In this document: positions 1-64,000 of the stretch, piece after piece | Numbering within the stretch: position 1 is the stretch's first letter | Layout: each line of letters opens with the position of its first letter | Assembly (NCBI GenBank): GCA_009377525.1 | Contig: WHTW01000011.1 | Span: 1-64,000, forward strand | Source: Rhodospirillales bacterium | GTDB taxonomy: Bacteria; Pseudomonadota; Alphaproteobacteria; Reyranellales; Reyranellaceae | DNA length: 64,000 nucleotides | Direction of reading: 5' to 3' | Translations under genes and position numbers: made by a program | Notes under the pieces: generated by a model | What the model saw: only the letters and a program-made list of their open reading frames with translations | Database searches by the model: none | Told to the model about the DNA's origin: nothing

Positions 1-171
1 GCGACTTTTTGGGCTCCGTAGAGGGCCCCATCTGGCGGGTCGTCCGGGCGACGACGCCATTCCTTGTGTCGCCGAGCCCGAGTGCCAGCAATGCTTTCAA
101 GCCCAGCACGGCGCCCCGACAGGCAACAGCCCGCGCAACGGCTTCATCACTATCCTCGTCCAGCCGCGGGT

Positions 172-528
172 CTAGGACAGGCCGCGATAGCGCCGACGCC
201 GAGGCGGGCGCGAGCCGAGTACGAAGCCGGTCTCCGGCCGGCCGCCGCGGTTGCCGATCCACAGGAAGAACAGGCCAAGCACCAGGAAGGCCGGCAAGAC
301 CGGCACCATCAGCACCGGCCGGACCAGCCAGAACCACAGCCCCGAGGAAACGCGTCGCTGGACGGCGGTCTGCGCATCGGCGAGCGAGCGCGTGTCGAGA
401 TGCGACCAAAGGTCCCCCAGACCAAGCAGACGAAACGAGCCCTCCGTCCACCAGGCCAGCCCGTCATGCACGATTGCTGCGACCGCCATGGCCAACAGAA
501 GCCATCCCAGCGCGCGAAACACTACCAT
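172..528 (-). CDS. Small membrane protein of unknown function
   Basis: A 118-residue protein that I do not assign to a named family. It starts with an ATG preceded by a G-rich ribosome binding site (GGGGGAT). It has two clear hydrophobic segments, near residues 5-25 (LGWLLLAMAVAAIV) and near residues 65-92 (LWFWLVRPVLMVPVLPAFLVL begins the second), and an Arg-rich tail (PPRRRRYRG). The likely topology is two inner-membrane helices with a soluble loop between them. It converges on the tRNA-Ser gene and lies outside the island, so it probably belongs to the ancestral chromosome. The function is unknown. Confidence 0.6.
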   Translation of the reverse strand: MVVFRALGWLLLAMAVAAIVHDGLAWWTEGSFRLLGLGDLWSHLDTRSLADAQTAVQRRVSSGLWFWLVRPVLMVPVLPAFLVLGLFFLWIGNRGGRPETGFVLGSRPPRRRRYRGLS

Positions 529-629
529 CGATCCCCCAAATGGCGGCGCGCACCCTACAGAAGCCGGCCCCCCGGGGGAAGGCCGTTGCCCGGTCTGGCC
601 ATCACGCTATAAGAACGGCGAAATCGCTC

Positions 630-2324
630 TCAGGACAGGTGGCCGAGTGGTTTAAGGCACACGCTTGGAAAGCGTGCGTGGTGTAACAGCCACCGCGGGT
701 TCGAATCCCGCCCTGTCCGCCACTTCAGAACAGAACTGCGAACGCCGGGCGTAGCCGGCCCTACGCCCGGGCCGGCCGCGAGGGTTCTGAGAAGGTCGCT
801 TTTCGACCCCATGATGCGAACTTCCTTGTCCGCCACCTCGACCCGCTGGGCGAGTGCGCGCAGGTGGTCTCGGCGATAGCCGCCGCCGTCGATCCGCATC
901 CGCGACCGCGCCGTTCTGGCGAACTTCCTGACCATCTGCGGTGTGACCGCCTGCTGGCTTGAGCTTTCCGTCATGGCCTGCGCCCGCTCGGCGTCGGCCT
1001 GGGCCTGATCGCGGATCGCCTTGAGCCCGGCAATCCGCTCCTTCAGCGCCGGGTCGTCGAGATCGGCCACGCCCGATTCGATGGCGTCATAGAGCCGCTT
1101 GAGGCGCAAGTCGGTCTCCGCTGCACGCTTGTTCAGCTCCGCAATGTGCTCACGGCGGCGCTCGGCGCGCTCCTGGCGGCGGTCAAGGACGGTGGCGAGC
1201 ACTTCCTCCAGCCGCTCGGGCTGGAGCAGCCGCTCCTCGATGTGGCCGGCGATGAGATTGTCCAGCTTATCCATCGGGATCGAGCGGCCCTTGCAGCCAC
1301 TCTCGCCCTGCCGTGCCTTGATGGAGCAGGTATAGTAGCGATAGCGCCCGCCCTTGCCGGTGCGCAGCGTCATCGCGCCGCCGCAGTCGGCGCAGAAGCA
1401 GATGCCGGTCAGGAGGGTCGGACCGCTGACCACGCGGGCCGGCGTGACCTTCGGGTTGCGGGAACGCAGATGCACCTGCACGGCGTCGAAGGTGCCTTGG
1501 TCGATGATCCCGGGAACCTCGACCACGATCACATCACCGACCGGGTTAATCTTCCTGGTCTTGCTGCGCTTGTTGAACTCGTGACGGCCAACATAGGTGG
1601 TCCGCGTCAGGATACGATGAACCTGGCCGATGCCCCAGCGCCCGCCGTCACGCGTGAAGATACGGCGGGTGTTGAGATAGGACACGACCTTCTTCACGCC
1701 CAGCGGGCCGGACATGCCGTCCCCTTCCAGGGTCAGCCGATAGATCAGCCGCACCGTGTCGGCGTGCAACGGGTCGATCTCCAGCTTCTTCTTGATCTTC
1801 GCCCCGCGCTGCTCGGCCGCGACGATGCGATAGCCGATCGGCGGCAGCGCGCCGTTCCAGAAGCCTTGCCGGGCATTCTCCTTCAGGGCGCGCAGCACGT
1901 GCTTGGCGTTCTCCTTGGACTGATATTCGTCGAACAGCGCCATGACCTGCCGCATCATGACATGCATCGGATCGTCGCCCATCTCCTGGGTGATGGAGAG
2001 CAGTTTGACGCCGTTCTTGGCCAGCCTGCGGACGTAGAACTCCAGCTCGAAGTGGTCGCGGAAGAAGCGGCTGAACGAATGGACGACCACCACGTCGAAC
2101 GGCGCGGGCTTTGCGGTCCCTGCCTCGATCATCCGCTGGAACTCGGGCCGGCGGTCATTGGTCGCCGAGGCTCCCGGCTCGACGTAGGTCTCGACGTGCT
2201 GGTAACCGCGCGACAGGCAGTAGGCTTCGCCCTGCCGCTTCTGGTCGGGAATGGAGACATCATGCTCGGCCTGCCGCGCCGTCGAGACGCGCAGATAGAG
2301 GGCGGCGCGCAACCGCACGGTCAT
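630..2324 (-). CDS. Large serine recombinase (integrase)
   Basis: A 564-residue site-specific recombinase of the large serine (resolvase/invertase) class, predicted to integrate or excise the island. The catalytic domain is N-terminal, with the nucleophile Ser14 in YLRVSTARQ, an Arg-rich resolvase core, and VHSFSRFFRDHFE near residue 80. A recombinase domain follows, then a zinc ribbon (CFCADCGG ... YYTC ... GCKG) and an Arg/Glu-rich coiled coil near residues 380-430. The ATG has a good AAGGAG site just upstream. The last 30 codons are the exact antisense of tRNA-Ser (WRTGRDSNPRWLLHH...), with the stop just past the tRNA 5' end. The C-terminus is therefore set by the integration site. Confidence 0.9.
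   Translation of the reverse strand: MTVRLRAALYLRVSTARQAEHDVSIPDQKRQGEAYCLSRGYQHVETYVEPGASATNDRRPEFQRMIEAGTAKPAPFDVVVVHSFSRFFRDHFELEFYVRRLAKNGVKLLSITQEMGDDPMHVMMRQVMALFDEYQSKENAKHVLRALKENARQGFWNGALPPIGYRIVAAEQRGAKIKKKLEIDPLHADTVRLIYRLTLEGDGMSGPLGVKKVVSYLNTRRIFTRDGGRWGIGQVHRILTRTTYVGRHEFNKRSKTRKINPVGDVIVVEVPGIIDQGTFDAVQVHLRSRNPKVTPARVVSGPTLLTGICFCADCGGAMTLRTGKGGRYRYYTCSIKARQGESGCKGRSIPMDKLDNLIAGHIEERLLQPERLEEVLATVLDRRQERAERRREHIAELNKRAAETDLRLKRLYDAIESGVADLDDPALKERIAGLKAIRDQAQADAERAQAMTESSSQQAVTPQMVRKFARTARSRMRIDGGGYRRDHLRALAQRVEVADKEVRIMGSKSDLLRTLAAGPGVGPATPGVRSSVLKWRTGRDSNPRWLLHHARFPSVCLKPLGHLS
633..722 (+). tRNA. tRNA-Ser (GGA anticodon)
   Basis: A 90-nt class II tRNA. The acceptor arms are GGACAGG (633-639) and CCTGTCC (712-718), followed by the discriminator G and an encoded CCA. 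The anticodon loop is CTTGGAAAG with anticodon GGA, which reads UCC and UCU codons. There is a long variable arm (GTGGTGTAACAGCCAC) and a canonical GGTTCGAATCC T-arm. The gene is intact and its 3' end is the attachment site of the island to its right. Confidence 0.97.
698..722 (+). repeat. Attachment site copy within tRNA-Ser (attL)
   Basis: These are the last 25 bases of tRNA-Ser, including CCA (begins GGTTCGAATCCCG, ends CTGTCCGCCA). They are repeated without mismatch at 17452-17476. The identity breaks at once on both sides. Confidence 0.85.
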
Positions 2325-2345
2325 GGCAAACGTCTCCTTGTCAGA

Positions 2346-2570
2346 TCATCGGGACGGCCCAAAAAGCTCGTCGAACAGGTCGTCGAACCACGCCTCGAAC
2401 ACGTCCACTTCGGCGTTTGTGACGGGAACGCGCTCCGGCCAATCGTCGGTGACGGTCCAGGTGGTAAGGTCATGCTTGGGCGGGCGGCCCGGGAATGGTC
2501 ACGGCTCGCCGAGGAGCTGGTGAAGCTGCTCGGATGCTGAAGGCTGATGCTTGCGGGAAGTGCGAGGCAT
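2346..2570 (-). pseudogene. Small recombinase-linked gene broken by in-frame TGA
   Basis: One reading frame runs from ATG at 2570 (MPRTSRKHQPSASEQLHQLL) through a single TGA at codon 24 (2499-2501) and on for 49 more codons (HDLTTWTVTDDWPERVPV, then FEAWFDDLFDELF) to a stop at 2346. The second half is acidic and Trp-rich and looks like real protein, although it has no start codon of its own. It lies 21 bp upstream of the integrase in the same orientation, so it was probably co-transcribed with it. The TGA is one base from TGG (Trp) or CGA (Arg). The simplest reading is a nonsense mutation; recoding is possible but unsupported. Confidence 0.55.
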
Positions 2571-2700
2571 TCCGCCAGAATCGGTGCCGTCTGTGGCGAG
2601 CGCGACCGACCGCCTTTACGCCACAGCCCTCTGCGTAGCATGGGATAAAAATGCAGGGACGCGGCGGCTCCCGGAGGCGCTGGCGTTGGGGTGTCAGGCA

Positions 2701-3009
2701 TTACGCGGCAGCCCTGAGCGGCCGGGCGCGTTCGATCCGCTGTCGCTCCTTGGGGCTGTGCATCGCCTGCCAAAGATCGCTGCGCCGCTGCACATTCAGC
2801 CAGAAGTCCGGGCTGTTGCCGAAGACGCGGGCCAGGATGAGGGCGGTCGCCGCCGTCACGTTCCTGCGATCATTGCACAACTCGTTGACGTGCTTGCGCT
2901 GCACGCCCATGGCTTCGGCCAGCGCGCCCTGGGTCAACCCCAGCGGCTGCATGAACTCCTCCAAGAGAATCTCGCCGACCGTGGCCGGCTTGCGCTTCGT
3001 CGTCAGCAT
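2701..3009 (-). CDS. higA: HigA-family antitoxin
   Basis: A 102-residue antitoxin with a HigA-type XRE helix-turn-helix. It opens with the typical PATVGEILLEEFMQPLGLTQ, continues with LAEAMGVQRKHVNELCNDRR (recognition helix region), and ends after ILARVFGNSPDFWLNVQ, a segment diagnostic of HigA. The length matches the family. It starts 12 bp after the stop of the toxin gene, giving the toxin-first order usual for higBA. It is expected to bind HigB and repress the operon promoter. Together they could stabilise the island after integration. Confidence 0.92.
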   Translation of the reverse strand: MLTTKRKPATVGEILLEEFMQPLGLTQGALAEAMGVQRKHVNELCNDRRNVTAATALILARVFGNSPDFWLNVQRRSDLWQAMHSPKERQRIERARPLRAAA

Positions 3010-3021
3010 GGTTCGCCTCGC

Positions 3022-3318
3022 TTATCTGTAGCTGTGGTCGTCGAGATAGACGTTCTCCGCCTCGCCTCGACCGCTGTTCCATCGAAAGACCAGCCGCCAT
3101 TGCTTGTTGACGCGAATCGAATGGAAGCCCGCCAGATTGCCCCGCAGCTTCTCGAAATGATTGCTGGGCGGCACACGCAAGTCCTGATCGGTCGTCGCGT
3201 CGTCGATCATCTGGAGCTTGCGAAAGAGACGGCCTTCGAGATCGGGCGGGATATTCCGAGAGTGGATATCCTCGACGAAAAAGCCTCGTAGCCAATCGTC
3301 TCGAAAGCTCACGATCAT
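3022..3318 (-). CDS. higB: HigB/RelE-like mRNA interferase toxin
   Basis: A 98-residue toxin of the RelE/HigB superfamily, which cleaves mRNA at the ribosome. The family hallmarks are visible: an N-terminal MIVSFRDDWLRGFF, the central PPSNHFEKLRGNLAGFHSIRVN, then QWRLVFRW and a C-terminal YLDDHSYR. The basic residues and the terminal His/Tyr are typical of catalysis and ribosome contact in this family. The gene is first in a two-gene operon with higA, and a short inverted repeat lies 25 bp upstream of its ATG. Confidence 0.92.
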   Translation of the reverse strand: MIVSFRDDWLRGFFVEDIHSRNIPPDLEGRLFRKLQMIDDATTDQDLRVPPSNHFEKLRGNLAGFHSIRVNKQWRLVFRWNSGRGEAENVYLDDHSYR

Positions 3319-3342
3319 CCGGCGGCCCCAAGAATAGCCTTG

Positions 3343-3361
3343 TGTACCACCCCACGGTACA
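3343..3361. promoter_or_regulatory. Candidate HigA operator upstream of higBA
   Basis: A perfect inverted repeat, TGTACC-7 nt-GGTACA, lies 25 bp upstream of the higB start. HigA antitoxins normally repress their own operon by binding such palindromes over the promoter. The site is seen in sequence; binding is inferred. Confidence 0.5.
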
Positions 3362-3842
3362 GTTTACAAGTGCAGGAGCCCCACCCGATGCGTAGTTTGG
3401 ATTGTGGTGCTGCAAGAGAAGACGAATCATCGACAGCTTGGCTGTCGCATTGAAACCGGCAGCAGGTGCGCATGATCATCTTGCCACGCGGCGGTTCAAA
3501 CAGATGATGGAGCCAATTGCCGCGCGCTGGGCAAAGTCAGCCCATAGCAGACTTCTAAATCATGCCCCGGCGTCCCGCCACGTACACTTCACTTAAAGGC
3601 CCATCATCGCAAGAAGGGCCTACTGCGGTCAGGCAAGAGATCGAGTGAGCGCATCGCACGGCTCATTGTCTCGCAAATCACGTCTCTAGCGAGAGCGGCG
3701 CTTTCCTGTGGCACGCTGCACTACGAGGAGACTACCTAACCCTCTGCACTACCGCCCAGCATTCTGCCTTTCTATGGATGGGCTGAGCGCGGAAGTTTAG
3801 CTAGGCTCGCCAGTATCCGATCACCCTAACCTGGAGATATCA
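3362..3842. other. Non-coding stretch
   Basis: No convincing gene or RNA was seen on either strand. The composition is less GC-rich than the surroundings. It should contain the promoter of the two small rightward genes starting at 3843. Confidence 0.4.
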
Positions 3843-4130
3843 ATGCCCGAACAAGATGCGGCGGCCGCACTTAAGGCGTCCATCCAAGCGGCAAAGGAAT
3901 TAGGCGGTCTCAGTCGCAATCAACAAAATGCCCTTGTTGCAAAGAACATCCTTCACGAAGAGTTGGGATACTTTGGAACGGATCATCTGCTCGATTACGA
4001 CCTCGACAGTGAGACAAAGGGGCGACTTCTCGCGCACTGCCGGCAGGACGCAGCGCATGGCGTCGTCAACACAAGTACGGCACTCGATCAGCTTCGCTCA
4101 ATCTCAAGAGCTATTACTTTCTTCGGATAG
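3843..4130 (+). CDS. Hypothetical 95-residue protein
   Basis: I do not recognise the family. The protein is small, soluble and mildly acidic (starts MPEQDAAAALKASIQAAKEL, ends LRSISRAITFFG), has no membrane segment, and contains Cys and His residues in LAHCRQDAAHGVV. A convincing ribosome binding site (CTGGAGA) sits 8 bp before the ATG. The predicted helical sequence LGGLSRNQQNALVAKNIL suggests an alpha-helical fold. It lies just upstream of, and in the same orientation as, the PD-(D/E)XK-like gene at 4156, so the two are probably one operon. Codon use is less GC-biased than in the core genes, consistent with acquired DNA. Confidence 0.6.
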   Translation: MPEQDAAAALKASIQAAKELGGLSRNQQNALVAKNILHEELGYFGTDHLLDYDLDSETKGRLLAHCRQDAAHGVVNTSTALDQLRSISRAITFFG

Positions 4131-4155
4131 CTGACCGTCGGGTTGCTGGCGGTGA

Positions 4156-4791
4156 TTGTCTGGAAACTATGGCATTGAAAAGTGCATCGCTCGGGCCGGT
4201 TTCCTGCGGATGGTACAGCGAGCGGGCGAAGCGGCAACAGCGAGACGACCGATGGTCCTGCCCCTTCCTGCCTTTGTTAGCGCTGATGACCTCAAGACCG
4301 CCGCCCTGGTCGCTGTGAGGAACGTTCTGAATGAGCACAATCGTTGTCGTGCTCTGATGCGAGAACTGGCTACCGCTGGTCGTTTGGCTATCCACCTAAG
4401 TCGCCATCCCATCATTCGTCGTCTCGAAGATGAAGAGAATATTCTCACGGAACCCGAATACGCCACTTCTGGTTTGCACGGCGACCCAAAACGCGCAGTG
4501 CTGGAAGACAATCACGCCGAGGAAGGTGTGAGGCCAGATGTAATCGTGCATAAGCGCGGCATCGAGGGGCCAAATTGCATGGTGATCGAAGTTAAGATGG
4601 GAGATTGGCGAAGCCGCCCGCGCCGAGTGCAGCAGCGCGACCAATGGAAGATCGAAGCCCTTACCAGCGCAGGCCGATTTGAATATGCGCTGGGACTTTG
4701 GTTTGCTTTACCGAAGCGGCCGGACGGTCCCGGCTACTACGCTGAGTTCCGAGGCGGCGCACAAGTTGGGCCTATCGTGCCCATTCCGTAG
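4156..4791 (+). CDS. PD-(D/E)XK nuclease-like protein
   Basis: A protein of about 211 residues if the TTG at 4156 is used; an in-frame ATG at 4210 (MVQRAGEAATARR) is an alternative. The C-terminal half shows the pattern of a PD-(D/E)XK nuclease core: RPDVIVHKRG (Asp on the first strand), then CMVIEVKMGDW (the E-x-K pair), and later aromatic strands FEYALGLWFALP. A conserved-looking acidic patch LEDEENILTEPEYA precedes it. It follows the 95-residue protein by 25 bp. The neighbourhood (toxin-antitoxin, TOTE helicase, relaxase remnant) fits a defence or DNA-processing role. No family name can be given, and catalysis is inferred from the motif only. Confidence 0.55.
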   Translation: MSGNYGIEKCIARAGFLRMVQRAGEAATARRPMVLPLPAFVSADDLKTAALVAVRNVLNEHNRCRALMRELATAGRLAIHLSRHPIIRRLEDEENILTEPEYATSGLHGDPKRAVLEDNHAEEGVRPDVIVHKRGIEGPNCMVIEVKMGDWRSRPRRVQQRDQWKIEALTSAGRFEYALGLWFALPKRPDGPGYYAEFRGGAQVGPIVPIP

Positions 4792-4917
4792 CACCTAGTT
4801 GCCGCGAAGGCCCCCGGGAAAGGCGCGAGGGCTAGTGCAAGATCACGGGGCGTCGCAGACCTGCCGATTGGAGCGTGTGACGGGCTGCGACATCACCGTG
4901 GAGCGACGAAGCAGTAA

Positions 4918-4940
4918 TGTCCATTTTCATCGGACGTGGC
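4918..4940 (+). repeat. Partial copy of the 47-bp dispersed repeat
   Basis: A weaker match to the central part of the repeat defined at 7991-8037: ATTTTCATCGGACGTGGC here against ATCTTCATCGGTCGTGGC in the full copies. The flanks are not conserved. It lies in the gap between the nuclease-like gene and the relaxase fragment. Confidence 0.35.
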
Positions 4941-5011
4941 GCTGGCACGCGCCACCGCGAAGCGGCTGCGGCTGGCCCCGAGTCGGCCCGCTGCCGGCAA
5001 GCAAGCACGGC

Positions 5012-5650
5012 TCACAACCCCAATCCCCGCTTCCACCCGAACGACCAGTCGACATCCTCGCCGGGCATGGCGATGCCGGAGATCTGGCGGCCGATATACT
5101 GCTCAAGCGCCGGCCGCCAGGGGATGAGGCTGAAGCCAAGCCCATCGTCGATCATGGCGAACCGGCCGCTGGAAAGCTGAGTCGAGCCGACGAGCCGGCC
5201 GGCGACGTGGTTGCCGGGAACGGCCGGCTGCCATTGCCGCCCGCGCTCGACAGCGAGCGCCTTGCCAGCGCGGTCGATGTCGGCAGCTTCAAGCCGCCGG
5301 ATCAGGTCTTTCTGTGCGCTGATACGGCCGTTGCCGAGATCGGCTGCGTAGCCCATGTCGACCAGCGACTGCTTGCGCTTCTCCAGCGCCGCCTTGGCCT
5401 CCCGGCCGAACCCTTCATCCGCCAAGATGGTGCGCTCGCGGGCCGCAAGCTCGCGGTCCAGCCAGGTCGCACCCTCATGGCCGATCTGCTGATCGAGGCT
5501 GGTGGGGGATAGCACGCTGATCCGGATGGTCGCACGGTCGCCGGCAAAGTCATGGGCTTGACCGCGCTCGACCAGATCGGCCGGAACGCGCCAATGGTCG
5601 GCGTCGATCCGCTCGGCATGACCGGCCAGCCATAACCGCCTCTTCCTCGA
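5012..5650 (-). pseudogene. C-terminal fragment of a DUF3363-type relaxase
   Basis: An open frame that begins directly after a TAG (5651-5653) and reads into a DUF3363-like C-terminus: HAERIDADHWRVPADLVERG, then SPTSLDQQIGHEGATWLDR, GYAADLGNGRISAQKDLIRR and the ending DVDWSFGWKRGLGL. This is the distal part of VirD2/TraI-like relaxases found on integrative conjugative elements. The catalytic N-terminal relaxase domain is absent, so it is a truncated remnant. The first ATG in the frame would give only about 167 residues. It faces away from the TOTE gene, and both are cut at about the same point. Confidence 0.7.
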
Positions 5651-5661
5651 CTACTGAAAAG

Positions 5662-7914
5662 GTGGCGCAGTTTCGGCGTCTGTTCGCCGGCCGCTCTGAC
5701 GTATTTCCCCTTCGATGGGAGAACCGGAAAACCGCCAAGTCAGGCTATGCGCCCGCGTGCGCCAACGAGTGGGTCCGAGGAATATGCGGCAAACCGCAGG
5801 TGAAATGCGGGGAATGTCCGCATCAGGCATTCATCCCCGTCTCGGACGCTGTGATCGAAAGACACTTACGTGGCGGCGACGGCCGAGGGCATTCCGACGC
5901 CGACTTCGTCGCCGGTGTCTACCCGCTACTGCCGGATGAAAACTGCTGGTTCCTGGCGGCCGATTTCGACAAGGAAAATTGGATGGCCGACGCATCGGCC
6001 ATGGTCGACACCTGCCACACGAAGGGAGTGCCCGCTGCTCTCGAACGGTCCCGATCCGGCAACGGCGGCCACATCTGGATTTTCTTTTCCGAACCGCTCC
6101 CGGCGCGCACCGCGCGTCAACTCGGGGCGGCTATCCTGACCGAGACCATGGAGCGGCGCCCTGAAATCGGCTTTGCGTCCTATGATCGCTTCTTTCCGAG
6201 CCAGGACACCATGCCGCTCGGTGGGTTCGGCAACCTGATCGGCTTGCCTTTGCAGAGGAAGGCGCGCGAGCGCGGCAATAGCGTCTTCATAGACCAGGAT
6301 GGCCGCCCATACGAAGATCAGTGGGCCTTCCTCTCATCCTTGTCGCGGCTCTCCGCCGACGCCGTTTCGGACATCGTTGCCGATGCAGAGACGCGAGGCC
6401 TGATACTGGGCGTCCGGATGCCCGTCGAGGATGAGGACGCAGACGAGCCGTGGCGCATGACTCCCTCTCGTCGGAAGGAACCGGCGCCCATCGGGACGCC
6501 TCTCCCTGACAAGATCAGCATCGTTCTCGCGGATCAGCTTTATGTTGATCGGGCTGGATTGCCCCCCGCGATCGTCGCCCGCTTCATTCGATTGGCCGCC
6601 TTCCAGAACCCGGAATTCTATCGCGCTCAAGCCATGCGACTGCCGACATTCGGCAAGCCGAGGATCATCTCCTGCGCCGAACTTCATCCGCGCCATATCG
6701 GGCTACCACGCGGGTGCCTGGACGAGACTCTGGAACTTATCCGGACTCACGGCCCGGAGGTCGAGATGCGGGACCTTCGGACAGCGGGAAATCCGCTGCC
6801 GGCCGAGACACGATTTTTGGGCACGTTGCGTGCTCCGCAGCTCAAGGCATTCGATGCTCTCACACCGCACGATCACGGCGTGCTGGCGGCGACGACCGCC
6901 TTCGGCAAGACCGTTGTCGCTGCCGCGTTGATCGCTCAGCGGGCATGCAACGCGCTCATCCTCGTCCACCGCCGAGAATTGCTTACGCAATGGATCGAAC
7001 GCCTCAAGACATTCCTCGACATCGATCCGAAGGGTATCGGGATCATTGCCGGCGGTCGGCGCAGACCGACAGGCATCGTGGATATCGCGCTGATCCAGAG
7101 CCTCGTGCGTCGTGGAGAGGTATCGGACCTGGTCGCAGACTATGGTCATCTGATCATTGATGAATGCCATCATCTCTCGGCGGCGAGTTTCGAGTTGGTG
7201 GCGCGGCGGGCGAAGGCACGATACGTCCTCGGTCTGTCGGCGACGGTCGCGCGCAAGGATGGGCATCATCCGATCATCTTCATGCAATGCGGTCCGATTC
7301 GGCACCGCGTCGATGCGCGGACGCAAGCCGCCGACAGGGGCCTCAGGCATCGCGCCAAGCATCGCCCGACCGGCTTCCAATTGCCGGCGCACCTGAGCAC
7401 CCTTGATCGGCCACCCATGCCGGCGGTCTACGCGGCTCTCTCCCAGGACACGACCCGTAACGATCTGATCTTCGACGATGTGTTGAAGGCGTTGGAAGCC
7501 GGACGCTCGCCGGTCGTGCTTACCGAGCGCAGGGATCATCTCGACTATCTTCAGGACCGCTTCTCGCGCTTCGTGCGCAATCTGGTTGTCTTGAGGGGCG
7601 GCATGTCAGCCACCGAGCGCAAGGCGTCCGAGGCAGCCCGCCGTGTGCCGGACGATCAAGAGCGACTGATCCTGGCGACGGGACAGTATATTGGCGAGGG
7701 CTTCGACGATCAGCGGCTCGATACGCTCTTCCTGACCATGCCCATATCCTGGAAGGGCACCCTGGCCCAATATGTCGGCCGGTTGCACCGCCAGCATGAG
7801 GGAAAGACGGAGGTTCTTGTCATCGATTATGTCGACGAGTCGGTTCCAGTGCTGGCCCGGATGGCAGCAAAACGGCGAGCGGGATATCGCGCGCTCGGCT
7901 ATACGATGGAATAG
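5662..7914 (+). CDS. TOTE conflict-system primase-helicase
   Basis: A 750-residue fusion. The N-terminus is an archaeo-eukaryotic primase (AEP) domain of the TOTE conflict family: Cys-rich CGKPQVKCGECPH (residues 42-54), metal-binding DFD (101-103), SGNGGHIWIFF (132 on) and GGFGNLIGLPLQ (187 on). A superfamily II helicase follows, with motif I ATTAFGKT (410-417), the DECH box (500-503), GLSATVARKDG, and a C-terminal helicase domain ending in LAQYVGRLHR. TOTE systems are proposed to act on invading nucleic acid. Known relatives, as I recall them, have extra sequence before FRRLFAGR. Here the frame starts at a GTG with a poor ribosome binding site, right at the relaxase junction, so the 5' end may be lost. 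Confidence 0.85.
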   Translation: MAQFRRLFAGRSDVFPLRWENRKTAKSGYAPACANEWVRGICGKPQVKCGECPHQAFIPVSDAVIERHLRGGDGRGHSDADFVAGVYPLLPDENCWFLAADFDKENWMADASAMVDTCHTKGVPAALERSRSGNGGHIWIFFSEPLPARTARQLGAAILTETMERRPEIGFASYDRFFPSQDTMPLGGFGNLIGLPLQRKARERGNSVFIDQDGRPYEDQWAFLSSLSRLSADAVSDIVADAETRGLILGVRMPVEDEDADEPWRMTPSRRKEPAPIGTPLPDKISIVLADQLYVDRAGLPPAIVARFIRLAAFQNPEFYRAQAMRLPTFGKPRIISCAELHPRHIGLPRGCLDETLELIRTHGPEVEMRDLRTAGNPLPAETRFLGTLRAPQLKAFDALTPHDHGVLAATTAFGKTVVAAALIAQRACNALILVHRRELLTQWIERLKTFLDIDPKGIGIIAGGRRRPTGIVDIALIQSLVRRGEVSDLVADYGHLIIDECHHLSAASFELVARRAKARYVLGLSATVARKDGHHPIIFMQCGPIRHRVDARTQAADRGLRHRAKHRPTGFQLPAHLSTLDRPPMPAVYAALSQDTTRNDLIFDDVLKALEAGRSPVVLTERRDHLDYLQDRFSRFVRNLVVLRGGMSATERKASEAARRVPDDQERLILATGQYIGEGFDDQRLDTLFLTMPISWKGTLAQYVGRLHRQHEGKTEVLVIDYVDESVPVLARMAAKRRAGYRALGYTME

Positions 7915-7990
7915 TGCCGCGTACGCCATAGTGACCGCGCTTGCGAAGGTGGCGGATGTGGAAGCTTTGCCATACCAGGTTAATCAGAGT

Positions 7991-8037
7991 GCTATAGCGT
8001 AGACATAGTGCTCATCATCATCCGACATGGTCCGCCA
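7991..8037 (+). repeat. 47-bp dispersed repeat, copy A
   Basis: Begins GCTATAGCGTAGACATAG and ends GACATGGTCCGCCA. It aligns without gaps to four other full copies (8861, 10373, 18318, 22954), all on the + strand. It lies 76 bp after the TOTE stop. The 7915-8220 gap around it holds no gene that I can support. Confidence 0.7.
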
Positions 8038-8220
8038 TCACACCGATTTTGCGCTGATCTGCGACGCGCCCGCCGATTGTCGCTGGAAGTCCTCCACAGT
8101 CATTTTCGCCTGCTGGGCTGCGGCTCAAGGGGTCCCAGGGATAAAGACCCTGGCGGTGGCTGTGCGGCATGTCCGTCAAAGGGCGACCGGCGGATCGCCG
8201 CAACGCCCGCCCAGTGAACC

Positions 8221-8520
8221 TCAGGTCACGGTCAACAGCAGCATCACAATTGCCGACGCGATGCGGGCAAGATCGGCGTGGCCGCCGTCGCCCTTGTAGC
8301 GCGCGGCCGAGCGCCAGACGCCAACGACGGCGACGACATTGTAGGGCGCCGGCAGGACGTAGCCCACGAACAGCGCCGCCCAGGGCTGGTCGGCGGCAAG
8401 CAGGGCTAGAAAAAGGGCGCTGGTGGTCAGGTTGACCAAGAGGCCGATGCCGATCACCCAGGTCCAAAACGCCTCGCCGAGGGGCAAATCGCCTAACCAC
8501 AAGGAGCGCAGCTTGGTCAT
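8221..8520 (-). CDS. Small membrane protein (99 residues)
   Basis: The start chosen is the ATG at 8520 (MTKLRSLWLGDLPLGEAFW); upstream in-frame codons look non-coding. Three hydrophobic segments are visible: near residues 18-42 (FWTWVIGIGLLVNLTTSALF), near residues 48-68 (AALFVGYVLPAPYNVVAVVG) and the C-terminal IASAIVMLLLTVT. Between the last two is VWRSAARYKGDGGHADLARI. Small inner-membrane proteins of this shape occur in other alphaproteobacteria, but I know of no assigned function. It stands alone between two repeat copies. Confidence 0.65.
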   Translation of the reverse strand: MTKLRSLWLGDLPLGEAFWTWVIGIGLLVNLTTSALFLALLAADQPWAALFVGYVLPAPYNVVAVVGVWRSAARYKGDGGHADLARIASAIVMLLLTVT

Positions 8521-8860
8521 GGCGCATACTCTCCCACGGAGATCTGGCAACGGATTCGTGGGTTTCCACTTGCACCCGCCTGCCCGACAACGAGCGCTCA
8601 GCGACTTTGGCGCACACAAGAGCAACGCTAGCGATCGCAGTGACGAGCTTGCCCGATCCAAAGAGACCGACAGTTACAGAAGATTGGCTGATTTCGAAGC
8701 GACGGAGTGGACGCCAGGGTTTCAAGCGTTTTGTATTTCAGCCGAGTCTAGTGACCTGTGCGAACGGCCGCAATGGATCCGATCGCGATCGTCGCGGGCT
8801 GCAACACGAAGGTCTGACACGATATATGCCTGTTCTGGCGCAGCCCGGTTCCATTAGAGA

Positions 8861-8907
8861 GCTATAGAGTAGACGTAGTGCCCATCATCAACGGGTACGG
8901 TCCGCCA
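8861..8907 (+). repeat. 47-bp dispersed repeat, copy B
   Basis: The most divergent full copy (begins GCTATAGAGTAGACGTAG, ends GGGTACGGTCCGCCA). It sits in the 8521-9149 gap, where I see no gene on either strand. Confidence 0.65.
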
Positions 8908-9149
8908 CATCGCCGCCTGCCGCCGCCTCTCCCTGTTCAAACGCCGCAGCCGATACGCCGCTTAGCAACAGATATGGTCGAATATATAGCGGGCGGATCC
9001 GCTCCGCTCATGGCAGCTACGCGCTCTATCTTAGCCGCCGAGCGAGTCTGTCACACGGTCCCAGAAGCCGCCGTCCGTTCACGCCGCGATAGGTATGTCG
9101 GGAGGTCGGGGTCAGAGCGACGCCGTTTGGGACTTTCCATCGGGCGGCT

Positions 9150-9683
9150 TCACGAGGAACGCGACATAGGTGGCTGTCGTTTCGCTCGGACCAGCGGCTT
9201 AGCAATGGCGGCTTCGTAGGCCGACTGCAGCCTGGAGAAGACCGACTCCCTGGGCGCCGGCGCCTCCAGGTGGAGGTGCCGCAGCTCCTCCATGAACTCG
9301 GACCACAGCTTCGGGCCTCCGTCCTCAAGGATTTTCGCGCGTACGGAGAGCTCTTTCGACGCGGGCGTATGACGCAGGCCCCAACCGCCCATGTGGGCCA
9401 GCAAGGGCACCAGAGCGATGGATGCTTCGGTCAGGCTGTAGATGGCCTTCTGCTTGTGGGTGGGATCGTCGCGACGGGATACCAATCCCGCCTTCTCCAG
9501 GCGCTTCAGCCGGTCGGCCAGAATGTTCGAGGCTATTCTTTCCTCAGACCGGGTCAGCAACTCGCGGAAGTGACGGCGGTTGCCGAACATCAGGTCGCGG
9601 ATGACGATCAGGCTCCAGCGATCCCCCAGAGTCTCGACAGTCAAATTGATCGGACAGCCCGAGCGTTGGGCGTTCATGCGCAC
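9150..9683 (-). CDS. HxlR-family transcriptional regulator
   Basis: A 177-residue winged-helix regulator. The HxlR signature is plain: an N-terminal Cys (SGCPINLTVETLGDRWSLIV), then IRDLMFGNRRHFRELLTRSE, ASNILADRLKRLEKAGLV and a wing ending in YSLTEASIALVPLLAHMGGW. There are about 70 extra C-terminal residues of unclear role. An alternative ATG lies two codons downstream. It is divergent from a RibD-type reductase at 9786, the usual partner arrangement in which HxlR controls both genes. A palindrome in the shared gap is a likely operator. Confidence 0.9.
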   Translation of the reverse strand: MRMNAQRSGCPINLTVETLGDRWSLIVIRDLMFGNRRHFRELLTRSEERIASNILADRLKRLEKAGLVSRRDDPTHKQKAIYSLTEASIALVPLLAHMGGWGLRHTPASKELSVRAKILEDGGPKLWSEFMEELRHLHLEAPAPRESVFSRLQSAYEAAIAKPLVRAKRQPPMSRSS

Positions 9684-9729
9684 TCCAAAACCAATTGCAA
9701 CATAAAATCAGTCGAGCTAGCTTACAACC

Positions 9730-9746
9730 GATTGCATAGCGCAATC
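9730..9746. promoter_or_regulatory. Candidate HxlR operator
   Basis: A perfect inverted repeat, GATTGC-ATAGC-GCAATC, in the intergenic region between the divergent HxlR and RibD-type genes. A related half-site (AATTGCAA) lies nearer the HxlR gene. Its position between divergent promoters fits autoregulation; binding is inferred. Confidence 0.45.
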
Positions 9747-9785
9747 AGAATCGCGCGCGCGTGCCGCGTGAGGAAAGGAAGTGGG

Positions 9786-10316
<531 letters not shown>

Positions 10317-10372
10317 TCTCGTGACTCGTCGGATGGAAATCGCCGCCGAAGTCTGGTTTGGGTTATCGTAGC

Positions 10373-10419
10373 GCTACAGCGTAGGAGTAGTGCTCATCTT
10401 CATCGGGCGTGGCCCGCCA
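10373..10419 (+). repeat. 47-bp dispersed repeat, copy C
   Basis: Begins GCTACAGCGTAGGAGTAG, ends GGGCGTGGCCCGCCA. It lies 57 bp downstream of the RibD-type gene and about 130 bp from a truncated SDR gene. The rest of 10317-10550 holds no gene. Confidence 0.68.
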
Positions 10420-10550
10420 TTTTTCAATGACTTAGCAACTCCACACCGACAGGTATATTTCTGCGGAAGCACTACGGAAGCAACTGGCGACCGTGCGCGG
10501 CAGCGCTCGAAGGAGAGCCGGTTCGGCTGGTCCGCCCATTGGACCCCTTG

Positions 10551-10619
10551 TCACAGATGCCCACGCAGCCTTGCGCTGGCGCCGCCACTGATCAGCGCCG
10601 TCTTGCCAGCAAGCGTCAC
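10551..10619 (-). pseudogene. SDR gene stump (22 codons)
   Basis: Directly overlapping the permease stop (GTGA), a GTG opens VTLAGKTALISGGASA, which is the nucleotide-binding start of a short-chain dehydrogenase/reductase. The frame then runs into unrelated residues (RLRGHL) and stops. Only the first Rossmann strand and part of the Gly-rich loop remain. It was probably the last gene of the leftward operon and was cut by a deletion or rearrangement near copy C of the 47-bp repeat. Confidence 0.55.
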
Positions 10620-11464
10620 GCCGCGTCGCCCTTCCACTTGAGCAACATGGATTCCGCGCGCACAACGACGAAATTCAGCATCAATCCGATCATGGCCAGC
10701 ACCAGGATGGTACCCAGCACTCCCTCGGCGCGGAAGCTCGCCGCGTAGAAGGAGATGCGCTGGCCGAGGCCCATCCGGGCCGAGATCATCTCACCTACCA
10801 CGACGGCCAGAAGCGCATAGACGACGCCCAGCCGCATGCCGCCGAAGATCGCCGGCACGGCGCCCGGCAGCATGACCTTCCAGAAGAGCTGCCGGTCGGT
10901 GGCGCCCAGCGCGCGCATGGTCAGGATCAGCTCGCGGTCGAGCGAGCGGATGCCGGCCTCGGTGTTCAGCATCAGGATGAAGAACACCAGGCTGACGGCC
11001 AGCGCCACCTTCGAGCCCTCGCCGACGCCGAACCAGATGATGAACATCGGCGCCAGCGCCACGCGCGGCAACACATTCAGGATAGTGAGGAAGGGATTGC
11101 TGACGTCGGCGGCGAAGGGGAACTGCATGCGGACGATGCCGGCGGCAACACCGGCTGCCGCGCCGATGGCAAAGCCCACGAGGGTCTCGCTCAGGGTGAC
11201 GAAGACGTGCGGCCATATGCTACCGTCGCGGATCTCGTCGGTAAGGAAGCCGCCGATGGCGCTCGGCTGCGAGAAGAAGAAGGGATCGATCAGGCGTGCG
11301 TCGACCCCCCATTGCCACAGGCCGAGGAACAGTCCGAGCACGCCGGCGCGCGTTGTCCATACCCAGAAGGTCCGTCGCCGCCGGCGCGCAACGCGCTCTG
11401 CCTCGCTTCGAGTGAGGGTGTCGAGGACACGATCGGCTGCGGCGGCTTCAGTCCGGACGGTCAT
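10616..11464 (-). CDS. ABC transporter permease (nitrate/sulfonate/taurine type)
   Basis: A 282-residue inner-membrane permease. It has a charged N-terminus (SEAERVARRRRRTFWVW) and then about six membrane segments, with the EAA-type cytoplasmic loop EAGIRSLDRELILTMRALGA leading to ATDRQLFWKVMLPGAVP, typical of the SsuC/TauC family. The ATG overlaps the end of the ATPase gene by 4 bp (ATGA-type coupling). It works with the ATPase at 11461 and the binding protein at 13505 to import a small organic anion. The substrate is not known. Confidence 0.9.
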   Translation of the reverse strand: MTVRTEAAAADRVLDTLTRSEAERVARRRRRTFWVWTTRAGVLGLFLGLWQWGVDARLIDPFFFSQPSAIGGFLTDEIRDGSIWPHVFVTLSETLVGFAIGAAAGVAAGIVRMQFPFAADVSNPFLTILNVLPRVALAPMFIIWFGVGEGSKVALAVSLVFFILMLNTEAGIRSLDRELILTMRALGATDRQLFWKVMLPGAVPAIFGGMRLGVVYALLAVVVGEMISARMGLGQRISFYAASFRAEGVLGTILVLAMIGLMLNFVVVRAESMLLKWKGDAA

Positions 11465-12276
11465 AGTGCGGCCTCCCCCGTCTTCAGCGCTTGCCACACC
11501 TGCTCGCTCAGCTTGAGGTAGTGGCCGTCGAAGCGGATGCGTTCGGGATCGCGCGGCCGCGGCAGGTCGATCGCGATATCGGCCTGGATGCGGCCGGGAC
11601 GCCGCGTCAGCACGATCACTCGGTCTGACAGCGCCACCGCCTCGGCAAGATCGTGGGTGACGAACAGCACCGTCTTGCGGTCGCGCTCCCAGATGCGCAG
11701 GAACTCGGCCTGGAGCATCAGCTTGGTCTGGGCGTCGAGGGCGGCGAACGGCTCGTCCATCAGGAGCGTGTCGGGATCGATGGCCAGCGTGCGCGCCAGC
11801 GCCACCCGCTGGCGCATGCCCTGCGAAAGCTGCCAGGGATAGGCGTGGCCGAAAGCGCTGAGCCCGATCATGTCGAGTAGGCGGCTGCCGACGGATGTCC
11901 GATCGCCGGGCGGCACGCCCCGCAGTTCCAGGCCGACCTCGATGTTGCTGCGTGCCGAGCGCCAGGGTAGCAACCCGTCGCGCGCGAACATGTATCCGGT
12001 ACGCCGCGACGGGCGCATGACGCGCTCGCCGTTGACCGTGACCTCGCCGGCGACCGGCTGCAGCAGGCCGGCTGCCATATTGAGGATGGTGGTCTTGCCA
12101 CAGCCGCTGGCTCCTACCAGTGCTAGGAACTGGCCGCGCGGCACGTCGAACGACACGTCGTCGAGCGCCAGCATCGGCTTGCCATCGGGCGTCGGGAAAG
12201 CATGCGAGACACCCTCGATCCTGATCGCAAGGTCGAGGCTGGTCAGCGGGACGACAGGTGACAGATCGGAGTCCAT
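11461..12276 (-). CDS. ABC transporter ATP-binding protein (SsuB/TauB type)
   Basis: A 271-residue ATPase. The Walker A is GASGCGKTT, the signature is LSQGMRQRVALAR, the Walker B is LLMDEPFAALD and the H-loop is FVTHDLAEAV. It groups by eye with the nitrate/sulfonate/taurine ATPases (GYMFARDGLLPWRSARSNIE in the Q-loop region). It overlaps the permease start by 4 bp and follows the LLM monooxygenase by 5 bp, so translation is coupled. Confidence 0.93.
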   Translation of the reverse strand: MDSDLSPVVPLTSLDLAIRIEGVSHAFPTPDGKPMLALDDVSFDVPRGQFLALVGASGCGKTTILNMAAGLLQPVAGEVTVNGERVMRPSRRTGYMFARDGLLPWRSARSNIEVGLELRGVPPGDRTSVGSRLLDMIGLSAFGHAYPWQLSQGMRQRVALARTLAIDPDTLLMDEPFAALDAQTKLMLQAEFLRIWERDRKTVLFVTHDLAEAVALSDRVIVLTRRPGRIQADIAIDLPRPRDPERIRFDGHYLKLSEQVWQALKTGEAAL

Positions 12277-12281
12277 ACGGC

Positions 12282-13481
12282 CTAGGACTGGACGTCCCTG
12301 CCGCCCAGCGCGCGGTCCGCGAGGTCAGCCGGCGCGGTGCGACCAGCATCGGTGAAGGCCCGCTTCACCGCCTCGACGCTGGGAGCAAAGATGGTCCTGC
12401 GGTTGTCGCGCGCCCATTCGTTGGACGCCCGCAGTGCAGTCAGCGAGTCCTGGAACTCCGGCATGACGTAGCGCGCGAACAGCTCGTAGCTGCGCATCGT
12501 GTCCTCGCGGTTGGCCCATTCGTGCGCGCGAAACAGCACCCCGCCGAACCCGCCCCCGCTCAAGCCGTAGAGCCTCCGGATACCACGGGCCACCAGTTCG
12601 GGCGACCCGACGAGCGTGGTTCCCATCTTCACGCCATCGCGCAGCGGATCGTCGGACCGTCCAGCCGGGCGTCCCAGCGTGCGATCGAAATAGTCGACCG
12701 TCTCGGCCCGCTCGCCGCGTCGGACCTGAGCCAGCGCCACCTCGTCGTCCTCGCCGACATGGACATTGACCACGATGCGCCACTTGTCGCGACTCATGGT
12801 TTTGCCGTGCTCCGCTGCGGCATCCTCCGCAATCTTCCACTGCTTGGCCAGCGCCTCGGGACCGCCTGGCAAGCCGGCGCCGATCGACAGCACGCCGAGC
12901 CCGTGCTTGCCAGCGGCCATCATGCCGAACGGCGTGATGGTGCTCGCCACCACGATCGGGAAGTGTGGCCGGGTATAGGGCGCCAGGTGCAGGCGCGCGT
13001 CCTTCAGCTCGAACCAGTCGGTCTTGACCGTCACCGGCTCCTTGCCCGCCAGCAAGCGCATGATGACGTCGAGCGCCTCCTCCATGCGCTTGCGCTGGAG
13101 GGTGGGCGGGATGTTCAGCATGTAGGCGTCAGACGTGAGTGCGCCGGGGCCGCAGCCCAGCATCGCCCGACCGCGCGTCATGTGGTCGAGCTGCACGAAG
13201 CGGTTCGCGACCATCAGCGGGTTGTGATAGGGCAGGCTGGTCACACCCGATCCCAGCTTGATGCGCCGCGTGCGCGCCGCCGCGGCGGCGATCATCAGTT
13301 CCGGGGAGGAGACCAGCTCCCACCCCGCCGAGTGGTGCTCGCCAATCCAGACCTCGTCGTAGCCCAGCCGATCGAGCCATTCGATCAGCTCCATGTCGCG
13401 CTCCAGCGCGAGCGTCGGGTTCTCGCCGAGGCGATGGAATGGCCCGAGGAAGATGCCGAACTTCATGACGTCGTCCGTCAT
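12282..13481 (-). CDS. LLM-class flavin-dependent monooxygenase
   Basis: A 399-residue luciferase-like protein (start MTDDVMKFGIFLGPFHRLGE; an internal ATG at 13466 is also possible). Family features are the strand MKFGIFLG, LDRLGYDEVWIGEHHSAGWE, TSLPYHNPLMVANRFVQLDH and RGRAMLGCGPGAL. These resemble the FMN-dependent bacterial luciferase and limonene-hydroxylase type rather than the F420 enzymes at 58-62 kb. It lies between a transporter binding protein and the ATPase, so it probably attacks the imported compound, for example C-S or C-C bond oxidation. That role is inferred. Confidence 0.88.
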   Translation of the reverse strand: MTDDVMKFGIFLGPFHRLGENPTLALERDMELIEWLDRLGYDEVWIGEHHSAGWELVSSPELMIAAAAARTRRIKLGSGVTSLPYHNPLMVANRFVQLDHMTRGRAMLGCGPGALTSDAYMLNIPPTLQRKRMEEALDVIMRLLAGKEPVTVKTDWFELKDARLHLAPYTRPHFPIVVASTITPFGMMAAGKHGLGVLSIGAGLPGGPEALAKQWKIAEDAAAEHGKTMSRDKWRIVVNVHVGEDDEVALAQVRRGERAETVDYFDRTLGRPAGRSDDPLRDGVKMGTTLVGSPELVARGIRRLYGLSGGGFGGVLFRAHEWANREDTMRSYELFARYVMPEFQDSLTALRASNEWARDNRRTIFAPSVEAVKRAFTDAGRTAPADLADRALGGRDVQS

Positions 13482-13504
13482 CGGACCACTCCCCTCTTCG
13501 CGGA

Positions 13505-14509
13505 TTACGGCAGGTACTTCTTGGCGCCGGACCAGGCGAGCTGCTCGCAGGTCTGGACCTGATCAGGCCTGATCAGGCCGTTGTCGACCTGGAACTTGCC
13601 GACATTCTCGGTACCCTTGCAGTTGAACTTGACGTCGAACGCCTTGCCGAGGCGCGTCAGCACGCCCTTCATCTGTTCCGGCGTCAGCGCCTTGTTGTAC
13701 TTCGACCACACCGCGGCGACCTTCCCGGCATTGACGGGATCGCGCACGAAGGCGATGGCTTCTTCCTGTGCCGCCTGGAAGCGCTTCATCATCTCGGCAT
13801 TCTTGTCGGCATGCGCCTTGGTCGAGTGATAGACGCTCGACGTCCAGGTCGCGAACTCGGGGATCGTCCTGTCGACCATCAGATCGAGCATCACCTTGCC
13901 GCCCAAGGTCTCGAGCACCGTCTGCACCGGCTCGATCGCCATGACGGCATCGAGCTGGCCCGCCTTGAAGGCGGCGACGGCGTCGGGACCGAGCCCGACG
14001 GCGAGGAAGGTCGCGTCCTTCTCCGGGTCCATGCCGGCATCCCTGAAGAAGCGACGCGCAAAATTGTGCCCATCCGAGCCGATCGCCGGCACGCCGATCT
14101 TCTTGCCCTTGAGGTCGCGAATCATGGCCGGATAGCCTGCGCCCTTGTTGGGTGTGGCGACATCCTTGCCGGTGATGACGCTCCAGACATGAGCCGGGTA
14201 GTTGTCGACGATCGCCACCAGGTCGCGGCCACGGCTGTTCACCAGCATCATGTTGCCGGGACTGTTGCTCATCAGGTCGACGGCGCCGCTGAACAGCGCC
14301 GCCGTGGCATCGGGCGCAGCGCGGAAGTCCATCAAGGTGACGGCAAGTCCGTGCTTGTCATAGATGCCAAGGTCCTTGGCGACATAGGCCGGCACTGCCA
14401 CGAGCGAGCCGGTATAGACCGCGACATTCGCATTCATCGGCTGCGCCGAGGCGACACCCGGCAGCAGGCCCATCGCCGCGACCGCGGCCATCAGGATTCG
14501 TCTTTTCAT
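13505..14509 (-). CDS. ABC substrate-binding protein (NMT1/SsuA-like)
   Basis: A 334-residue periplasmic protein. It has a classical signal peptide (MKRRILMAAVAAMGLLPGV, cleavage after ASA) and then an NMT1/SsuA-like fold: VAVPAYVAKDLGIYDKHGL, FSGAVDLMSNSPGNMML, DLKGKKIGVPAIGSDGHNFA and VAAFKAGQLDAVMAIEP. The C-terminus has a Cys pair (NCKGTE ... TCEQLAW). It is located just upstream of the LLM and ABC genes and is the binding component of that importer. Confidence 0.9.
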   Translation of the reverse strand: MKRRILMAAVAAMGLLPGVASAQPMNANVAVYTGSLVAVPAYVAKDLGIYDKHGLAVTLMDFRAAPDATAALFSGAVDLMSNSPGNMMLVNSRGRDLVAIVDNYPAHVWSVITGKDVATPNKGAGYPAMIRDLKGKKIGVPAIGSDGHNFARRFFRDAGMDPEKDATFLAVGLGPDAVAAFKAGQLDAVMAIEPVQTVLETLGGKVMLDLMVDRTIPEFATWTSSVYHSTKAHADKNAEMMKRFQAAQEEAIAFVRDPVNAGKVAAVWSKYNKALTPEQMKGVLTRLGKAFDVKFNCKGTENVGKFQVDNGLIRPDQVQTCEQLAWSGAKKYLP

Positions 14510-14557
14510 CGTCTTTCCTCCCGCTCTTCGTTGGTTGCCCTACACCCACACCTCGCC

Positions 14558-15787
14558 TCAAACGCTTTCGTCGAGCCGGACCGCACCCTCGCGCACCAGG
14601 GCGCCGATCTCCTCGGCACTGAATCCCGCCTGGCGCAGGATCTCGCCCGTGCTGGCGCCCAGCCGGGGTGCCGGCGTCGTCGTCCCCTCGTCCAACCCCA
14701 GGAACCCCGGTCCAAGCTGCAGGAACCCGCCGGCTTCGTCCTCAAGGCGCTCAAGGCCAAGCTCGACATGTCGACCCGCCTTGGCCTCGCGCAGAAATTC
14801 TCCCATCCGGCGCACCCTTGCCGCCGGCACGCCGGCATCGTTCAACCTGCCTTCCAAGACCGCCGCCTCGTGCCGGGCGAACGCCGTGTCGAGACGGCGG
14901 CCAAGCTCGGCCGCATCGACCGGCACGACATTGGTGGTGACGCCATCGCCGACCTGCGCCACCAGCGCGGGATCGTCGGCCATCTCGGCAAGCCCGAGCA
15001 TCTCGGACAGCGCCGTGAATTGGCGTCGCGTATTGGCCGCCACTGCCAGCCAGCCGTCGGCGCAACGGAAGGTGGCAGCGCCCGGCGAGCCGCTGAAACC
15101 ACGATTCCCGGGCCGCGGCCCGTCGCGCTCGGTTGAAAGAACGCGGCTGGCCAGCGGGCGCATGAGCTGCAGCGCCGCCTGTGCGAGCGACGTATCGATA
15201 TGGCTGCCGACGTCGCTGCTGCCACGCCGATGCAGGGCGGCGAGCACGGACATGGCGCCCAGCATGCCGGTAGCGATGTCGATCACCGGGAAGCCGACCT
15301 TGGTGGGCGGCTCGTCCTCCTCGCCGTTGGCCATCATCATGCCAGTCAGCGCCTGCACCACCTGGTCGTAAGCGCCGAAACGGCTCCAGGCGCCCTCCTG
15401 TCCGTAGCCGGAAATCGACAGATAGATGATACGGGGGTTGACCGCCCGCACCGCCGCATAGTGGAGACCGAGACGCTCGGCCGTACCCGGCCGGAAGTTC
15501 TCGATGAAGACATCGGCGTCGCGCAACAGCCCGAGCAGCAGGTTGCACAGCCGTGGCATCTTGAGATCGATGGCGAGCGACTTCTTGCCGGCATTGAGGG
15601 TGGCGAAGGTGTTCGACATCGCCCCGTCGCCCCCGGACTCGACGAAGCGCATGACGTCAGGGGCGCGTGGATTTTCGACCTTCAGGACGTCGGCCCCGAG
15701 CGCGGCGAGATACATCGACGCGACCGGCCCCGCGATGACATGGCTGAGGTCGATCACCCGCACATCGGATAGGCACTGCGACGCCAT
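14558..15787 (-). CDS. CaiB/BaiF family (class III) CoA transferase
   Basis: A 409-residue enzyme that moves CoA between carboxylic acids. It starts at ATG 15787 (MASQCLSDVRVIDLSHVIAG). Family motifs are GADVLKVENPRAPD, NAGKKSLAIDLK, DVFIENFRPGTAERLG, YLSISGYGQEGAW and the catalytic Asp region GFPVIDIATGMLG. It is the first gene of the leftward operon with an importer and a monooxygenase, so it may activate or exchange the imported acid. It is divergent from the LysR gene at 15879, which probably controls it. Confidence 0.9.
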   Translation of the reverse strand: MASQCLSDVRVIDLSHVIAGPVASMYLAALGADVLKVENPRAPDVMRFVESGGDGAMSNTFATLNAGKKSLAIDLKMPRLCNLLLGLLRDADVFIENFRPGTAERLGLHYAAVRAVNPRIIYLSISGYGQEGAWSRFGAYDQVVQALTGMMMANGEEDEPPTKVGFPVIDIATGMLGAMSVLAALHRRGSSDVGSHIDTSLAQAALQLMRPLASRVLSTERDGPRPGNRGFSGSPGAATFRCADGWLAVAANTRRQFTALSEMLGLAEMADDPALVAQVGDGVTTNVVPVDAAELGRRLDTAFARHEAAVLEGRLNDAGVPAARVRRMGEFLREAKAGRHVELGLERLEDEAGGFLQLGPGFLGLDEGTTTPAPRLGASTGEILRQAGFSAEEIGALVREGAVRLDESV

Positions 15788-15878
15788 TCGTATCCTTCCC
15801 TTGACAGCACAGTGTAGGGAGTGGGGTGATACTCCGATAATACCGATTTCGGATTTCGTGATAGTGGATGGTTATCAC

Positions 15879-16799
15879 ATGGACCATTTGCGGCTGCGCG
15901 CACTCACACTGATCGAAACGCTGGCAGAAACCGGCTCCCTGCATCAGGCGGCGCGGCGACTGAACACCTCGCAGCCCGCCCTGTCGGTGATGCTTCAGGA
16001 GATCGAGCGAGCGCTCGGCGGCCAGCTGTTCGAGCGTTCGCGCCGCGGCCTCGTGCCGACCGAGAGGGGCGCCTACATGATCCGGCAGGCGCGGTTGATG
16101 CTGGCTGACCTGCGCCGTGTGCAGAGCGAGTTCGCGTCTGGCAATGAGGGCCGGGCGCTGCTGCGCATCGGCGCGTTGCCGTTGGTGATGCTGGAGATCG
16201 TGCCGCGGGCGCTCGCCCTGTTGCGCCAGTCTCAACTGCGCATACGCGCCGAATTCCGCGAAGGCGCGGCTTCCGAGCTGCTGGCCGCCCTGGCTGACGG
16301 CATGCTCGATCTGGTGATCGGCCGCATGCTGCCCGAATTCTCGGCCAACGACGACCTCGTGCCCTCCTTCCTGTTCACCGAGTCGTTCTGCGTTGTCGGC
16401 GGCGCCCACCACCGCCTGGCCAATCGCCGCAAGATCTCCTGGCAGGAATTGGAGGCAGCTGACTGGATCGAGGCGCCAACCAATACCGCCCTGCATGACT
16501 TCTTCGCCGAAGCATTCCTGCGCCGCGGGCTGCGGCCACCGCAACCGATCTATCGGTCGGCTTCATTCTACTCCTGCATCGCCATACTTGGGGCGTCCGA
16601 GTGCTTGATGATGGTGCCGCGCGAGGTAGGCGGGCACTTTGCCCGACAGTCGAGGGTTTGCATCCTGCCGGTCAAAGTGAACGAAGCGTCAGCGCCATTC
16701 TCGATCATCAAGCGGCGCTCGCGTGCCGCCACGCAGGCCATGCGTGCTTTCGAAGACAGCGTGCGACGGGCGGTGCGCCGCGGGGGCCCCATGAAGTAA
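15879..16799 (+). CDS. LysR-family transcriptional regulator
   Basis: A 306-residue LysR-type regulator. The winged helix is at the N-terminus (LRLRALTLIETLAETGSLHQ, then AARRLNTSQPALSVMLQEIE and LGGQLFERSRRGLVPTERG), followed by a periplasmic-binding-like effector domain (LRIGALPLVMLEIVPRAL). The start is the ATG at 15879 because the HTH follows immediately; the longer upstream frame is non-coding. It is divergent from the CoA-transferase operon with about 90 bp between starts, the standard layout for LysR control by a small-molecule inducer. Confidence 0.92.
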   Translation: MDHLRLRALTLIETLAETGSLHQAARRLNTSQPALSVMLQEIERALGGQLFERSRRGLVPTERGAYMIRQARLMLADLRRVQSEFASGNEGRALLRIGALPLVMLEIVPRALALLRQSQLRIRAEFREGAASELLAALADGMLDLVIGRMLPEFSANDDLVPSFLFTESFCVVGGAHHRLANRRKISWQELEAADWIEAPTNTALHDFFAEAFLRRGLRPPQPIYRSASFYSCIAILGASECLMMVPREVGGHFARQSRVCILPVKVNEASAPFSIIKRRSRAATQAMRAFEDSVRRAVRRGGPMK

Positions 16800-17205
16800 T
16801 CATGGAGTGACGTCACTCCGTCAGCACTTCTACTCAGTACAAAATGTATGCTTTGCACCGAGTCCTTTGGAGAGCTGCTGCCAAGAGCGCCAGGTCGTAT
16901 CCGCTAGCTCGTTTTTGTAGCGCTCGACAGGAGATCTCCCAGTTACGCGAATTTTTGAGATGGCAACTACGACGCTGCGCTTCGCGAGGCATTTGTTCGC
17001 GTCGAATCGGCGGTACGAGCCGCCGCCGGATTCCCCAATGCTCTCGGCGTAGTTTTCGGCGTTCGACACCGCTGAGATGATAGCGCAGCCCAGGTCGGTG
17101 TCGTTCCACGCGCCATGCACGCGGCACATCGCGCCGAGTGCCTCGCGGCCGGCGGCGAGCGCGATGCGATCTGCTCGATGTCGAGCACGTTGGCGAGGGC
17201 CCATG
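16800..17205. other. No supported gene
   Basis: The reverse strand has a possible 100-codon open frame ending near 16830 (contains GCAIISAVSNAENYAESIGE and GGGSYRRFDANKCLAKR), but it has no convincing start or recognised domain. It could be the tail of a decayed island gene. Confidence 0.3.
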
Positions 17206-17409
17206 AGCGCGTCGGGGTGCAGGTCGGGCGGGACGACCGCGAGAACCGTCTGCCGACCGTTGCGGTCGGGCGATCACGGGGTCTGGACGCCCGACATGGC
17301 CCGGCGGCAGGCGCGAGCTCTCCTTGGCCAGATCGCCCAAGATGACAACCCGGCCGAGGAAAAGCGACTCGATGCAAAGTCGATGGCCGTCAAAGCGCTG
17401 CGCGTGACT
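17206..17409 (+). pseudogene. Tyrosine integrase N-terminal fragment
   Basis: The forward translation gives ERVGVQVGRDDRENRLPTVA in one frame and then, after a shift near 17271, DHGVWTPDMARRQARALLGQ, IAQDDNPAEEKRLDAKSM and AVKAL. This is the usual arm-binding (DUF4102-like) start of P4/lambda-type tyrosine integrases, where W-T-P-[DE]-x-A-R and a NPA-E-(D/E)K motif recur. The core-binding and catalytic domains are missing. It ends about 40 bp before the distal tRNA-Ser repeat, where an integrase gene is expected. The match is by eye. Confidence 0.55.
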
Positions 17410-17451
17410 ATCCTGCTAGCACTATGGCGAAAGCGAGCCTCAGCCACTTCC

Positions 17452-17476
17452 GGTTCGAATCCCGCCCTGTCCGCCA
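17452..17476 (+). repeat. Distal attachment site copy (attR)
   Basis: An exact 25-bp duplicate of the tRNA-Ser 3' end at 698-722, including CCA, with no other part of a tRNA attached. It marks the right end of the island. Confidence 0.85.
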
Positions 17477-17528
17477 TTGCTGCCGACTCTCCGCTGCGGC
17501 GCGCGGCTCTGTCTGGAGTCTGCCGATG

Positions 17529-17963
17529 CTACGATCGATGACGATTCTCGGCACCCCGGAATGGATTGAGCACTGCCGCGCCTAGTCCGGCAACGTCGCG
17601 ATCATTGCGGGTCACAAGTGTCAAACCATTGGCCAGCGCGGTCGCCGCGAGGAGGCCATCGATGACCGGAATCGGGCGGATGGCACTCATGCGGCCCCAT
17701 TGGTCAGCCACCGCGTTGTCGATGCCAAGTACCCGACCAGCGAACGCGGCCTCCACTTCTTGCAACCAGCGTTCGAGCGCCGCCGCCTTTCCCGAATCTC
17801 GGGGGCGAGCAAGTTCGACGCCCTTTCGTATCTCTCCAAGGACAAGCGTGCTCAGAAACAAATCGTCGTCCGCAATCGACGCGTACCACTTGGTGACATT
17901 TGCGTCGCAACGGCTGCCCTCGCGGACCTCGGAGATGATGTTTGTGTCGATCAGATAGCTCAC
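17529..17963 (-). CDS. vapC: VapC-type PIN-domain ribonuclease toxin
   Basis: A 144-residue PIN-domain protein. It starts with the diagnostic MSYLIDTNIISEVREGSR (first catalytic Asp) and contains FLSTLVLGEIRKGVELAR (Glu), RPIPVIDGLLAATALANGL (Asp) and LVTRNDRDVAGLGAAVLNPF (Asp). All four acidic positions of the PIN active site are present. The start overlaps the antitoxin stop by 4 bp. It is predicted to cleave specific RNAs when released from the antitoxin. It lies just outside the distal att site. Confidence 0.93.
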   Translation of the reverse strand: MSYLIDTNIISEVREGSRCDANVTKWYASIADDDLFLSTLVLGEIRKGVELARPRDSGKAAALERWLQEVEAAFAGRVLGIDNAVADQWGRMSAIRPIPVIDGLLAATALANGLTLVTRNDRDVAGLGAAVLNPFRGAENRHRS

Positions 17964-18244
17964 AGATCGACTTCGCGACCAAGATCATGGCTGCGGTCAA
18001 GGTCGATCCCGTCGAGTGGCGCGGCCGCAAGGAGCGCCTTCAGGCTCACGGGGGGCGACTGGACAAAACGCCGCCGAAGCACCTGGCGAGCCTCAGCCTG
18101 GCGCGCGGGATCAGACAGGGCTGCGGCGACTTGCCGAACCAGACTCGCATCTTCCTTGCGGACGTTGACCTCGACGCGCACGAAACCTCGGCGTTCCATC
18201 CGCGCTCGGTGACTTGCGAGGGAGGATTTTGCTCGACTGGCCAT
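17960..18244 (-). CDS. VapB-like antitoxin
   Basis: A 94-residue protein, basic at the N-terminus, with a ribbon-helix-helix-like start (RRGFVRVEVNVRKEDASLVR, then QVAAALSDPARQAEARQVLR) and a C-terminal tail (LDGIDLDRSHDLGREVDL) suited to wrapping a PIN toxin. The assignment rests on its 4-bp overlap with vapC, its size and the DNA-binding-like start. A perfect palindrome lies just upstream and is the likely autoregulatory site. Confidence 0.8.
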   Translation of the reverse strand: MASRAKSSLASHRARMERRGFVRVEVNVRKEDASLVRQVAAALSDPARQAEARQVLRRRFVQSPPVSLKALLAAAPLDGIDLDRSHDLGREVDL

Positions 18245-18256
18245 TCTGACGGTTCC

Positions 18257-18272
18257 ATGTTTCCGGAAACAT
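18257..18272. promoter_or_regulatory. Candidate vapBC operator
   Basis: A perfect 16-bp palindrome ATGTTTCCGGAAACAT lies 13 bp upstream of the antitoxin start. A further TTTCCGG half-site follows on the reverse strand (TTTCCGGTAATG). Antitoxins of this type usually repress from such sites. Confidence 0.5.
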
Positions 18273-18317
18273 TACCGGAAAGTCCGGCAGGCTGCAAGAG
18301 AACAATGGTCGCTTAGG

Positions 18318-18364
18318 GCTATAGCCTAGACATAGTGCTCATCTTCATCGGTCGTGGCCCGCCA
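18318..18364 (+). repeat. 47-bp dispersed repeat, copy D
   Basis: Begins GCTATAGCCTAGACATAG, ends GGTCGTGGCCCGCCA. It sits between the divergent vapBC promoter and the 3' end of the SWIM gene, outside the tRNA island. Confidence 0.7.
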
Positions 18365-18427
18365 GTTCCGCTGTTCCCCGGACATGATTGGAATGTGCAC
18401 TCATCACTTGCCGCTGGCACTGCCAAG

Positions 18428-19375
18428 TCAGGCCTTTGTTTTCGCTGATCCTGGTTTCCTGCGGCGCCGGTGTTTACTTGCGCGCGCCGCCCGCGCCTTT
18501 CCCGCTTCCACGTCGACGCCCTGAGAGCCCCGTCTCCTGGAAGCCGCGATCCTGACCGCGGACGGTACGCGCTTCGGCGCCGACGGCTCCCGACGATCGC
18601 GCGGTGGTTCGGGGTTGTCCGCCGACTCCCCGACCGTCGATCCTGCCGCCATTTCCAGCCCGAACAGGGCGGAGAGGTCACCGCCTTCCAGAATCTTGTC
18701 GGAACCCGTGTTCCTCCTCGATATCGGCAGGACGACGTCGATACCTGCGACGAGCTCGGTCTCGTTGACGGCGCGCAGGCGGAAGAGCAGCTCGGGCTTG
18801 TGATCGAGCCTCGCACCGACGCCGTACAGGGCCGCCGCCACGTGCTTGCACATCGACGCGAAGTCGGGGCAGGTGCAGGAGAAGCGGATCTCGGACGGCT
18901 TGGGGAACAGTCCGGCATCCTGGCGGCAGAGGCGTTCCATGACCGCCTTGGAGAGTTTTCCCTGCAGCAGCTCGACCAGCGAATCGATGCCGCCGGCGCA
19001 GTCGGCGCGGATGGCCCCCCATTTCTTCTTCGACAGCTGCGTGATGTCGATGGCAACCCTGTAGAGGCTCGACCCGCTGACCAGCGCCGTGACCTTTCCG
19101 GGCGCGATCTGGAGATCGAGCACCGAGCCGTTGCGCGCGTAGCTGCGGCCGCGCGGCAGGCGGTTGTCGTAGTCGTGGTAGCTCTCCATGTTGTCGCACC
19201 AGGCCTTGCCCCAGAACGTCGTGGCGATCCGCCGCCCTTCGATCCTGATCGGCTCGAGCGGCTCACCCTTCTTGCGCAGCTTCCGGGCCTCGCGCGCGGC
19301 CCTGAGGCGGCGCTCGGCGGCGGACACGTAGGGCGGCCAACCGCCATCGTCGTCGTAGTCATGGTACCGCGACAC
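18428..19375 (-). CDS. SWIM zinc-finger protein, partner of SNF2 helicase
   Basis: A 315-residue protein (GTG start, MSRYHDYDDDGGWPPYVSAA). It contains the SWIM zinc finger FSCTCPDFASMCKHVAAALY (CxC...CxH) near residue 170 and the family segment FWGKAWCDNMESYHDYDNRL before it. The C-terminus is long, basic and low-complexity (RASKHRRRRKPGSAKTK), suited to nucleic-acid contact. It starts 4 bp after the stop of a SNF2-type helicase. This SWIM/SNF2 pair recurs in bacteria and is thought to act together on DNA; the exact process is not settled. Confidence 0.9.
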   Translation of the reverse strand: MSRYHDYDDDGGWPPYVSAAERRLRAAREARKLRKKGEPLEPIRIEGRRIATTFWGKAWCDNMESYHDYDNRLPRGRSYARNGSVLDLQIAPGKVTALVSGSSLYRVAIDITQLSKKKWGAIRADCAGGIDSLVELLQGKLSKAVMERLCRQDAGLFPKPSEIRFSCTCPDFASMCKHVAAALYGVGARLDHKPELLFRLRAVNETELVAGIDVVLPISRRNTGSDKILEGGDLSALFGLEMAAGSTVGESADNPEPPRDRREPSAPKRVPSAVRIAASRRRGSQGVDVEAGKARAARASKHRRRRKPGSAKTKA

Positions 19376-19379
19376 GGCG

Positions 19380-22091
19380 CTACTCCTTCAGGGCGGCATG
19401 GAGGTCGAGGCGGACCAGCCGCAACAGGGCGTCGTCCGTCATTTCGGTCAGGTTGATCTCGCCACCCCCGGACAGCAGGGCGTCGGCGAGCGCGCGCTTG
19501 TCCTCGATCATCGTGTCGATCTTCTCCTCGACGGTGCCGCGGCAGACGAACTTGTGCACCAGCACATTCTTCTTCTGTCCGATGCGGAAGGCACGGTCTG
19601 TCGCCTGGTTTTCCACCGCCGGATTCCACCAGCGGTCGAAGTGCACGACATGCGATGCCGCGGTCAGCGTCAGCCCCGAGCCGCCGGCTTTCAAGGACAG
19701 GATGAAGAACGGCACGGATTCGTCCTCCTGGAACGTCCGCACCAGCTCCTTTCGCTTCTTCACCTCGGTGTCGCCGTGCAGCACCAGCCCCGGCCGCCCG
19801 AACACGCCGCCGAGGAAGGCGGCCAGCGGCGCCGCCGGTTCGCGGAACTGGGTGAAGACAAGCATCTTCTCCTGCCGCGTGGCGACCACCTCGGCGATCT
19901 CGCGCAGGCGCGCCAGCTTGCCGCTGTCAGCTTCGGCCCAGCCGCCGTCGTTCAGCCACTGCGAGGGGTGATTGCAGATCTGCTTCAGCCGCATCAGCAT
20001 CGCCAGCACGATGCCCTTGCGCTGGATGCCGTCGGACTCCTCCAGGCTGCGGGCCAGGTCCTCGACCGCCTGGGCGTAGAGGGCGGCCTGCCGGCGGCTG
20101 AGATGACAATGGGCCTTGGTCTCGGTCTTGTCGGGCAGGTCGGCGATGATGGACCTGTCGGTCTTCATGCGCCGCAGGACGTAAGGGCGGACCAGCTCGC
20201 GCAGCGGTCCATACGGGTTCTGGGTCTGCTCGGCGAGCCCCTTGGCGTATCGCGCGAACTGCTTCGCGGTCCCCAGCAGGCCCGGGTTGATGAAATCGAA
20301 GATCGACCACAGATCGCCGAGATGATTCTCGACCGGCGTTCCGGTGAGCACGATGCGGGCTTGCGCCTTCAGCGCCTTGGCCGCCCGGGTCTGCTTGGCC
20401 TTCGGGTTCTTGATCGCCTGGGCCTCGTCCAGGATCACCAGGCGCCATGAGGCCTGGGCGAGCGCCGGCAGGCGCAGCAACGTGCCGTAGCTGGTGATCG
20501 CCAGGTCCAGCCCTGCCGTGTCGTCGGGCGTGACCTGCTTCATCTCCTCGGTCGTCATTGCCGAGGGATGCAGGATGCGCGCCTTGAGGTCGGGCGCGAA
20601 CTTCTCGATTTCCGCAGCCCAGTTGGCGAGCAGCGACGCCGGCGCCACCAGCAGGCAGGGCGGCAGCGGCGTGGCGCCGTTCTTCCTGCGCTGCACCAGC
20701 AGCAATGACAGGACCTGGATGGTCTTGCCCAACCCCATGTCGTCGGCAAGGCATGCGCCCAACCCGAGGCCCGACAGCAGATGCAGCCACTGGACGCCGG
20801 CCTTCTGATAGGGGCGCAGCGTCCCGCGAAGGTCGGAACCGGGGTCGACGCCGTTGCCATCCGGCGCGCGCAGGGCCTTCAGCGTCTGCGCCATCCATGG
20901 GCCCGCCGAGACGACGGACCAGTCGGCTGCCGCGGGATCGGCGGCATCGTCCGCGACCGCGGCGCCCGCCAGCATCCGCATCGCCTCGGCGAAGGTCAGG
21001 CCTTCGCGCCTGGCCAGCGCCTCCACCTCGCGGAAACGCTGCACCGTGCGGTCGAGCCGGTCGCGGTCGACCTCGACCCATTGGCCGCGCAGCAGCACAA
21101 GGCTGTCGCTGCCGGCGAGCAGGGTGGCGACCTCCTCGTCGCTCAGCGTCTCGCCATCCAGCGTCATCTCGACGGAGAAATCCAGCAGCCCGTCCAGGCC
21201 GATGGTCGACGGGGCACGGCGGCCGACCGTCGCCGACACCTTGGGCCGCGCAGGACGACTGGCGCGCCACGCCGCGGGCATGCGGACGATGACGCCGGCA
21301 CTTTCCAGATCGCCAGCGCTCGCCAGGAAGCGGGAAGCATCCGACGGCGTCCAGCGCAGGGGATGATAGATCTCTCCGGCATCGACCATCGGCCGCAGCC
21401 AGGCGCACGTCTCGGCGGCGCGCTGCACCGGCATCAGCAACGACAGCAGCTTGCTGCGGTTGGCGGCGCCGGCATGCTCGCGCAGCGCTTGGCCCAGCGG
21501 CAGGTGCTGCGCCTTCGCCTGCGCCGACAGATGCGTCGTGTAGGTGGCCATGAAGGCGAAGGGCGTGCCCGGATCGCCGCGATTCTCCGCCAGGTTGAAG
21601 TAGACGCGGCCGACGAGGTTCCAGGCCGGATTCAATCCCTTCAGGAAGCTTTGCAGGTCCGTCTTGGCCGCGGCGAAGGAAGCCGACGCGGCTTGCGCGA
21701 TCTCGTCCCAGAGGCGGCGCAGGACCTCGGCCGTCAGGTATTCGGCGCCCGCCATCATGGGCGCCGTCAGTACCAGCGTGGCGAAATCCCCTTCGCCTGG
21801 CACCGGAACGTCGGGAACAAGCCTTGATCGCGATTCCCCACCAGCCTCCGTGGGTACGTGCAGGCAGAGCGCGGCCACGTACCGGGCGGCGAAGGCGCGC
21901 CACCAGACGAAAACCGGCGACAGCGCCTGGCCGACCTCACCGGCGCCGAGCCGTAGCAGCCCGGCCCCGCTTCCCTGGGCGAAAGCGGGCCCAAGGCGTG
22001 CCGCCGCGGAGTCGTCGATCTCCGGCGCGTCTTCGGCAGCCTCGGCGATCAGACGCCCGTGCGGCGTCAGGCGCAGGCTGAGACGGGACAT
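19380..22091 (-). CDS. SNF2/DEAD-box superfamily II helicase
   Basis: A 903-residue SWI2/SNF2-family ATPase. The N-terminal 400 residues form the bacterial SNF2 accessory region. The motor follows: motif I ADDMGLGKTIQVLSLLL, motif II LVILDEAQAIKNP, motif III LTGTPVENHLGDLWSIFDF, and the helicase C domain with FILSLKAGGSGLTLTAASHV and RAFRIGQKKNVLVHKF. It translocates on double-stranded DNA and remodels protein-DNA complexes. Its ATG precedes a short intergenic region; the SWIM partner follows in the same operon. Confidence 0.95.
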   Translation of the reverse strand: MSRLSLRLTPHGRLIAEAAEDAPEIDDSAAARLGPAFAQGSGAGLLRLGAGEVGQALSPVFVWWRAFAARYVAALCLHVPTEAGGESRSRLVPDVPVPGEGDFATLVLTAPMMAGAEYLTAEVLRRLWDEIAQAASASFAAAKTDLQSFLKGLNPAWNLVGRVYFNLAENRGDPGTPFAFMATYTTHLSAQAKAQHLPLGQALREHAGAANRSKLLSLLMPVQRAAETCAWLRPMVDAGEIYHPLRWTPSDASRFLASAGDLESAGVIVRMPAAWRASRPARPKVSATVGRRAPSTIGLDGLLDFSVEMTLDGETLSDEEVATLLAGSDSLVLLRGQWVEVDRDRLDRTVQRFREVEALARREGLTFAEAMRMLAGAAVADDAADPAAADWSVVSAGPWMAQTLKALRAPDGNGVDPGSDLRGTLRPYQKAGVQWLHLLSGLGLGACLADDMGLGKTIQVLSLLLVQRRKNGATPLPPCLLVAPASLLANWAAEIEKFAPDLKARILHPSAMTTEEMKQVTPDDTAGLDLAITSYGTLLRLPALAQASWRLVILDEAQAIKNPKAKQTRAAKALKAQARIVLTGTPVENHLGDLWSIFDFINPGLLGTAKQFARYAKGLAEQTQNPYGPLRELVRPYVLRRMKTDRSIIADLPDKTETKAHCHLSRRQAALYAQAVEDLARSLEESDGIQRKGIVLAMLMRLKQICNHPSQWLNDGGWAEADSGKLARLREIAEVVATRQEKMLVFTQFREPAAPLAAFLGGVFGRPGLVLHGDTEVKKRKELVRTFQEDESVPFFILSLKAGGSGLTLTAASHVVHFDRWWNPAVENQATDRAFRIGQKKNVLVHKFVCRGTVEEKIDTMIEDKRALADALLSGGGEINLTEMTDDALLRLVRLDLHAALKE

Positions 22092-22238
22092 CCGAACGCC
22101 GGGGAAAGGGTGACCACGCGGGAGTACCGAAGCTGTGCGGAGGTAACGACCACGCGCCTATACCACGCGGACAACCCGACTTTATCCACAACTCCGTCAT
22201 TCTGTCGCGGGATGTTGCGCGTCGTTCTTCGCCGGCCT

Positions 22239-22403
22239 TCAGCGGTATCGTTCACCTGCGCTCGACGCTGCCCGGCCGGCATAGTCGCTCAGCGTGCTGC
22301 GCTCCAGCCGCGTGCTGCGCGCGATCGCTTGATCGCTCAGGCCCTCGACCTTGAGTCGCAATATCTCCCTGACACAACGCATCGGCACTCTCTCGGCTGG
22401 CAT
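22239..22403 (-). pseudogene. IS21-family istA N-terminal remnant
   Basis: A 54-codon open frame reads MPAERVPMRCVREILRLKVE, GLSDQAIARSTRLERSTLSD and YAGRAASSAGERYR. This is the N-terminal helix-turn-helix of IS21-type IstA transposases, cut before the catalytic domain. About 75-110 bp upstream are two direct repeats typical of an IS21 left end. The rest of the element, including istB, is absent. Confidence 0.7.
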
Positions 22404-22475
22404 CGGCTCTCCTTCCTTGGCAGGCCGAAGAGCCTATGCGGTTCAACCAGCGATCGAGCGCCGTCACCCACAGGC

Positions 22476-22512
22476 GGTGGCCGACTTCAAATCGGAACGG
22501 GTGGCCGACTTC
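22476..22512 (+). repeat. IS21 end repeats (GGTGGCCGACTTC x2)
   Basis: Two direct copies of GGTGGCCGACTTC, at 22476-22488 and 22500-22512, precede the istA remnant. IS21 elements carry multiple transposase-binding repeats near their ends, so this marks the old left end of the element. Confidence 0.6.
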
Positions 22513-22619
22513 CGTCGGGTTCCGCAAAAGGAGGGGCGCGCTCCGCATCGGAAGGATCTGAAGCCCACAACTTTCCCGTCTCGGGGGATACCTACACTAA
22601 GCGATTTGGGACGTGAAAA

Positions 22620-23165
22620 ATGGCCCTTGTGAAGGCAGCAAAATCTGGCGATGTAGAAAACGCTGCTGCGAGTGATCCGCCGCCCGCAATCACCTTGGAT
22701 GTTGTCCCCAGGAAGCGAGAGAACCTATCTATTCGAAAGCGCTCTTTCGTAATGAAGCGCGCTTCGCTTGCCTGTGCCCTTTGCGGCGCAAGCGGCCATG
22801 GCGTCCGCTTGGAAATCGACCACAAAGTTGCCTTCTCTCAGGGTGGAGACGACACCATCGAGAACCTGCAAACACTTTGCTTCGACTGCAATGGCGGGAC
22901 GCGGGACTCGCATGAGGCTCAGGAAGGAGACCGAAAAAGTGCTCCATCATGGGGCTATAGCGTAGACGTAGTGCTCATCATCGTCAGTCGTGGCCCGCCA
23001 ACCTCGCTGCGCAGCAGCGAGGTTACCCTCCGCCGGCGTGTCCGGTCCGCCGCCTGCGCCAATCAGAGCCGGCGCGAACGTGTCTGGCAAGTTGGATCTC
23101 AGGTAACGTTGGTAGAGCGCACGAAGCGTCTCGTAGTCGCTCGACGAAGCAGCGCTGACGGCTGA
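22620..23165 (+). CDS. HNH endonuclease-like protein with altered C-terminus
   Basis: A 181-residue frame with a complete HNH core: CALC (52-55), LEIDHKVAFSQGGDD with the catalytic DH at 67-68, TIENLQTLC, and the second Cys pair CFDC (87-90). The N-terminal 45 residues are unremarkable. After about residue 107 the frame passes through copy E of the 47-bp repeat (GYSVDVVLIIVSRGPP) and then runs antisense to the DUF6559-like gene until a stop. The natural end was probably lost when the repeat or a rearrangement arrived. The HNH fold should cut DNA; its role here is unknown. Confidence 0.65.
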   Translation: MALVKAAKSGDVENAAASDPPPAITLDVVPRKRENLSIRKRSFVMKRASLACALCGASGHGVRLEIDHKVAFSQGGDDTIENLQTLCFDCNGGTRDSHEAQEGDRKSAPSWGYSVDVVLIIVSRGPPTSLRSSEVTLRRRVRSAACANQSRRERVWQVGSQVTLVERTKRLVVARRSSADG

Positions 23166-23364
23166 AAGAAAGCCGTCCAAATCCAGAAACGCCGCGTACC
23201 CGATCTTGAGATACCGAGCCGGAAGCCTCCTTCCGGAGGCAGCGGCACGGATTTGCCCTGGCGTGTAGAACCTGCTTGCGCCATAGCCCTTCAGCAGCTC
23301 AGGACCAAGGGCGGTAGCATCTCTTGGCGGCAAGCCAAAGGAAGAAGCCACGGACGATCGGCAT
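22947..23364 (-). pseudogene. DUF6559-like gene, frameshifted
   Basis: The main open frame encodes ALGPELLKGYGASRFYTPGQ, IRAAASGRRLPARYLKIGYA and LYQRYLRSNLP, which resembles the small uncharacterised family that I know as DUF6559. The expected hydrophobic start, MPIVRGFFLWLAAKR, is present at ATG 23364 but in another frame that stops soon after. A frameshift near 23320 joins the two. The 3' end runs into copy E of the 47-bp repeat (antisense, TTDDDEHYVYAIAP). It is probably inactive. Family naming is from memory and tentative. Confidence 0.5.
22954..23000 (+). repeat. 47-bp dispersed repeat, copy E
   Basis: Begins GCTATAGCGTAGACGTAG, ends AGTCGTGGCCCGCCA. It lies where the HNH frame and the converging DUF6559-like frame meet. 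It is followed at 23000-23024 by a perfect hairpin (11-bp arms AACCTCGCTGC / GCAGCGAGGTT, 3-nt loop) that the other copies lack. Confidence 0.7.
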
Positions 23365-23414
23365 GAGCGAGATTCCACCTCGATGCTCTCCCTGGCATTG
23401 TACTACTCTACGCC

Positions 23415-24029
23415 CTAACGGGCTCGGATGGCAGGCCACCCGGAATAGCCTGGAAGGTCGATGACCAGTCGCATCCCGTCCCGGACCGCCCGGCGCAGGT
23501 GCGATCCGGGCGGGAATGCGACGAGTTCGCCGATCTTCGCCAAGCTCTGAACGCGGCTTCGCGATAGCTGCAGTTCGTTTGCGAGCATCCGATCCACGCG
23601 AAGCCCGACCGGTTCGGGAACCGAGCACAGAATCTCCAGCTGGCGAGTTGGCATCGTGCTCTCCGACAGCACGTTCCTGATCACCAGCGCATCGTCAAAT
23701 TCCTCGACGCGTCCTGCCCTCCGCCTCAGGCCCTCGACATCGAACGCGAACCGACGGGTCAGCATCGAGTCGCTGGTGCGTAGCGACGTCAAGAAGTCGG
23801 GCTCGATTGTCTGCACCTGCCGGCGCTCCAGAATCGGGCGGTTCCAGGTGCTGCCGCAACACGTGCATTTGTAGATCAGCCAGGCGTCCACACGCTTGCC
23901 GTTGGCATTGACCCTGATCTTGTCGCTGCTGCGGAACCGTCTGGGCTCACCACATCGGCTGCAGGTCAGCCACGGCTGGGGTGCGGTGCGAGGAATAATG
24001 GTCCATTGAACACGTAGGACGTCGGACAT
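23415..24029 (-). CDS. DUF1062 family protein
   Basis: A 204-residue protein matching the DUF1062 layout: an N-terminal zinc-ribbon-like region (LTCSRCGEPRRFRSSDKIRV, then YKCTCCGSTWNRPILER), a central helical part (FLTSLRTSDSMLTRRFAFD), and a C-terminal segment LSRSRVQSLAKIGELVAFPP that resembles an S4-like RNA-binding fold (QLSRSRVQ). The biochemical function is not known. The two Cys pairs should bind one zinc ion. It is transcribed alone and ends close to the 3' neighbour. Confidence 0.85.
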   Translation of the reverse strand: MSDVLRVQWTIIPRTAPQPWLTCSRCGEPRRFRSSDKIRVNANGKRVDAWLIYKCTCCGSTWNRPILERRQVQTIEPDFLTSLRTSDSMLTRRFAFDVEGLRRRAGRVEEFDDALVIRNVLSESTMPTRQLEILCSVPEPVGLRVDRMLANELQLSRSRVQSLAKIGELVAFPPGSHLRRAVRDGMRLVIDLPGYSGWPAIRAR

Positions 24030-24354
24030 GCCGGCTTGCTCTTCCCATTGGGAAGCTCAGCAGGACGACGGCATGGGCGAGCCCAATCGGACGCGGCGTA
24101 GCAAGGACGATGGAGTCGAGAGATGAAATGGCAGCGAGACGGCCGCCACGGTTCAGTCATGCCAAACCGGTCTCGAGCCGCCACCATGAAGAGCTTGCAC
24201 GCGAAAAGACGCGGCGACGCGTCTGCGTTGCCGCGCTGGTGGAACTGACGAGACCGGCGATTACTGAGGCAAAGTCGCTCAACCGTTGGATATCAACGCC
24301 GCTGTATCTAGCTCAGAAGTCCAGAACTGGGAAGGCGCAATCGCGTCCGGCGGA
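24030..24354. other. Non-coding stretch
   Basis: No gene, RNA or repeat was recognised. It contains the promoter region of the DUF1062 gene and the downstream region of the gamma-glutamyltransferase gene. Confidence 0.4.
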
Positions 24355-26040
24355 TCAACCGGGCAGCACGAAGCGTACCCCGGACCGCGCCAGCCCGCCG
24401 CCCAGCGCGGCCGGCGAACCGTCGGCCCGCCAGCAGGCGGCGCCGGTCATGCTGCCGTCGTCGTGGAACTGGATGGCGTTCATGCCGCCTGCCACGGTCG
24501 GCATCACCTGCAGCTTGTGGCCGCGCGCGCTCAGGCCATGGCGCACCTTCTCAGGAATGCCGTGCTCGACTTCGAGCACCGGGCCCTCGGTCCAGATGCG
24601 CGGCGCTTCGACCGCCTCCTGCAGGCTCATGCCGTGGTCCAGAAGGTTGATCAGCGCCTGCCAGGCCGAGGGGAAGATCTTGCGGCCGCCGGGCAGGCCC
24701 AGCGCATAGATCACGCGGCCGTCGCGCAGGGCCATCATCGGCGCCATCGACGTCGTCACGCGCTTGCCCGGCGCGATCGACAGCGCAGTGCCCGGCCGCG
24801 GATCGAAGTTCGACATGTAGTCGTTCGGCACCATGCCGAGCCCGGGCACGATGAAGCGCGCGCCGAACAGGCTGTTGATGGTCTGGGTGGTGGCCACGAC
24901 GTTGCCTTTGCCATCGGCCGCGGTGAGATGCGTGGTGTCGGCGCCTTCCTTGGCCAGCAGCCCCGACGTCCAGCGCCGGGCGCGGCCGAGGTCGATGTCG
25001 GCGCGACGCCGGTCGGCATAGGCCTTGGAGGTGATGCGCTCGACCGGCACGTCGACGAAGTCCGGATCGCCGCTCGCCTGGGCGCGGTCGGCAAAGGCGA
25101 TCTTCAGCACCTCGGCCAGCAGATGCAGCGTGTCCACCGTGCCGAACCCCAGGCTCTTGATGTCGTAGGCTTCGAGGATGTTCAGCATCTGGGTGATGTG
25201 CACGCCCGACGCCGCGGGCGGCGGCGGGCCGACGATCTCCCAATCGCGATAGCGGCCGCGGATCGGCGCGCGCTCGACCACGCGGTAGTCGGTGAGGTCC
25301 TTGGCCGAGACGAACCCGCCGGCCTTCTGCAGGCACTCGACCAGCAGGTCGCCCAGCGGGCCGCCATGCAGCGCGGTCTCGCCCTGCTGGGCGATCAAGG
25401 CCAGGGCATCGCCATAGTCGGCCTGCACCAGGCGCGTGCCGGCCTTCAGCGGTGTGCCGTCGGGCAGCAGTCGGGCCGACGCCAGCTTGTCCTTCAAAAG
25501 ATCGGCGGCGGCGCTTTCGATGCAATCGGACAGGTAGGGCGTGACCGTGAATCCGCGCATGGCGTGGCGGATCGCAGGCTGCATGACGTCGGCGAGAGAC
25601 ATCGTGCCGTAGCGGCGCAAGGCCAAGGTCCAGGCCAGCAACGAGCCCGGTGCGGCAACCGCCTTCGGCCCGACCTGGTTCTCGCGACCCTCGACGTCGT
25701 AGACCTCGGGCGCGGCGCCGGGGACCGGTCGGTACATGTCCGGCCGGCCGGCCAGCGGCACGGCGCTCATGCCGTCGATGACGGTATGGGTGCCGTCGGC
25801 AAGGCGGATATGGCAGGTCGTGCCGCCGATCAGGCCGACCATCATCGGTTCCACGACGGTCAGCGCGAACTGGCAGGCCACGGCGGCATCGACGGCATTG
25901 CCGCCGGCCGCCAGCATTTCCATGCCGGCAGCGGAGCCCAGCGGATGGTTGGTGACCACCACGCCCTTCGTGCCATGCGCCGGCTGCTTCTCGCACTTGA
26001 AGAGCGTGCCGGCACGCTCCCGCCAACCCGAGACGCTCAC
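24355..26040 (-). CDS. Gamma-glutamyltransferase family protein
   Basis: A 561-residue Ntn-hydrolase. It is made as a precursor that cleaves itself before the nucleophile Thr; here the site is DTTHLTAADGKGNVVATTQT, about two thirds along. Other family parts are NHPLGSAAGMEMLAAGGNAV, VVEPMMVGLIGGTTCHI, NDYMSNFDPRPGTALSI and MAPMMALRDGRVIYALGLPG. No signal peptide is evident, so it may be cytoplasmic. I prefer the GTG at 26040 (MSVSGWRERAGTLF), one base after the upstream stop, to the longer ATG frame. The substrate could be a gamma-glutamyl peptide or a cephalosporin-type acyl group; this cannot be decided here. Confidence 0.9.
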   Translation of the reverse strand: MSVSGWRERAGTLFKCEKQPAHGTKGVVVTNHPLGSAAGMEMLAAGGNAVDAAVACQFALTVVEPMMVGLIGGTTCHIRLADGTHTVIDGMSAVPLAGRPDMYRPVPGAAPEVYDVEGRENQVGPKAVAAPGSLLAWTLALRRYGTMSLADVMQPAIRHAMRGFTVTPYLSDCIESAAADLLKDKLASARLLPDGTPLKAGTRLVQADYGDALALIAQQGETALHGGPLGDLLVECLQKAGGFVSAKDLTDYRVVERAPIRGRYRDWEIVGPPPPAASGVHITQMLNILEAYDIKSLGFGTVDTLHLLAEVLKIAFADRAQASGDPDFVDVPVERITSKAYADRRRADIDLGRARRWTSGLLAKEGADTTHLTAADGKGNVVATTQTINSLFGARFIVPGLGMVPNDYMSNFDPRPGTALSIAPGKRVTTSMAPMMALRDGRVIYALGLPGGRKIFPSAWQALINLLDHGMSLQEAVEAPRIWTEGPVLEVEHGIPEKVRHGLSARGHKLQVMPTVAGGMNAIQFHDDGSMTGAACWRADGSPAALGGGLARSGVRFVLPG

Positions 26041-26041
26041 G

Positions 26042-26653
26042 TCAGTAGATCGTTTCCTTGAGGCGCTGCGGATAGTTGCGATCGTAGGCATCGCCGTCGA
26101 AGCCCGCCTGCAGCGCCTTCATGATCGTGCCGCTGCTGGGCAGGTCGGTCTCGGCGAGGCGACGGCTGGCATCCCACAGGTGCGAACGCACCAAGGCCTT
26201 GGGGCACTGCGTGTAGACGCTCTCGGCCGTGACGACGATCACGCTGCGCGGGACCTTGCCCTCCATGGTGAAGGAGGCGCAGAGCTCGGGATCGACGCTG
26301 ATCGCGGCGCGGCCGTTGATGCGCAGCGTTCGGCCGACGCCGGGGATCAGGAACAACAGCGCGATGCGCGGATCGCGCACGATGTTGCGCAGCGTGTCGA
26401 TGCGGTTGTTGCCGCGCCGGTCGGGCAGCATGACGGTGCGCTCGTCGACCACGCGCACGAAGCCGGCCGGATCGCCGCGCGGCGTGCAGTCCAGCCCCTC
26501 GGGGCCGGAGGTGGCCAAAACGACGAACGGCGAGACCTCGATGAAGCGGCGATAGTGCTCGGAAATATGGCCGATCTCCTTGATCACCGCCGCGCCGACC
26601 GGCTTGCCATAGAGCGCGTCGAGTTCCGCTTCGGTCGTGACGATGTTCTGCAC
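26042..26653 (-). CDS. PPOX-class FMN-binding protein (MSMEG_1061-like)
   Basis: A 203-residue split-barrel flavoprotein of the pyridoxamine-phosphate-oxidase superfamily. The GTG at 26653 (MQNIVTTEAELDALYGKPVG) is chosen because AAAGGGA lies just before it; the longer ATG frame upstream is not coding. Motifs are YRRFIEVSPFVVLATSGPEG, LDCTPRGDPAGFV, LPDRRGNNRIDTLRNIV and LFLIPGVGRTLRINGRA. Some relatives use F420 instead of FMN, which is of interest given the F420 locus further right, but this subgroup is generally considered FMN-dependent. It is coupled to the gamma-glutamyltransferase gene that follows. Confidence 0.85.
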   Translation of the reverse strand: MQNIVTTEAELDALYGKPVGAAVIKEIGHISEHYRRFIEVSPFVVLATSGPEGLDCTPRGDPAGFVRVVDERTVMLPDRRGNNRIDTLRNIVRDPRIALLFLIPGVGRTLRINGRAAISVDPELCASFTMEGKVPRSVIVVTAESVYTQCPKALVRSHLWDASRRLAETDLPSSGTIMKALQAGFDGDAYDRNYPQRLKETIY

Positions 26654-26724
26654 AGCGATCCCTTTCGGCAGCCGCAAAAGTCGGCGGCCATCGTAGCCGC
26701 CAGCCCCACCGGGACCAAGCAGAC

Positions 26725-27441
26725 TCAGTGCGGCTTGGCGGGCGGCGGCGCGGGCAGCGGCTCGACGCCCTGCGGCTGCACGACGGTGAGCGAGGTCACG
26801 TAGCTCGCCGAATCGTAGGCTTCCTCGCCACGCTTGCCGGGCGTCCTGTCGGCATGCTGGACCTCGAACACGTACGGCCCGCGCCACGGCAGGGCGACGG
26901 TGAACGTGCCGTCGTCGCCGCCATGGACCTCGCGCGCCCAGCCGGACGGCGTGATGACGGAGACCTTGGCCTTGGCGAGCGGCTTGCCCTTGAAGACGAC
27001 CTGGAACTTGTCGCCCGCGACCGGCACCACATCGAGCGTCAGCACGGCGGCCCGCGGCGTGCGATCGGGCACGAAACGCGCCGCCGGCACGTAGATGCCG
27101 CGGCTCTTCACGCCGTCGCGGTTACGTTCGAACGAGGGATAGCGGCCATCCTCGACGACGACGCTGTCGGCCGCCTCGAGCTTGCCCGAGACCGCAAAGC
27201 TGTTGGCCGATTTCTCGAGAGGGAGGGAGCGCTCGCCGGAAGTCGACACCGCCTTGGCCTGCGGCTGCAGCTTGTCGAGCGCGCCGGGCGAGGCCTCGCG
27301 CAGGTTCTCGCCGAACTCGCCGAAGTAGATCTTGGCACCCTGCCCGTCGACTTCCAGCCAGAGATGATGCGCGGATGCGACGGCCGCGGTCGACAGCCAG
27401 AGCGTGGCGGCGGCGGCAGCGATGCGGACGAAGGATTTCAT
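26725..27441 (-). CDS. DUF4198 periplasmic protein
   Basis: A 238-residue exported protein. It has a signal peptide (MKSFVRIAAAAATLWLSTAA, cleavage after ASA) followed by HHLWLEVDGQGAKIYFGEFG, the usual His-rich start of DUF4198 proteins, and a beta-sandwich-like C-terminal half (KAKVSVITPSGWAREVHGGD, FTVALPWRGPYVFEVQHAD). DUF4198 proteins accompany metal-uptake systems, often for Ni, Co or Fe. It starts 12 bp after the TonB receptor gene and is expected to help handle its ligand in the periplasm. Confidence 0.88.
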   Translation of the reverse strand: MKSFVRIAAAAATLWLSTAAVASAHHLWLEVDGQGAKIYFGEFGENLREASPGALDKLQPQAKAVSTSGERSLPLEKSANSFAVSGKLEAADSVVVEDGRYPSFERNRDGVKSRGIYVPAARFVPDRTPRAAVLTLDVVPVAGDKFQVVFKGKPLAKAKVSVITPSGWAREVHGGDDGTFTVALPWRGPYVFEVQHADRTPGKRGEEAYDSASYVTSLTVVQPQGVEPLPAPPPAKPH

Positions 27442-27453
27442 GGCGATTGCCTC

Positions 27454-29880
27454 CTAGAAGTCGGCGGTGAGCGACAGCATGAAGGTGCGCGGCTGGTTCT
27501 GGGCGAAGAACGCCGTCGTCGCGACCCAGTAGTTGGCATCGAACAGGTTGATCACGTTCGCGCGCACCGTCAGCGGCTTGTGTTGCGGCCCTTCGAAAGT
27601 GTAGCGCAGGCCGGCATCGAAGCGCGTCCAGGGCGGTGCGGCCTGCGTGTTGGCCGCATTGAGATAGACCTGCCCGTTGTAGACGACGCGGCCCATCACG
27701 CCGAAGCCTTTGGCGAACGGCGTGTCCCAGTCGGCACCCAAGGAGAACTGAAACGGCGCCGTGCCGACGGCCACCTTGCCGTTGTTCAGTCCACCCGCGG
27801 TCGTGGTCTGGATCGCCTCCAAGAGCGTGAATCCACCCAGCAGCTTCAGGCCCGGGAGCGGCTCGCCGAACACCACGAACTCCAGACCCCGATTGCGCTG
27901 CTGTCCGTCGACGACAAACGTATTGGTGGACAAGTCGGTGAACGCACTCGGAATGGTGATCTGGAAGGCGCTCAATGTGGCGGCCAACGTTCCGAAGTCG
28001 ACCTTGGCGCCGAGCTCGAACTGCGTGGTGACAAACGGCGCAAAGGTCTGGCCGGCGTTGGTCGTCCCAGGACCCGCAACCGGACCCGGCTGCAGGGCCT
28101 GGATGTAATTGCCGTAGAACATGAATTCCTTGGTCGGCTTCACGACGAACGAGGCCGAAGGAGAAACGACGCTCTTGTCGTTGCCGCTGGTGGGCAGGCC
28201 GGTCACCGCGCTGTAGTTTGCATTCTGCAGACGTTGCGCGCGCGCCCCGACGATGAGCTGAATGCGATCGTCCGCAGCAGAAAGCGCGTCGACCAAGCCG
28301 ATGCTCGACAGGATGGAATCGGAAGTAAGTGGTGCGTTGTTCCGCAACCCAAACAGGCTGGGGGCCGCAATGAACGTCGGATTGTAGATGCTGGAGCTCG
28401 TCGGGATCGTAAGCGGATTGTTGAACGACCAGATCTGCGTCTTCATATAGTCGCCGACCAGAGCCGCCTCGTGCTTGATCGGGCCGGTGTTGAAGATACC
28501 GCGCAGACCGGTTTCGGCGGACAGCACCTCGGTGTTCTGCAGGAAGTTCCCGGCGGACAGGGTCGTGGTGTTGCCGCTGTAGTTGACGATGTTCTGATTG
28601 AGAAAGATCGTCGAGATGTTGGCGCGCTTGGCGCCGACCTTGATGAAGCCGGTCAGCCAGGGCGCAATGTCGTGCTCGAAGCGCAGCGCGCCGTACAGGT
28701 CGTCGGCCTGCAGGCGCTCCCACGGCTGATAGGAGCTTCTGGCGGCATAGGGCGGCGCCGGGAGCTGCACGCCTGCGGCCAGGAAGATGCTACCCTGGAA
28801 GGCGCCGACGTCGCGTCGCAGGTAGCCGATATCGCCGTCGATCCTCGTCGCATCGCTGCGGAAGTCGAAGCCCAGCGTCAGGGCCAGCCGCTCCGCCGTC
28901 TGATTGTTCACCGCCGTATCGCCGCTGGTATAGGTCGCGTTGGCCCGCAGGCCGACCGACTGGTCGGGACCGAAGCGGCGGCCGATATCGACGGTGCCGC
29001 CGAGCTGGGCGTCGGACAGGTAGAGCGCACTCGCCTGCGTGATCGGCTCGCTGGTGGCGCGCTTGGGCACCAGGTTGATGGTGCCGCCGACGGCGCTCGG
29101 CAGGGCGCCGTTCAGGAAGGCGGAAGGGCCGCGGAACACCTCGACCCGTTCGACGCCGGTCGTGTCAGCCTGGCCGGGCACGATGCCGTAAAGGCCGCCC
29201 AGCCCGTAGTTGGGGTTCGTCACGAAGATGCCGCGGATCATGGCGCGGTCGTCGAAGACGTTGCCGTTCGGCCAACCCAGGCGAACGGTGGGATCGCCAG
29301 CCAGCACGTCGGTCAACGTGCGCGCCTGCTGATCCTGTATGTACCTTTCGGTGTAGGTCGTCTCGCTGAACGGCGTGTCCATGAAGTCGCGGTTGCCGAG
29401 CAGACCGACCTTGCCGCCGCGCGCGACCTGGCCGCCGGCGAAAGGAGGCGGCAGGTTGCCGATCTCGGCCTGCGGCGGCGGTGCGCTCGCCTGCACGCGC
29501 ACGGGATCGAGCTGCACGGCGCTCGAGCCCGGGCCGGGAGCGGCGCCCGCCACGGTGACGGCATTGGCCGAGGTGAACTGGTAGGTCAGGCCCGATCCGG
29601 CCAGCAGCTGGCGCAGCGCCTGCTCGACCGTCATGGTGCCGCTCACGGCGCCGCTGGTCTTGCCGGCGACGGCCGCCGTGTCGACGGCGATCTGCACGCC
29701 GGACTGGCGGCCGAACGCCGTCAGCGCCTGCGCCAGCGGCTGCGATGCGATGTCGAAATTGGCCGTGCGGCTTGCCTGCGCCTCGAGCGGCGGTTCCTGC
29801 GCCAAGACGGCGGATGTCGAGCCCAACGCAAGGGCCGCAGCAAGCAATGAAGCGGCACTGCCGAATTTGGTCGCTGGCAC
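27454..29880 (-). CDS. TonB-dependent receptor with STN signalling domain (FecA type)
   Basis: An 808-residue outer-membrane transducer. It has a signal peptide (LLAAALALGSTSAVLAQ), an STN domain (FDIASQPLAQALTAFGRQSG ... LLAGSGLTYQFTSANAVTVA), a plug domain with the TonB-box region before it (GRDFMDTPF-like sequence GNRDFMDTPFSETTYTE), and a 22-strand barrel ending in the canonical terminal Phe (MLSLTADF). The STN domain signals transport status to FecR (30171) and the sigma factor (31243). The ligand is probably a ferric siderophore or related metal chelate. Confidence 0.93.
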   Translation of the reverse strand: MPATKFGSAASLLAAALALGSTSAVLAQEPPLEAQASRTANFDIASQPLAQALTAFGRQSGVQIAVDTAAVAGKTSGAVSGTMTVEQALRQLLAGSGLTYQFTSANAVTVAGAAPGPGSSAVQLDPVRVQASAPPPQAEIGNLPPPFAGGQVARGGKVGLLGNRDFMDTPFSETTYTERYIQDQQARTLTDVLAGDPTVRLGWPNGNVFDDRAMIRGIFVTNPNYGLGGLYGIVPGQADTTGVERVEVFRGPSAFLNGALPSAVGGTINLVPKRATSEPITQASALYLSDAQLGGTVDIGRRFGPDQSVGLRANATYTSGDTAVNNQTAERLALTLGFDFRSDATRIDGDIGYLRRDVGAFQGSIFLAAGVQLPAPPYAARSSYQPWERLQADDLYGALRFEHDIAPWLTGFIKVGAKRANISTIFLNQNIVNYSGNTTTLSAGNFLQNTEVLSAETGLRGIFNTGPIKHEAALVGDYMKTQIWSFNNPLTIPTSSSIYNPTFIAAPSLFGLRNNAPLTSDSILSSIGLVDALSAADDRIQLIVGARAQRLQNANYSAVTGLPTSGNDKSVVSPSASFVVKPTKEFMFYGNYIQALQPGPVAGPGTTNAGQTFAPFVTTQFELGAKVDFGTLAATLSAFQITIPSAFTDLSTNTFVVDGQQRNRGLEFVVFGEPLPGLKLLGGFTLLEAIQTTTAGGLNNGKVAVGTAPFQFSLGADWDTPFAKGFGVMGRVVYNGQVYLNAANTQAAPPWTRFDAGLRYTFEGPQHKPLTVRANVINLFDANYWVATTAFFAQNQPRTFMLSLTADF

Positions 29881-30029
29881 GATTACTCCCCGAAGCTCCG
29901 TGCCGGCGGGTCACGGCTTTCCCACACGCGGCCGAAAATCACTCGCCGCTTCGGAGAGGACGGTCAGGATCGCGTGTTTTTAAGGGAGGCTCGGTATTTT
30001 TCTCGGGCGGATCCCGCTTCGACAAATCG

Positions 30030-30158
30030 CCTCACCCTGAGGAGCGCACGAAGTGCGCGTCTCGAATGCGCGCGGTAAACCGCACGTGGGTGGGCAGCCA
30101 GGCGTGCTGTAGCCCATCCTTCGAGACGCCGCGCTGCGCGCGGCTCCTCAGGATGAGG
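30030..30158. repeat. Rhizobial-type intergenic palindromic repeat (RIME-like)
   Basis: The outer arms CCTCACCCTGAGGAGC (30030-30045) and GCTCCTCAGGATGAGG (30143-30158) pair with one mismatch. The inner arms GCGTCTCGAA (30058-30067) and TTCGAGACGC (30120-30129) pair perfectly. Elements built from CCTCA-CCTGAGGAG arms are common between genes in rhizobia and Bradyrhizobium. This one lies between fecR and the receptor gene and may act as a partial terminator or RNA-stability element. Confidence 0.75.
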
Positions 30159-30170
30159 CGGCATCTGGTT

Positions 30171-31130
30171 CTACTGCTTGATCACGAGAAGATAGGGCGT
30201 GACCGCCGTGACGGAGCCGTGCTGGCTGCGGGCCACGGCAGCCAGCGCCTCGACCGGCCGGCGCAAGTCGAACACGCCGGTGATGCGCCGGTCGGCCAGC
30301 GACCGGTCGCGCAGCATGATGGCGCCGGCATAGTGGCGCCCCAGCTCATCGACGACCTCGGCCAAGGTCGCACCATCGACGACCAGCCGTCGCTCGCGCC
30401 ACGCGGCGATGTCCTGCGGGTCGACCTGCGATTTTGCGACCTGCCCGGTGCCGCGGCTGACGCTGAGGCGTTCGCCGCGCGTCAACACGCCGGCGATGCG
30501 GCCGCCATCCAACCCGACCTCGACCGTGCCGGACTGCACGGCAACGGCCACGCCGTCGCCGCCCGAAAGCACGTCGAAGGCCGTACCGGTGACGGTCACG
30601 GTGACGTCGCCCGCAACCACCACGAACGGCCGGTCCTTCGCCGCCACGACATCGAAGAAGGCACGACCCGTCAGCAGGGCGACCTCGCGCCGCGTGGCGG
30701 CATAACGGATCGCAACGGCGCTGCCGGCATCGAGATGGACGACGCTGCCGTCTTCCAGCGTCACGTCGCTGAGCTCGGCGACGCTGGTCACGTGATCGGC
30801 TTGCAGGCGCAGCTTCAGCACCGGCGCGATATAGAGCGCAAGGCAGGCCGCGAGTGCCGCGACCGCGATGCCCAGCGCGCGACGGGTTCGCCTGGAGCGG
30901 GGAAGCTCGACGACCGTTGCGGATGGCGGTCCATCCGCCGCCGGCAATCCACCGGACACGCGCCAGACGCGCTCGACGCTCTGCCACGCCTGGCGATGGG
31001 AGTCGCTTATTGCAAGCCAGGCATCGAGGCCGGCGCGGATGGTGGCGTCACCCGGCGATGCCTGCAGGCGCATCAGCCAGTCCACCGCCTCGGCGCGCAA
31101 CGGCTTCCCCTCGTCTGTCGCTGGCGTCAC
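30171..31130 (-). CDS. fecR: FecR-type anti-sigma regulator
   Basis: A 319-residue membrane regulator (GTG start). The N-terminal cytoplasmic DUF4880-like part (AEAVDWLMRLQASPGDATIR, then SHRQAWQSVERVW) binds the sigma factor. One membrane helix follows near residues 85-105 (LGIAVAALAACLALYIAPVL). The periplasmic FecR domain (VTLEDGSVVHLDAGSAVAIR, GRAFFDVVAAKDRPFVVVAG) senses the receptor STN domain. It is separated from the sigma gene by 112 bp and from the receptor gene by the palindromic repeat. Confidence 0.92.
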   Translation of the reverse strand: MTPATDEGKPLRAEAVDWLMRLQASPGDATIRAGLDAWLAISDSHRQAWQSVERVWRVSGGLPAADGPPSATVVELPRSRRTRRALGIAVAALAACLALYIAPVLKLRLQADHVTSVAELSDVTLEDGSVVHLDAGSAVAIRYAATRREVALLTGRAFFDVVAAKDRPFVVVAGDVTVTVTGTAFDVLSGGDGVAVAVQSGTVEVGLDGGRIAGVLTRGERLSVSRGTGQVAKSQVDPQDIAAWRERRLVVDGATLAEVVDELGRHYAGAIMLRDRSLADRRITGVFDLRRPVEALAAVARSQHGSVTAVTPYLLVIKQ

Positions 31131-31242
31131 TGAGCTCGACCCTCGCTTGCCCCCGGACGATTCTTCTGGCGGGAACGCCCCTCACAACAGACGGGACACG
31201 GAGCCGACTTTTAAGGGCGAGGCCGAAAAACATCCATCCCGG

Positions 31243-31746
31243 TCAGCGCTCGGGCCCGTCGAGCCGGCGGGCGGCATGGAGAATTGCCTCCTTCACGAGT
31301 TGGTGAGTGCGGACGACCGAGACGCCGAGATGGTCGGCGATGGCCTGCAAGGTCCGTCCTTCGAGGCGATACATCCGGAAGGCGATACGCGTGCGCTCCG
31401 GCAGCTCGGCAAGCGCTTCGCTGATCACCCTGAGCTCGTCGCGATAGAACAAAACCCGTTCCGCGCTCGGCGTATCGGAAGGCAGGTTCTCCATGACGGG
31501 CGTGACCGCCCTCGGCGCCTCGACCGAACGGCGGCGCTGCCAGTCGAGGGCGAGGTTGCGCACGATGCGGTAGAGGTAGCTGACGGGATTGACGATCTGG
31601 TCGTCCTTGGCGGCCGCTGCGCTGAAGCGCAGGTAGGCCTCCTGCACGACATCCTCCGCGCTCGCGCGGTCGTCCACGATACCGTTGGCGTAGTTCACCA
31701 ACGAACCGCGATGCTCGACAAAAAGACCCGTGGTGTCGGCTGGCAC
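31243..31746 (-). CDS. fecI: ECF sigma factor, FecI type
   Basis: A 167-residue extracytoplasmic-function sigma-70 factor. Region 2 is LVNYANGIVDDRASAEDVVQ, then EAYLRFSAAA and VSYLYRIVRNLALDWQRRRS. Region 4 is LAELPERTRIAFRMYRLEGR and LQAIADHLGVSVVRTHQLVK. It should drive transcription of the receptor and DUF4198 genes when the FecA-type receptor binds its ligand through FecR. Confidence 0.92.
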   Translation of the reverse strand: MPADTTGLFVEHRGSLVNYANGIVDDRASAEDVVQEAYLRFSAAAAKDDQIVNPVSYLYRIVRNLALDWQRRRSVEAPRAVTPVMENLPSDTPSAERVLFYRDELRVISEALAELPERTRIAFRMYRLEGRTLQAIADHLGVSVVRTHQLVKEAILHAARRLDGPER

Positions 31747-32034
31747 AGCGTGTACTCGATACCTTCATCGCCGCCCCGACGCCCCGGCATCGACGGCTGT
31801 CCGCACCGTATCGCAGTTGCGACTTATTCGCAATTGGAATCGTCTGTCACGCCAGGATGCCGCCGTGCGGTCCCTGGATACGCGCGTGAGCGGAGTCCAC
31901 GACGCCAAGACCTACACTTTCGTCAGTCGGCAACTGTCGACGATTCGACAAGTTCGGGGCTGAGGTCTGTCGGTATGATCGGCCCGCTTGGCGCGGCGAT
32001 CGCCGACGAACAGGCAGCGCAATCAGGAGTCATC
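31747..32034. other. Intergenic region, no gene seen
   Basis: It holds the promoter region of the sigma-factor gene on the reverse strand and sequence leading into the broken hydantoinase gene. No repeat or RNA was recognised. Confidence 0.35.
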
Positions 32035-32589
32035 ATGCCGGACAACGGCTGGCAGGTCGGCATCGACATCGGCGGCACCTTCACCGACCTGGTGGCGCTG
32101 AACCCCGCGACAGGCGAATTGCGCTCCATCAAGGTGCCGACGCAGCGCAACGATCCCGTGGCCAGCATCAAGTCTGCCCTCGCCGCGGCGGGCCTTGCCG
32201 CGATCGACGTCGACGATCTGGTGCACGGCACGACCCTGGTGACCAACGCCATCGTCGAGGACCGTGTCGAGCCCGTGGCGTTGATCGCCACCGAAGGCTT
32301 CGAGGACGTGCTCGATATCGGCCGCGCCGGACGCCAGCATCTCTATCGCCTGGACCTGCCGCCGCGCCGCGCCGCCCAGGTCCCGGCCGAACGACGCATC
32401 GGCCTGGCCGAACGCGTCGATCATGCCGGCGTCGCGGTGCGCGCGCCCGACGCTGCCGCGATCGCCGAGGCCGTGCAGCGCGCGGGCGCGAGCGGCGTGG
32501 AGAGCGTCGCGGTGTCTCTTCTCGCGGTACGGCAGGCCGAGTTCCTTGGCTGTCGATTTCAGGAGTTCCATGCATTCCGGCGCAAATAG
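32035..32589 (+). pseudogene. Hydantoinase/oxoprolinase N-terminal fragment
   Basis: The ATG at 32035 begins a clear hydantoinase A/5-oxoprolinase start: GWQVGIDIGGTFTDLVALNP (nucleotide-binding loop), then DDLVHGTTLVTNAIVEDRVE and ALIATEGFEDVLDIGRAGRQ. Full-length proteins are around 680 residues. Here the family sequence ends near 32520 (SGVESVAVSLL) and the frame continues antisense through an unrelated M20 peptidase fragment to a stop at 32589. Truncated and presumably inactive. Confidence 0.8.
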
Positions 32590-32780
32590 CTCGGTGCCCA
32601 ATCGAGCTCCTTGCGCATCGCCGCAAATCGCGCCGCATCGATGTGGCGGAAATCGATGGTGAGCTTGACCTGCTCAGCGTAGGTGCCAGGCAGATTGGAA
32701 AGCTCTCCATGCGCGTCGTCGTGGTGCGGCCCTCGTCGGCTGAGTAGGCCAGGCCGATATCGTTGACGGCGGCGATGACT
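32515..32780 (-). pseudogene. M20-family hydrolase internal fragment
   Basis: The reverse strand reads VIAAVNDIGLAYSADEGRTT, TTHGELSNLPGTYAEQVKLT and IDFRHIDAARFAAMRKELD. After a frameshift near 32600 it reads GTELFAPECMELLKSTAKEL and GLPYREK. This is the dimerisation and start of the distal catalytic region of M20 zinc hydrolases (allantoate/ureidopropionase type). Both ends are missing. It abuts the hydantoinase stump on one side and the GMC fragment on the other. Confidence 0.6.
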
Positions 32781-32838
32781 CAGCCCGTGCGAGCGGCCGG
32801 TCGGCGAGCGCGCGCCATCGCGCCGGGTCGACTACGGC

Positions 32839-33141
32839 ATGACCGGCCGTGCGATCGAGCAGCGATTCGGGCCGCAGGAACTCGACGACTGGACGTTCGC
32901 CGAGTGCTCCGACGCCCAGCACGCCAGCGGCACCTGCCGCATGGGCGCCGCCGACGACCCGCGGTCGGTGGTCGATCCCGACTGCCGGGTGATCGGCTGC
33001 AGCGGGCTGCGCGTCATCGACGCCTCGGTCATGCCGACCGTGGTGCGGGCCAATACCCATCTGACGACTGTGATGATTGCCGAAAAGATGGCCGACGCAC
33101 TCAAGCAATCGGTCAAATCTCACGGCATACGCAACCCCTAA
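32839..33141 (+). pseudogene. GMC oxidoreductase C-terminal fragment
   Basis: About 100 codons read the C-terminal GMC domain: DDWTFAECSDAQHASGTCRM, GAADDPRSVVDPDCRVIGCS and GLRVIDASVMPTVVRANTHL, ending in TTVMIAEKMAD. The HxSGTCRMG and D-ASVMP motifs, with the catalytic His and Asn of choline dehydrogenase-type enzymes, are present, but the whole FAD-binding N-terminus is missing. It is the third broken gene in this 1.1-kb patch. Confidence 0.8.
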
Positions 33142-33142
33142 A

Positions 33143-33182
33143 GCACATTCCGTCCAGCTGGAATCAGCTGGACGGAATGTGC
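33143..33182. repeat. Perfect hairpin, 18-bp arms
   Basis: The arms GCACATTCCGTCCAGCTG (33143-33160) and CAGCTGGACGGAATGTGC (33165-33182) are perfect complements with a 4-nt GAAT loop. There is no poly-T tail, so it is not a classical terminator. It looks like a REP-type element together with the next palindrome. Confidence 0.75.
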
Positions 33183-33211
33183 CCTGAGCAACCCAGGTCT
33201 CCCGTGCGCGC

Positions 33212-33257
33212 GAATCCGATCAGATGGAACCGCGCGCGGTTCCATCTGATCGGATTC
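33212..33257. repeat. Perfect 46-bp palindrome
   Basis: GAATCCGATCAGATGGAA (33212-33229) and its exact complement TTCCATCTGATCGGATTC (33240-33257) flank a self-complementary CCGCGCGCGG centre. The 23 bases on each side match with no loop. It lies 48 bp before the tonB start and 30 bp after the first hairpin. Confidence 0.8.
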
Positions 33258-33304
33258 CGCTCTAGGGTGGCGGCGCGGCAGGCCGCATCGTAAAACCATG
33301 ACCC

Positions 33305-34345
33305 GTGGCCCACGCCGTCAGCGCCTTTTCGTATCGTTCCGACCGTATGTCGCCTGCCGCGGTGGCCTTGGCCGTGCTGCTGCATGCGCTGGCCGCCCTG
33401 GCCCTGTGGTGGCTGGCGCAGGAGCCCAAGGCACCGGCCGAGCCGGCGCTGGAGGTCTATTTCGAGCCGCCCAAGCCGGCCGAACCGCCCCCCGAGCCCG
33501 AGCAGAAGCCCGAACCCGAGCCGCAGCCTCAACCGGAGCCGCAACCGCAGGTCATGCCGCCCATCGAGGCGCTGCGGCCGCCCGCCGACATCGTCTCGGA
33601 CAAACCGACCCAGGCGCCGCCCAAAGGCGACCAGCCGAAGGACGCCCAGCTCGCGCCGCCCCCGCCGCCGCTGCAGGACATCCTGCCGTCGCCCGATCAA
33701 GACCTGGCGCCGCCGACGGCGGCAGACTTCGCCAAGATCGAGCCCACGCCCACCCCGCCCACGCCCGCGCCGCAACAGAAGACGCCGACCGCGCCGCCAT
33801 CCACCGCCGGCGAGCTTCCCAAGCCGCCTGAGCCGGCGCCGCCTGCGCCGAAGCAACAGGCGCTCGCCACGCCGCCCGCCAAACTGCAGCCGCCGCAACC
33901 GCCGCAGCAGCGTCCCAAGCCGCCGATGCCGCAGCCGCAGAAGCCGGAATACAAACCCTCGCCGCTCAGCACCGCGCCGTCGCGGCGGCCGCCGGCCGGC
34001 ACGCAGTCGGAGAACCCCTCGCCCTCGCCGTTCGTCAATCCGGCCGACACCTACAACAAAGCGCGCGCCGCCGACAATTATCTCTGGCAGGTCGTGCGCC
34101 GGCTGCAGGGCTACCGCTACCAGGCGAACGTCCGTGCCACCCAGGGCATCACCGTGGTGCGCGTGGTCATCGCCCGCGACGGGCGGCTCCTGAACGTCAC
34201 CGTCGCACGCTCGAGCGGCATTCCCGAGTTCGACCAGGGTGTGCTGGCCGGCGTGCGCTCGGGCTCGCCCTATGCGCCGCTACCGCCCGACATCCGCGGC
34301 GACAGCGCCACCTTCGACCTGCCGCTGGTGTCGAGCAGACGCTGA
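33305..34345 (+). CDS. TonB-family energy transducer
   Basis: A 346-residue TonB-like protein (GTG start). It has an N-terminal membrane helix (AVALAVLLHALAALALWWLA, residues about 18-37), then a very long Pro/Gln/Glu/Lys-rich periplasmic spacer (PEPEQKPEPEPQPQPEPQ and more, residues 40-250), and a C-terminal TonB/TolA-like domain (NYLWQVVRRLQGYRYQANVR, then GITVVRVVIARDGRLLNVTV and FDQGVLAGVRSGSPYAPLPP). It carries energy from an ExbBD complex to outer-membrane receptors, plausibly the FecA-type receptor nearby. No exbB or exbD is in the window. Confidence 0.88.
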   Translation: MAHAVSAFSYRSDRMSPAAVALAVLLHALAALALWWLAQEPKAPAEPALEVYFEPPKPAEPPPEPEQKPEPEPQPQPEPQPQVMPPIEALRPPADIVSDKPTQAPPKGDQPKDAQLAPPPPPLQDILPSPDQDLAPPTAADFAKIEPTPTPPTPAPQQKTPTAPPSTAGELPKPPEPAPPAPKQQALATPPAKLQPPQPPQQRPKPPMPQPQKPEYKPSPLSTAPSRRPPAGTQSENPSPSPFVNPADTYNKARAADNYLWQVVRRLQGYRYQANVRATQGITVVRVVIARDGRLLNVTVARSSGIPEFDQGVLAGVRSGSPYAPLPPDIRGDSATFDLPLVSSRR

Positions 34346-34347
34346 AC

Positions 34348-35604
34348 TCAGCCGGCGGCAGCGTAGGGATTGGCCCACCGTCCGCCGGTGAGGCGCACGA
34401 CCAGGAAGCCGATGATCGCCAGGTTGACGATGTTGAAGACGATGCCGGTGGTGAAGGCGGGCGCGTAGTAGCCGAATTGATCGTAGAGGAAGCCCGCGAA
34501 CCAGCTTCCCGCCGCCATGCCGCTCATCGCCGTGAACAAGGTCAACGGCATGCGCCACGAGGCCTCTGACGGGGGGAAGATGTCGCGGATGGCCACCGAG
34601 TAGGCCGGGATGATGCCGGAGAAGCCGAAGCCGAAGGCGGCGGAGACGGCGAACAGGCCGGCCTCGTCCTGGGTGAGCGAGAAGGCCGAAATGGCGAGCG
34701 CCTGGCATGCCGAGCCCACCATGATGGTGCGCAGGCCGCCGATGCGGTCGGCCAGCGCGCCCCACGCCTGGCGGGCGATGAAGGCCGACGCCAGCATCAC
34801 CGACAGCATGGTGGCGCTGGTCGTCGGCGAGATGCCGATGTCGGTGCAGAAGGCGACAAGATGTGCCTGCGGCACCGACATCGGGATGCAGCAGCAGAAG
34901 CCGGCGACGCAGAGCAGCACCTGCACGAGGTTGGGATGCATGCCGCCGATGCGCCGGCCGCCCGCCGTCACGTGCGGCAGGTGCTGCGGCACGACGGGCA
35001 GCGGTGCGGGCCTGAGCAGCAGGGTCGCCGGCAGCAGCGTGACCAGGACCAGCACGCCGAAACCGGCCATCAGCGTCTGCCAGCCGAGGCTTGCGATGAC
35101 GCGCTCGAACAGCGCCGGCCAGACGACGCCGGCGACGTACTGGCCCGACGAGATCAGCGCGATCGCCGTGCCGCGGCGGCGGTCGAACCAGCGGCTGACA
35201 TAGACCAGGAGCGGCGGATAGACGCCGCCGTTGCCGAACAGGCCCATCAGCGCATGCCCGACGAACAGCGACCAGATCCAGCCCAGTGACGACAGCACCA
35301 GCCCGGCCGCGATCATGCCGGCGCCGATCGCTACCGTGGCGCGCACGCCGATGCGGTCGGACAGCCAGCCCATGAAGATGCCGCCGGCGCCCGTGCCGAC
35401 CCACAGGAATGCGCCGGCCAGCGCCACCATCGAACGGTCGGTGCCGAGCGACTCCTGGATCGGCTTCATGCCGACGACGATGAGCAGGGACGAGCCGAAC
35501 GAAACCGACAGGATCGCCAGGATCAACCAGGCGGTCCGCCACGAGGCCTTGCTCTCAACGCTGGCGGGCCGTGTCGGGCCGCCGCCGGGCGAAGGCCCGT
35601 CCAT
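34348..35604 (-). CDS. MFS transporter (12 TM)
   Basis: A 418-residue major facilitator. After a Pro-rich cytoplasmic start the first helix is TAWLILAILSVSFGSSLLIV. The A-motif-like loop GWLSDRIGVRATVAIGAGMI lies between helices 2 and 3, and a second half-repeat is present (WGALADRIGGLRTIMVGSAC). It looks like the oxalate/formate antiporter or monocarboxylate-type group (SRWFDRRRGTAIALISSGQY). The stop is 2 bp from the stop of the tonB gene, so the two converge. The substrate is unknown. Confidence 0.88.
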   Translation of the reverse strand: MDGPSPGGGPTRPASVESKASWRTAWLILAILSVSFGSSLLIVVGMKPIQESLGTDRSMVALAGAFLWVGTGAGGIFMGWLSDRIGVRATVAIGAGMIAAGLVLSSLGWIWSLFVGHALMGLFGNGGVYPPLLVYVSRWFDRRRGTAIALISSGQYVAGVVWPALFERVIASLGWQTLMAGFGVLVLVTLLPATLLLRPAPLPVVPQHLPHVTAGGRRIGGMHPNLVQVLLCVAGFCCCIPMSVPQAHLVAFCTDIGISPTTSATMLSVMLASAFIARQAWGALADRIGGLRTIMVGSACQALAISAFSLTQDEAGLFAVSAAFGFGFSGIIPAYSVAIRDIFPPSEASWRMPLTLFTAMSGMAAGSWFAGFLYDQFGYYAPAFTTGIVFNIVNLAIIGFLVVRLTGGRWANPYAAAG

Positions 35605-35721
35605 GTTTCCTCACTGCGAGCTTGGCTGCTCGTCTGCCCGCTGCCGGGATTATCGCGACAATCCTGCGTTACGGGAATGCGATTGGCTTCCGCTGTGCGC
35701 AACATTTGCTAGATTTGCGGG

Positions 35722-36696
35722 ATGAAAACCAAGCTCCTGGGCCGCACCGGCATCGCCGTCTCCGAACTCTGCTTCGGCACCATGTCCTTCGGCGGCGACG
35801 CCGACGAAGCCACCTCGGCGGCGATGTACAGACACGTACGCGACGCCGGCATCAACTTCTTCGACACGGCCGACGAATACAGCAAAGGCAAGTCCGAGGA
35901 GATTCTGGGCCGCCTGATCAAGGACCATCGCGACGAGCTGGTCATTGCCACCAAGTGCAACAGCCAGCAGGGGCCGGACGTGAATGCGCGCGGCACGTCG
36001 CGCCGCCACGTCGTGCGGGCGGTCGACGCGAGCCTCAAGCGCCTGGGCACCGATCGCCTGGATATCCTGTTTCTGCATCGCTACGACGCGCTCACGCCGA
36101 TCGAGGAATCGATGCGTGCGCTGGAGGACGTCGTGCGCGCCGGCAAGGTGATCTATCCCGCCGTCAGCAACTGGTCGGCATGGCAGACCCAGCGCGGGTT
36201 CGACATCCAGGAGCGCAGCAACTGGGCGCGTCTGCAGGTCATCCAGCCGATGTACAGCCTGGTGAAGCGGCAGGCCGAGGTCGAGATCCTGCCGATGGCC
36301 GAGGCCAACGGCATCGGCGTCATCCCCTACAGCCCCGGCGCGGCAGGCCTGCTGTCGGGCAAGTATCTCGGCCAGGGGACGGGCCGGCTCAAGACCAACA
36401 AGATGTACGAGGCGCGCTACAGCGATGCCTGGATGTTCGAGGCCGCCGAGGAATATGTCGCCTTCTGCAAGGAGCGCGGCCTGCATCCGGTCAGCACGGC
36501 GATCGCCTGGGTCGGCGCGCATCCCGCCGTGACGGCGCCCATCATCGGCGCGCGCAACACCGATCAGCTGAAGGATTCGCTGGCCGCCATAAAGATCGAC
36601 ATGACGCCGTCGCTGCGCGCCGAGATCGCCGAGCTGTCGCGCACGCCGCCGCCGGCCACCGACCGCCTCGAGGAGCAGAAGGCCGCGAGGGCTTAG
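35722..36696 (+). CDS. Aldo/keto reductase
   Basis: A 324-residue NADPH-dependent oxidoreductase with the (beta/alpha)8 fold. The catalytic tetrad is visible: Asp in INFFDTADEYSKGKSEEIL, Tyr in the same DEYS, Lys in ELVIATKCN and His in LDILFLHRYDALTPIEESM. The phosphate-binding segment is GAHPAVTAPIIGARNTDQLK. It resembles the YajO/Tas-like group. It is divergent from the MFS gene and is followed by a large palindromic repeat. The substrate is not predictable. Confidence 0.93.
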   Translation: MKTKLLGRTGIAVSELCFGTMSFGGDADEATSAAMYRHVRDAGINFFDTADEYSKGKSEEILGRLIKDHRDELVIATKCNSQQGPDVNARGTSRRHVVRAVDASLKRLGTDRLDILFLHRYDALTPIEESMRALEDVVRAGKVIYPAVSNWSAWQTQRGFDIQERSNWARLQVIQPMYSLVKRQAEVEILPMAEANGIGVIPYSPGAAGLLSGKYLGQGTGRLKTNKMYEARYSDAWMFEAAEEYVAFCKERGLHPVSTAIAWVGAHPAVTAPIIGARNTDQLKDSLAAIKIDMTPSLRAEIAELSRTPPPATDRLEEQKAARA

Positions 36697-36876
36697 TCTT
36701 GTCCGGACCGCGAGCCTCCAGGCCCGCTCATAGTCTTCCTCTTCCGGACCGCGCGCATCTTGCGCGCTCTTGAACATGAGCGAGCCGGAGGCTCGCGGTC
36801 CAGAGGAGCATGAGCGCGGTGAGCTCAATCGACCTTCGGTCGATTGAGCGTTGGAGGCCTGCGGTCCGGCAAGACT
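36696..36876. repeat. Composite palindromic repeat R1
   Basis: Nested inverted repeats. GGACCGCGAGCCTCC (36704-36718) pairs with GGAGGCTCGCGGTCC (36787-36801), and the outer GTCTTGTCCGGACCGC pairs imperfectly with GCGGTCCGGCAAGAC near 36875. A separate perfect hairpin is GCTCAATCGACC-TTC-GGTCGATTGAGC at 36823-36849. It fills the gap between the converging AKR and CoA-transferase genes and shares the GGACCGC...GCGGTCC theme with copies R2-R5. Confidence 0.75.
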
Positions 36877-38095
36877 AGATGACCTTACGCGCCCGCAGGT
36901 CCTTGATCTCCGCGGCGCTGTAGCCCAGTTCCGCCAGCGCCGCGTCGTTGTGATTGCCGAGCTCCGGCGCGATACCGGGCTTGGCCGGCGTCTCGGAGAA
37001 CTGCCAGGGCGTGCCGTGGATTTTCAGGCGCTTGCCGTGCTTGGGGTAGTCGATCTCGGTGACATAACCGTTAGCCAGCACGTCGGGATCGCTGGACGCT
37101 TCCAGCATCGTGTTGATTGGCGCCGACACGATGTCCGCCTCGCGCAGCCGCGCCACCCAGTCGTCGCGCGTGCCGGTGGCGAACAGGTCGTCGAGCAGCG
37201 CCAAAAGCTCCTCGCGCCTGGCGTCGTTGTCGATGATGACGCCGAGATTCTCGAAGCCGGCCGCCTTGATGCGCGAGTGGAAACCCAGCGCCATCATGGC
37301 GTCGGTCCAGTTGTCGGGGCCGGTGAGCTGGAACACCAGCGGCTTGCCGTCGCGGTCGTTGAACGAGGCGCTGATGCCCGGCCGTTCGGCGGTGCCAGTG
37401 ATGCGGGCCTGGCCGGTCACCGGGTTCTTGTTGCGCCACATCGTGGTGGTGAAGGTCCAGCCCAGCAGACGGACCAGCGATCCCAGCAACGACAGGTCGA
37501 CCTTCTGGCCGACACCGGTGGTGCGCGCGTGAGTGAGGGCCGCGAGCGCGCCGCCGAAGGCCAGCATGGCGGTCGATTCGTCGGCCACCGAGGCGATGCC
37601 GGTGCGCATCTTCTGACCCGGCGTGGAATAGGCCTCCGCGATGCCGCCCAGCGCCTGCGCCATCGAATCGGTGCCCGGCAGATGACCGTTGGGGCCACGG
37701 GTGCCGTAGCCCGAGATCGACACGTACACCAGCTTGGGATTGACCTTACGCAGCTCATCCCAGCCGAAGCCGTTCTTCTCGGCCGCACCGGGGCGGAAGT
37801 TCTGGCCGAAGATGTCGGCCTTGGCGACGAGCTTGTGCAGGATGGCGCGGCCTTCGGGCGACTTCAGGTTCAGCGTCACGCTCTTCACGCCGCGATTGTT
37901 GGTCTCGAAGAAGGTGCTGGGCATGCCCGGCAGCACGGTCATGCGGCGCGAGCCGTCGCCGCCGTCGGGCGCCTCGATCTTGATCACGTCGGCGCCGAGG
38001 TCGGCCATCAGCATGTAGGGCACGGTGCCCGCCTGCGCGGTCGAGCAGGAAACGACCTTGACGCCTTGCAGCGGACCCCAGGACGAAGCGGACAT
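36875..38095 (-). CDS. CaiB/BaiF family CoA transferase
   Basis: A 406-residue class III CoA transferase. Motifs are SWGPLQGVKVVSCSTAQAGT, LMADLGADVIKIEAPDGGDG, NNRGVKSVTLNLKSPEG, DIFGQNFRPGAAEKNGF, YVSISGYGTRGPNG and a catalytic Asp in GIASVADESTAML. It is the last gene of the long leftward transporter operon, starting 2 bp after the Dpp-type ATPase stop. It may load the imported acid or peptide-like compound onto CoA. It is a paralogue of the enzyme at 14558. Confidence 0.9.
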   Translation of the reverse strand: MSASSWGPLQGVKVVSCSTAQAGTVPYMLMADLGADVIKIEAPDGGDGSRRMTVLPGMPSTFFETNNRGVKSVTLNLKSPEGRAILHKLVAKADIFGQNFRPGAAEKNGFGWDELRKVNPKLVYVSISGYGTRGPNGHLPGTDSMAQALGGIAEAYSTPGQKMRTGIASVADESTAMLAFGGALAALTHARTTGVGQKVDLSLLGSLVRLLGWTFTTTMWRNKNPVTGQARITGTAERPGISASFNDRDGKPLVFQLTGPDNWTDAMMALGFHSRIKAAGFENLGVIIDNDARREELLALLDDLFATGTRDDWVARLREADIVSAPINTMLEASSDPDVLANGYVTEIDYPKHGKRLKIHGTPWQFSETPAKPGIAPELGNHNDAALAELGYSAAEIKDLRARKVI

Positions 38096-38096
38096 C

Positions 38097-39113
38097 TCAA
38101 GCGTCTCCTAACCAAGCATTGTCGAACAAATGACAGGCGACCGAGTGGCCGGGGGAAACCTCGCGCAGAACCGGCTCCTGCTGCGAGCAGCGCGGCATGA
38201 CGTAGGGGCAGCGCGTGTGGAAGTGGCAGCCGGATGGCGGATTGAGCGGCGACGGAACCTCGCCTCTGAGCTCGATCTCCTCCTCCTGCCGGCCGGGCCA
38301 GGCGACCAGCACGGCTGAGAACAAGGCCCGGGTATAGGGATGGCGGACGTCGGCAAACAGCGATTCGGTGGGCGCCTTCTCGACGATCTTGCCGAGATAC
38401 ATCACCACCGTGTGGTCGGCCATGTGCCGTACCGTGGCGAGATCGTGCGCCACCAGGAGGTAGGCGACATTGTCCTGCGCCTGGATGTCCTTCAGGAGGT
38501 TCATCATCTGGGCGCGGATCGACACGTCGAGCGCCGAGACCGGCTCGTCGAGCACGATCAGCTTGGGCCGCGGCGCCAAAGCCGCGGCAAGTGCCACGCG
38601 CTGACGCTGCCCGCCGCTGAATTCGTGCGGATACTGCTCGGCCTGGTCGGGCCGCAGCCCGACCTGCTGCAGCAGCTCGCGCACGCGAGCTGCGATCTTC
38701 GCCTGGTCGCCCCTCTTCCGATCTCTTGAGGCGTTGACGATCAGCGATTCGGCGATGGTGCGCCCGACTTTCATGCGCGGGTCGAGCGACGACCAGGGGT
38801 CCTGGAACACCGCCTGGACCTTGGCGCGATAGGCGCTGAGCGCTGGCCCCTGCAGGCCGTGGATCGGCTCGTCGTCGAGCAGGATGCGGCCTTCGGTCGG
38901 CTCCTCGAGATTCAGGATCATGCGCGACGTCGTGGTCTTGCCGCAGCCCGATTCGCCCACCAGTCCCAGCGTCTCGCCGGCCTTGATGTCGAAAGAGACG
39001 TCGTCGACCGCCTTGATATGACCCAAGGTACGCGAGAACAGGATGCCCTTGGTGAAGGCGAAGTGCTTGCGCAGCCCTTCGACGCGCAGCAGCGGGATCG
39101 GCTCGGCGTTCAT
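38097..39113 (-). CDS. Oligopeptide/dipeptide ABC ATPase (DppF/OppF type)
   Basis: A 338-residue ATPase. The Walker A is [17 protein letters not shown], the signature is [16 protein letters not shown] and the Walker B is [15 protein letters not shown]. The Cys-containing C-terminus of the oligopeptide group is present ([20 protein letters not shown]). It is the second ATPase of the Dpp system whose other genes lie at 42216-46690; three TRAP genes separate it from them. It starts 34 bp after the TRAP large subunit stop. Confidence 0.93.
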
Positions 39114-39147
39114 GCGGGCATGAGACTCCAGCAGTCCGTCAGGTGCT

Positions 39148-40467
39148 TCAACGAATACCGGTCAGCACGGCGTCGGGCAACCACGTCACGGTCTTGGGAA
39201 AGTAGACCAGCACGGCGACGACCAGCGCCTGCAGGCCAATGAAAGGCCATATGCCGACATACATGTGCCGCAGAGTGATCTCTGGTGGAGCGATGCCGCG
39301 CAGATAGAAGATCGATGGCGCCATCGGCGGCGTCAGGTAGCCGGTCTGCAGCATCACCAGGAACAGGACGCAGAACCACACCTTGTCGAAGCCAGCCGCC
39401 TCGATCAGCGGCATGGTGATCGGCACCACCATCAGGATGACCACCAGCGGCTCGAGCATGAAGCCAGCGAGGAAGACGATGAACATGACGAGGAACAGCA
39501 GCCCCCACCTTCCGACGCTGAACTCCTGCAGGAAGTCCTGCAGGATTTGCAGGCCTCCCGATCCGACGAAGACGGCGGCAAACATCTGGCCGCAGGCGAC
39601 GATGGTCAGGATCATCGCCGTGATGCGCACGGTGCGCATGGTCGATTCGATCAGCACCGATTTGGACAGGCGCCGGTAGGCGATCGCCAGCAGCACGGTG
39701 CCGAGCGCGCCGGTCGCCGAGGCCTCGGTGGGCGTGGCGATGCCCGCCATCATCGAGCCGAGCACGGCGATGATGACGACGACCGGTGGCACCAGCACCT
39801 TGGCGCTCAACACCAGCTTGGCGCCGAGCGACGGTTCGTCGGGCGCTCGTGGGATGCGCGGTCCGTAGTCGGGACGGATGGTGCACAAGGTGACGATGTA
39901 GATGATGTAGGCGATCGCCAGCATGAAGCCCGGGACGAACATGCCGAGCAGGATGTTGCCGACCGAGGTGTTCGCGACCGGGCCGATGACCACGGCCAGC
40001 ACCGACGGCGGGATGATGGTGCCGAGCGAGCCGCCGGCGCAGATCGTTCCGGAGATCAGGCTCTTGGAGTAGCCGTATTTCAGCATGGCGGGAATCGCCA
40101 GCAGGCCAACCACCGTCTCGGTGGCGCCGACGATGCCACTGGTCGCCGCGAAGATCACGCACATGAGGACGGTGCCGACCGCCATGCCGCCGGGGATGCG
40201 CCGCGTCCACATGTGGATGGCGTCGAACAGGCGCGAGGCGATGCCCGAGGCCTCGAACATGGCGCCCATGAAGATGAACAGCGGCACCGCGGCCAGCACC
40301 TGGGCGGTCGCCACCTCCTCGATCTTCTGGATGAACTGGTACTGCAGGCCGACCAGGCCGAAGGAGTGCAGGCCGAACACCACAGCCAGCGCCATCATGG
40401 CGAGCGCGACCGGGAAGCCGGTCAGGATCATGGCGATGAGGGCCGGGAACATCCAGAGCGCGCTCAT
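39148..40467 (-). CDS. TRAP transporter large permease (DctM type)
   Basis: A 439-residue, roughly 12-helix membrane protein of the TRAP large-subunit family: LWMFPALIAMILTGFPVALA at the start, then QVLAAVPLFIFMGAMFEASG, ATSGIVGATETVVGLLAIPA, ICAGGSLGTIIPPSVLAVVI and, near the end, YLTPPMAPSIFYLRGIAPPE. It carries out Na+-driven uptake with the small subunit (40507) and the binding protein (41065). Confidence 0.93.
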   Translation of the reverse strand: MSALWMFPALIAMILTGFPVALAMMALAVVFGLHSFGLVGLQYQFIQKIEEVATAQVLAAVPLFIFMGAMFEASGIASRLFDAIHMWTRRIPGGMAVGTVLMCVIFAATSGIVGATETVVGLLAIPAMLKYGYSKSLISGTICAGGSLGTIIPPSVLAVVIGPVANTSVGNILLGMFVPGFMLAIAYIIYIVTLCTIRPDYGPRIPRAPDEPSLGAKLVLSAKVLVPPVVVIIAVLGSMMAGIATPTEASATGALGTVLLAIAYRRLSKSVLIESTMRTVRITAMILTIVACGQMFAAVFVGSGGLQILQDFLQEFSVGRWGLLFLVMFIVFLAGFMLEPLVVILMVVPITMPLIEAAGFDKVWFCVLFLVMLQTGYLTPPMAPSIFYLRGIAPPEITLRHMYVGIWPFIGLQALVVAVLVYFPKTVTWLPDAVLTGIR

Positions 40468-40506
40468 CGGGCGCCCTCTGTCGACCGTTGGTACGGTGGC
40501 GCGGCG

Positions 40507-41046
40507 TCAGAGTCCATGCGCGTCGCTCGGCTCTTCCGGCGCCTCGAACGGCCTGCCCATCAGCGAGGCCGCCCGCTTGATGATCTCGGCCACGATCTGG
40601 AGTGTGAAGATCGCAAAGCCGGCAAACAGGATCAGCTTGAACGGCCAGACGATCGGGTTGAAGCCGCCCGAGCCCGAGCGCTCGCCGGTCTGGTAGGCCG
40701 TCATGAAGTGATCGAACAGGCCCACGGTGACCCAGCCGACCGTCGGCAGGATGATCACGGTGAGACCGACCAGGTCGAAGACGCGCATGCGTGGCCTGGT
40801 GCGCCGGTCGTACAGCAGGTCGACACGGACATGGCTGTCGGTCGACATGGCATAGGCGATCGACAGGACGAACGAGGCGCCCATCAGCCAGGTGTTGAGG
40901 TCGTTGCCCCACGCCGTCGGCGCATTGAAGGCATAGCGCAGCACGACATCGTAGAGCATCAGGGCAGCCAGGACGATCACCAGCGCAGCGGCGATCGCCC
41001 CGAAGAACCAACTGATGCCGTCGACCGTCCGCACCAGTCCGCGCAT
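40507..41046 (-). CDS. TRAP transporter small permease (DctQ type)
   Basis: A 179-residue membrane protein with four helices: ISWFFGAIAAALVIVLAALM, FNAPTAWGNDLNTWLMGASF (the W-x-x-E/D-type DctQ helix), FDLVGLTVIILPTVGWVTVG and LILFAGFAIFTLQIVAEIIK. It lies between the binding protein and the large subunit as in most TRAP operons. The C-terminus ends with PFEAPEEPSDAHGL. Confidence 0.9.
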   Translation of the reverse strand: MRGLVRTVDGISWFFGAIAAALVIVLAALMLYDVVLRYAFNAPTAWGNDLNTWLMGASFVLSIAYAMSTDSHVRVDLLYDRRTRPRMRVFDLVGLTVIILPTVGWVTVGLFDHFMTAYQTGERSGSGGFNPIVWPFKLILFAGFAIFTLQIVAEIIKRAASLMGRPFEAPEEPSDAHGL

Positions 41047-41064
41047 GGTCGGACTCGCGCGTGG

Positions 41065-42111
41065 TTACCGGAACTCCGAGCGATACTCGGCGGACGGCTT
41101 CCAGCGCGCCGTGAAGGCGCGCTGGCTCTCGACGACCTTCTTGAACCAGCCGCCCTCCGCCGCCATGTACTTATCCTCCCATTCGTGCGTCGCCTTCGCC
41201 ACGCCGTCGATGTAGGACTGGTCGACGCGGATGAATTCGACGCCCTCGGCCTTGAGCTTGTTGAGCGCGTCGGCATCCATGACGTTGATGTTCATCCATG
41301 ATTCGAGGGTGGCAAGCTTAGCGGCCGCCTCGATCTGCTTCTTGGTGGTAGCATCGAAGCCGTCCCACAGCGCCTTGTCGAAGATGCACTCCAGCACCGC
41401 ACCCGGCTGGTGGACGCCGGGCAGGATGATGTACTTGGCGACCTTGTGGAACCCGAGCCCGATGTTGATGCCGGGGGTAGCCCATTCGATCGCGTCGACG
41501 ACGCCGCGCTCGAGCGCCGGATAGACATCGCCGCCGGGCAGGATGACGGTCGAGGCGCCGAGGTTGTTGGCGATCTCGGCCCAGGCACCCGACGTCCGGA
41601 GCTTGAGGCCCTTCAGGTCCTCGAGCGTGCGGATGGGCTTGCGCGAATGCATGTGGATCTCGTCGGAGTGCGAGCCGCAGGGCAGCGCCACCACGTTGAA
41701 CTTCTCCATGCGCCACTGCCGCCACAGCTCGATGCCGCCACCGACATAGATCCAGTGCAGCAGCGCCTCGGCTGGCGGCGATCCGACATAGCCGCCGAAG
41801 ATCGCCGCGGTCTTGTCGAGACCCCAGTCGTAGCCGGGCCAGGAATGGCCGGCCTGCGCCACCTTCTTCTGCACCGACTCGGTGATCTTGAGCGGGCTGC
41901 CGATGGTGCCCGCCGGGAAGACCTGGAACTTGACCTTGCCGCCGGTGATCGAATCGACCTGCTTGGAAAAGCCTTGGGCGAATTGCTCGAGATGCACGCC
42001 GCCCGGCCATGAGGTCGCGGTACGGATGTTCTGCTGGGCCTCGGCCGAGCCGGCGGCGAGAGCCAGCGCCGCCGCTGCGACAACAGCGGTGGAAAGCTTG
42101 GACGCTGTCAT
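41065..42111 (-). CDS. TRAP transporter substrate-binding protein (DctP type)
   Basis: A 348-residue periplasmic protein. The signal peptide is LSTAVVAAAALALAAGSAEA, followed by the DctP fold with TATSWPGGVHLEQFAQGFSK, GGKVKFQVFPAGTIG, DLKGLKLRTSGAWAEIANNL, GGDVYPALERGVVDAIEWAT and VHQPGAVLECIFDKALWD. The subgroup looks like the 2-oxoacid or mannitol-chloroaromatic binding type (EWATPGIN with a W-Y-rich pocket). A 104-bp gap before it may hold its own promoter. Confidence 0.92.
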   Translation of the reverse strand: MTASKLSTAVVAAAALALAAGSAEAQQNIRTATSWPGGVHLEQFAQGFSKQVDSITGGKVKFQVFPAGTIGSPLKITESVQKKVAQAGHSWPGYDWGLDKTAAIFGGYVGSPPAEALLHWIYVGGGIELWRQWRMEKFNVVALPCGSHSDEIHMHSRKPIRTLEDLKGLKLRTSGAWAEIANNLGASTVILPGGDVYPALERGVVDAIEWATPGINIGLGFHKVAKYIILPGVHQPGAVLECIFDKALWDGFDATTKKQIEAAAKLATLESWMNINVMDADALNKLKAEGVEFIRVDQSYIDGVAKATHEWEDKYMAAEGGWFKKVVESQRAFTARWKPSAEYRSEFR

Positions 42112-42215
42112 GGAACCTCCCTTGATCGTTTTTTGCGATACGCGGACGGAACGCTACCAGACGCGTGAAACGAGAGTGCAGCCTGCATGAACCCATGACA
42201 AGGAAGAAGACGGAT

Positions 42216-43193
42216 TCACGACGCCGACACTTTCCAGCAGTCGGCCGTATGCTCGTCGCCCACGCGCACCGTGCCGGGATAGGCGTCCAGGCAGTGTTGC
42301 TCGACATGGGCGCAGCGCGAGGCGAAGCGGCAGCCCGCCGGCAGGTCCATCAGCGACGGCGGCTGGCCTTCGATGGTGGTGAGCCGCCCGGCCGAGCCGG
42401 TCATCTTGGGCACCGAGGCGATCAGCGCGCGGGTGTAGGGATGAGAGGGCGCCTCGAAGATCTGCTTCACCGGCCCGCATTCGACGATGCGGCCGGCATA
42501 CATCACCGCCACGCGATCGCACATGCGGCCGACCACGCCGAAATCGTGGGTGATGAACAGGATCGCCATGCCGTTCTCGGCCTGCAGGCGCTTGAGCAAT
42601 TTCAGGTACTGGAGCTGGATGGTGACATCGAGCGCCGTGGTCGGCTCGTCGGCGATCAGCACCTCGGGCTCGCCGCTGATGGCGATGGCGCCGACCACGC
42701 GCTGCTTCATGCCGCCGCTCATCTGGTGCGGATACTGGCCGATGCGCTGCTCGGGGGCGGCGATCTCGACGCGGCGCAGCGCCGCCACCGCTTCCTTCAT
42801 GATCTCGGAAAGCGAGGCGCCCTTGCGGCGGCGCTCGATCGCCTCGCGTAGCTGGTCGCCGACCGAGAACACCGGATTGAGCGACGTCTGTGGGTCCTGC
42901 AGCACCATGGAGATGCGCCGCCCTCGGATCTCGCGCATCTCGGCCGGCGTGCGCTCCAGGATGTTCTCGCCGCCCAGCAGCACCTCTCCCTTGATCGTGC
43001 GGGCGCCGCCCTTGGGCAGCAGCCGCATCAGCGACAGCGCCGTCAGACTCTTGCCGCAGCCCGATTCACCCACAAGCCCCAGCACCTCGCCGCGGCGCAG
43101 GGAAAAGCTCACGCCGTCGACCGCCTTCACCACGCCGCGGCGCAGGAAGAAATGGGTGTGCAGGTCGCGTACTTCGAGGACGGTATCGCTCAT
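42216..43193 (-). CDS. Oligopeptide/dipeptide ABC ATPase (DppD type)
   Basis: A 325-residue ATPase starting at ATG 43193 (MSDTVLEVRDLHTHFFLRRG). The Walker A is [18 protein letters not shown], the signature is QMSGGMKQRVVGAIAI and the Walker B is VLIADEPTTALDVTI. It has the C-terminal Cys cluster of this family (GCRFASRCAHVEQHCLDAYP). The ATG overlaps the permease stop (ATGA). The longer upstream frame is a shadow of the permease gene. Confidence 0.93.
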   Translation of the reverse strand: MSDTVLEVRDLHTHFFLRRGVVKAVDGVSFSLRRGEVLGLVGESGCGKSLTALSLMRLLPKGGARTIKGEVLLGGENILERTPAEMREIRGRRISMVLQDPQTSLNPVFSVGDQLREAIERRRKGASLSEIMKEAVAALRRVEIAAPEQRIGQYPHQMSGGMKQRVVGAIAISGEPEVLIADEPTTALDVTIQLQYLKLLKRLQAENGMAILFITHDFGVVGRMCDRVAVMYAGRIVECGPVKQIFEAPSHPYTRALIASVPKMTGSAGRLTTIEGQPPSLMDLPAGCRFASRCAHVEQHCLDAYPGTVRVGDEHTADCWKVSAS

Positions 43194-44107
43194 AGCTGGC
43201 GCAGCCGGGGATCGAGGCGGTCGCGCAGCCAGTCGCCGAACAGGTTGACCGAAAGCACCAGCAGCGTGATGGCGATGCCCGGGATCAGCGCCACCCACCA
43301 GGCGTCGGCGATGCGGCCACGGCCTTCGGAGATCATCAGGCCCCAGGTCGGGGTCGGCGGCGGGATGCCGGCTCCCAGGAAGGAGAGCGTCGCCTCGGCG
43401 ATGATGACGACGCCGATGTTGAGCGTGACCAGCACCATGAAGGTGTTGAGCACGTTGGGCAGGATGTGCGTCGCCATGATGCGCAGCGACGAGCAGCCGC
43501 GCACCTTGGCGAGCGCCACGAAGTCGCGCTGCCGAAGCGCCAGCACCTCGCCGCGGATGACGCGCGCGAAGCTCGCCCACAAGAGCAGGCTGATGGCGAT
43601 CACCAGCGTGCCGAGCCCCTGCCCCATGGTGACGGCGAGCAGCAGCGCGAACAGGATGGCCGGGAAGGTGAAGGCGGCGTCCACCAGGCGCATCAGTACG
43701 CTGTCGACCGCGCCGCCGACGTAGCCCGCGACGATACCGATGGCGAGGCCGACACCGCCGCCCGCGGTCAGCGCCAGCAGGGCCACGATCAGACTCACGC
43801 GCGCGCCGTAGATGAGGCGGCTCAGGATGTCGCGACCGAAGGCGTCGGTGCCGAGAAGGTATTTGTCGCTGCCGCCCGCCATCCAGGCCGGCGGCAACAG
43901 CTTGTCGCGCAGCGTCTGGTCGATCGGAGAATAAGGCGCCAGCAGGGGCGCGAAGAGCGCCATGACGACGATCACCGAGATGATCGTGATCGGCACCCAG
44001 GGCACGCGCGCGGCGCGGCGCGGAGCGGCATCGCGGCGCGGCCACACCATGGCGCGCCACAAGGACCAGCGTTGCTGGGCGACAGATGGGCGCTCGATGA
44101 TGGCCAT
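43190..44107 (-). CDS. Dipeptide-type ABC permease (DppC)
   Basis: A 305-residue inner-membrane permease starting MAIIERPSVAQQRWSLWRAM. It has a first helix VPITIISVIVVMALFAPLLA, the family motif LGTDAFGRDILSRLIYGARV and the EAA loop FVALAKVRGCSSLRIMATHI. It has about six membrane helices. It overlaps dppD by 4 bp and follows the DppB-type gene by 2 bp. Confidence 0.92.
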   Translation of the reverse strand: MAIIERPSVAQQRWSLWRAMVWPRRDAAPRRAARVPWVPITIISVIVVMALFAPLLAPYSPIDQTLRDKLLPPAWMAGGSDKYLLGTDAFGRDILSRLIYGARVSLIVALLALTAGGGVGLAIGIVAGYVGGAVDSVLMRLVDAAFTFPAILFALLLAVTMGQGLGTLVIAISLLLWASFARVIRGEVLALRQRDFVALAKVRGCSSLRIMATHILPNVLNTFMVLVTLNIGVVIIAEATLSFLGAGIPPPTPTWGLMISEGRGRIADAWWVALIPGIAITLLVLSVNLFGDWLRDRLDPRLRQL

Positions 44108-44109
44108 CG

Positions 44110-45027
44110 CTATGCCAGCCTGATGCGCGGATCGACATACGCATAGAGGATGTCGACGCCGAGGTTGATGGCCAGGATCAGGATCGATTCCAGGATGATC
44201 ACCGCCTGCAGGAGCGGGAAGTCGCGGTAGATCACGGCCTCGTAGGTCAGCCGGCCGATGCCCGGCCAGGCGAACACGGTCTCGGTGACGATGGCGCCGG
44301 TGATCAGGTTGCCGACGAACACGCCCCACAGGGTCAGGACAGGGATCAGAGCGTTGCGCAGGCAATGCTTCCAGATGACCGTCGTCTCGCTCAGCCCCTT
44401 GATGCGCGCGAGCTTCACGAACTCGCTTTCCATCACCTCGAGCATCGCCGAGCGCGTGATGCGCATGAAGCCCGCCACCAGGAAGGTACCGAGCGTGATG
44501 ACGGGCAGGACGTAGTGGTCGGGTCCGCCCATGCGGCTCGACGGCAGCCAGCCCAGCTCGACGCTGAAGACGAAGATCAGCAGGATGCCGAGCCAGAAGC
44601 TCGGCATGGCGACGCCCAGCACGGCCACCGTGCCGGCCGCTCGGTCGAGCCAGCCTCCGCGATGGAGGGCCGCGACCACGCCCAGCGGGATGCCCAGCAT
44701 CATGCCGAGCAGCAGGGCCCAGGGGATCAGCATCAGCGTATTGGGCAGGCGGTCGAAGAAGGCCTCGGCCGCAGGCTGCCTCATGCGGATCGAGGTGCCG
44801 AGATCGCCGTGGACCGCGTTGCCGACGAAGATCGCGAACTGGTCAAGGATCGGACCGTCAAGGCCGAGCGTCTGGATCAGCGCCGTGCGGTCCTCGGGCG
44901 TGGCATCCTCGGGCAGCATGAGGTCGACCGGATTGCCGGTCAGCCGTCCGAGGAAGAACACGATCGTCGCCACCATGCAGAGCAGGACGACACCCTGCAT
45001 CAGGCGGCGAGCGATGAAGCGCTTCAT
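44110..45027 (-). CDS. Dipeptide-type ABC permease (DppB)
   Basis: A 305-residue permease. The N-terminal helix is LMQGVVLLCMVATIVFFLGR, typical of DppB/NikB proteins, and is followed by GNPVDLMLPEDATPEDRTAL. The EAA loop region is FVKLARIKGLSETTVIWKHC and the last helices include ITGAIVTETVFAWPGIGRLT. It forms the channel with the DppC-type partner. Confidence 0.92.
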   Translation of the reverse strand: MKRFIARRLMQGVVLLCMVATIVFFLGRLTGNPVDLMLPEDATPEDRTALIQTLGLDGPILDQFAIFVGNAVHGDLGTSIRMRQPAAEAFFDRLPNTLMLIPWALLLGMMLGIPLGVVAALHRGGWLDRAAGTVAVLGVAMPSFWLGILLIFVFSVELGWLPSSRMGGPDHYVLPVITLGTFLVAGFMRITRSAMLEVMESEFVKLARIKGLSETTVIWKHCLRNALIPVLTLWGVFVGNLITGAIVTETVFAWPGIGRLTYEAVIYRDFPLLQAVIILESILILAINLGVDILYAYVDPRIRLA

Positions 45028-45052
45028 GGGGCGCCCATCTGCCGCGCCGTTC

Positions 45053-46690
45053 TCACTTCTTCCAGGGCTTCTGTTCCGGGCGCGGGATGCGCTCGAATAC
45101 GTCGCCCAGCTCGTGTCGGCCGGTGATCGCGTCGAACTGCCCGACCTTCTTGGTATTGATGGCGTAGTAGCCCATGCCCTCGAGGATCGGAACCACCGTC
45201 CAGGTGTTGTTGACCAGCTCGACCATGCGGTCGGTCAGAGCCGTGCGCTTGGTCCGGTCGAGCTCGGCCAGCAGGGCGCGGTAGGTCTTCACGAACTCCT
45301 GGCACGTCTCCGGGCAGTTGTCCTTGTCGCCCAGGAGACGCTGCGTGCTGTCGGGGGAGAACGCGCCGTTGTAGCGCCACGTCGCGTCGGGGCGGCCGGC
45401 GGTGCGGTACATCGAGCCCCAGCCGATGAGCGGCGCCTGGTCGCCCCGCTCCATCGGCGGGAACGAGCCCCATTCGTAGTGCTTGAGCGTCACCTTGATG
45501 CCGATCTTCGTCCACATGTCGGCGATCGCGGTGCCGATGTCGATCATGAACTGCGTTCCCGGCAGCGCGGTGTTGGCGAACTTGAGCTCGAAGCCGTTGG
45601 GATAGCCCTCCTCGGCCAGGATCTTCTTGGCCAGCGCCGGGTCGTAGCGATAGGCCTCGGTCGCCCACTTCTCCCAGCGATCGGCGCTGAAATAGTCGGT
45701 GTAGACAAAGGTGGCGAACGGATAGGGCATGCGCGCCTTGCCGTTCATGACGTGCTCGATCACCTGCTTGCGGTCGATCGCCAGCGACAGCGCCTGGCGC
45801 ACGCGCGCCTTGGCGATCGGCTGGTCCTTCATCTCCGGCTTCCAGGTTCCGTAGAACTGGAAGATCGCCTGCATCGTGCCGGGCACCGCCAGCACCTCCA
45901 GCCCGGCGCGCGAGGCGCTGAGCATGGTCTCCGGCCCGATCGAGGCGATCGCCGCCTCGCCGGTGCGCACCATCGCCACGCGTGTGCTCTCCTCCGGAAC
46001 GAGCAGGACATGCAGGTCCTTGAAGCTCGGCGTCCCGCGCCAGTGCTTGGCGACGGCGGTGAACTCGATGCGATCGCCCGGCACGTTGCGCACGAACTTC
46101 CAGGGACCGCTGCCGATCGGCTTCTTGCGGAACTCCTCCTCGCCCACCTTCTCGATGTAGTTCTTGGGCATGATGGCGCCCTCGGGCGCCACCGCGCGCG
46201 ACAACCCGGCCGGCAGGCTGATCTGCGGGCTGGTGGTGTTCACCTTGACCGTCAGGTCGTCGACCACGTCGATGCTCTTGATCGTGCGCCGCATCGTCGC
46301 CGCCGCGGCCGCGAGCGAGCCCGGGCCCATCTGGCGCTCCAGGCTGAACTTCACATCGTGCGCGGTGAGCTTGTCGCCGTTGTGGAAGGTCTGTCCGGGT
46401 CGGATGAAGAAGGTCCAGGTCATGCCGTCGGCCGAGAGCTCCCAGCGTTCGGCGACGCCGGGGCCGACGCCGCCCTTCTTGAGATCGAAGCCGACCAGCG
46501 AGTCGTACATCGCCGCCTGGTAGACGGCGTTGCCCGGCCGTCCTTCGAGGATGGGGTCGAGCGTCTGGGCGCCGAGCGATTCGACGGCGAAGACGAGCGT
46601 GCCTTTCTGGTCCTGGGCAAGAGTCGGCGCTACCGCGACGACAAAAGAAGCAACAGCGAGAGCAATTGCTCTCGCGAGCGGCCGAATCAT
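45053..46690 (-). CDS. ABC substrate-binding protein, family 5 (DppA-like)
   Basis: A 545-residue periplasmic binding protein. The start is the ATG at 46690 because GGAGGAGCTC precedes it; the longer frame is untranslated leader. The signal peptide is IALAVASFVVAVAPTLAQ. The family 5 features are LVFAVESLGAQTLDPILEGR, YDSLVGFD, WTFFIRPGQTFHNGDKLTAH, DVKFSLER and ALSLAIDRKQVIEHVMNGKA. A Cys pair (DNCPETCQEF) may form a disulfide. It is the first gene of the Dpp/TRAP operon. The ligand could be a peptide, a nickel chelate or another oligomer. Confidence 0.92.
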   Translation of the reverse strand: MIRPLARAIALAVASFVVAVAPTLAQDQKGTLVFAVESLGAQTLDPILEGRPGNAVYQAAMYDSLVGFDLKKGGVGPGVAERWELSADGMTWTFFIRPGQTFHNGDKLTAHDVKFSLERQMGPGSLAAAAATMRRTIKSIDVVDDLTVKVNTTSPQISLPAGLSRAVAPEGAIMPKNYIEKVGEEEFRKKPIGSGPWKFVRNVPGDRIEFTAVAKHWRGTPSFKDLHVLLVPEESTRVAMVRTGEAAIASIGPETMLSASRAGLEVLAVPGTMQAIFQFYGTWKPEMKDQPIAKARVRQALSLAIDRKQVIEHVMNGKARMPYPFATFVYTDYFSADRWEKWATEAYRYDPALAKKILAEEGYPNGFELKFANTALPGTQFMIDIGTAIADMWTKIGIKVTLKHYEWGSFPPMERGDQAPLIGWGSMYRTAGRPDATWRYNGAFSPDSTQRLLGDKDNCPETCQEFVKTYRALLAELDRTKRTALTDRMVELVNNTWTVVPILEGMGYYAINTKKVGQFDAITGRHELGDVFERIPRPEQKPWKK

Positions 46691-46808
46691 GAGCTCCTCC
46701 CGAAACGACGACGTTTGTTTGTCTTGTAGTCCTTGGGACTCAACTAACGGCAACGACGACTATCGGGCGTGCTTCGAAAACGGTCAATAGCACCCGATCT
46801 GACTCATC

Positions 46809-46894
46809 TCTTGCCGGACCGCTGACCTCCAGATCCGCTCATGATATCGCATCGACGACAAGATGCGGGCCTGGAGGCCCGCGGTCCGGCAAGA
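46809..46894. repeat. Palindromic repeat R2
   Basis: TCTTGCCGGACCGC (46809-46822) pairs perfectly with GCGGTCCGGCAAGA (46881-46894), with partly complementary inner sequence around CCTCCAG / CTGGAGG. It lies between the start of the DppA-like gene and the stop of livF. It belongs to the same family as R1 and R3-R5. Confidence 0.75.
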
Positions 46895-46898
46895 CGTT

Positions 46899-47645
46899 CT
46901 ACGAAGCGAGCGGAGCGCTCACATCCTGTCCGAAATAGGCGTGCTCCAGCCGGTTCGGCAAATCCGCCTCGCTGGTATGCGCTTCCAGCACGATCGAGCC
47001 GCGCGCCAGCGCGTAGACGCGGTCGGCGAGCTTGAGCGCCTTCTCGATCAGCTGCTCGACCAGCAGGATGGCCGTGCCGGCGTCGCGCAACTGCGCCGCG
47101 GCGGTGAGCACGCGATCGACCAGCACCGGCGACAGGCCGGCCGACGGCTCGTCGAGCATCAGGAGCCGCGGTTTGCGCACCAGGCCCTGCGCCACCGCCA
47201 GCATCTGCTGCTGGCCGCCCGACAAGGTCACCGCGCGATCGTTGCGCTTCTCGGCGATCTCGGGGAAGAACGCCAGCGCCTCCTCGACGCGCGCGCCGAG
47301 CTCGGCGCCGTTCATGCCGTAGCCCGCCAGCATGACATTGTCGTGCACGCTGAGCTGGGTGAAGACGCGATGCCCCTCGACCACATGCACCAGCCCGGCA
47401 TTCACCGCCTCGCGCGGGCCGGTCTTGCTCATGTCCTGGCCGCCGAAGGTCACGGTGCCGGTGCGCGGCAGCAGGCCGGAAATGGCCTTCAAGAGGGTGC
47501 TCTTGCCGGCGCCGTTGGGGCCGAGAAGGGCCACGATCTCGCCGGCGCCGACCGTGAGGTCGATGCCGTTCAGCACGCCGATCTTGCCGTAGCCGGCCGA
47601 CAGACCGCTGATCTTGAGCAACGGTTCAGGCGCCGAGGTAGGCAC
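46899..47645 (-). CDS. livF: Branched-chain-type ABC ATPase (LivF)
   Basis: A 248-residue ATPase of the LivF type (GTG start, MPTSAPEPLLKISGLSAGYG). The Walker A is LLGPNGAGKSTLLKAI, the signature is TLSGGQQQMLAVAQGL and the Walker B is LLMLDEPSAGLSPVLV. The start lies inside the end of the upstream gene (20-bp overlap), so translation is coupled. Function: the second ATPase of a hydrophobic amino acid or amide-type importer. Confidence 0.93.
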   Translation of the reverse strand: MPTSAPEPLLKISGLSAGYGKIGVLNGIDLTVGAGEIVALLGPNGAGKSTLLKAISGLLPRTGTVTFGGQDMSKTGPREAVNAGLVHVVEGHRVFTQLSVHDNVMLAGYGMNGAELGARVEEALAFFPEIAEKRNDRAVTLSGGQQQMLAVAQGLVRKPRLLMLDEPSAGLSPVLVDRVLTAAAQLRDAGTAILLVEQLIEKALKLADRVYALARGSIVLEAHTSEADLPNRLEHAYFGQDVSAPLAS

Positions 47646-49419
47646 TGACCACCTCCCGATGCGAGCGGATCTCGTTCGGCGTGCCCGCGGCCAGCATCTT
47701 GCCGAGGTTGAGCACGGTCACGCGATCGCAAATGTCGAAAATCAGGTCGGCATGGTGCTCGACCAGCAGCACGCCGACGCCCTCGCGGCTGATCGCCTTG
47801 ATGAGGTCGCCCAGGCGGCGGATCTCCTCGGCCGACAGGCCGGCCGCCGGCTCGTCGAGCATCAGGAAGGCCGGCCGCAACATCAGGGCGCGGGCGATCT
47901 CCATGAAACGCAGTTCGCTGTGCTGCAGGCGGTCGGCACGCACCTCGGCCAGCGATTCCAGGCCGACCGTCGCGAGCGCCTGCATCGCCGCCTCGCGCAG
48001 CACCCTCTCGTCGCGTTTGTGGCGCGGCAGGGACAGCATCGCCTCGGTGAAGCTCGCATGGCCGTGCACGGTGCCGCCGATCATGACGTTTTCCAGCACC
48101 GAAGCGGCGCCGACCAAGCGCGGCGTCTGGAAGGTACGGGCAATGCGGCGGTTGGCGCGGACTTGCGGTTGGTCGAACGGCAGATCGGCGCCATCCAGCT
48201 GCAAGGTGCCGGTCTTCGGCGTGTAGTAGCCCGAGATGACGTTCAGCGTCGTCGTCTTGCCGCTGCCGTTGGGGCCGATCAGGCCGTGCACTTCGCCGGA
48301 GCGGATCTCGAGATCGAGCCCGTCGATCGCCCGCACGCCGCCGAAGTGCAGCGAGATGTCCCTGAGCACGATCGCGCGCCGGCCGTCCGTCCGGTCGAGC
48401 ACCCGCGAAAGTAGTTCCGTCCGCGGCACGATCTCGCGGTGCAGCGTGAGCGGCCGGCGGTTCTTGAAGTCGAGCATGTCGGCGATGCCGCCCGGCACCA
48501 GCAGCACGATCGCCAGCAGGAGCGCCGCATAGAGGAACGTCGACCACTGGACAAGCGGCGCGGCGAACTCGGGCAGCGCCGTCAGAATGATGGTGGCCAG
48601 GGCCGGGCCCAGGATCGAGCCCCGACCGCCGATCAGGATGGCGATGAAAAACAGCACCGACATCTCGAAGGTGAAGGCCTCGGGCGTGATGTAGGACTGC
48701 AGCGACGCGAACAACCCGCCCGCCACGCCGCCCAGGGCGCCGGCCAGCAGGAAGATCAGCGTGAAGAGCCTGGCTTTGACGATGCCCGAGGCCTCGGCCG
48801 CGACCTCGGCGTCGCGGATCGCCACCAGCGCACGGCCGTAGCGGCTCGAGCCGATGTTGGCCGTCACCCAGGTCGCCAGCGCCGCCAGGATGAAGCAGAA
48901 ATAGTAGAAGCCCCAGCCCGGCTCGAAAGGCCAGGGAAAGACCGGGCCCGGCGTGCCGACGCCGCCGCCGGTGACGTCCTTCCAGGCGAGCGCGACCTGG
49001 GTGACGATGGTGGAGAACGCCAAGGTCGTCATGGCGAAATAGAAAGTCCGCAGGCGCAGTGCCGGCAGACCGACGATGACGCCGAACACCGCACCCATCA
49101 GCCCGCCCGCCGCCAGGGCGAGGTAGGGATGCCATTCCGGCCCGACACGGCCGGCCGCCAGCGCCGCCGTGGTGTAGGCGCCGAGTGTCAGCATCGACAC
49201 CCAGCCGATGGCGATCTGGCCGGCGTAGCCGACGACCAGGTTCAGGCCGGCCGAAAGGACCCAGTAGATGTAGGCGCGCTGCGCGATGACGCCGATGTAG
49301 GAATCGTCGAGCAGGGGCAGAGCAAGGCCCACGAGCCCGAGCAGGATCCACGACAGCTTGCCTTCGAGTCTGCCGAGCCAGGAGGTGCGCACAGGAGCGG
49401 TGGCGGCAATGTCGGTCAC
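47626..49419 (-). CDS. Fused LivM permease-LivG ATPase
   Basis: A 597-residue fusion (GTG start). The first 300 residues are a LivM-type permease (LEGKLSWILLGLVGLALPLL, AYIYWVLSAGLNLVVGYAGQ, then ALVAIRDAEVAAEASGIVKA, the EAA-like loop). Residues from about 345 are a LivG-type ATPase with Walker A GLIGPNGSGKTTTLNVI, signature LQHSELRFMEIARAL and Walker B FLMLDEPAAGLS. The signature LSGGQ is altered to LQHSE, as often seen in LivG. Such fusions are known in proteobacteria. It pairs with LivH and LivF. Confidence 0.93.
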   Translation of the reverse strand: MTDIAATAPVRTSWLGRLEGKLSWILLGLVGLALPLLDDSYIGVIAQRAYIYWVLSAGLNLVVGYAGQIAIGWVSMLTLGAYTTAALAAGRVGPEWHPYLALAAGGLMGAVFGVIVGLPALRLRTFYFAMTTLAFSTIVTQVALAWKDVTGGGVGTPGPVFPWPFEPGWGFYYFCFILAALATWVTANIGSSRYGRALVAIRDAEVAAEASGIVKARLFTLIFLLAGALGGVAGGLFASLQSYITPEAFTFEMSVLFFIAILIGGRGSILGPALATIILTALPEFAAPLVQWSTFLYAALLLAIVLLVPGGIADMLDFKNRRPLTLHREIVPRTELLSRVLDRTDGRRAIVLRDISLHFGGVRAIDGLDLEIRSGEVHGLIGPNGSGKTTTLNVISGYYTPKTGTLQLDGADLPFDQPQVRANRRIARTFQTPRLVGAASVLENVMIGGTVHGHASFTEAMLSLPRHKRDERVLREAAMQALATVGLESLAEVRADRLQHSELRFMEIARALMLRPAFLMLDEPAAGLSAEEIRRLGDLIKAISREGVGVLLVEHHADLIFDICDRVTVLNLGKMLAAGTPNEIRSHREVVSAYLGA

Positions 49420-49429
49420 GGCGTCCCTC

Positions 49430-50299
49430 TCATACGCGCCGCGCCGTCGCCGCGCCGGCCAGACCTTCGGGCCTCAGCAGCAGCACGACGATGAACACGG
49501 CGAACACCGCGACGGCGGCGAAGATGCCGCCGACCAAAAAGTTCGCCGCCTGCTGGAAGACGCCGAGCGCCAACCCGCCGATCACCGCGCCGCGGTTCGA
49601 GCCCATGCCGCCCAGCGCCACCGGCACGAAGCCGTAGAAGCTGAGGATCGGCTGATTGCCGAAGTAGGCCAGCAGCATCTGCGCGCCGGTGAAACCGGCC
49701 ATCGCGCCGATCACGCCGGCGAGCGCGAAGCTCGCCATGCGCAGCCCGGTCTCGGGCAGGCCGAGCGCGCGGGCGGCGTAGCTGTCCTCGGCGATGGCGA
49801 GGAAGGCGCGGCCGATCAGCGTCCTGCGGTAGAGGAACTCGAGCCCGACGATGGTGACGATGCAGGCCAGCAGCGGAAGCCAGAACTTCTGGTCGATGAT
49901 GGCCAGGATCGAGTCGGGATCGATCGGGATCAGCGCGGGGAACGGCTGCGCGTCCGTTCCCCATTCGATGGCGGTCACTTGCTGCACCATCAGCGCGAAG
50001 GCGAGCGTCGACAGGACGTAGAGGTGCTGCTCGATGCTTTTCAGCACCGGCCGCACCGTCAGGATCTCGGTGACAACGCCGAGCAGGGCGCCGCAGGCCA
50101 GCACGAGCACGAACCCCAGGATGGCGTTCATGCCCAGCTTGTCGATGAAGAGAGCGCCCAGCACACCGCCCAGCATTCCGAGCATGCCCGCGGTGAAGCT
50201 GAACACACGCGATGCCGAGAACATCACGTTGTACGTGATGCCGATCAGTGCGTAGACCGCTCCTACCGCGAGGCCGTAGGAGAGGATGGACTCAAGCAC
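49430..50299 (-). CDS. livH: Branched-chain-type ABC permease (LivH)
   Basis: A 289-residue permease (GTG start, MLESILSYGLAVGAVYALIG). LivH features are ITYNVMFSASRVFSFTAGML near the start, the EAA-type loop RAFLAIAEDSYAARALGLPE, and GAMAGFTGAQMLLAYFG later. It has about eight helices. It lies between the R3 palindrome and the fused LivMG gene. Confidence 0.92.
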   Translation of the reverse strand: MLESILSYGLAVGAVYALIGITYNVMFSASRVFSFTAGMLGMLGGVLGALFIDKLGMNAILGFVLVLACGALLGVVTEILTVRPVLKSIEQHLYVLSTLAFALMVQQVTAIEWGTDAQPFPALIPIDPDSILAIIDQKFWLPLLACIVTIVGLEFLYRRTLIGRAFLAIAEDSYAARALGLPETGLRMASFALAGVIGAMAGFTGAQMLLAYFGNQPILSFYGFVPVALGGMGSNRGAVIGGLALGVFQQAANFLVGGIFAAVAVFAVFIVVLLLRPEGLAGAATARRV

Positions 50300-50316
50300 A
50301 GGTCAGTCCTCGCATT

Positions 50317-50378
50317 GGAGCGCGGACCCCCAAGGTCCGCATTCATGATTCGTGAGCGGACCTGGAGGTCCGCGCTCC
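50317..50378. repeat. Palindromic repeat R3
   Basis: GGAGCGCGGACC (50317-50328) and GGTCCGCGCTCC (50367-50378) are perfect complements, with further pairing inside around GGTCCGC / GCGGACC. It lies between the binding-protein gene and livH, where a stem-loop can keep the upstream message more abundant than the downstream one. Confidence 0.75.
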
Positions 50379-50397
50379 GCTTGAAGTGGCGTCCGCA

Positions 50398-51594
50398 CTA
50401 CGAGCTGTAGCCGGGAGCGATGTTGAAGGCGCCATCCTTCAGCGAGTTGACCTCGCACATGACGACGTCTTCGTCGGGGAACCCGTTGTGCTCCTCTGGC
50501 GTCCAGGTCACGGTGCCGTAGATGCCCGGCCAGCCCTTCACCTTGTTGTTCCAGTAGGCGACCATGTCCGTGTTCTTCGGACCGGCGGCTTTCAGAGTCT
50601 CGGCCATCATCATGGCGCCGTCCCAGCCCAGTGCCACCCACCACAGCAGCGTGTCGGCGAACTCGATCTTGTCCTTCTTCAGGCGCTCGACGTACTCCGC
50701 CGCGCGCGGCGGCAGCTTGCCGTTGACGTAGCAGCAGTTGCGGAAGTTGTTGGAATAGACCTTGTTCCAGTTCTCCGGCTTGTCGAGCAGGGCCTTGGTC
50801 TGGCCCGAGCCCAGCGTCGTCTGGCCGACCACCGGCACGTCCCAGCCCATGGCGCCGCGCGTGTTCAGGATGCGCGACAGGAATCCCGCGTTGACGCTCC
50901 ACGGCATGATCGCCTGCGCGCCGGCGCTCTGCATGCGCAGAAGCTCGGGCTTGAGGTCGGGGTTCGCAGCATCGACATGGTTCGTGTAGACCACCTCGGC
51001 ACCCATCGCCTTCAGCATCGGCACGTAGGTATTGGCCGAGGACGTCCCATAGCCCGTGGTGTCGCTCACCACGGCGACCTTCTTCAGCTTCAGCACGTTG
51101 AACACGTAGTGGTTGGCGCCCTTGCCGACCTGAGTGTTGGTTGGCGCCATGCGGAAGGCCATCGGGTACTTCTTGACGTCGATCAGCGAGTCGACCCAGC
51201 AGGGATGCAGCATCGGAACCTTGTCGCGCGCGATCAGCGGCGTCGCCGCCAAGGCCTCGCCCGAGTTGAGCGGCCCCCAGATGGCGGCGACCTTCTGCCG
51301 TTGAGTCAGCTCGGCCACGGCGTTCACCGCCTTGGTCGGGTCGCTCTGCGTGTCGCGGACGATCATCTCGAGCTTTCGGCCGTTGATGCCGCCTGACTTG
51401 TTGATGACATCGACCGCGAGCTCCGTGCCACGGGTGATGCCGACACCTGTCGACGAGCTGGGGCCGGTCAGCGCCGGCAGATAGCCGACGCGGATCGGAT
51501 CGCTCTGGGCGATGGCCGGGGCCGCGAGGCTCGATGTTAGCGATACCACACCGGCAGCTGAGCCAGTCAGGACTGTGCGACGCTTGATCGACAT
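50398..51594 (-). CDS. Liv-type ABC substrate-binding protein
   Basis: A 398-residue periplasmic protein. The start is ATG 51594 (MSIKRRTVLTGSAAG), which gives a Tat-like twin-Arg signal (KRRTVL) ending near AIAQ. The mature part is a Leu/Ile/Val-binding-type fold: DPIRVGYLPALTGPSSSTGV, ITRGTELAVDVINKSGGING, RDTQSDPTKAVNAVAELTQR and WGPLNSGEALAATPLIARD. It heads the Liv-type operon (livH, livMG, livF downstream). The ligand is probably an amino acid, amide or small aromatic acid. Confidence 0.9.
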   Translation of the reverse strand: MSIKRRTVLTGSAAGVVSLTSSLAAPAIAQSDPIRVGYLPALTGPSSSTGVGITRGTELAVDVINKSGGINGRKLEMIVRDTQSDPTKAVNAVAELTQRQKVAAIWGPLNSGEALAATPLIARDKVPMLHPCWVDSLIDVKKYPMAFRMAPTNTQVGKGANHYVFNVLKLKKVAVVSDTTGYGTSSANTYVPMLKAMGAEVVYTNHVDAANPDLKPELLRMQSAGAQAIMPWSVNAGFLSRILNTRGAMGWDVPVVGQTTLGSGQTKALLDKPENWNKVYSNNFRNCCYVNGKLPPRAAEYVERLKKDKIEFADTLLWWVALGWDGAMMMAETLKAAGPKNTDMVAYWNNKVKGWPGIYGTVTWTPEEHNGFPDEDVVMCEVNSLKDGAFNIAPGYSS

Positions 51595-51740
51595 GTCGTT
51601 CCCTCCAGACGTTTTCTTGTGAGATTGGCGCACTTTGCGGCGCCCGATTTGCCGGGAAGCCTATCGCTCCCGGCCAACCGCGGTCAATGCGGAGACGGGA
51701 CGGCGTGAAACGTCAAATCGCTACGCGGGTGACGCCGCGT

Positions 51741-52271
51741 TCATCCGCGCGCGGCCAGCCGTCGCACGATCTCGTCGACGATCTCGGCCGGCGCCGCGCC
51801 GATGTCGACGGTGATCGCCCGCTCCTCCGCAGCCGGCTCTTGCAGGGCGGCGAACTGGTTGTCGAGCAGTGCCGCCGGCATGAAATGGCCCTTCCGCGCC
51901 GCCAGGCGCTGTCCGATCAGCTCGCGCGAGCCCTTGAGATGAATCAGGCCGACATCCGGCCGGTCGCCGATGATGATGTCGCGATAGGCGCGTTTCAGCG
52001 CCGAGCAGGTAATCACGCCCGATTCGTCCGACCTGCGCCACGCGTCGATCCGCCCGGCGATCTTGTGCAGCCAGGGGATACGGTCCGTGTCGGTGAGCGG
52101 CGTGCCGCTGCTCATCTTGGCGACGTTCTCGGGCGGATGCAGGGCGTCGCCCTCCTGGTAGTGCCAGCCCAGCCGTTCGGCCAGGAGCTTGCCGACCGTG
52201 CTTTTGCCGGAGCCGGAAACGCCCATGACGACCACGGACATCGGGCGGTTGTGAGCAGCATGCCGGTCCAT
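51741..52271 (-). CDS. gntK: Gluconokinase
   Basis: A 176-residue GntK-type kinase that phosphorylates gluconate to 6-phosphogluconate. The P-loop is VVVMGVSGSGKSTVGKLLAE, followed by WHYQEGDALHPPENVAKMSS, DTDRIPWLHKIAGRIDAW and CSALKRAYRDIIIGDRPDV, all standard for the family. The start used is the ATG at 52271 (MDRHAAHNRPMSVV). It is divergent from fgd with only 43 bp between starts, so the two probably share a control region. Its product is the same metabolite that the Fgd pathway leads to. Confidence 0.93.
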   Translation of the reverse strand: MDRHAAHNRPMSVVVMGVSGSGKSTVGKLLAERLGWHYQEGDALHPPENVAKMSSGTPLTDTDRIPWLHKIAGRIDAWRRSDESGVITCSALKRAYRDIIIGDRPDVGLIHLKGSRELIGQRLAARKGHFMPAALLDNQFAALQEPAAEERAITVDIGAAPAEIVDEIVRRLAARG

Positions 52272-52314
52272 TAAGACTTCGCCTGACCCCGCGTCTCCAT
52301 AAGGAAGCATCACC

Positions 52315-53319
52315 GTGCTCAAGCTCGGATACAAGGCGTCGGCCGAACAATTCGCGCCCGGCAAGCTGCTCGACTTCTCCGCTCATGCCGAGAAGACCGG
52401 GTTCGAATCGGTGTTCGTCAGCGACCACTTCCAGCCGTGGAAGCATATCGACGGCCATGCGCCCAATTCGCTGGCCTGGCTGGGCGCGCTGGGCGCCCGC
52501 ACCTCGAAGGTCGACATCGGCACCAGCGTGCTCACGCCCACCTTCCGATACCATCCCTCAATCGTGGCGCAGGCCTTCGGCACGCTGGGCTCGATGTTCC
52601 CGGGCCGCGTCATCCTGGGCATCGGCACCGGCGAATCGCTGAACGAGGTGCCGTCGACCGGCCAGCCCTGGCCCGAGTTCAAGGAACGCTTCGCCCGCCT
52701 GCGCGAGGCGGTGAACCTGATCCGCACCCTGTGGCGCGGCGAGCGCGTCACCTTCGAGGGCGAGTACTACAAGACCGAGAAGGCCACGATCTACGACCGG
52801 CCGGACGTCGAGGTGCCGATCTACGTCGCGGCCGCCGGCGCGCTGGTGGCGAAGTATGCCGGCCGCCAGGGCGACGGCTTCATCTGCACCAGCGGCAAGA
52901 AGCGCGAGCTCTACACCGAGACGCTGCTGCCCAAGGTCGCCGAGGGCATCGCCGCGGCGGGCGAGCGCAAGCAGCCCTACGACCACATGATCGAGGTCAA
53001 GGTGTCGTTCGACACCGACAAGGAGCGCGCGCTCCAGGACACGCGCCACTGGGCGGCGCTGGCGCTGACGCCCGAGGAGAAGATGTCGGTCGAGGACCCT
53101 GTCGAGATGCAGCGGCTGGCCGACGCCCTGCCACTCGAGCGCGCGGCCAGCCGCTGGATCGTGTCCAACGATCCCGACGAGCAGGTCGAGAAGATCGGCT
53201 ACTACGTGGGCCTGGGCTTCAACCACCTCGTCTTCCACGCGCCCGGCCCCGACCAGGCACGCTTCCTCGACCTCTATGGCAAAGAAGTCCTGCCGCGCCT
53301 GCGCAAGCGCTTCGGATGA
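52315..53319 (+). CDS. fgd: F420-dependent glucose-6-phosphate dehydrogenase (Fgd type)
   Basis: A 334-residue LLM-fold enzyme that oxidises glucose 6-phosphate to 6-phosphogluconolactone while reducing F420. It closely resembles mycobacterial Fgd1 as I recall it: [20 protein letters not shown] (catalytic Asp/His/Trp), [33 protein letters not shown] (catalytic Glu) and the phosphate-binding positions TSGK, EEKMS and [10 protein letters not shown]. It starts at GTG 52315 and overlaps cofE by ATGA. It is first in the F420 operon and is expected to keep cellular F420 reduced. Confidence 0.9.
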
Positions 53320-54086
53320 GCGTCGCCAGGCTCGAGCTGCTGGCGATCCCCGGCCTGCCGATGATCAAGGCAGGCGACGACCTGGCGGCCCTCATCGCCG
53401 AGGGATTTCTACGCGCCGGGCTGAAGCCGCAGCCAGGCGACGTCCTGGCGCTTGCCCAGAAGATCGTCTCCAAGGCCGAAGGCCGCAGCGTCGAGCTCGC
53501 CAAGGTGAAGCCCTCGGCGCGCGCCGTCTCGCTGGCCGCCGAAGTGCAGAAGGATCCGCGGCTGGTCGAACTGATCCTGTCGGAAGCGGTGCGCGTGGTG
53601 CGCTCGCGGCCCAACGTGCTGATCGTCGAGCACCGGCTTGGCTTCGTCATGGCGAACGCCGGCATCGACCAGTCCAATGTCGGGCCGCCCGACGGCGTCG
53701 AGCGCGCCCTGCTGCTGCCGGTCGATCCCGACGGCAGTGCCAAAACGCTGCGCACGCGGCTTGGCGAGCTTTTGGGCACCGCGCCCGCCGTCGTCATCAC
53801 CGACAGCTTCGGCCGCGCCTGGCGGCGCGGCACGCAGGGCATCGCCATCGGCGCCGCGGGCCTCCCCGCCCTGCTCGACCTGCGCGGCAACCCCGACCTG
53901 TTCGGCCGTACCCTGCAGGTCAGCATCTCGGGCTTCGCCGATGAGATCGCCGCCGCCGCGTCACTCGTTCAGGGCCAGGGCAACGAGGCGCAGCCTGTCA
54001 TTCTGGTGCGCGGGCTCGCCTGGACGGCGCCTGCCAACCCGGCCTCCGAGCTGGTGCGCCCCGCCGCCGAGGACATGTTCCGGTGA
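53316..54086 (+). CDS. cofE: Coenzyme F420-0:L-glutamate ligase
   Basis: A 256-residue GTP-dependent ligase that adds the glutamate tail to F420-0. Motifs are [80 protein letters not shown] and [20 protein letters not shown]. The length equals the archaeal single-domain CofE; the C-terminal nitroreductase-like domain of actinobacterial FbiB is absent. It is linked by 4-bp overlaps to fgd before and cofD after. Confidence 0.95.
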
Positions 54087-55012
54087 GCAAGGGCCTGGTC
54101 GTTGCCCTGTCCGGCGGTGTCGGCGGGGCCAAGCTGGCGTTGGGGCTGAGCCGCGTGCTGCCGGCCGACGAGCTTTTGATCGTCGCCAACACCGGCGACG
54201 ACTTCGAGCATCTGGGGCTGAAAATATGTCCCGACATCGACACTCTCACCTATGTGCTGGCCGGCCTCGACAACATCGAGCAGGGCTGGGGTCGGCGCGA
54301 CGAGACATGGTCGTTCATGGCGACCATCGCCTCGGTGGGCGGCGCCGATTGGTTCCACCTCGGCGATCGCGATCTCGCGATGCATGTCGAGCGCACGCGC
54401 CGGCTGCGCACGGGCGAGACGCTGTCGCAGATCACGGCCGACATCACCCGCCGCCTCGGCATCGCCCATCGCATCCTGCCGATGAGCGACGACCCTGTGC
54501 CGACGCGCGTGCTGAGCGACGGCGGCTGGATCGACTTCCAGGACTACTTCGTGCGCCAGCAGTGCCGGCCGGTCGTGCGCGAGCTGGTATTCGACGGCGC
54601 CGACAAGGCGCGGCCTCAGCCGGACGTCATCAAGGCGTTGGGCGGCCAGGTGAGTGCCGTGGTGATCTGCCCGTCAAACCCCTTCATCAGCATCGAGCCG
54701 ATCCTGGCCGTGCCGGGCATGCGGGCCGCCCTCGAAAGCTGCAACGCACCCGTGGTCGCAGTCTCGCCGATCGTCGGCGGCAAGGCGGTCAAAGGTCCGA
54801 CGGCCAAGATGATGCAGGAACTCGGTCTTGCCGTGACCTCTGCATCGGTGGCCAAGCGCTACGGCAACCTTCTCGACGGCTACATCGTCGATCAGGGCGA
54901 TGCTGAGGGCGTGCCCGGCAAGGTGCATGTCGCCCCTACCTTGATGGCAAGCGTCGCCGACAAGGAAGCCCTGGCGCGCACCGTCCTCTCTTTTGCGGAT
55001 TCTCTTTCGTGA
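54083..55012 (+). CDS. cofD: 2-phospho-L-lactate transferase (CofD)
   Basis: A 309-residue enzyme that joins the activated three-carbon acid to FO, giving F420-0 or its dehydro form. Motifs are VVALSGGVGGAKLALGLSRV, IVANTGDDFEHLGLKICPDI, DTLTYVLAGL, HLGDRDLAMHVERTRRL and CPSNPFISIEPILAVPGM. It starts at GTG 54083 within the cofE stop region and overlaps cofC by 4 bp. Confidence 0.95.
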   Translation: MSKGLVVALSGGVGGAKLALGLSRVLPADELLIVANTGDDFEHLGLKICPDIDTLTYVLAGLDNIEQGWGRRDETWSFMATIASVGGADWFHLGDRDLAMHVERTRRLRTGETLSQITADITRRLGIAHRILPMSDDPVPTRVLSDGGWIDFQDYFVRQQCRPVVRELVFDGADKARPQPDVIKALGGQVSAVVICPSNPFISIEPILAVPGMRAALESCNAPVVAVSPIVGGKAVKGPTAKMMQELGLAVTSASVAKRYGNLLDGYIVDQGDAEGVPGKVHVAPTLMASVADKEALARTVLSFADSLS

Positions 55013-55701
55013 CTGCCAACGACATCTGGGCCGTCGTGCCCATCAAGGAACTGGACGGCGCCAAGCAGCGGCTCGCGCCCCTGCTCACGCCGGCGCAGCG
55101 CCGCGCGCTGATCGAGGTGATGATGAGCGAGGTGCTGGAGGCCGTGGTCACGACGCCGAGCCTCGCCGGCACCATGGTCGCCACCGTCGATCCCCATGCG
55201 ACGGCGCTGGCGAAGCGGCTGGGCGCACGGGTGGTGACCGACGGCGCGCGCGACGGTCACACCGGCAGCGTCACGGCGGGCCTAAAGCTGCTGGCGCGCG
55301 AAGGACGCGGGGCCGTGCTCACCCTGCCAGCCGACATTCCCGCCGTGACCTCGCAGGAGATCAGCCTGGTCGTGGGCGCGCACCTGCCGGGGCCGTCCTT
55401 CACCATCTCGCCGGCGCACGACCATCAGGGCTCCAACACCGTGATCTGCTCGCCGCCTGATGCCGTGCCGCTGCGCTTCGGCGACAACAGCTACTACCCG
55501 CACCTCGATGCGGCGCGGCGCTGCAACATCGAACCCACGGTGATCCATCAGCCGGGCATCGCCATGGACATCGACCATCCGGCCGACCTCGCGGCTTTCC
55601 TCGCCCTGCCGCAGTCGATCGGCACGCGCACCAGAGCGCTCCTGGAGGAGATGGGTGTGCCGAAACTCTTGGAGCGCGGACCTCCAGGTCCGCAATCATG
55701 A
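55009..55701 (+). CDS. cofC: Phospholactate-type guanylyltransferase (CofC)
   Basis: A 230-residue nucleotidyltransferase that activates a phosphorylated three-carbon acid (2-phospholactate, phosphoenolpyruvate or 3-phosphoglycerate, depending on lineage) with GTP. Motifs are VVPIKELDGAKQRLAPLLTP, DGHTGSVTAGLKLLAREGRG, TLPADIPAVTSQEISLVVGA and SNTVICSPPDAVPLRFGDNS. The last 10 codons (LERGPPGPQS) lie inside the R4 palindrome, so the native end seems to have been replaced. GTG start at 55009. Confidence 0.92.
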   Translation: MTANDIWAVVPIKELDGAKQRLAPLLTPAQRRALIEVMMSEVLEAVVTTPSLAGTMVATVDPHATALAKRLGARVVTDGARDGHTGSVTAGLKLLAREGRGAVLTLPADIPAVTSQEISLVVGAHLPGPSFTISPAHDHQGSNTVICSPPDAVPLRFGDNSYYPHLDAARRCNIEPTVIHQPGIAMDIDHPADLAAFLALPQSIGTRTRALLEEMGVPKLLERGPPGPQS

Positions 55702-55731
55702 GCGATGAGCGGACCTGGAGGTCCGCGCTCC
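55671..55731. repeat. Palindromic repeat R4
   Basis: Two perfect 23-bp arms, 55671-55693 (begins GGAGCGCGGACCTCC) and 55709-55731 (ends GGAGGTCCGCGCTCC), flank a 15-nt loop. It codes the last residues and stop of CofC and lies between the converging cofC and fbiC genes, so it could also limit read-through. Confidence 0.85.
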
Positions 55732-55746
55732 GATGAGAAGACCAAC

Positions 55747-58071
55747 CTAAGCCGCCACCCGCTTGCGCGGCGGGGTGAGCACAATCGGCGCCAGGTCGGC
55801 CGCCACGAACGAGGCGGCGCGGCGCTCCTCGTCGACCGGACCGTAGAGCGTGGTGCGCTGCTGCGGCGCGCGGCCGATGGAGCGGATCAGGGCCTCCATC
55901 GCGTCGGGCGGGAATTCCTGGCCGTGCTGGGTGCCGGCGGCGCGCGAGATGCTCTCGTTCATCAGCGTGCCGCCGAGATCGTTGGCGCCGGCGTTGAGGC
56001 AGATCGCGGCGCCCGCCGGACCCATCTTCACCCACGAGGTCTGGATGTTGGTGATGGCCGGGTGCAGCACCAGGCGGGCGATCGAATGCATGATCACCGC
56101 CTCGCGGAAGGTCGGACCGCGGCGCGCCAGGCCATGGCGGTACATCGGCGCTTCCATGTGCACGAAGGGCAACGGCACGAACTCGGTGAAGCCGCCCGTC
56201 TCGACCTGCAGGTCGCGCAGGGCCAAGAGATGGCGCGCCCAGGCGAGCGAGGTCTCGACATGGCCGTACATGATGGTCGAGGTCGTGCGCAGCCCGAGCT
56301 TGTGGGCGGCGCGCTGCACGTCGAGCCATTGCGCGGTGTTGATCTTGTCCGGGCAGATGATGGCGCGCACCTCGTCGTCGAGGATTTCTGCGGCGGTGCC
56401 GGGCAAGGTGCCCAGCCCCGCCTCCTTGAGGCCGGCGAGGAACGTGTCGATGGGCCGGTCAAGGGTCGCGGCGCCCTGCGTCACCTCGAGCGGCGAGAAG
56501 GCATGGATGTGCATGCCCGGCACCGCTTCCTTGATGGTGCGGCAGATCGCTTCGTAGGTCTCGCCGGTGTAGTCGGGATGGATGCCGCCCTGCAGGCAGA
56601 CCTCGGTAGCGCCGCGCTCCCACGCCTCGACCGCGCGCCGCGACACCTCCTCAAGTGCCAGGTCATAGGGCTTGCCGCGCAGATCGTCGTGCGTGCGGCC
56701 CTTGGAGAAGGCGCAGAAGCGGCAGCGGAAGTAGCAGATGTTGGTGTAGTTGATGTTGCGGTTGACGACGTAGCGGATGACGTCGCCGCTCACCGCCTGG
56801 CGCAGCGCGTCGGCGGCACCGGTGACATGGCGATAGTCGGCATCGCGCGCCGTGAATAGCCGCACGATCTCGGGATGGTCGAGCCGCTTGCCGCCGGTCG
56901 CGCGATCGACGATGCGCACGATCTCCGGATCGACCTCGCGCAGCAGGACCTGCGGCGCCGGCGGCGGCTCGGTGTTGCCGGGCGCCCAGTCATCCTCGCG
57001 CGCCAGGCCCTCGGCGTCGCTCATGCGGCGCACCTGCGTGGCCACCTCGGGTGCCAGCCAGGTCTGCGGCGCGCGGACGTAGGCCGGATAGACGGCGAGG
57101 CGATTGACTAAAACCTTGCCCATCTCGGCGCTCTTGCGCGCCAGCTCGTCGACGGCGGGCCACGGCGCTTCTGGGTTCACATGATCGGGCGTCACCGGCG
57201 AGACGCCGCCCCAGTCGTTGAGGCCCGCGCCGACCAGCCTTTGATAGACGCCGGGTGAAAGATTCGGCGGCGCCTGGATGTTCATCTCCGCGCCCAGGAT
57301 CAGTCGCGCCTGGGCGATGGTCCAACAGAGCTCATCGAGATCGGGCTCGTCGGCGTCGGCGAGCTTGGTGTCGGACTTGGCGCGGAAGTTCTGGACGATC
57401 ACTTCCTGGATGTGGCCGTACTTGCTGTGCAGGTCACCGATGGCGCGCAACGCGTCGAGCCGCTCTTCGCGCGTTTCGCCAATGCCGATCAAGATGCCGG
57501 TGGTGAACGGCACTCTAAGCTCGCCGGCGAGCCGGATGGTCTCGAGCCGCACGGCCGGATGCTTGTCGGGCGAGCCGAAATGCACGCCACCCTTCTCGCA
57601 CAAACGCTCGCTGGTCGATTCCAGCATGATGCCCTGGCTCGCGGTGACCTCGCGAAGGGCCGCGATCTCCTCGCGCGTCATGACGCCGGGGTTGGCGTGC
57701 GGCAGCAGGCCCGTCTCGCGCAGCACCAGGGCGCACATCGCGGCGAGGTAGGCGATCGTCGATTCGTATCCGAGCTCAACCAGCGCCTCGCGCGCCGCGC
57801 GATAGCGCAGCTCGGGCTTGTCGCCCAGGGTGAACAGCGCCTCGGTGCAGCCGGCAGTCTTGCCGGCGCGGGCGATCGCCAAGACCTCGTCAGGCGAGAG
57901 ATAGGCCGGGCGGCTGGCGTGCGGCGTCTCGGCGAAGGTGCAGTAGTGGCAGACGTCGCGGCAGAGCTTGGTCAACGGAATGAAGACCTTGCGCGAGTAG
58001 GAGATCAGCCGGCCATGGCCGCCGTCGCGCAGCCGCGCGGCGTCCGCCATCAGCTCGGAAAGTTCGGACAT
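55747..58071 (-). CDS. fbiC: FO synthase, fused CofG-CofH (FbiC)
   Basis: A 774-residue protein with two radical-SAM halves that together make the deazaflavin FO from tyrosine and a ribityl-diaminouracil. The first half (CofG) has the Cx3Cx2C cluster in LCRDVCHYCTFA; the second (CofH, from about residue 440) has CYFRCRFCAFSKGRTHDDLR. Other parts are ESTSERLCEKGGVHFGSPDK, LSPGVYQRLVGAGLNDWGGV and GATEVCLQGGIHPDYTGETY. The start is ATG 58071 (MSELSELMADAARLRDG); the longer frame is upstream DNA. Fusion of the two halves is the actinobacterial form. Confidence 0.95.
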   Translation of the reverse strand: MSELSELMADAARLRDGGHGRLISYSRKVFIPLTKLCRDVCHYCTFAETPHASRPAYLSPDEVLAIARAGKTAGCTEALFTLGDKPELRYRAAREALVELGYESTIAYLAAMCALVLRETGLLPHANPGVMTREEIAALREVTASQGIMLESTSERLCEKGGVHFGSPDKHPAVRLETIRLAGELRVPFTTGILIGIGETREERLDALRAIGDLHSKYGHIQEVIVQNFRAKSDTKLADADEPDLDELCWTIAQARLILGAEMNIQAPPNLSPGVYQRLVGAGLNDWGGVSPVTPDHVNPEAPWPAVDELARKSAEMGKVLVNRLAVYPAYVRAPQTWLAPEVATQVRRMSDAEGLAREDDWAPGNTEPPPAPQVLLREVDPEIVRIVDRATGGKRLDHPEIVRLFTARDADYRHVTGAADALRQAVSGDVIRYVVNRNINYTNICYFRCRFCAFSKGRTHDDLRGKPYDLALEEVSRRAVEAWERGATEVCLQGGIHPDYTGETYEAICRTIKEAVPGMHIHAFSPLEVTQGAATLDRPIDTFLAGLKEAGLGTLPGTAAEILDDEVRAIICPDKINTAQWLDVQRAAHKLGLRTTSTIMYGHVETSLAWARHLLALRDLQVETGGFTEFVPLPFVHMEAPMYRHGLARRGPTFREAVIMHSIARLVLHPAITNIQTSWVKMGPAGAAICLNAGANDLGGTLMNESISRAAGTQHGQEFPPDAMEALIRSIGRAPQQRTTLYGPVDEERRAASFVAADLAPIVLTPPRKRVAA

Positions 58072-58178
58072 GGCCAACCCTCTAATTTTACGCCAGTGGG
58101 CGGGACGATAGCGGCAATCCGGATCGCCCGCATCGTGTAGTATGGCACGCAAGACGGGCAGCCAAAGGGAGATCAGCT

Positions 58179-59132
58179 ATGCAGTTCGGCTTCAACGCGC
58201 CGACCGCCGGGCCAATGTCGGCGACCGACCAACTGGTAAAGCTCGTGGTCGAGGGCGAGGCCATGGGCTTCGACTACGCCACCTTCAGCGACCATGTCGT
58301 GATCCCGACCGACATCGAGGCCAAATACCCCTACAGCAACACCGGTGAATTCCCCGCGGGCTCCCGCGTCGAACGACACGAGCAGCTGATCGAGATGGCG
58401 TTCGTGGCGGCGAAGACCAGGAAGTTGCGCCTGGTCTCGTCGGTGATGGTGGTGCCGCATCGCCCCGCGGTACTGACCGCCAAGATGCTGTCGACCATGG
58501 ACGTGCTGTCGGGTGGTCGCCTGGTGCTGGGCATCGGCGCGGGCTGGATGAAGGAGGAGTTCGAGGCGATCCAGGCGCCCGATTTTGCGGAGCGCGGCAA
58601 GGTCACCGACGAGTACATCAAGGCTTTCATCGAGCTCTGGACCAAGCCCAGACCTAAGTTCGCGGGCAAGCACGTGCGCTTCGACAACATCCTGATGGAC
58701 CCCAAGCCGGTGCAGAAGCCGCATCCGCCGATCTGGGTCGGCGGCGAGAGCGGGCCGGCCCTGCGCCGCACCGCTCAGCTGGGCGATGCCTGGTATCCGA
58801 TCGGCACCAACCCGGCCAATCCGCTCGACAGCCTGAAGCGCTTCAAGACGCAGGTCGCGCGCCTGCGCAAGATGACCGAGGAGGCCGGCCGCAAGGCCGA
58901 CGCCGTCGGTGTCACCTTGCGTGTCACCCAATTCGGCGAGAGCGCGCCGGCCACGGCCGGCGACGGCGAGTGCCGGCTGTTCTCGGGCAAGCCCGCCGAG
59001 CTCGCGGGCGACATCAAGGCACTCAAGGAGATAGGCGTCGGCTGCCTCGACTTCGGCTTCGGCGGCAGCACCGTCGATGCGATGCTGGCCGAGATGCAGA
59101 AGTTCAAGCGGGGCGTGCTGGCATTGGTCTAG
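58179..59132 (+). CDS. F420-type LLM oxidoreductase (TIGR03619-like)
   Basis: A 317-residue luciferase-like protein: MQFGFNAPTAGPMSATDQLV, GFDYATFSDHVVIPTDIEAK, LVSSVMVVPHRPAVLTAKML, VLSGGRLVLGIGAGWMKEEF and KPVQKPHPPIWVGGESGPAL. This pattern fits the group that uses F420 rather than FMN, and its location beside fbiC supports it. It is divergent from fbiC and followed by the R5 palindrome. The substrate is unknown. Cofactor choice is inferred from family and context. Confidence 0.85.
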   Translation: MQFGFNAPTAGPMSATDQLVKLVVEGEAMGFDYATFSDHVVIPTDIEAKYPYSNTGEFPAGSRVERHEQLIEMAFVAAKTRKLRLVSSVMVVPHRPAVLTAKMLSTMDVLSGGRLVLGIGAGWMKEEFEAIQAPDFAERGKVTDEYIKAFIELWTKPRPKFAGKHVRFDNILMDPKPVQKPHPPIWVGGESGPALRRTAQLGDAWYPIGTNPANPLDSLKRFKTQVARLRKMTEEAGRKADAVGVTLRVTQFGESAPATAGDGECRLFSGKPAELAGDIKALKEIGVGCLDFGFGGSTVDAMLAEMQKFKRGVLALV

Positions 59133-59149
59133 GCTGGGGGTGTCATCGT

Positions 59150-59216
59150 CTTCCGGACCGCCGGCTTCCAGCCGGCATCATGATCATGAGCCGGCAAGAT
59201 GCCGGCGGTCCGGAAG
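59150..59216. repeat. Palindromic repeat R5
   Basis: CTTCCGGACCGCCGGC (59150-59165) and GCCGGCGGTCCGGAAG (59201-59216) are perfect 16-bp complements, with inner GCCGGC repeats. It sits between two converging LLM genes and encodes the last residues and stop of the leftward one. Confidence 0.8.
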
Positions 59217-60074
59217 AGTAAACTGAGCCACCTTCGCCGCGAGCTTCGCCCAGCGGTCGAGCTGGGGCAGGATCACGTCGGACTTGGCCGAGTCGAGGCT
59301 GACGATGACGCGCACGACGCCCGCGTCCTGGTCGCGCTTCAGCTCACTCTCGTCCTCCTTCGATTCCCAGATCGAGATCGGCAGCGAAGCGAGGTCGCGG
59401 TTGGCCTCCTTGGCCATCGCCTGGAACTTCGGGATCAGGTCGCGCACCTCGCCGTAGGCCTTGCGCCGCCGCAACGGCATCCAGCCGTCGCCGTAGCGCA
59501 CGGCGCGGCGCGCGCCGTAGGGGAAGGCACCGCCGACCAGCACCGGCGGATGCGGCTTCTGCACCGGCTTGGGCCAGGCCATCATGGGATCGAACGTCAC
59601 CATCTCGCCGTGATACTCGGCCTTGGACTTGGTCCAGATCACCTTCATGGCCTCGATGCGCTCGCGCACCAGCTTGTGGCGGCTCTCGAAGTTGGTGCCG
59701 TGGTTCTCCATCTCGTCCTGGTTCCAGCCGTTGCCGACGCCGAACAGGAAGCGCCCGCCGGAAAGCTGGTCGATCGAGGCCACCGCCTTGGCGGTCTGGA
59801 TGGGATCGCGCTGATTGACCAGGCAGACGCCGGTGCCGACCTTCAGCTTCTTGGTGACCGCGGCGGCCGCCGTGAGCGTCACGAAGGGATCCATGGCGTC
59901 GTAGTACTTCTTGGGCAGTTCGCCGCCGCCTGGCCACTCGGATTTGCGCGTCAGCGGGATGTGCGAGTGCTCGGGCGCCCACACCGATTCGAAGCCGCGT
60001 TCCTCCAGGGCCGTCGCGAGCTCCGCCGGCGTCATGGAATAGTCGGTAAAGAACATCGCCGCGCCGATATGCAT
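59184..60074 (-). CDS. F420-type LLM oxidoreductase (TIGR03619-like)
   Basis: A 296-residue luciferase-like protein starting at ATG 60074 (MHIGAAMFFTDYSMTPAELA). Motifs are GFESVWAPEHSHIPLTRKSE, LKVGTGVCLVNQRDPIQTAK, DQLSGGRFLFGVGNGWNQDE and KPVQKPHPPVLVGGAFPYGA. The HSHIP motif and the ELPKKYYDAMDPFVTL segment are close to the paralogue at 61027. The last residues (about DRRHLAGS) are coded by the R5 palindrome. It is the last gene of a leftward three-LLM run. Confidence 0.85.
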   Translation of the reverse strand: MHIGAAMFFTDYSMTPAELATALEERGFESVWAPEHSHIPLTRKSEWPGGGELPKKYYDAMDPFVTLTAAAAVTKKLKVGTGVCLVNQRDPIQTAKAVASIDQLSGGRFLFGVGNGWNQDEMENHGTNFESRHKLVRERIEAMKVIWTKSKAEYHGEMVTFDPMMAWPKPVQKPHPPVLVGGAFPYGARRAVRYGDGWMPLRRRKAYGEVRDLIPKFQAMAKEANRDLASLPISIWESKEDESELKRDQDAGVVRVIVSLDSAKSDVILPQLDRWAKLAAKVAQFTLPDRRHLAGS

Positions 60075-60085
60075 GGTTTCTCCTC

Positions 60086-61030
60086 CTACGCTGCTTTCGC
60101 CTTCTTGGGCCACCGCGCGTCGACCTGCGGCAGCACCTTTTCGATGAGCTTCCTGGTCTGGGCGACGATCTCCTCGCCGTTCTGCCCCACGGGGCGCAGG
60201 ATGAACTTCTCGACGCCGACGGCGACATACTCGGCGACCCGGTCGAGGATCACCTTCTCGTCACCGATCGCGAAGTAGCCCGACGGATCGCGGCCCGTCC
60301 TCTTCTGGTAGGCGGCCATGGCGGCCGACAGGACGCCGTCGCCCGGACTGCCGAAGTAGAACGGGAAGGCCGCTCCGTAGTGATCCTCGTCGATCGTGCG
60401 GCCCGCTTCGGCGGCTGCCTTCTTGATCGCGGCGACGACCTTGCCGACCGCGTCCGGCTGCTCGGCGCCGGACTGCCAGCCGGTGCCGTAGCGCGCGGTG
60501 CGCCGGATCGCCGCCTCCGACGAGCCGCCGATCCACATCGGCAGGTCGGGCTGCACCGGCTTGGGCGAGATCGAGGCCGCCTTCAGGCGCCAGTGTTTGC
60601 CTTCGAAGTCGACGCTGTCCTCGCGCCACAGTCGCGCGATGATCTCCAGCGCCTCATCGGTGCGCCGGCCGCGCGTCCTGGTGTCGATGTTGAGCGCGTC
60701 CCATTCGGGCCCCAACGGGCTGCCGATGCCAAAGGCCGGCAGCAGCCGGCCTTCGGACAGCACGTCGATGGTGGCGCACTGCTTGGCCAGCAGCACCGGA
60801 TCGCGCAGCGCGAGCGACACGACGTTCATGCCGAAGCGCAGGCGGCGCGTGCGGCCGGCCAGCGCCGCCATCACCGCCATGCATTCCAGGATCGGCTGGC
60901 GGCTCACCAGCCGGTCGGTCTGCCACAGCGAATCGACACCGCCCGCTTCGCAGAGATCGACCCAGCGCCAATAGTCGCTCGCCCCGGCGAAGGGGAACTC
61001 CATCAGGCCGAGGCCGATGGCGACGCTCAT
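60086..61030 (-). CDS. LLM-class oxidoreductase, probably F420-dependent
   Basis: A 314-residue luciferase-like protein (ATG 61030, MSVAIGLGLMEFPFAGASDY). Motifs are GVDSLWQTDRLVSRQPILEC, LRFGMNVVSLALRDPVLLAK, DVLSEGRLLPAFGIGSPLGP and GGSSEAAIRRTARYGTGWQS. It is more divergent than its two neighbours and lacks the EHTHIP motif, having QTDRLVSR instead. It resembles the methylene-H4MPT reductase-like LLM group. It overlaps the upstream gene by ATGA. Confidence 0.82.
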   Translation of the reverse strand: MSVAIGLGLMEFPFAGASDYWRWVDLCEAGGVDSLWQTDRLVSRQPILECMAVMAALAGRTRRLRFGMNVVSLALRDPVLLAKQCATIDVLSEGRLLPAFGIGSPLGPEWDALNIDTRTRGRRTDEALEIIARLWREDSVDFEGKHWRLKAASISPKPVQPDLPMWIGGSSEAAIRRTARYGTGWQSGAEQPDAVGKVVAAIKKAAAEAGRTIDEDHYGAAFPFYFGSPGDGVLSAAMAAYQKRTGRDPSGYFAIGDEKVILDRVAEYVAVGVEKFILRPVGQNGEEIVAQTRKLIEKVLPQVDARWPKKAKAA

Positions 61031-61878
61031 GCCGCGAGCGCCACCTTGGCGAGCGGCGCGACCGTGTCGAGATAGCTCAGGATCTCGTCGCGGCTCTTGT
61101 CGGGAATGGCGAGCAGCGCGCTCTGGATGCCGGCCTTCTCGTAGCCCTCCAGCGCCTTGGCATCGTTGGGTGCGCCGAAAACGGTGATGCTGAGCGTCTT
61201 GGGATCGCGCTTCTTGGACTCGGCCATGCGGCGGAGTCGATCGACCGACGCTGCGGCATCGAAGCCGGCGCGCGTGCGCGGCAGCCAGCCGTCGCAATAC
61301 TCGACGATGCGGCGCAGCGTGTGATCGCTCTCGCCGCCCAGGATGATCGGCGGATTGGGCCGCTGAGCGGGCTTGGGCCACGACCAGACGCGATCGAACT
61401 TCACGAACTCGCCGTCGAACGAGGCCTCGTCCTTGGTCCACAGCTCCTTCATCGCCAGCACATGCTCGCGCATCTGCTTGAAGCGCGTCTCGTAGCGCGC
61501 GCCGTGGTTCTCCATCTCCTCGACGTTCCAGCCGCCGCCGATGCCGAAGACGAAGCGGCCGCCGGAAAGCTGGTCGAGCGAGGCGATGGCCTTGGCCGTC
61601 ACGATCGGCTCGTGCTGCGGCACCAGCAGGATGCCGGTGCCGATGGTGAGGTTCTTGGTCGCCGCCGCGGCGAAGGCGAGCACCACGAACGGATCGTGGG
61701 TGTGCGAATAGCGCTTGGGCAGTTCGCCTCCGCCCGGGAAGGGCGACTTGCGGCTGGCCGGGATGTGGGTGTGCTCGGGCACATAAAGCGAATCGAAGCC
61801 GCGGTCTTCCAGCGCGCGCGCCAGTTCCGCGATATCGATGCCGTAGTCGGTCGGGAAATAGAAAGCACCAACGCGCAT
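61027..61878 (-). CDS. F420-type LLM oxidoreductase (TIGR03619-like)
   Basis: A 283-residue luciferase-like protein: MRVGAFYFPTDYGIDIAELA, GFDSLYVPEHTHIPASRKSP, LTIGTGILLVPQHEPIVTAK, DQLSGGRFVFGIGGGWNVEE and RPNPPIILGGESDHTLRRIV. It is the first of the leftward LLM run and starts 20 bp after the gnd stop, so the four genes gnd-LLM-LLM-LLM look like one operon. The substrate is unknown. Confidence 0.85.
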   Translation of the reverse strand: MRVGAFYFPTDYGIDIAELARALEDRGFDSLYVPEHTHIPASRKSPFPGGGELPKRYSHTHDPFVVLAFAAAATKNLTIGTGILLVPQHEPIVTAKAIASLDQLSGGRFVFGIGGGWNVEEMENHGARYETRFKQMREHVLAMKELWTKDEASFDGEFVKFDRVWSWPKPAQRPNPPIILGGESDHTLRRIVEYCDGWLPRTRAGFDAAASVDRLRRMAESKKRDPKTLSITVFGAPNDAKALEGYEKAGIQSALLAIPDKSRDEILSYLDTVAPLAKVALAA

Positions 61879-61898
61879 CGTCCGTCCTCCACTTGTGT

Positions 61899-62888
61899 CT
61901 ATTTCTTCGGCGCCTCGACGTGGCCACCAAAACCCAATCGCATGGCCGACAGCACCTTCTCAGCGAAGGTGTGCTGCTGGCGCGAGCGGAACCGCACGAA
62001 CAGCGAGGCCGCCAGCACGTCGGCCGGCACAGCTTCCTCGATGGCGGCCTCGATCGTCCAGCGTCCTTCGCCGCTGTCCTCGACATGGCCGGAGAAGCCT
62101 TCCAGGTGGCCGTCCTTGGCCAGCGCACTGGCGGTGAGGTCGAGCAGCCAGGACGTCACAACGCTGCCCCGCCGCCACACTTCGGCGACGTCGGCGAGGT
62201 TCAGGTCGTAGCGCTCGTCCGCCGGCAGCTTCTCCGACGCACGATGGCGCATGATGTCGAAGCCTTCGGCGAAGGCCTGCATCATGCCGTACTCGATGCC
62301 GTTATGGATCATTTTCACGAAGTGTCCGGCGCCGACCGGACCGGCATGCAGGTAACCCTGCTCGGCGCGCGGATCGAGCTTCTTCTCCCCTTCGCGCTCC
62401 TTGGTGCGCTCGATCGTGCCCACCCCCGGCGCCAGCGCAGAGAAGATCGGATCGAGCCGCTTCACCACGTCGGCATCGCCGCCGATCATCAGGCAGTAGC
62501 CGCGCTGCAGGCCCCACACGCCGCCCGACGTGCCGACGTCGAGATATTTTATGCCCTTGGGTGCCAGCTCACGGGCGCGGCGAACGTCGTCTTTGAAGTT
62601 GGTGTTGCCGCCGTCGATGATGACGTCGCCTGACTTCATCAGACCGGCGAGCTGAGCAATCGTCTGCTCGGTGATCTTGCCGGCGGGCAGCATCACCCAC
62701 ACGGTGCGCGGCGCCTGCAGGGCCTCGACCAGGGCGGACACGGACCCGGCCGCGGTCGCGCCCTCCTTGGCCAGCGCCGCGCCGGGGGCGGGGTCGGCGT
62801 CGTAGACCACGCAAGCATGGCCTGCGCGCGCGAGACGCCGCACGATGTTGCCGCCCATCCGTCCGAGGCCAATGACACCGATCTGCAT
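61899..62888 (-). CDS. gnd: 6-phosphogluconate dehydrogenase, decarboxylating (short type)
   Basis: A 329-residue enzyme of the short, tetrameric Gnd class that converts 6-phosphogluconate to ribulose 5-phosphate and CO2. It has an N-terminal Rossmann motif [20 protein letters not shown], then [40 protein letters not shown] and the catalytic Lys/Asn in [20 protein letters not shown]. The GLGRMG start with an acidic residue after the next strand (VVYDAD) favours NAD+. It probably completes the Fgd-derived oxidative pentose phosphate branch, with gluconokinase at 51741 feeding the same pool. Confidence 0.92.
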
Positions 62889-62910
62889 ATGCCGTCCGTC
62901 CCCCCGGTGT

Positions 62911-62929
62911 CCGGGGGTCGGACCCCCGG
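62911..62929. terminator. GC-rich hairpin after the binding-protein gene
   Basis: CCGGGGGTC (62911-62919) and GACCCCCGG (62921-62929) are perfect complements just past the stop of the leftward gene. There is no clear T-run, so termination is only possible, not certain. Confidence 0.35.
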
Positions 62930-62930
62930 G

Positions 62931-64000
62931 TTATTTCACCTCAACGATGTCGGCCACGCCGACTTTCTTGTCCAGCACCGTTTGCAGGACGACGAAGCGT
63001 CCCGCGGAATTGTGGTCGTCGAAGGTTACGGTTTTGCCCATGACGTTGACGAAGGTCATCTTCTTGATGGCGTCCTTGATCTTCTCGCCGTCGGTGCAGT
63101 TACAGTCCTTGATCGCCTGGGCGATGATGCGGATGGCGTCGTAGCCGCCCCAGGTCTGCAGGTAGGGCTCGGACTTGTACTTTGCCTTGATCTTCTCGAC
63201 GAAGGCCTTGTTGGACGGCGAATCGATGGTGGCGTTGTAGGTCCAGGCGCTGATCGACTTCTCCATGCCGCCGGCTTCGATGATCGGCGTGTTGCGTCCG
63301 CCCAGCTCGATGCGGCCGGTGTACGGGATGCGCACGCCGAGCTGCATGGCCTGGCGCAGGAAGTTGATGGAATCGCCGCCGACCTGGAAGGTGGCGATGG
63401 CGTCGGGCCGCCGCTCCTGCAGGCGCGTCAGGATGCTGGTGAAGTCCGGCGCGTTCTGCGGATGGAAGTCGGTCGACACCACGGTGACGCCCGCCTTGTC
63501 GGCCACCGCCTTGAAGGCGTCGGCGCCGCCGCGGCCGAAGTCGGTGTCCTCGCCGACGATGGCCACGGTCTTGAACGCCTTCTTGTTGCCGAGATGGATG
63601 CCCAGCGCCTCCATCATGGCCTGGTCCGACGGGCTGATACGGAACGAGTATTCGTTGCGCCCCGGACCGGCCAGTGCGGTGATCTGCGGGTTGGAGGCGA
63701 TGCCGGTCACCATCGGGATCTTGGCGTCGGCCACGATCTTCATGCTGGCGAGATGGGCCGAGCTGCAATGCGCGCCCTCGATCGCCACAACCTTGGCCTC
63801 GACCAGCTTGTTGGCGACGTTGACCGCCTCCGAGGGATTGCACTTGTTGTCGAGCACCATCAGCTCGAGCTTGCGGCCGCCCAAAAGGCCGCCGGCGGCG
63901 TTGATCTCCTCGACCGCGAGATTGACGCCCCACATTTCCCATTCCGACGCCACCGCGGCGACGCCGGTCTGCGGCGTCGACACGCCGATCACGATCGGCT
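62931..64000 (-). CDS. Liv-type ABC substrate-binding protein (partial)
   Basis: A C-terminal 355 or more residues of a Leu/Ile/Val-type binding protein; the start and signal peptide lie beyond the window end. Visible parts are VIGVSTPQTGVAAVASEWEM, GVNLAVEEINAAGGLLGGRK, VNVANKLVEAKVVAIEGAHC and VAIVGEDTDFGRGGADAFKA. A Cys pair (KDCNCTDGE) lies near the end. It is the last gene of whatever transport operon continues to the right. A GC-rich hairpin (CCGGGGGTC / GACCCCCGG, 62911-62929) follows its stop. Confidence 0.9.
   Translation of the reverse strand, partial: PIVIGVSTPQTGVAAVASEWEMWGVNLAVEEINAAGGLLGGRKLELMVLDNKCNPSEAVNVANKLVEAKVVAIEGAHCSSAHLASMKIVADAKIPMVTGIASNPQITALAGPGRNEYSFRISPSDQAMMEALGIHLGNKKAFKTVAIVGEDTDFGRGGADAFKAVADKAGVTVVSTDFHPQNAPDFTSILTRLQERRPDAIATFQVGGDSINFLRQAMQLGVRIPYTGRIELGGRNTPIIEAGGMEKSISAWTYNATIDSPSNKAFVEKIKAKYKSEPYLQTWGGYDAIRIIAQAIKDCNCTDGEKIKDAIKKMTFVNVMGKTVTFDDHNSAGRFVVLQTVLDKKVGVADIVEVK

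Follow-up and report, generated by a model that had tools for sequence, protein, structure and literature searches.

Region 3843–7914 of the window (the whole 64,000-nucleotide stretch of contig WHTW01000011.1 that was analysed) is, judging from sequence comparisons, most likely a chance patchwork of mobile-element debris, and a three-gene defence cluster is unlikely. The explanation that best accounts for the observations jointly, to which we assign a probability of about 0.8, is that the recombinase end of a probable island holds a patchwork with no single function: its one intact, unrecognised gene encodes a partnerless nuclease homologous to component A (PD-λ-3_A) of PD-λ-3, a phage-defence system, and it further comprises a truncated TOTE gene and a truncated gene for a small membrane protein. 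The chance assembly is favoured because the nuclease sits among broken mobile-element pieces; what was computed comprises homology, conservation of motif residues, the fold modelled for a relative, the truncated state of the neighbours on both sides and the lack of pairing in the loci examined. By its sequence relationships, the nuclease is a divergent, partnerless new homologue of the already known PD-λ-3_A kind. The features are as follows.

630–2324, minus strand: large serine recombinase (open frame, homology), the frame running into the tRNA on the opposite strand
633–722, plus strand: tRNA-Ser(GGA), probable integration site, with its last 25 bases (698–722) repeated at 17452–17476
2701–3009, minus strand: HigA
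3022–3318, minus strand: HigB, forming with HigA an ordinary toxin-antitoxin pair
3843–4130, plus strand: truncated small membrane-protein gene, 95 aa (open reading frame, homologue, hydropathy)
4252–4791, plus strand: PD-(D/E)XK-type nuclease-like gene, intact; its product is a divergent PD-λ-3_A homologue that stands alone (homology, motif residues)
5018–5623, minus strand: relaxase pseudogene of the RlxS/DUF3363 type, reduced to a C-terminal fragment and lying antisense between the nuclease and TOTE (PF11843, 6.2e-49)
5623–5641, no strand: junction of ~18 bases between the end of relaxase homology and the start of TOTE homology (homology limits)
5662–7914, plus strand: 5'-truncated AEP-TOTE primase and XPB-like helicase gene, 750 aa (PF22548, 6.4e-96; ResIII, 1.3e-20)
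17452–17476, plus strand: candidate right attachment site, 25 bp identical to the 3' end of tRNA-Ser (within-window E 1.6e-8)

Genomic setting

The region probably lies at one end of a 16.8-kb island integrated in tRNA-Ser. The evidence for integration is the 25-bp repeat together with the serine recombinase, since the empty-site comparison gave no right-flank match: the loci of 29 relatives all share the sequence left of the tRNA and 0/29 match the window's right flank past the last 25–32 bases of the tRNA, in loci that extend at most ~1.5 kb beyond the tRNA and in several cases stop at or near it. The GC content is 0.53 in the small gene and 0.57 in the nuclease gene, versus 0.66 in the window, and the search for promoter and terminator patterns in 3300–5800 was uninformative. 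The HigA/HigB pair is outside the cluster. The preliminary description had singled out three plus-strand frames near HigBA; their positions are correct, but the 95-aa frame and TOTE are both truncated, and the relaxase fragment intervenes.

The nuclease gene and its family

The open frame of 211 aa spans 4156–4791 (plus strand) and opens at TTG 4156, but ATG 4252 is the likelier start of the nuclease, as the homologous part starts at about codon 45 of the frame; a weak ribosome-binding sequence precedes ATG 4252 (by eye). The closest homologue, from another genome of the same genus (G011), is 41% identical to the 211-aa frame (E 3e-20) and retains D96, E113 and K115 (numbered from ATG 4252), which indicates that the D...E-x-K pattern pointed out in the preliminary description is real and not a chance occurrence. 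All 12 aligned family members, the window protein included, share E38, R44, D96, H100, N108, E113, D130, K133 and Y145; position 115 of the window protein is K, and the four PD-(D/E)XK motif residues E38, D96, E113 and K115 are thus all present. If expressed, the protein would be a metal-dependent nuclease through these four residues, which correspond to the catalytic residues of the PD-(D/E)XK superfamily, and would cut DNA or another nucleic acid upon phage infection.

The profile-profile comparison supports placing the middle gene in a PD-(D/E)XK-type family to which PD-λ-3_A also belongs: a profile built from the window protein and its closest relative matched the PD-λ-3_A family with a probability of 97.4 (E 1.3e-11, 122 columns) and a second sub-group with a probability of 96.0 (E 3.7e-9). 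The single-sequence PADLOC match of the window protein to PD-λ-3_A is weak (0.002), and the closest relative has no such match, its sole PADLOC match up to 0.1 being DrmA (0.01). The search of the window's own genome for PD-λ-3_A at 0.001 gave no match, as did its control.

In sets of 101 and 398 genomes, which overlap, one relative only is comparably close to this nuclease. No match was found by tblastn among 72,556 plasmid records (102 with TOTE), no useful match in the phage search and nothing useful in the search of genome contigs with the nuclease alone; viral-contig scans with the nuclease pair, single members or A8 yielded nothing useful, and two others recovered their own query alone. 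The solved-structure search with the nuclease profile gave no significant match, and the phrogs scan assigned neither the nuclease nor the 95-aa protein to a family.

The fold assignment depends on a relative from a viral contig (L074, 24% identical), because the window protein's own model (pLDDT 37.4) is too poor to serve as a structural query. The L074 model (pLDDT 78.3, pTM 0.76) aligned structurally with 3ijm (Z 8.3), EcoRV (Z 8.2) and Hjc (Z 7.0), and its top-ranked neighbours include many restriction-endonuclease-like nucleases, e.g. EcoRV, Hjc and DUF820 proteins; Foldseek returned no PDB match for it at E <= 0.001 (best E 2.5e-3). A restriction-endonuclease-like fold, the kind of nuclease fold that the preliminary description had looked to, is thus modelled for this relative.

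Component B and the stand-alone possibility

PADLOC models exist for components A and B of PD-λ-3, and component B of the E. coli system has a HEPN-type match. PD-Lambda-3_B gave no match in the 95-aa, relaxase-fragment and TOTE proteins and none in the whole genome, where the control also gave none. Nor was it found in five further family loci (L033 and L035–L038), where the scan covered one or two genes next to the family member. As component B was not found here, the nuclease may act alone, may be a remnant or may be helped by a partner encoded elsewhere.

The gene may be fully functional in defence by itself, with no dependence on its neighbours, a tentative possibility to which we give somewhat less than even odds. 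The frame and motif residues are intact, the five loci just mentioned suggest that B may be absent beside further members of the family, and single-protein DNase systems were reported alongside the discovery of PD-λ-3 (PMC9519451); against this stand the missing adjacent B, the single comparably close relative in the two genome sets and the weak ribosome-binding sequence.

The small 95-residue frame

The TAG stop of the 95-aa frame interrupts a C-terminal stretch resembling a membrane helix, which is retained in a homologue on Agrobacterium pAt2. This homologue, the only clear one found, aligns past the TAG up to 4172 (tblastn E 6e-19) and is 46.9% identical over residues 29–92 (tblastn; 42% in the MAFFT alignment). 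The frame past the TAG encodes a membrane-helix-like tail that ends at 4178, and the hydropathy is 2.06 with the read-through tail and 0.59 without it. The 95-aa protein is best read as what truncation has left of a small membrane protein; the only clear homologue pairs with a different gene on a plasmid. Recoding of the TAG was considered and rejected on the basis of the homologue comparison. A second profile match (G450, 7.7e-4) lies, by our reading, in a long permease-like frame and was taken as chance. The phage search and the viral-contig scan with the small protein gave nothing useful, and the solved-structure search gave no significant match.

The preliminary description had also suggested an undescribed two-gene system of small protein and nuclease. 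In such a system a small membrane protein would be the sensor or anchor and the nuclease the effector, the anchor being lost here. The genes share a strand and similarly low GC, and only 73 bp separate the read-through end (4178) from ATG 4252, an arrangement as in an operon. However, the small gene is broken here; its pAt2 homologue follows a gene for a 283-aa protein in a 16-kb locus without a nuclease match; and G011 has no match to the 95-aa protein, its nuclease being preceded by what we read as a transposase-fragment-like sequence. We consider such a system improbable, and quite improbable the proposal that, in a PD-λ-3_A-type nuclease system, a small membrane protein has taken the place of the HEPN-type partner to give an undescribed, membrane-tethered two-gene defence system whose anchor is broken here.

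The TOTE gene and its junction with the relaxase fragment

The 870 bp between the nuclease and TOTE are not empty: they contain the relaxase fragment, in which residues 10–209 of the minus-strand frame 5015–5650 correspond to positions 453–651 of 654 of NF041267 (3.6e-45). The AEP domain of the TOTE protein (residues 2–237) covers positions 4–229 of the 230-position profile, and the helicase domains are present, but ~60 N-terminal residues are missing. In 12/12 plasmid homologues compared, an extension of 67–107 residues (or 42 in L013, provided that the start annotated for it is correct) precedes the LFRxLF motif, and the match of the window protein to these homologues ends at the relaxase junction. 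The TOTE-type primase-helicase would thus be a separate gene that lost its 5' end on joining to the relaxase fragment. Primase-helicases of this kind are common on plasmids.

A thirteenth homologue (L009 in G006) may begin near the point where the window's copy does, and the lost N terminus may therefore be dispensable. A TOTE primase-helicase still working alone from GTG 5662 is conceivable on this account, since the AEP and helicase domains lie in an open 750-codon frame; we regard it as doubtful, as the N-terminal extension, the original start and the upstream region are lost and the GTG is preceded by only a weak ribosome-binding sequence (by eye).

The definition of the TOTE conflict system includes TPR, OB and TBP partner genes, according to PMC12458937. 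The AEP-TOTE effector domain with helicase is present here and a full-length effector is absent; Pfam searches found no TPR, OB/CSD or TBP family among the 8 proteins or frames scanned between 630 and 7914. The phrase 'TOTE conflict system' was not found in the open-licence literature searched.

Neighbourhood survey

None of 13 TOTE loci has a nuclease-family or 95-aa match. None of 19 nuclease-family loci, 10 of which have flanks of ~1.5 kb or shorter, has TOTE or the 95-aa small gene, and the one small-gene locus, on pAt2, lacks the nuclease. In 6 of the 8 nuclease-family plasmid loci inspected, three of these six being related to one another, the annotation within ~5 kb includes an Abi, BREX, Qat or restriction endonuclease gene. 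The preliminary description had looked to homologues near TOTE or other defence genes: none was found near TOTE, and some lie near other defence genes. Together with the PD-λ-3_A match, this agrees with its reading of the middle gene as a defence-type nuclease.

Its further claim, that the nuclease is the partner of the TOTE primase-helicase and forms with the small protein one defence cluster, fares worse. The three genes share a strand within 4.1 kb, the middle one is of a defence type and the Pukyongiella plasmid NZ_CP043620.1 carries both TOTE and a nuclease-family relative; the latter two, however, are separated by a stretch of ~16 kb that holds other genes. With no pairing in the loci above, an antisense relaxase fragment intervening, TOTE truncated at that point and the TPR, OB/CSD and TBP families missing, such a cluster is highly improbable. 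A reading in which TOTE provides the nuclease or makes use of it was considered and rejected.

Implications and comparison with known systems

A plausible call of a defence cluster made of TOTE, nuclease and small gene is hereby corrected in favour of the patchwork: within an integrated island, shared strand and proximity are weak evidence if the neighbours are truncated and the relatives do not occur together. These results also widen the PD-λ-3_A nuclease family: a tested E. coli system had made it known, and it now includes one lone member as well as members in other settings, beside AbiH, AbiV, Qat and BREX. With such members found, how small PD-λ-3_A-type nucleases work without component B becomes directly testable.

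Compared with RlxS/DUF3363 relaxases, the window fragment retains the C-terminal third, and the catalytic N-terminal part is gone. The AEP-TOTE primase-helicases of alphaproteobacterial plasmids are 71.6–76.3% identical to the window copy among the matches listed (40 of 102 records); unlike them, the window copy lacks its first ~60 residues and stands in what we infer to be a chromosomal island. The rhizobial plasmid proteins L036–L038 are PD-(D/E)XK-type members of the same family as the window nuclease, but belong to sets of several genes that include AbiH or AbiV, whereas the window nuclease stands alone. The E. coli PD-λ-3 system is reported to confer abortive protection against phage λ (PMC13190303). 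In E. coli p22Q34-1, components A and B occur together, whereas the window nuclease has no adjacent match to component B (TIGR02391/HEPN-type). It is 19–25% identical to the aligned PD-λ-3_A-family members, L005 excepted, and carries, unlike PD-λ-3 component A, an insertion of ~8 residues after the E38 helix. Component A (PADLOC PDLC03986) and the window nuclease are nevertheless homologous over 122 columns and alike in their E...D...E-x-K residues, their small size and their location on mobile DNA.

Genes of the region and the island

The three plus-strand frames near HigBA reported in the preliminary description were all found as open frames:

630-2324, minus strand, large serine recombinase, ahead of the three frames
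633-722, tRNA-Ser, overlapped by the recombinase frame
2701-3318, minus strand, HigA and HigB, ahead of the three frames
3843-4130, plus strand, small-gene frame, 95 aa
4156-4791, plus strand, middle frame, 211 aa
5662-7914, plus strand, TOTE frame, 750 aa

The proposal that the small protein, the nuclease-like protein and TOTE form one defence cluster is not supported. The region is a patchwork of mobile-element pieces, which contains one divergent, interesting and probably intact nuclease of the PD-λ-3_A type.

The genome measures 7.35 Mb in 208 contigs, and the window is the beginning of its contig C22. Because the last 25 bases of tRNA-Ser (698-722) are repeated exactly and in direct orientation at 17452-17476, and a serine recombinase lies at the left end, the stretch between them is probably an integrated island of ~16.8 kb. 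Frames read as ABC-transporter, luciferase-like and CoA-transferase-like also lie inside it. The flank left of the tRNA is common to all 29 relatives' loci compared; none of the 29 continues with the window's right flank past the tRNA, several ending near it, and therefore 17452-17476 is a candidate, unproved position of the right end. GC content, 0.66 for the window as a whole, is 0.53-0.57 across small gene and nuclease, 0.68 in a relaxase fragment between nuclease and TOTE, and 0.62 in the TOTE frame, which is consistent with separate origins of the pieces. A ~68-bp stretch at 103-170 is a dispersed repeat: eight further contigs of this genome carry it at 82-94% identity, in a comparison that scored 9 of 240 first-look candidates.

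The small gene

No family was matched by the 95-aa protein in family searches. Its one clear homologue found is a 108-aa protein of Agrobacterium pAt2 (4e-11), encoded between a 283-aa protein that directly precedes it and an oppositely oriented MobF relaxase gene. The homologue aligns to window 3849-4172, through the TAG at 4128 (6e-19), and ends in a hydrophobic helix (19-residue mean 2.32); the corresponding hydropathy in the window is 2.06 with read-through and 0.59 for the truncated frame alone. The hydrophobicity of the 15-codon tail was equalled or beaten by 23 of 2000 base shuffles, stop-bearing shuffles being counted as misses. Since the homology crosses the TAG and the read-through tail is hydrophobic, we read this frame, which has GGAG ahead of its ATG, as a truncated gene for a putative small membrane protein. 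A search of the window's first 18 kb for a remnant of the 283-aa neighbor found none (best E 2.5).

The TOTE frame

A passage of PMC12458937 expands TOTE as TPR, OB, TBP, Effector. The frame encodes an AEP-TOTE primase (6.4e-96) with helicase domains; PADLOC labels the primase part as PrimPol, CRISPR-associated (4.8e-84), and sequence relatives in the PDB include XPBII helicases, TPR-region primase chains and others. Homologues were found in 102 of 72,556 plasmid records (E <= 1e-50) and one further genome of 75 (1e-50), and in none of 50,697 phage records at 1e-30. All 12 plasmid homologues compared have 67-107 residues before the LFRxLF motif, with an N terminus coiled-coil-like by eye (for locus L013 the count extends beyond the annotated start; taken from that start it would be 42). 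The window match starts a few residues before the motif, between about 5629 and 5641. On the opposite strand, the match to the relaxase profile stops at ~5623, so a single recombination event probably fused the relaxase fragment to the TOTE gene, which lost its 5' end in the process. A thirteenth homologue (L009 7910-10882, minus strand, genome G006 of the same genus) has different upstream sequence, and its start may lie near the motif; the N-terminal extension may therefore be dispensable. This primase-helicase carries a fused C-terminal DUF559 domain (5.1e-14), which we take to be of the Vsr-like nuclease type, and may thus have its own nuclease in cis.

Co-occurrence of the three genes

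In a six-frame profile search, which included 12 of the 102 TOTE plasmids, none of the 13 TOTE loci gave a match to the nuclease or small-gene profile. The same search found neither the TOTE primase nor the small gene in any of the 19 nuclease-family loci, 10 of which have flanks of ~1.5 kb or less; the best chance row had E 0.047. This neighborhood survey argues against the nuclease as a TOTE partner. A two-gene system of nuclease and 95-aa protein, the other earlier suggestion, finds no support either: all 19 nuclease-family loci lack a small-gene match, and at the pAt2 locus the profiles matched no nuclease and no TOTE. The whole pAt2 plasmid gave no AEP-TOTE match (the control search picked up the family in one genome of 14), and tblastn of the window nuclease against plasmids no match at 1e-3. 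The best 40 of the 102 TOTE records and 46 records of the wider nuclease family have one plasmid in common, with the genes ~16 kb apart.

The nuclease family

Homology begins near codon 45 of the middle frame, and therefore we take ATG 4252 as the likely start. The protein matched no family in Pfam or NCBIfam, and PD-Lambda-3_A in PADLOC at 0.002 only; that model found nothing in the own genome at 0.001, the control being silent as well. The closest relative found (41%, E 3e-20; 2 of 101 genomes matched, including the own) is in G011, of the same genus; this relative does not match PD-Lambda-3_A, and its top PADLOC row is DrmA at 0.01. In a wider sample 2 of 398 genomes matched, including the own, the second (protein L006) at 3.3e-4, and L006 matches PD-Lambda-3_A at 1.3e-21. 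A three-row profile matched 11 of the 398, the own among them; a single genus, g47, accounts for nine. Profile-profile comparisons without L006, which we regard as cleaner, related the window protein plus its G011 relative (L031) to four PD-λ-3_A-family proteins (probability 97.4, E 1.3e-11) and to three rhizobial/sphingomonad plasmid members (96.0, 3.7e-9). Among these four is component A itself (2.3e-100), encoded on E. coli plasmid p22Q34-1, where the gene for component B (1.2e-179; Aga_HEPN match 1.6e-15) comes next and brxL lies close by.

Nine positions, including E38, D96 and E113, are invariant in an alignment of 12 members; position 115 is K in the window protein and R in two g47 rows (L006, L023). 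Three proteins of this alphaproteobacterial genus (L006, L023, L027) have E-x-R instead of E-x-K, a change that possibly signals altered or lost catalysis.

The nuclease-like character earlier given to the middle gene holds for its motifs, which are kept, and for the model of a relative, but the window protein's own model, folded with one relative, is poor (pLDDT 37.4). L074, a viral-contig relative (24% identity to the window protein), reached pLDDT 78.3 and pTM 0.76 when folded together with five others, the window protein among them. Foldseek with this model returned no match at E <= 0.001 (best BstEII, 2.5e-3, and restriction-endonuclease-like 3ijm, 4.8e-3). VIA-align 2, with a stated background close to Z ~8, aligned it to 3ijm (Z 8.3, rmsd 3.0, 104 aligned), EcoRV (8.2, 3.5, 114), Hjc (7.0, 3.4, 89) and Wolbachia CidB/CinB (Z 6.5-8.6, four rows). 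We take the majority of the 50 rows to be PD-(D/E)XK-superfamily nucleases; human Rep15 accounts for three. Thus, a restriction-endonuclease-like fold is well supported by modeling and motifs for the family as a whole, and from the family we infer it for the window protein.

Neighborhoods of the family

Eight plasmid loci, hand-picked rather than random, were inspected among the 46 records matching L006. A BREX, Qat, AbiH, AbiV or restriction endonuclease product lies within 4-5 kb in six (L032, L034, L036, L037, L038, L039; L036-L038 are related, not independent); L033, which has ThiF and Mov34/MPN genes, and L035 have no such defence-named product within that distance. The 6-kb flanks of 12 TOTE plasmid loci hold no product with those names, L040's name for TOTE itself set aside, and four of the 12 (L013, L014, L016, L042) have toxin-antitoxin genes.

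In L036-L038 (5000-7150, rhizobial plasmids) a PD-λ-3_A-type nuclease is followed by an uncharacterised gene without PADLOC match and then AbiH or AbiV, possibly a PD-λ-3 relative with a different partner. Beside the G011 nuclease relative, a five-gene row (L005 3186-8638) includes a membrane gene (by reading), a weakly ZorA-like gene (2e-6), an OmpA/MotB-like gene (by reading; ZorB row 0.051) and an S1/P1 nuclease gene, and could be a Zorya-like system.

Proposed mechanism and comparison with PD-λ-3

PD-(D/E)XK nucleases share the usual metal-dependent chemistry. By analogy, the window nuclease would probably use it for cleaving nucleic acid once a cell is infected. In passages of two papers, E. 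coli PD-λ-3 is termed an abortive infection system (PMC13190303) and PD-λ-3 is listed with a PD(D/E)XK domain (PMC10952713). While component A of PD-λ-3 on E. coli p22Q34-1 is accompanied by component B, the window protein is a candidate lone component A.
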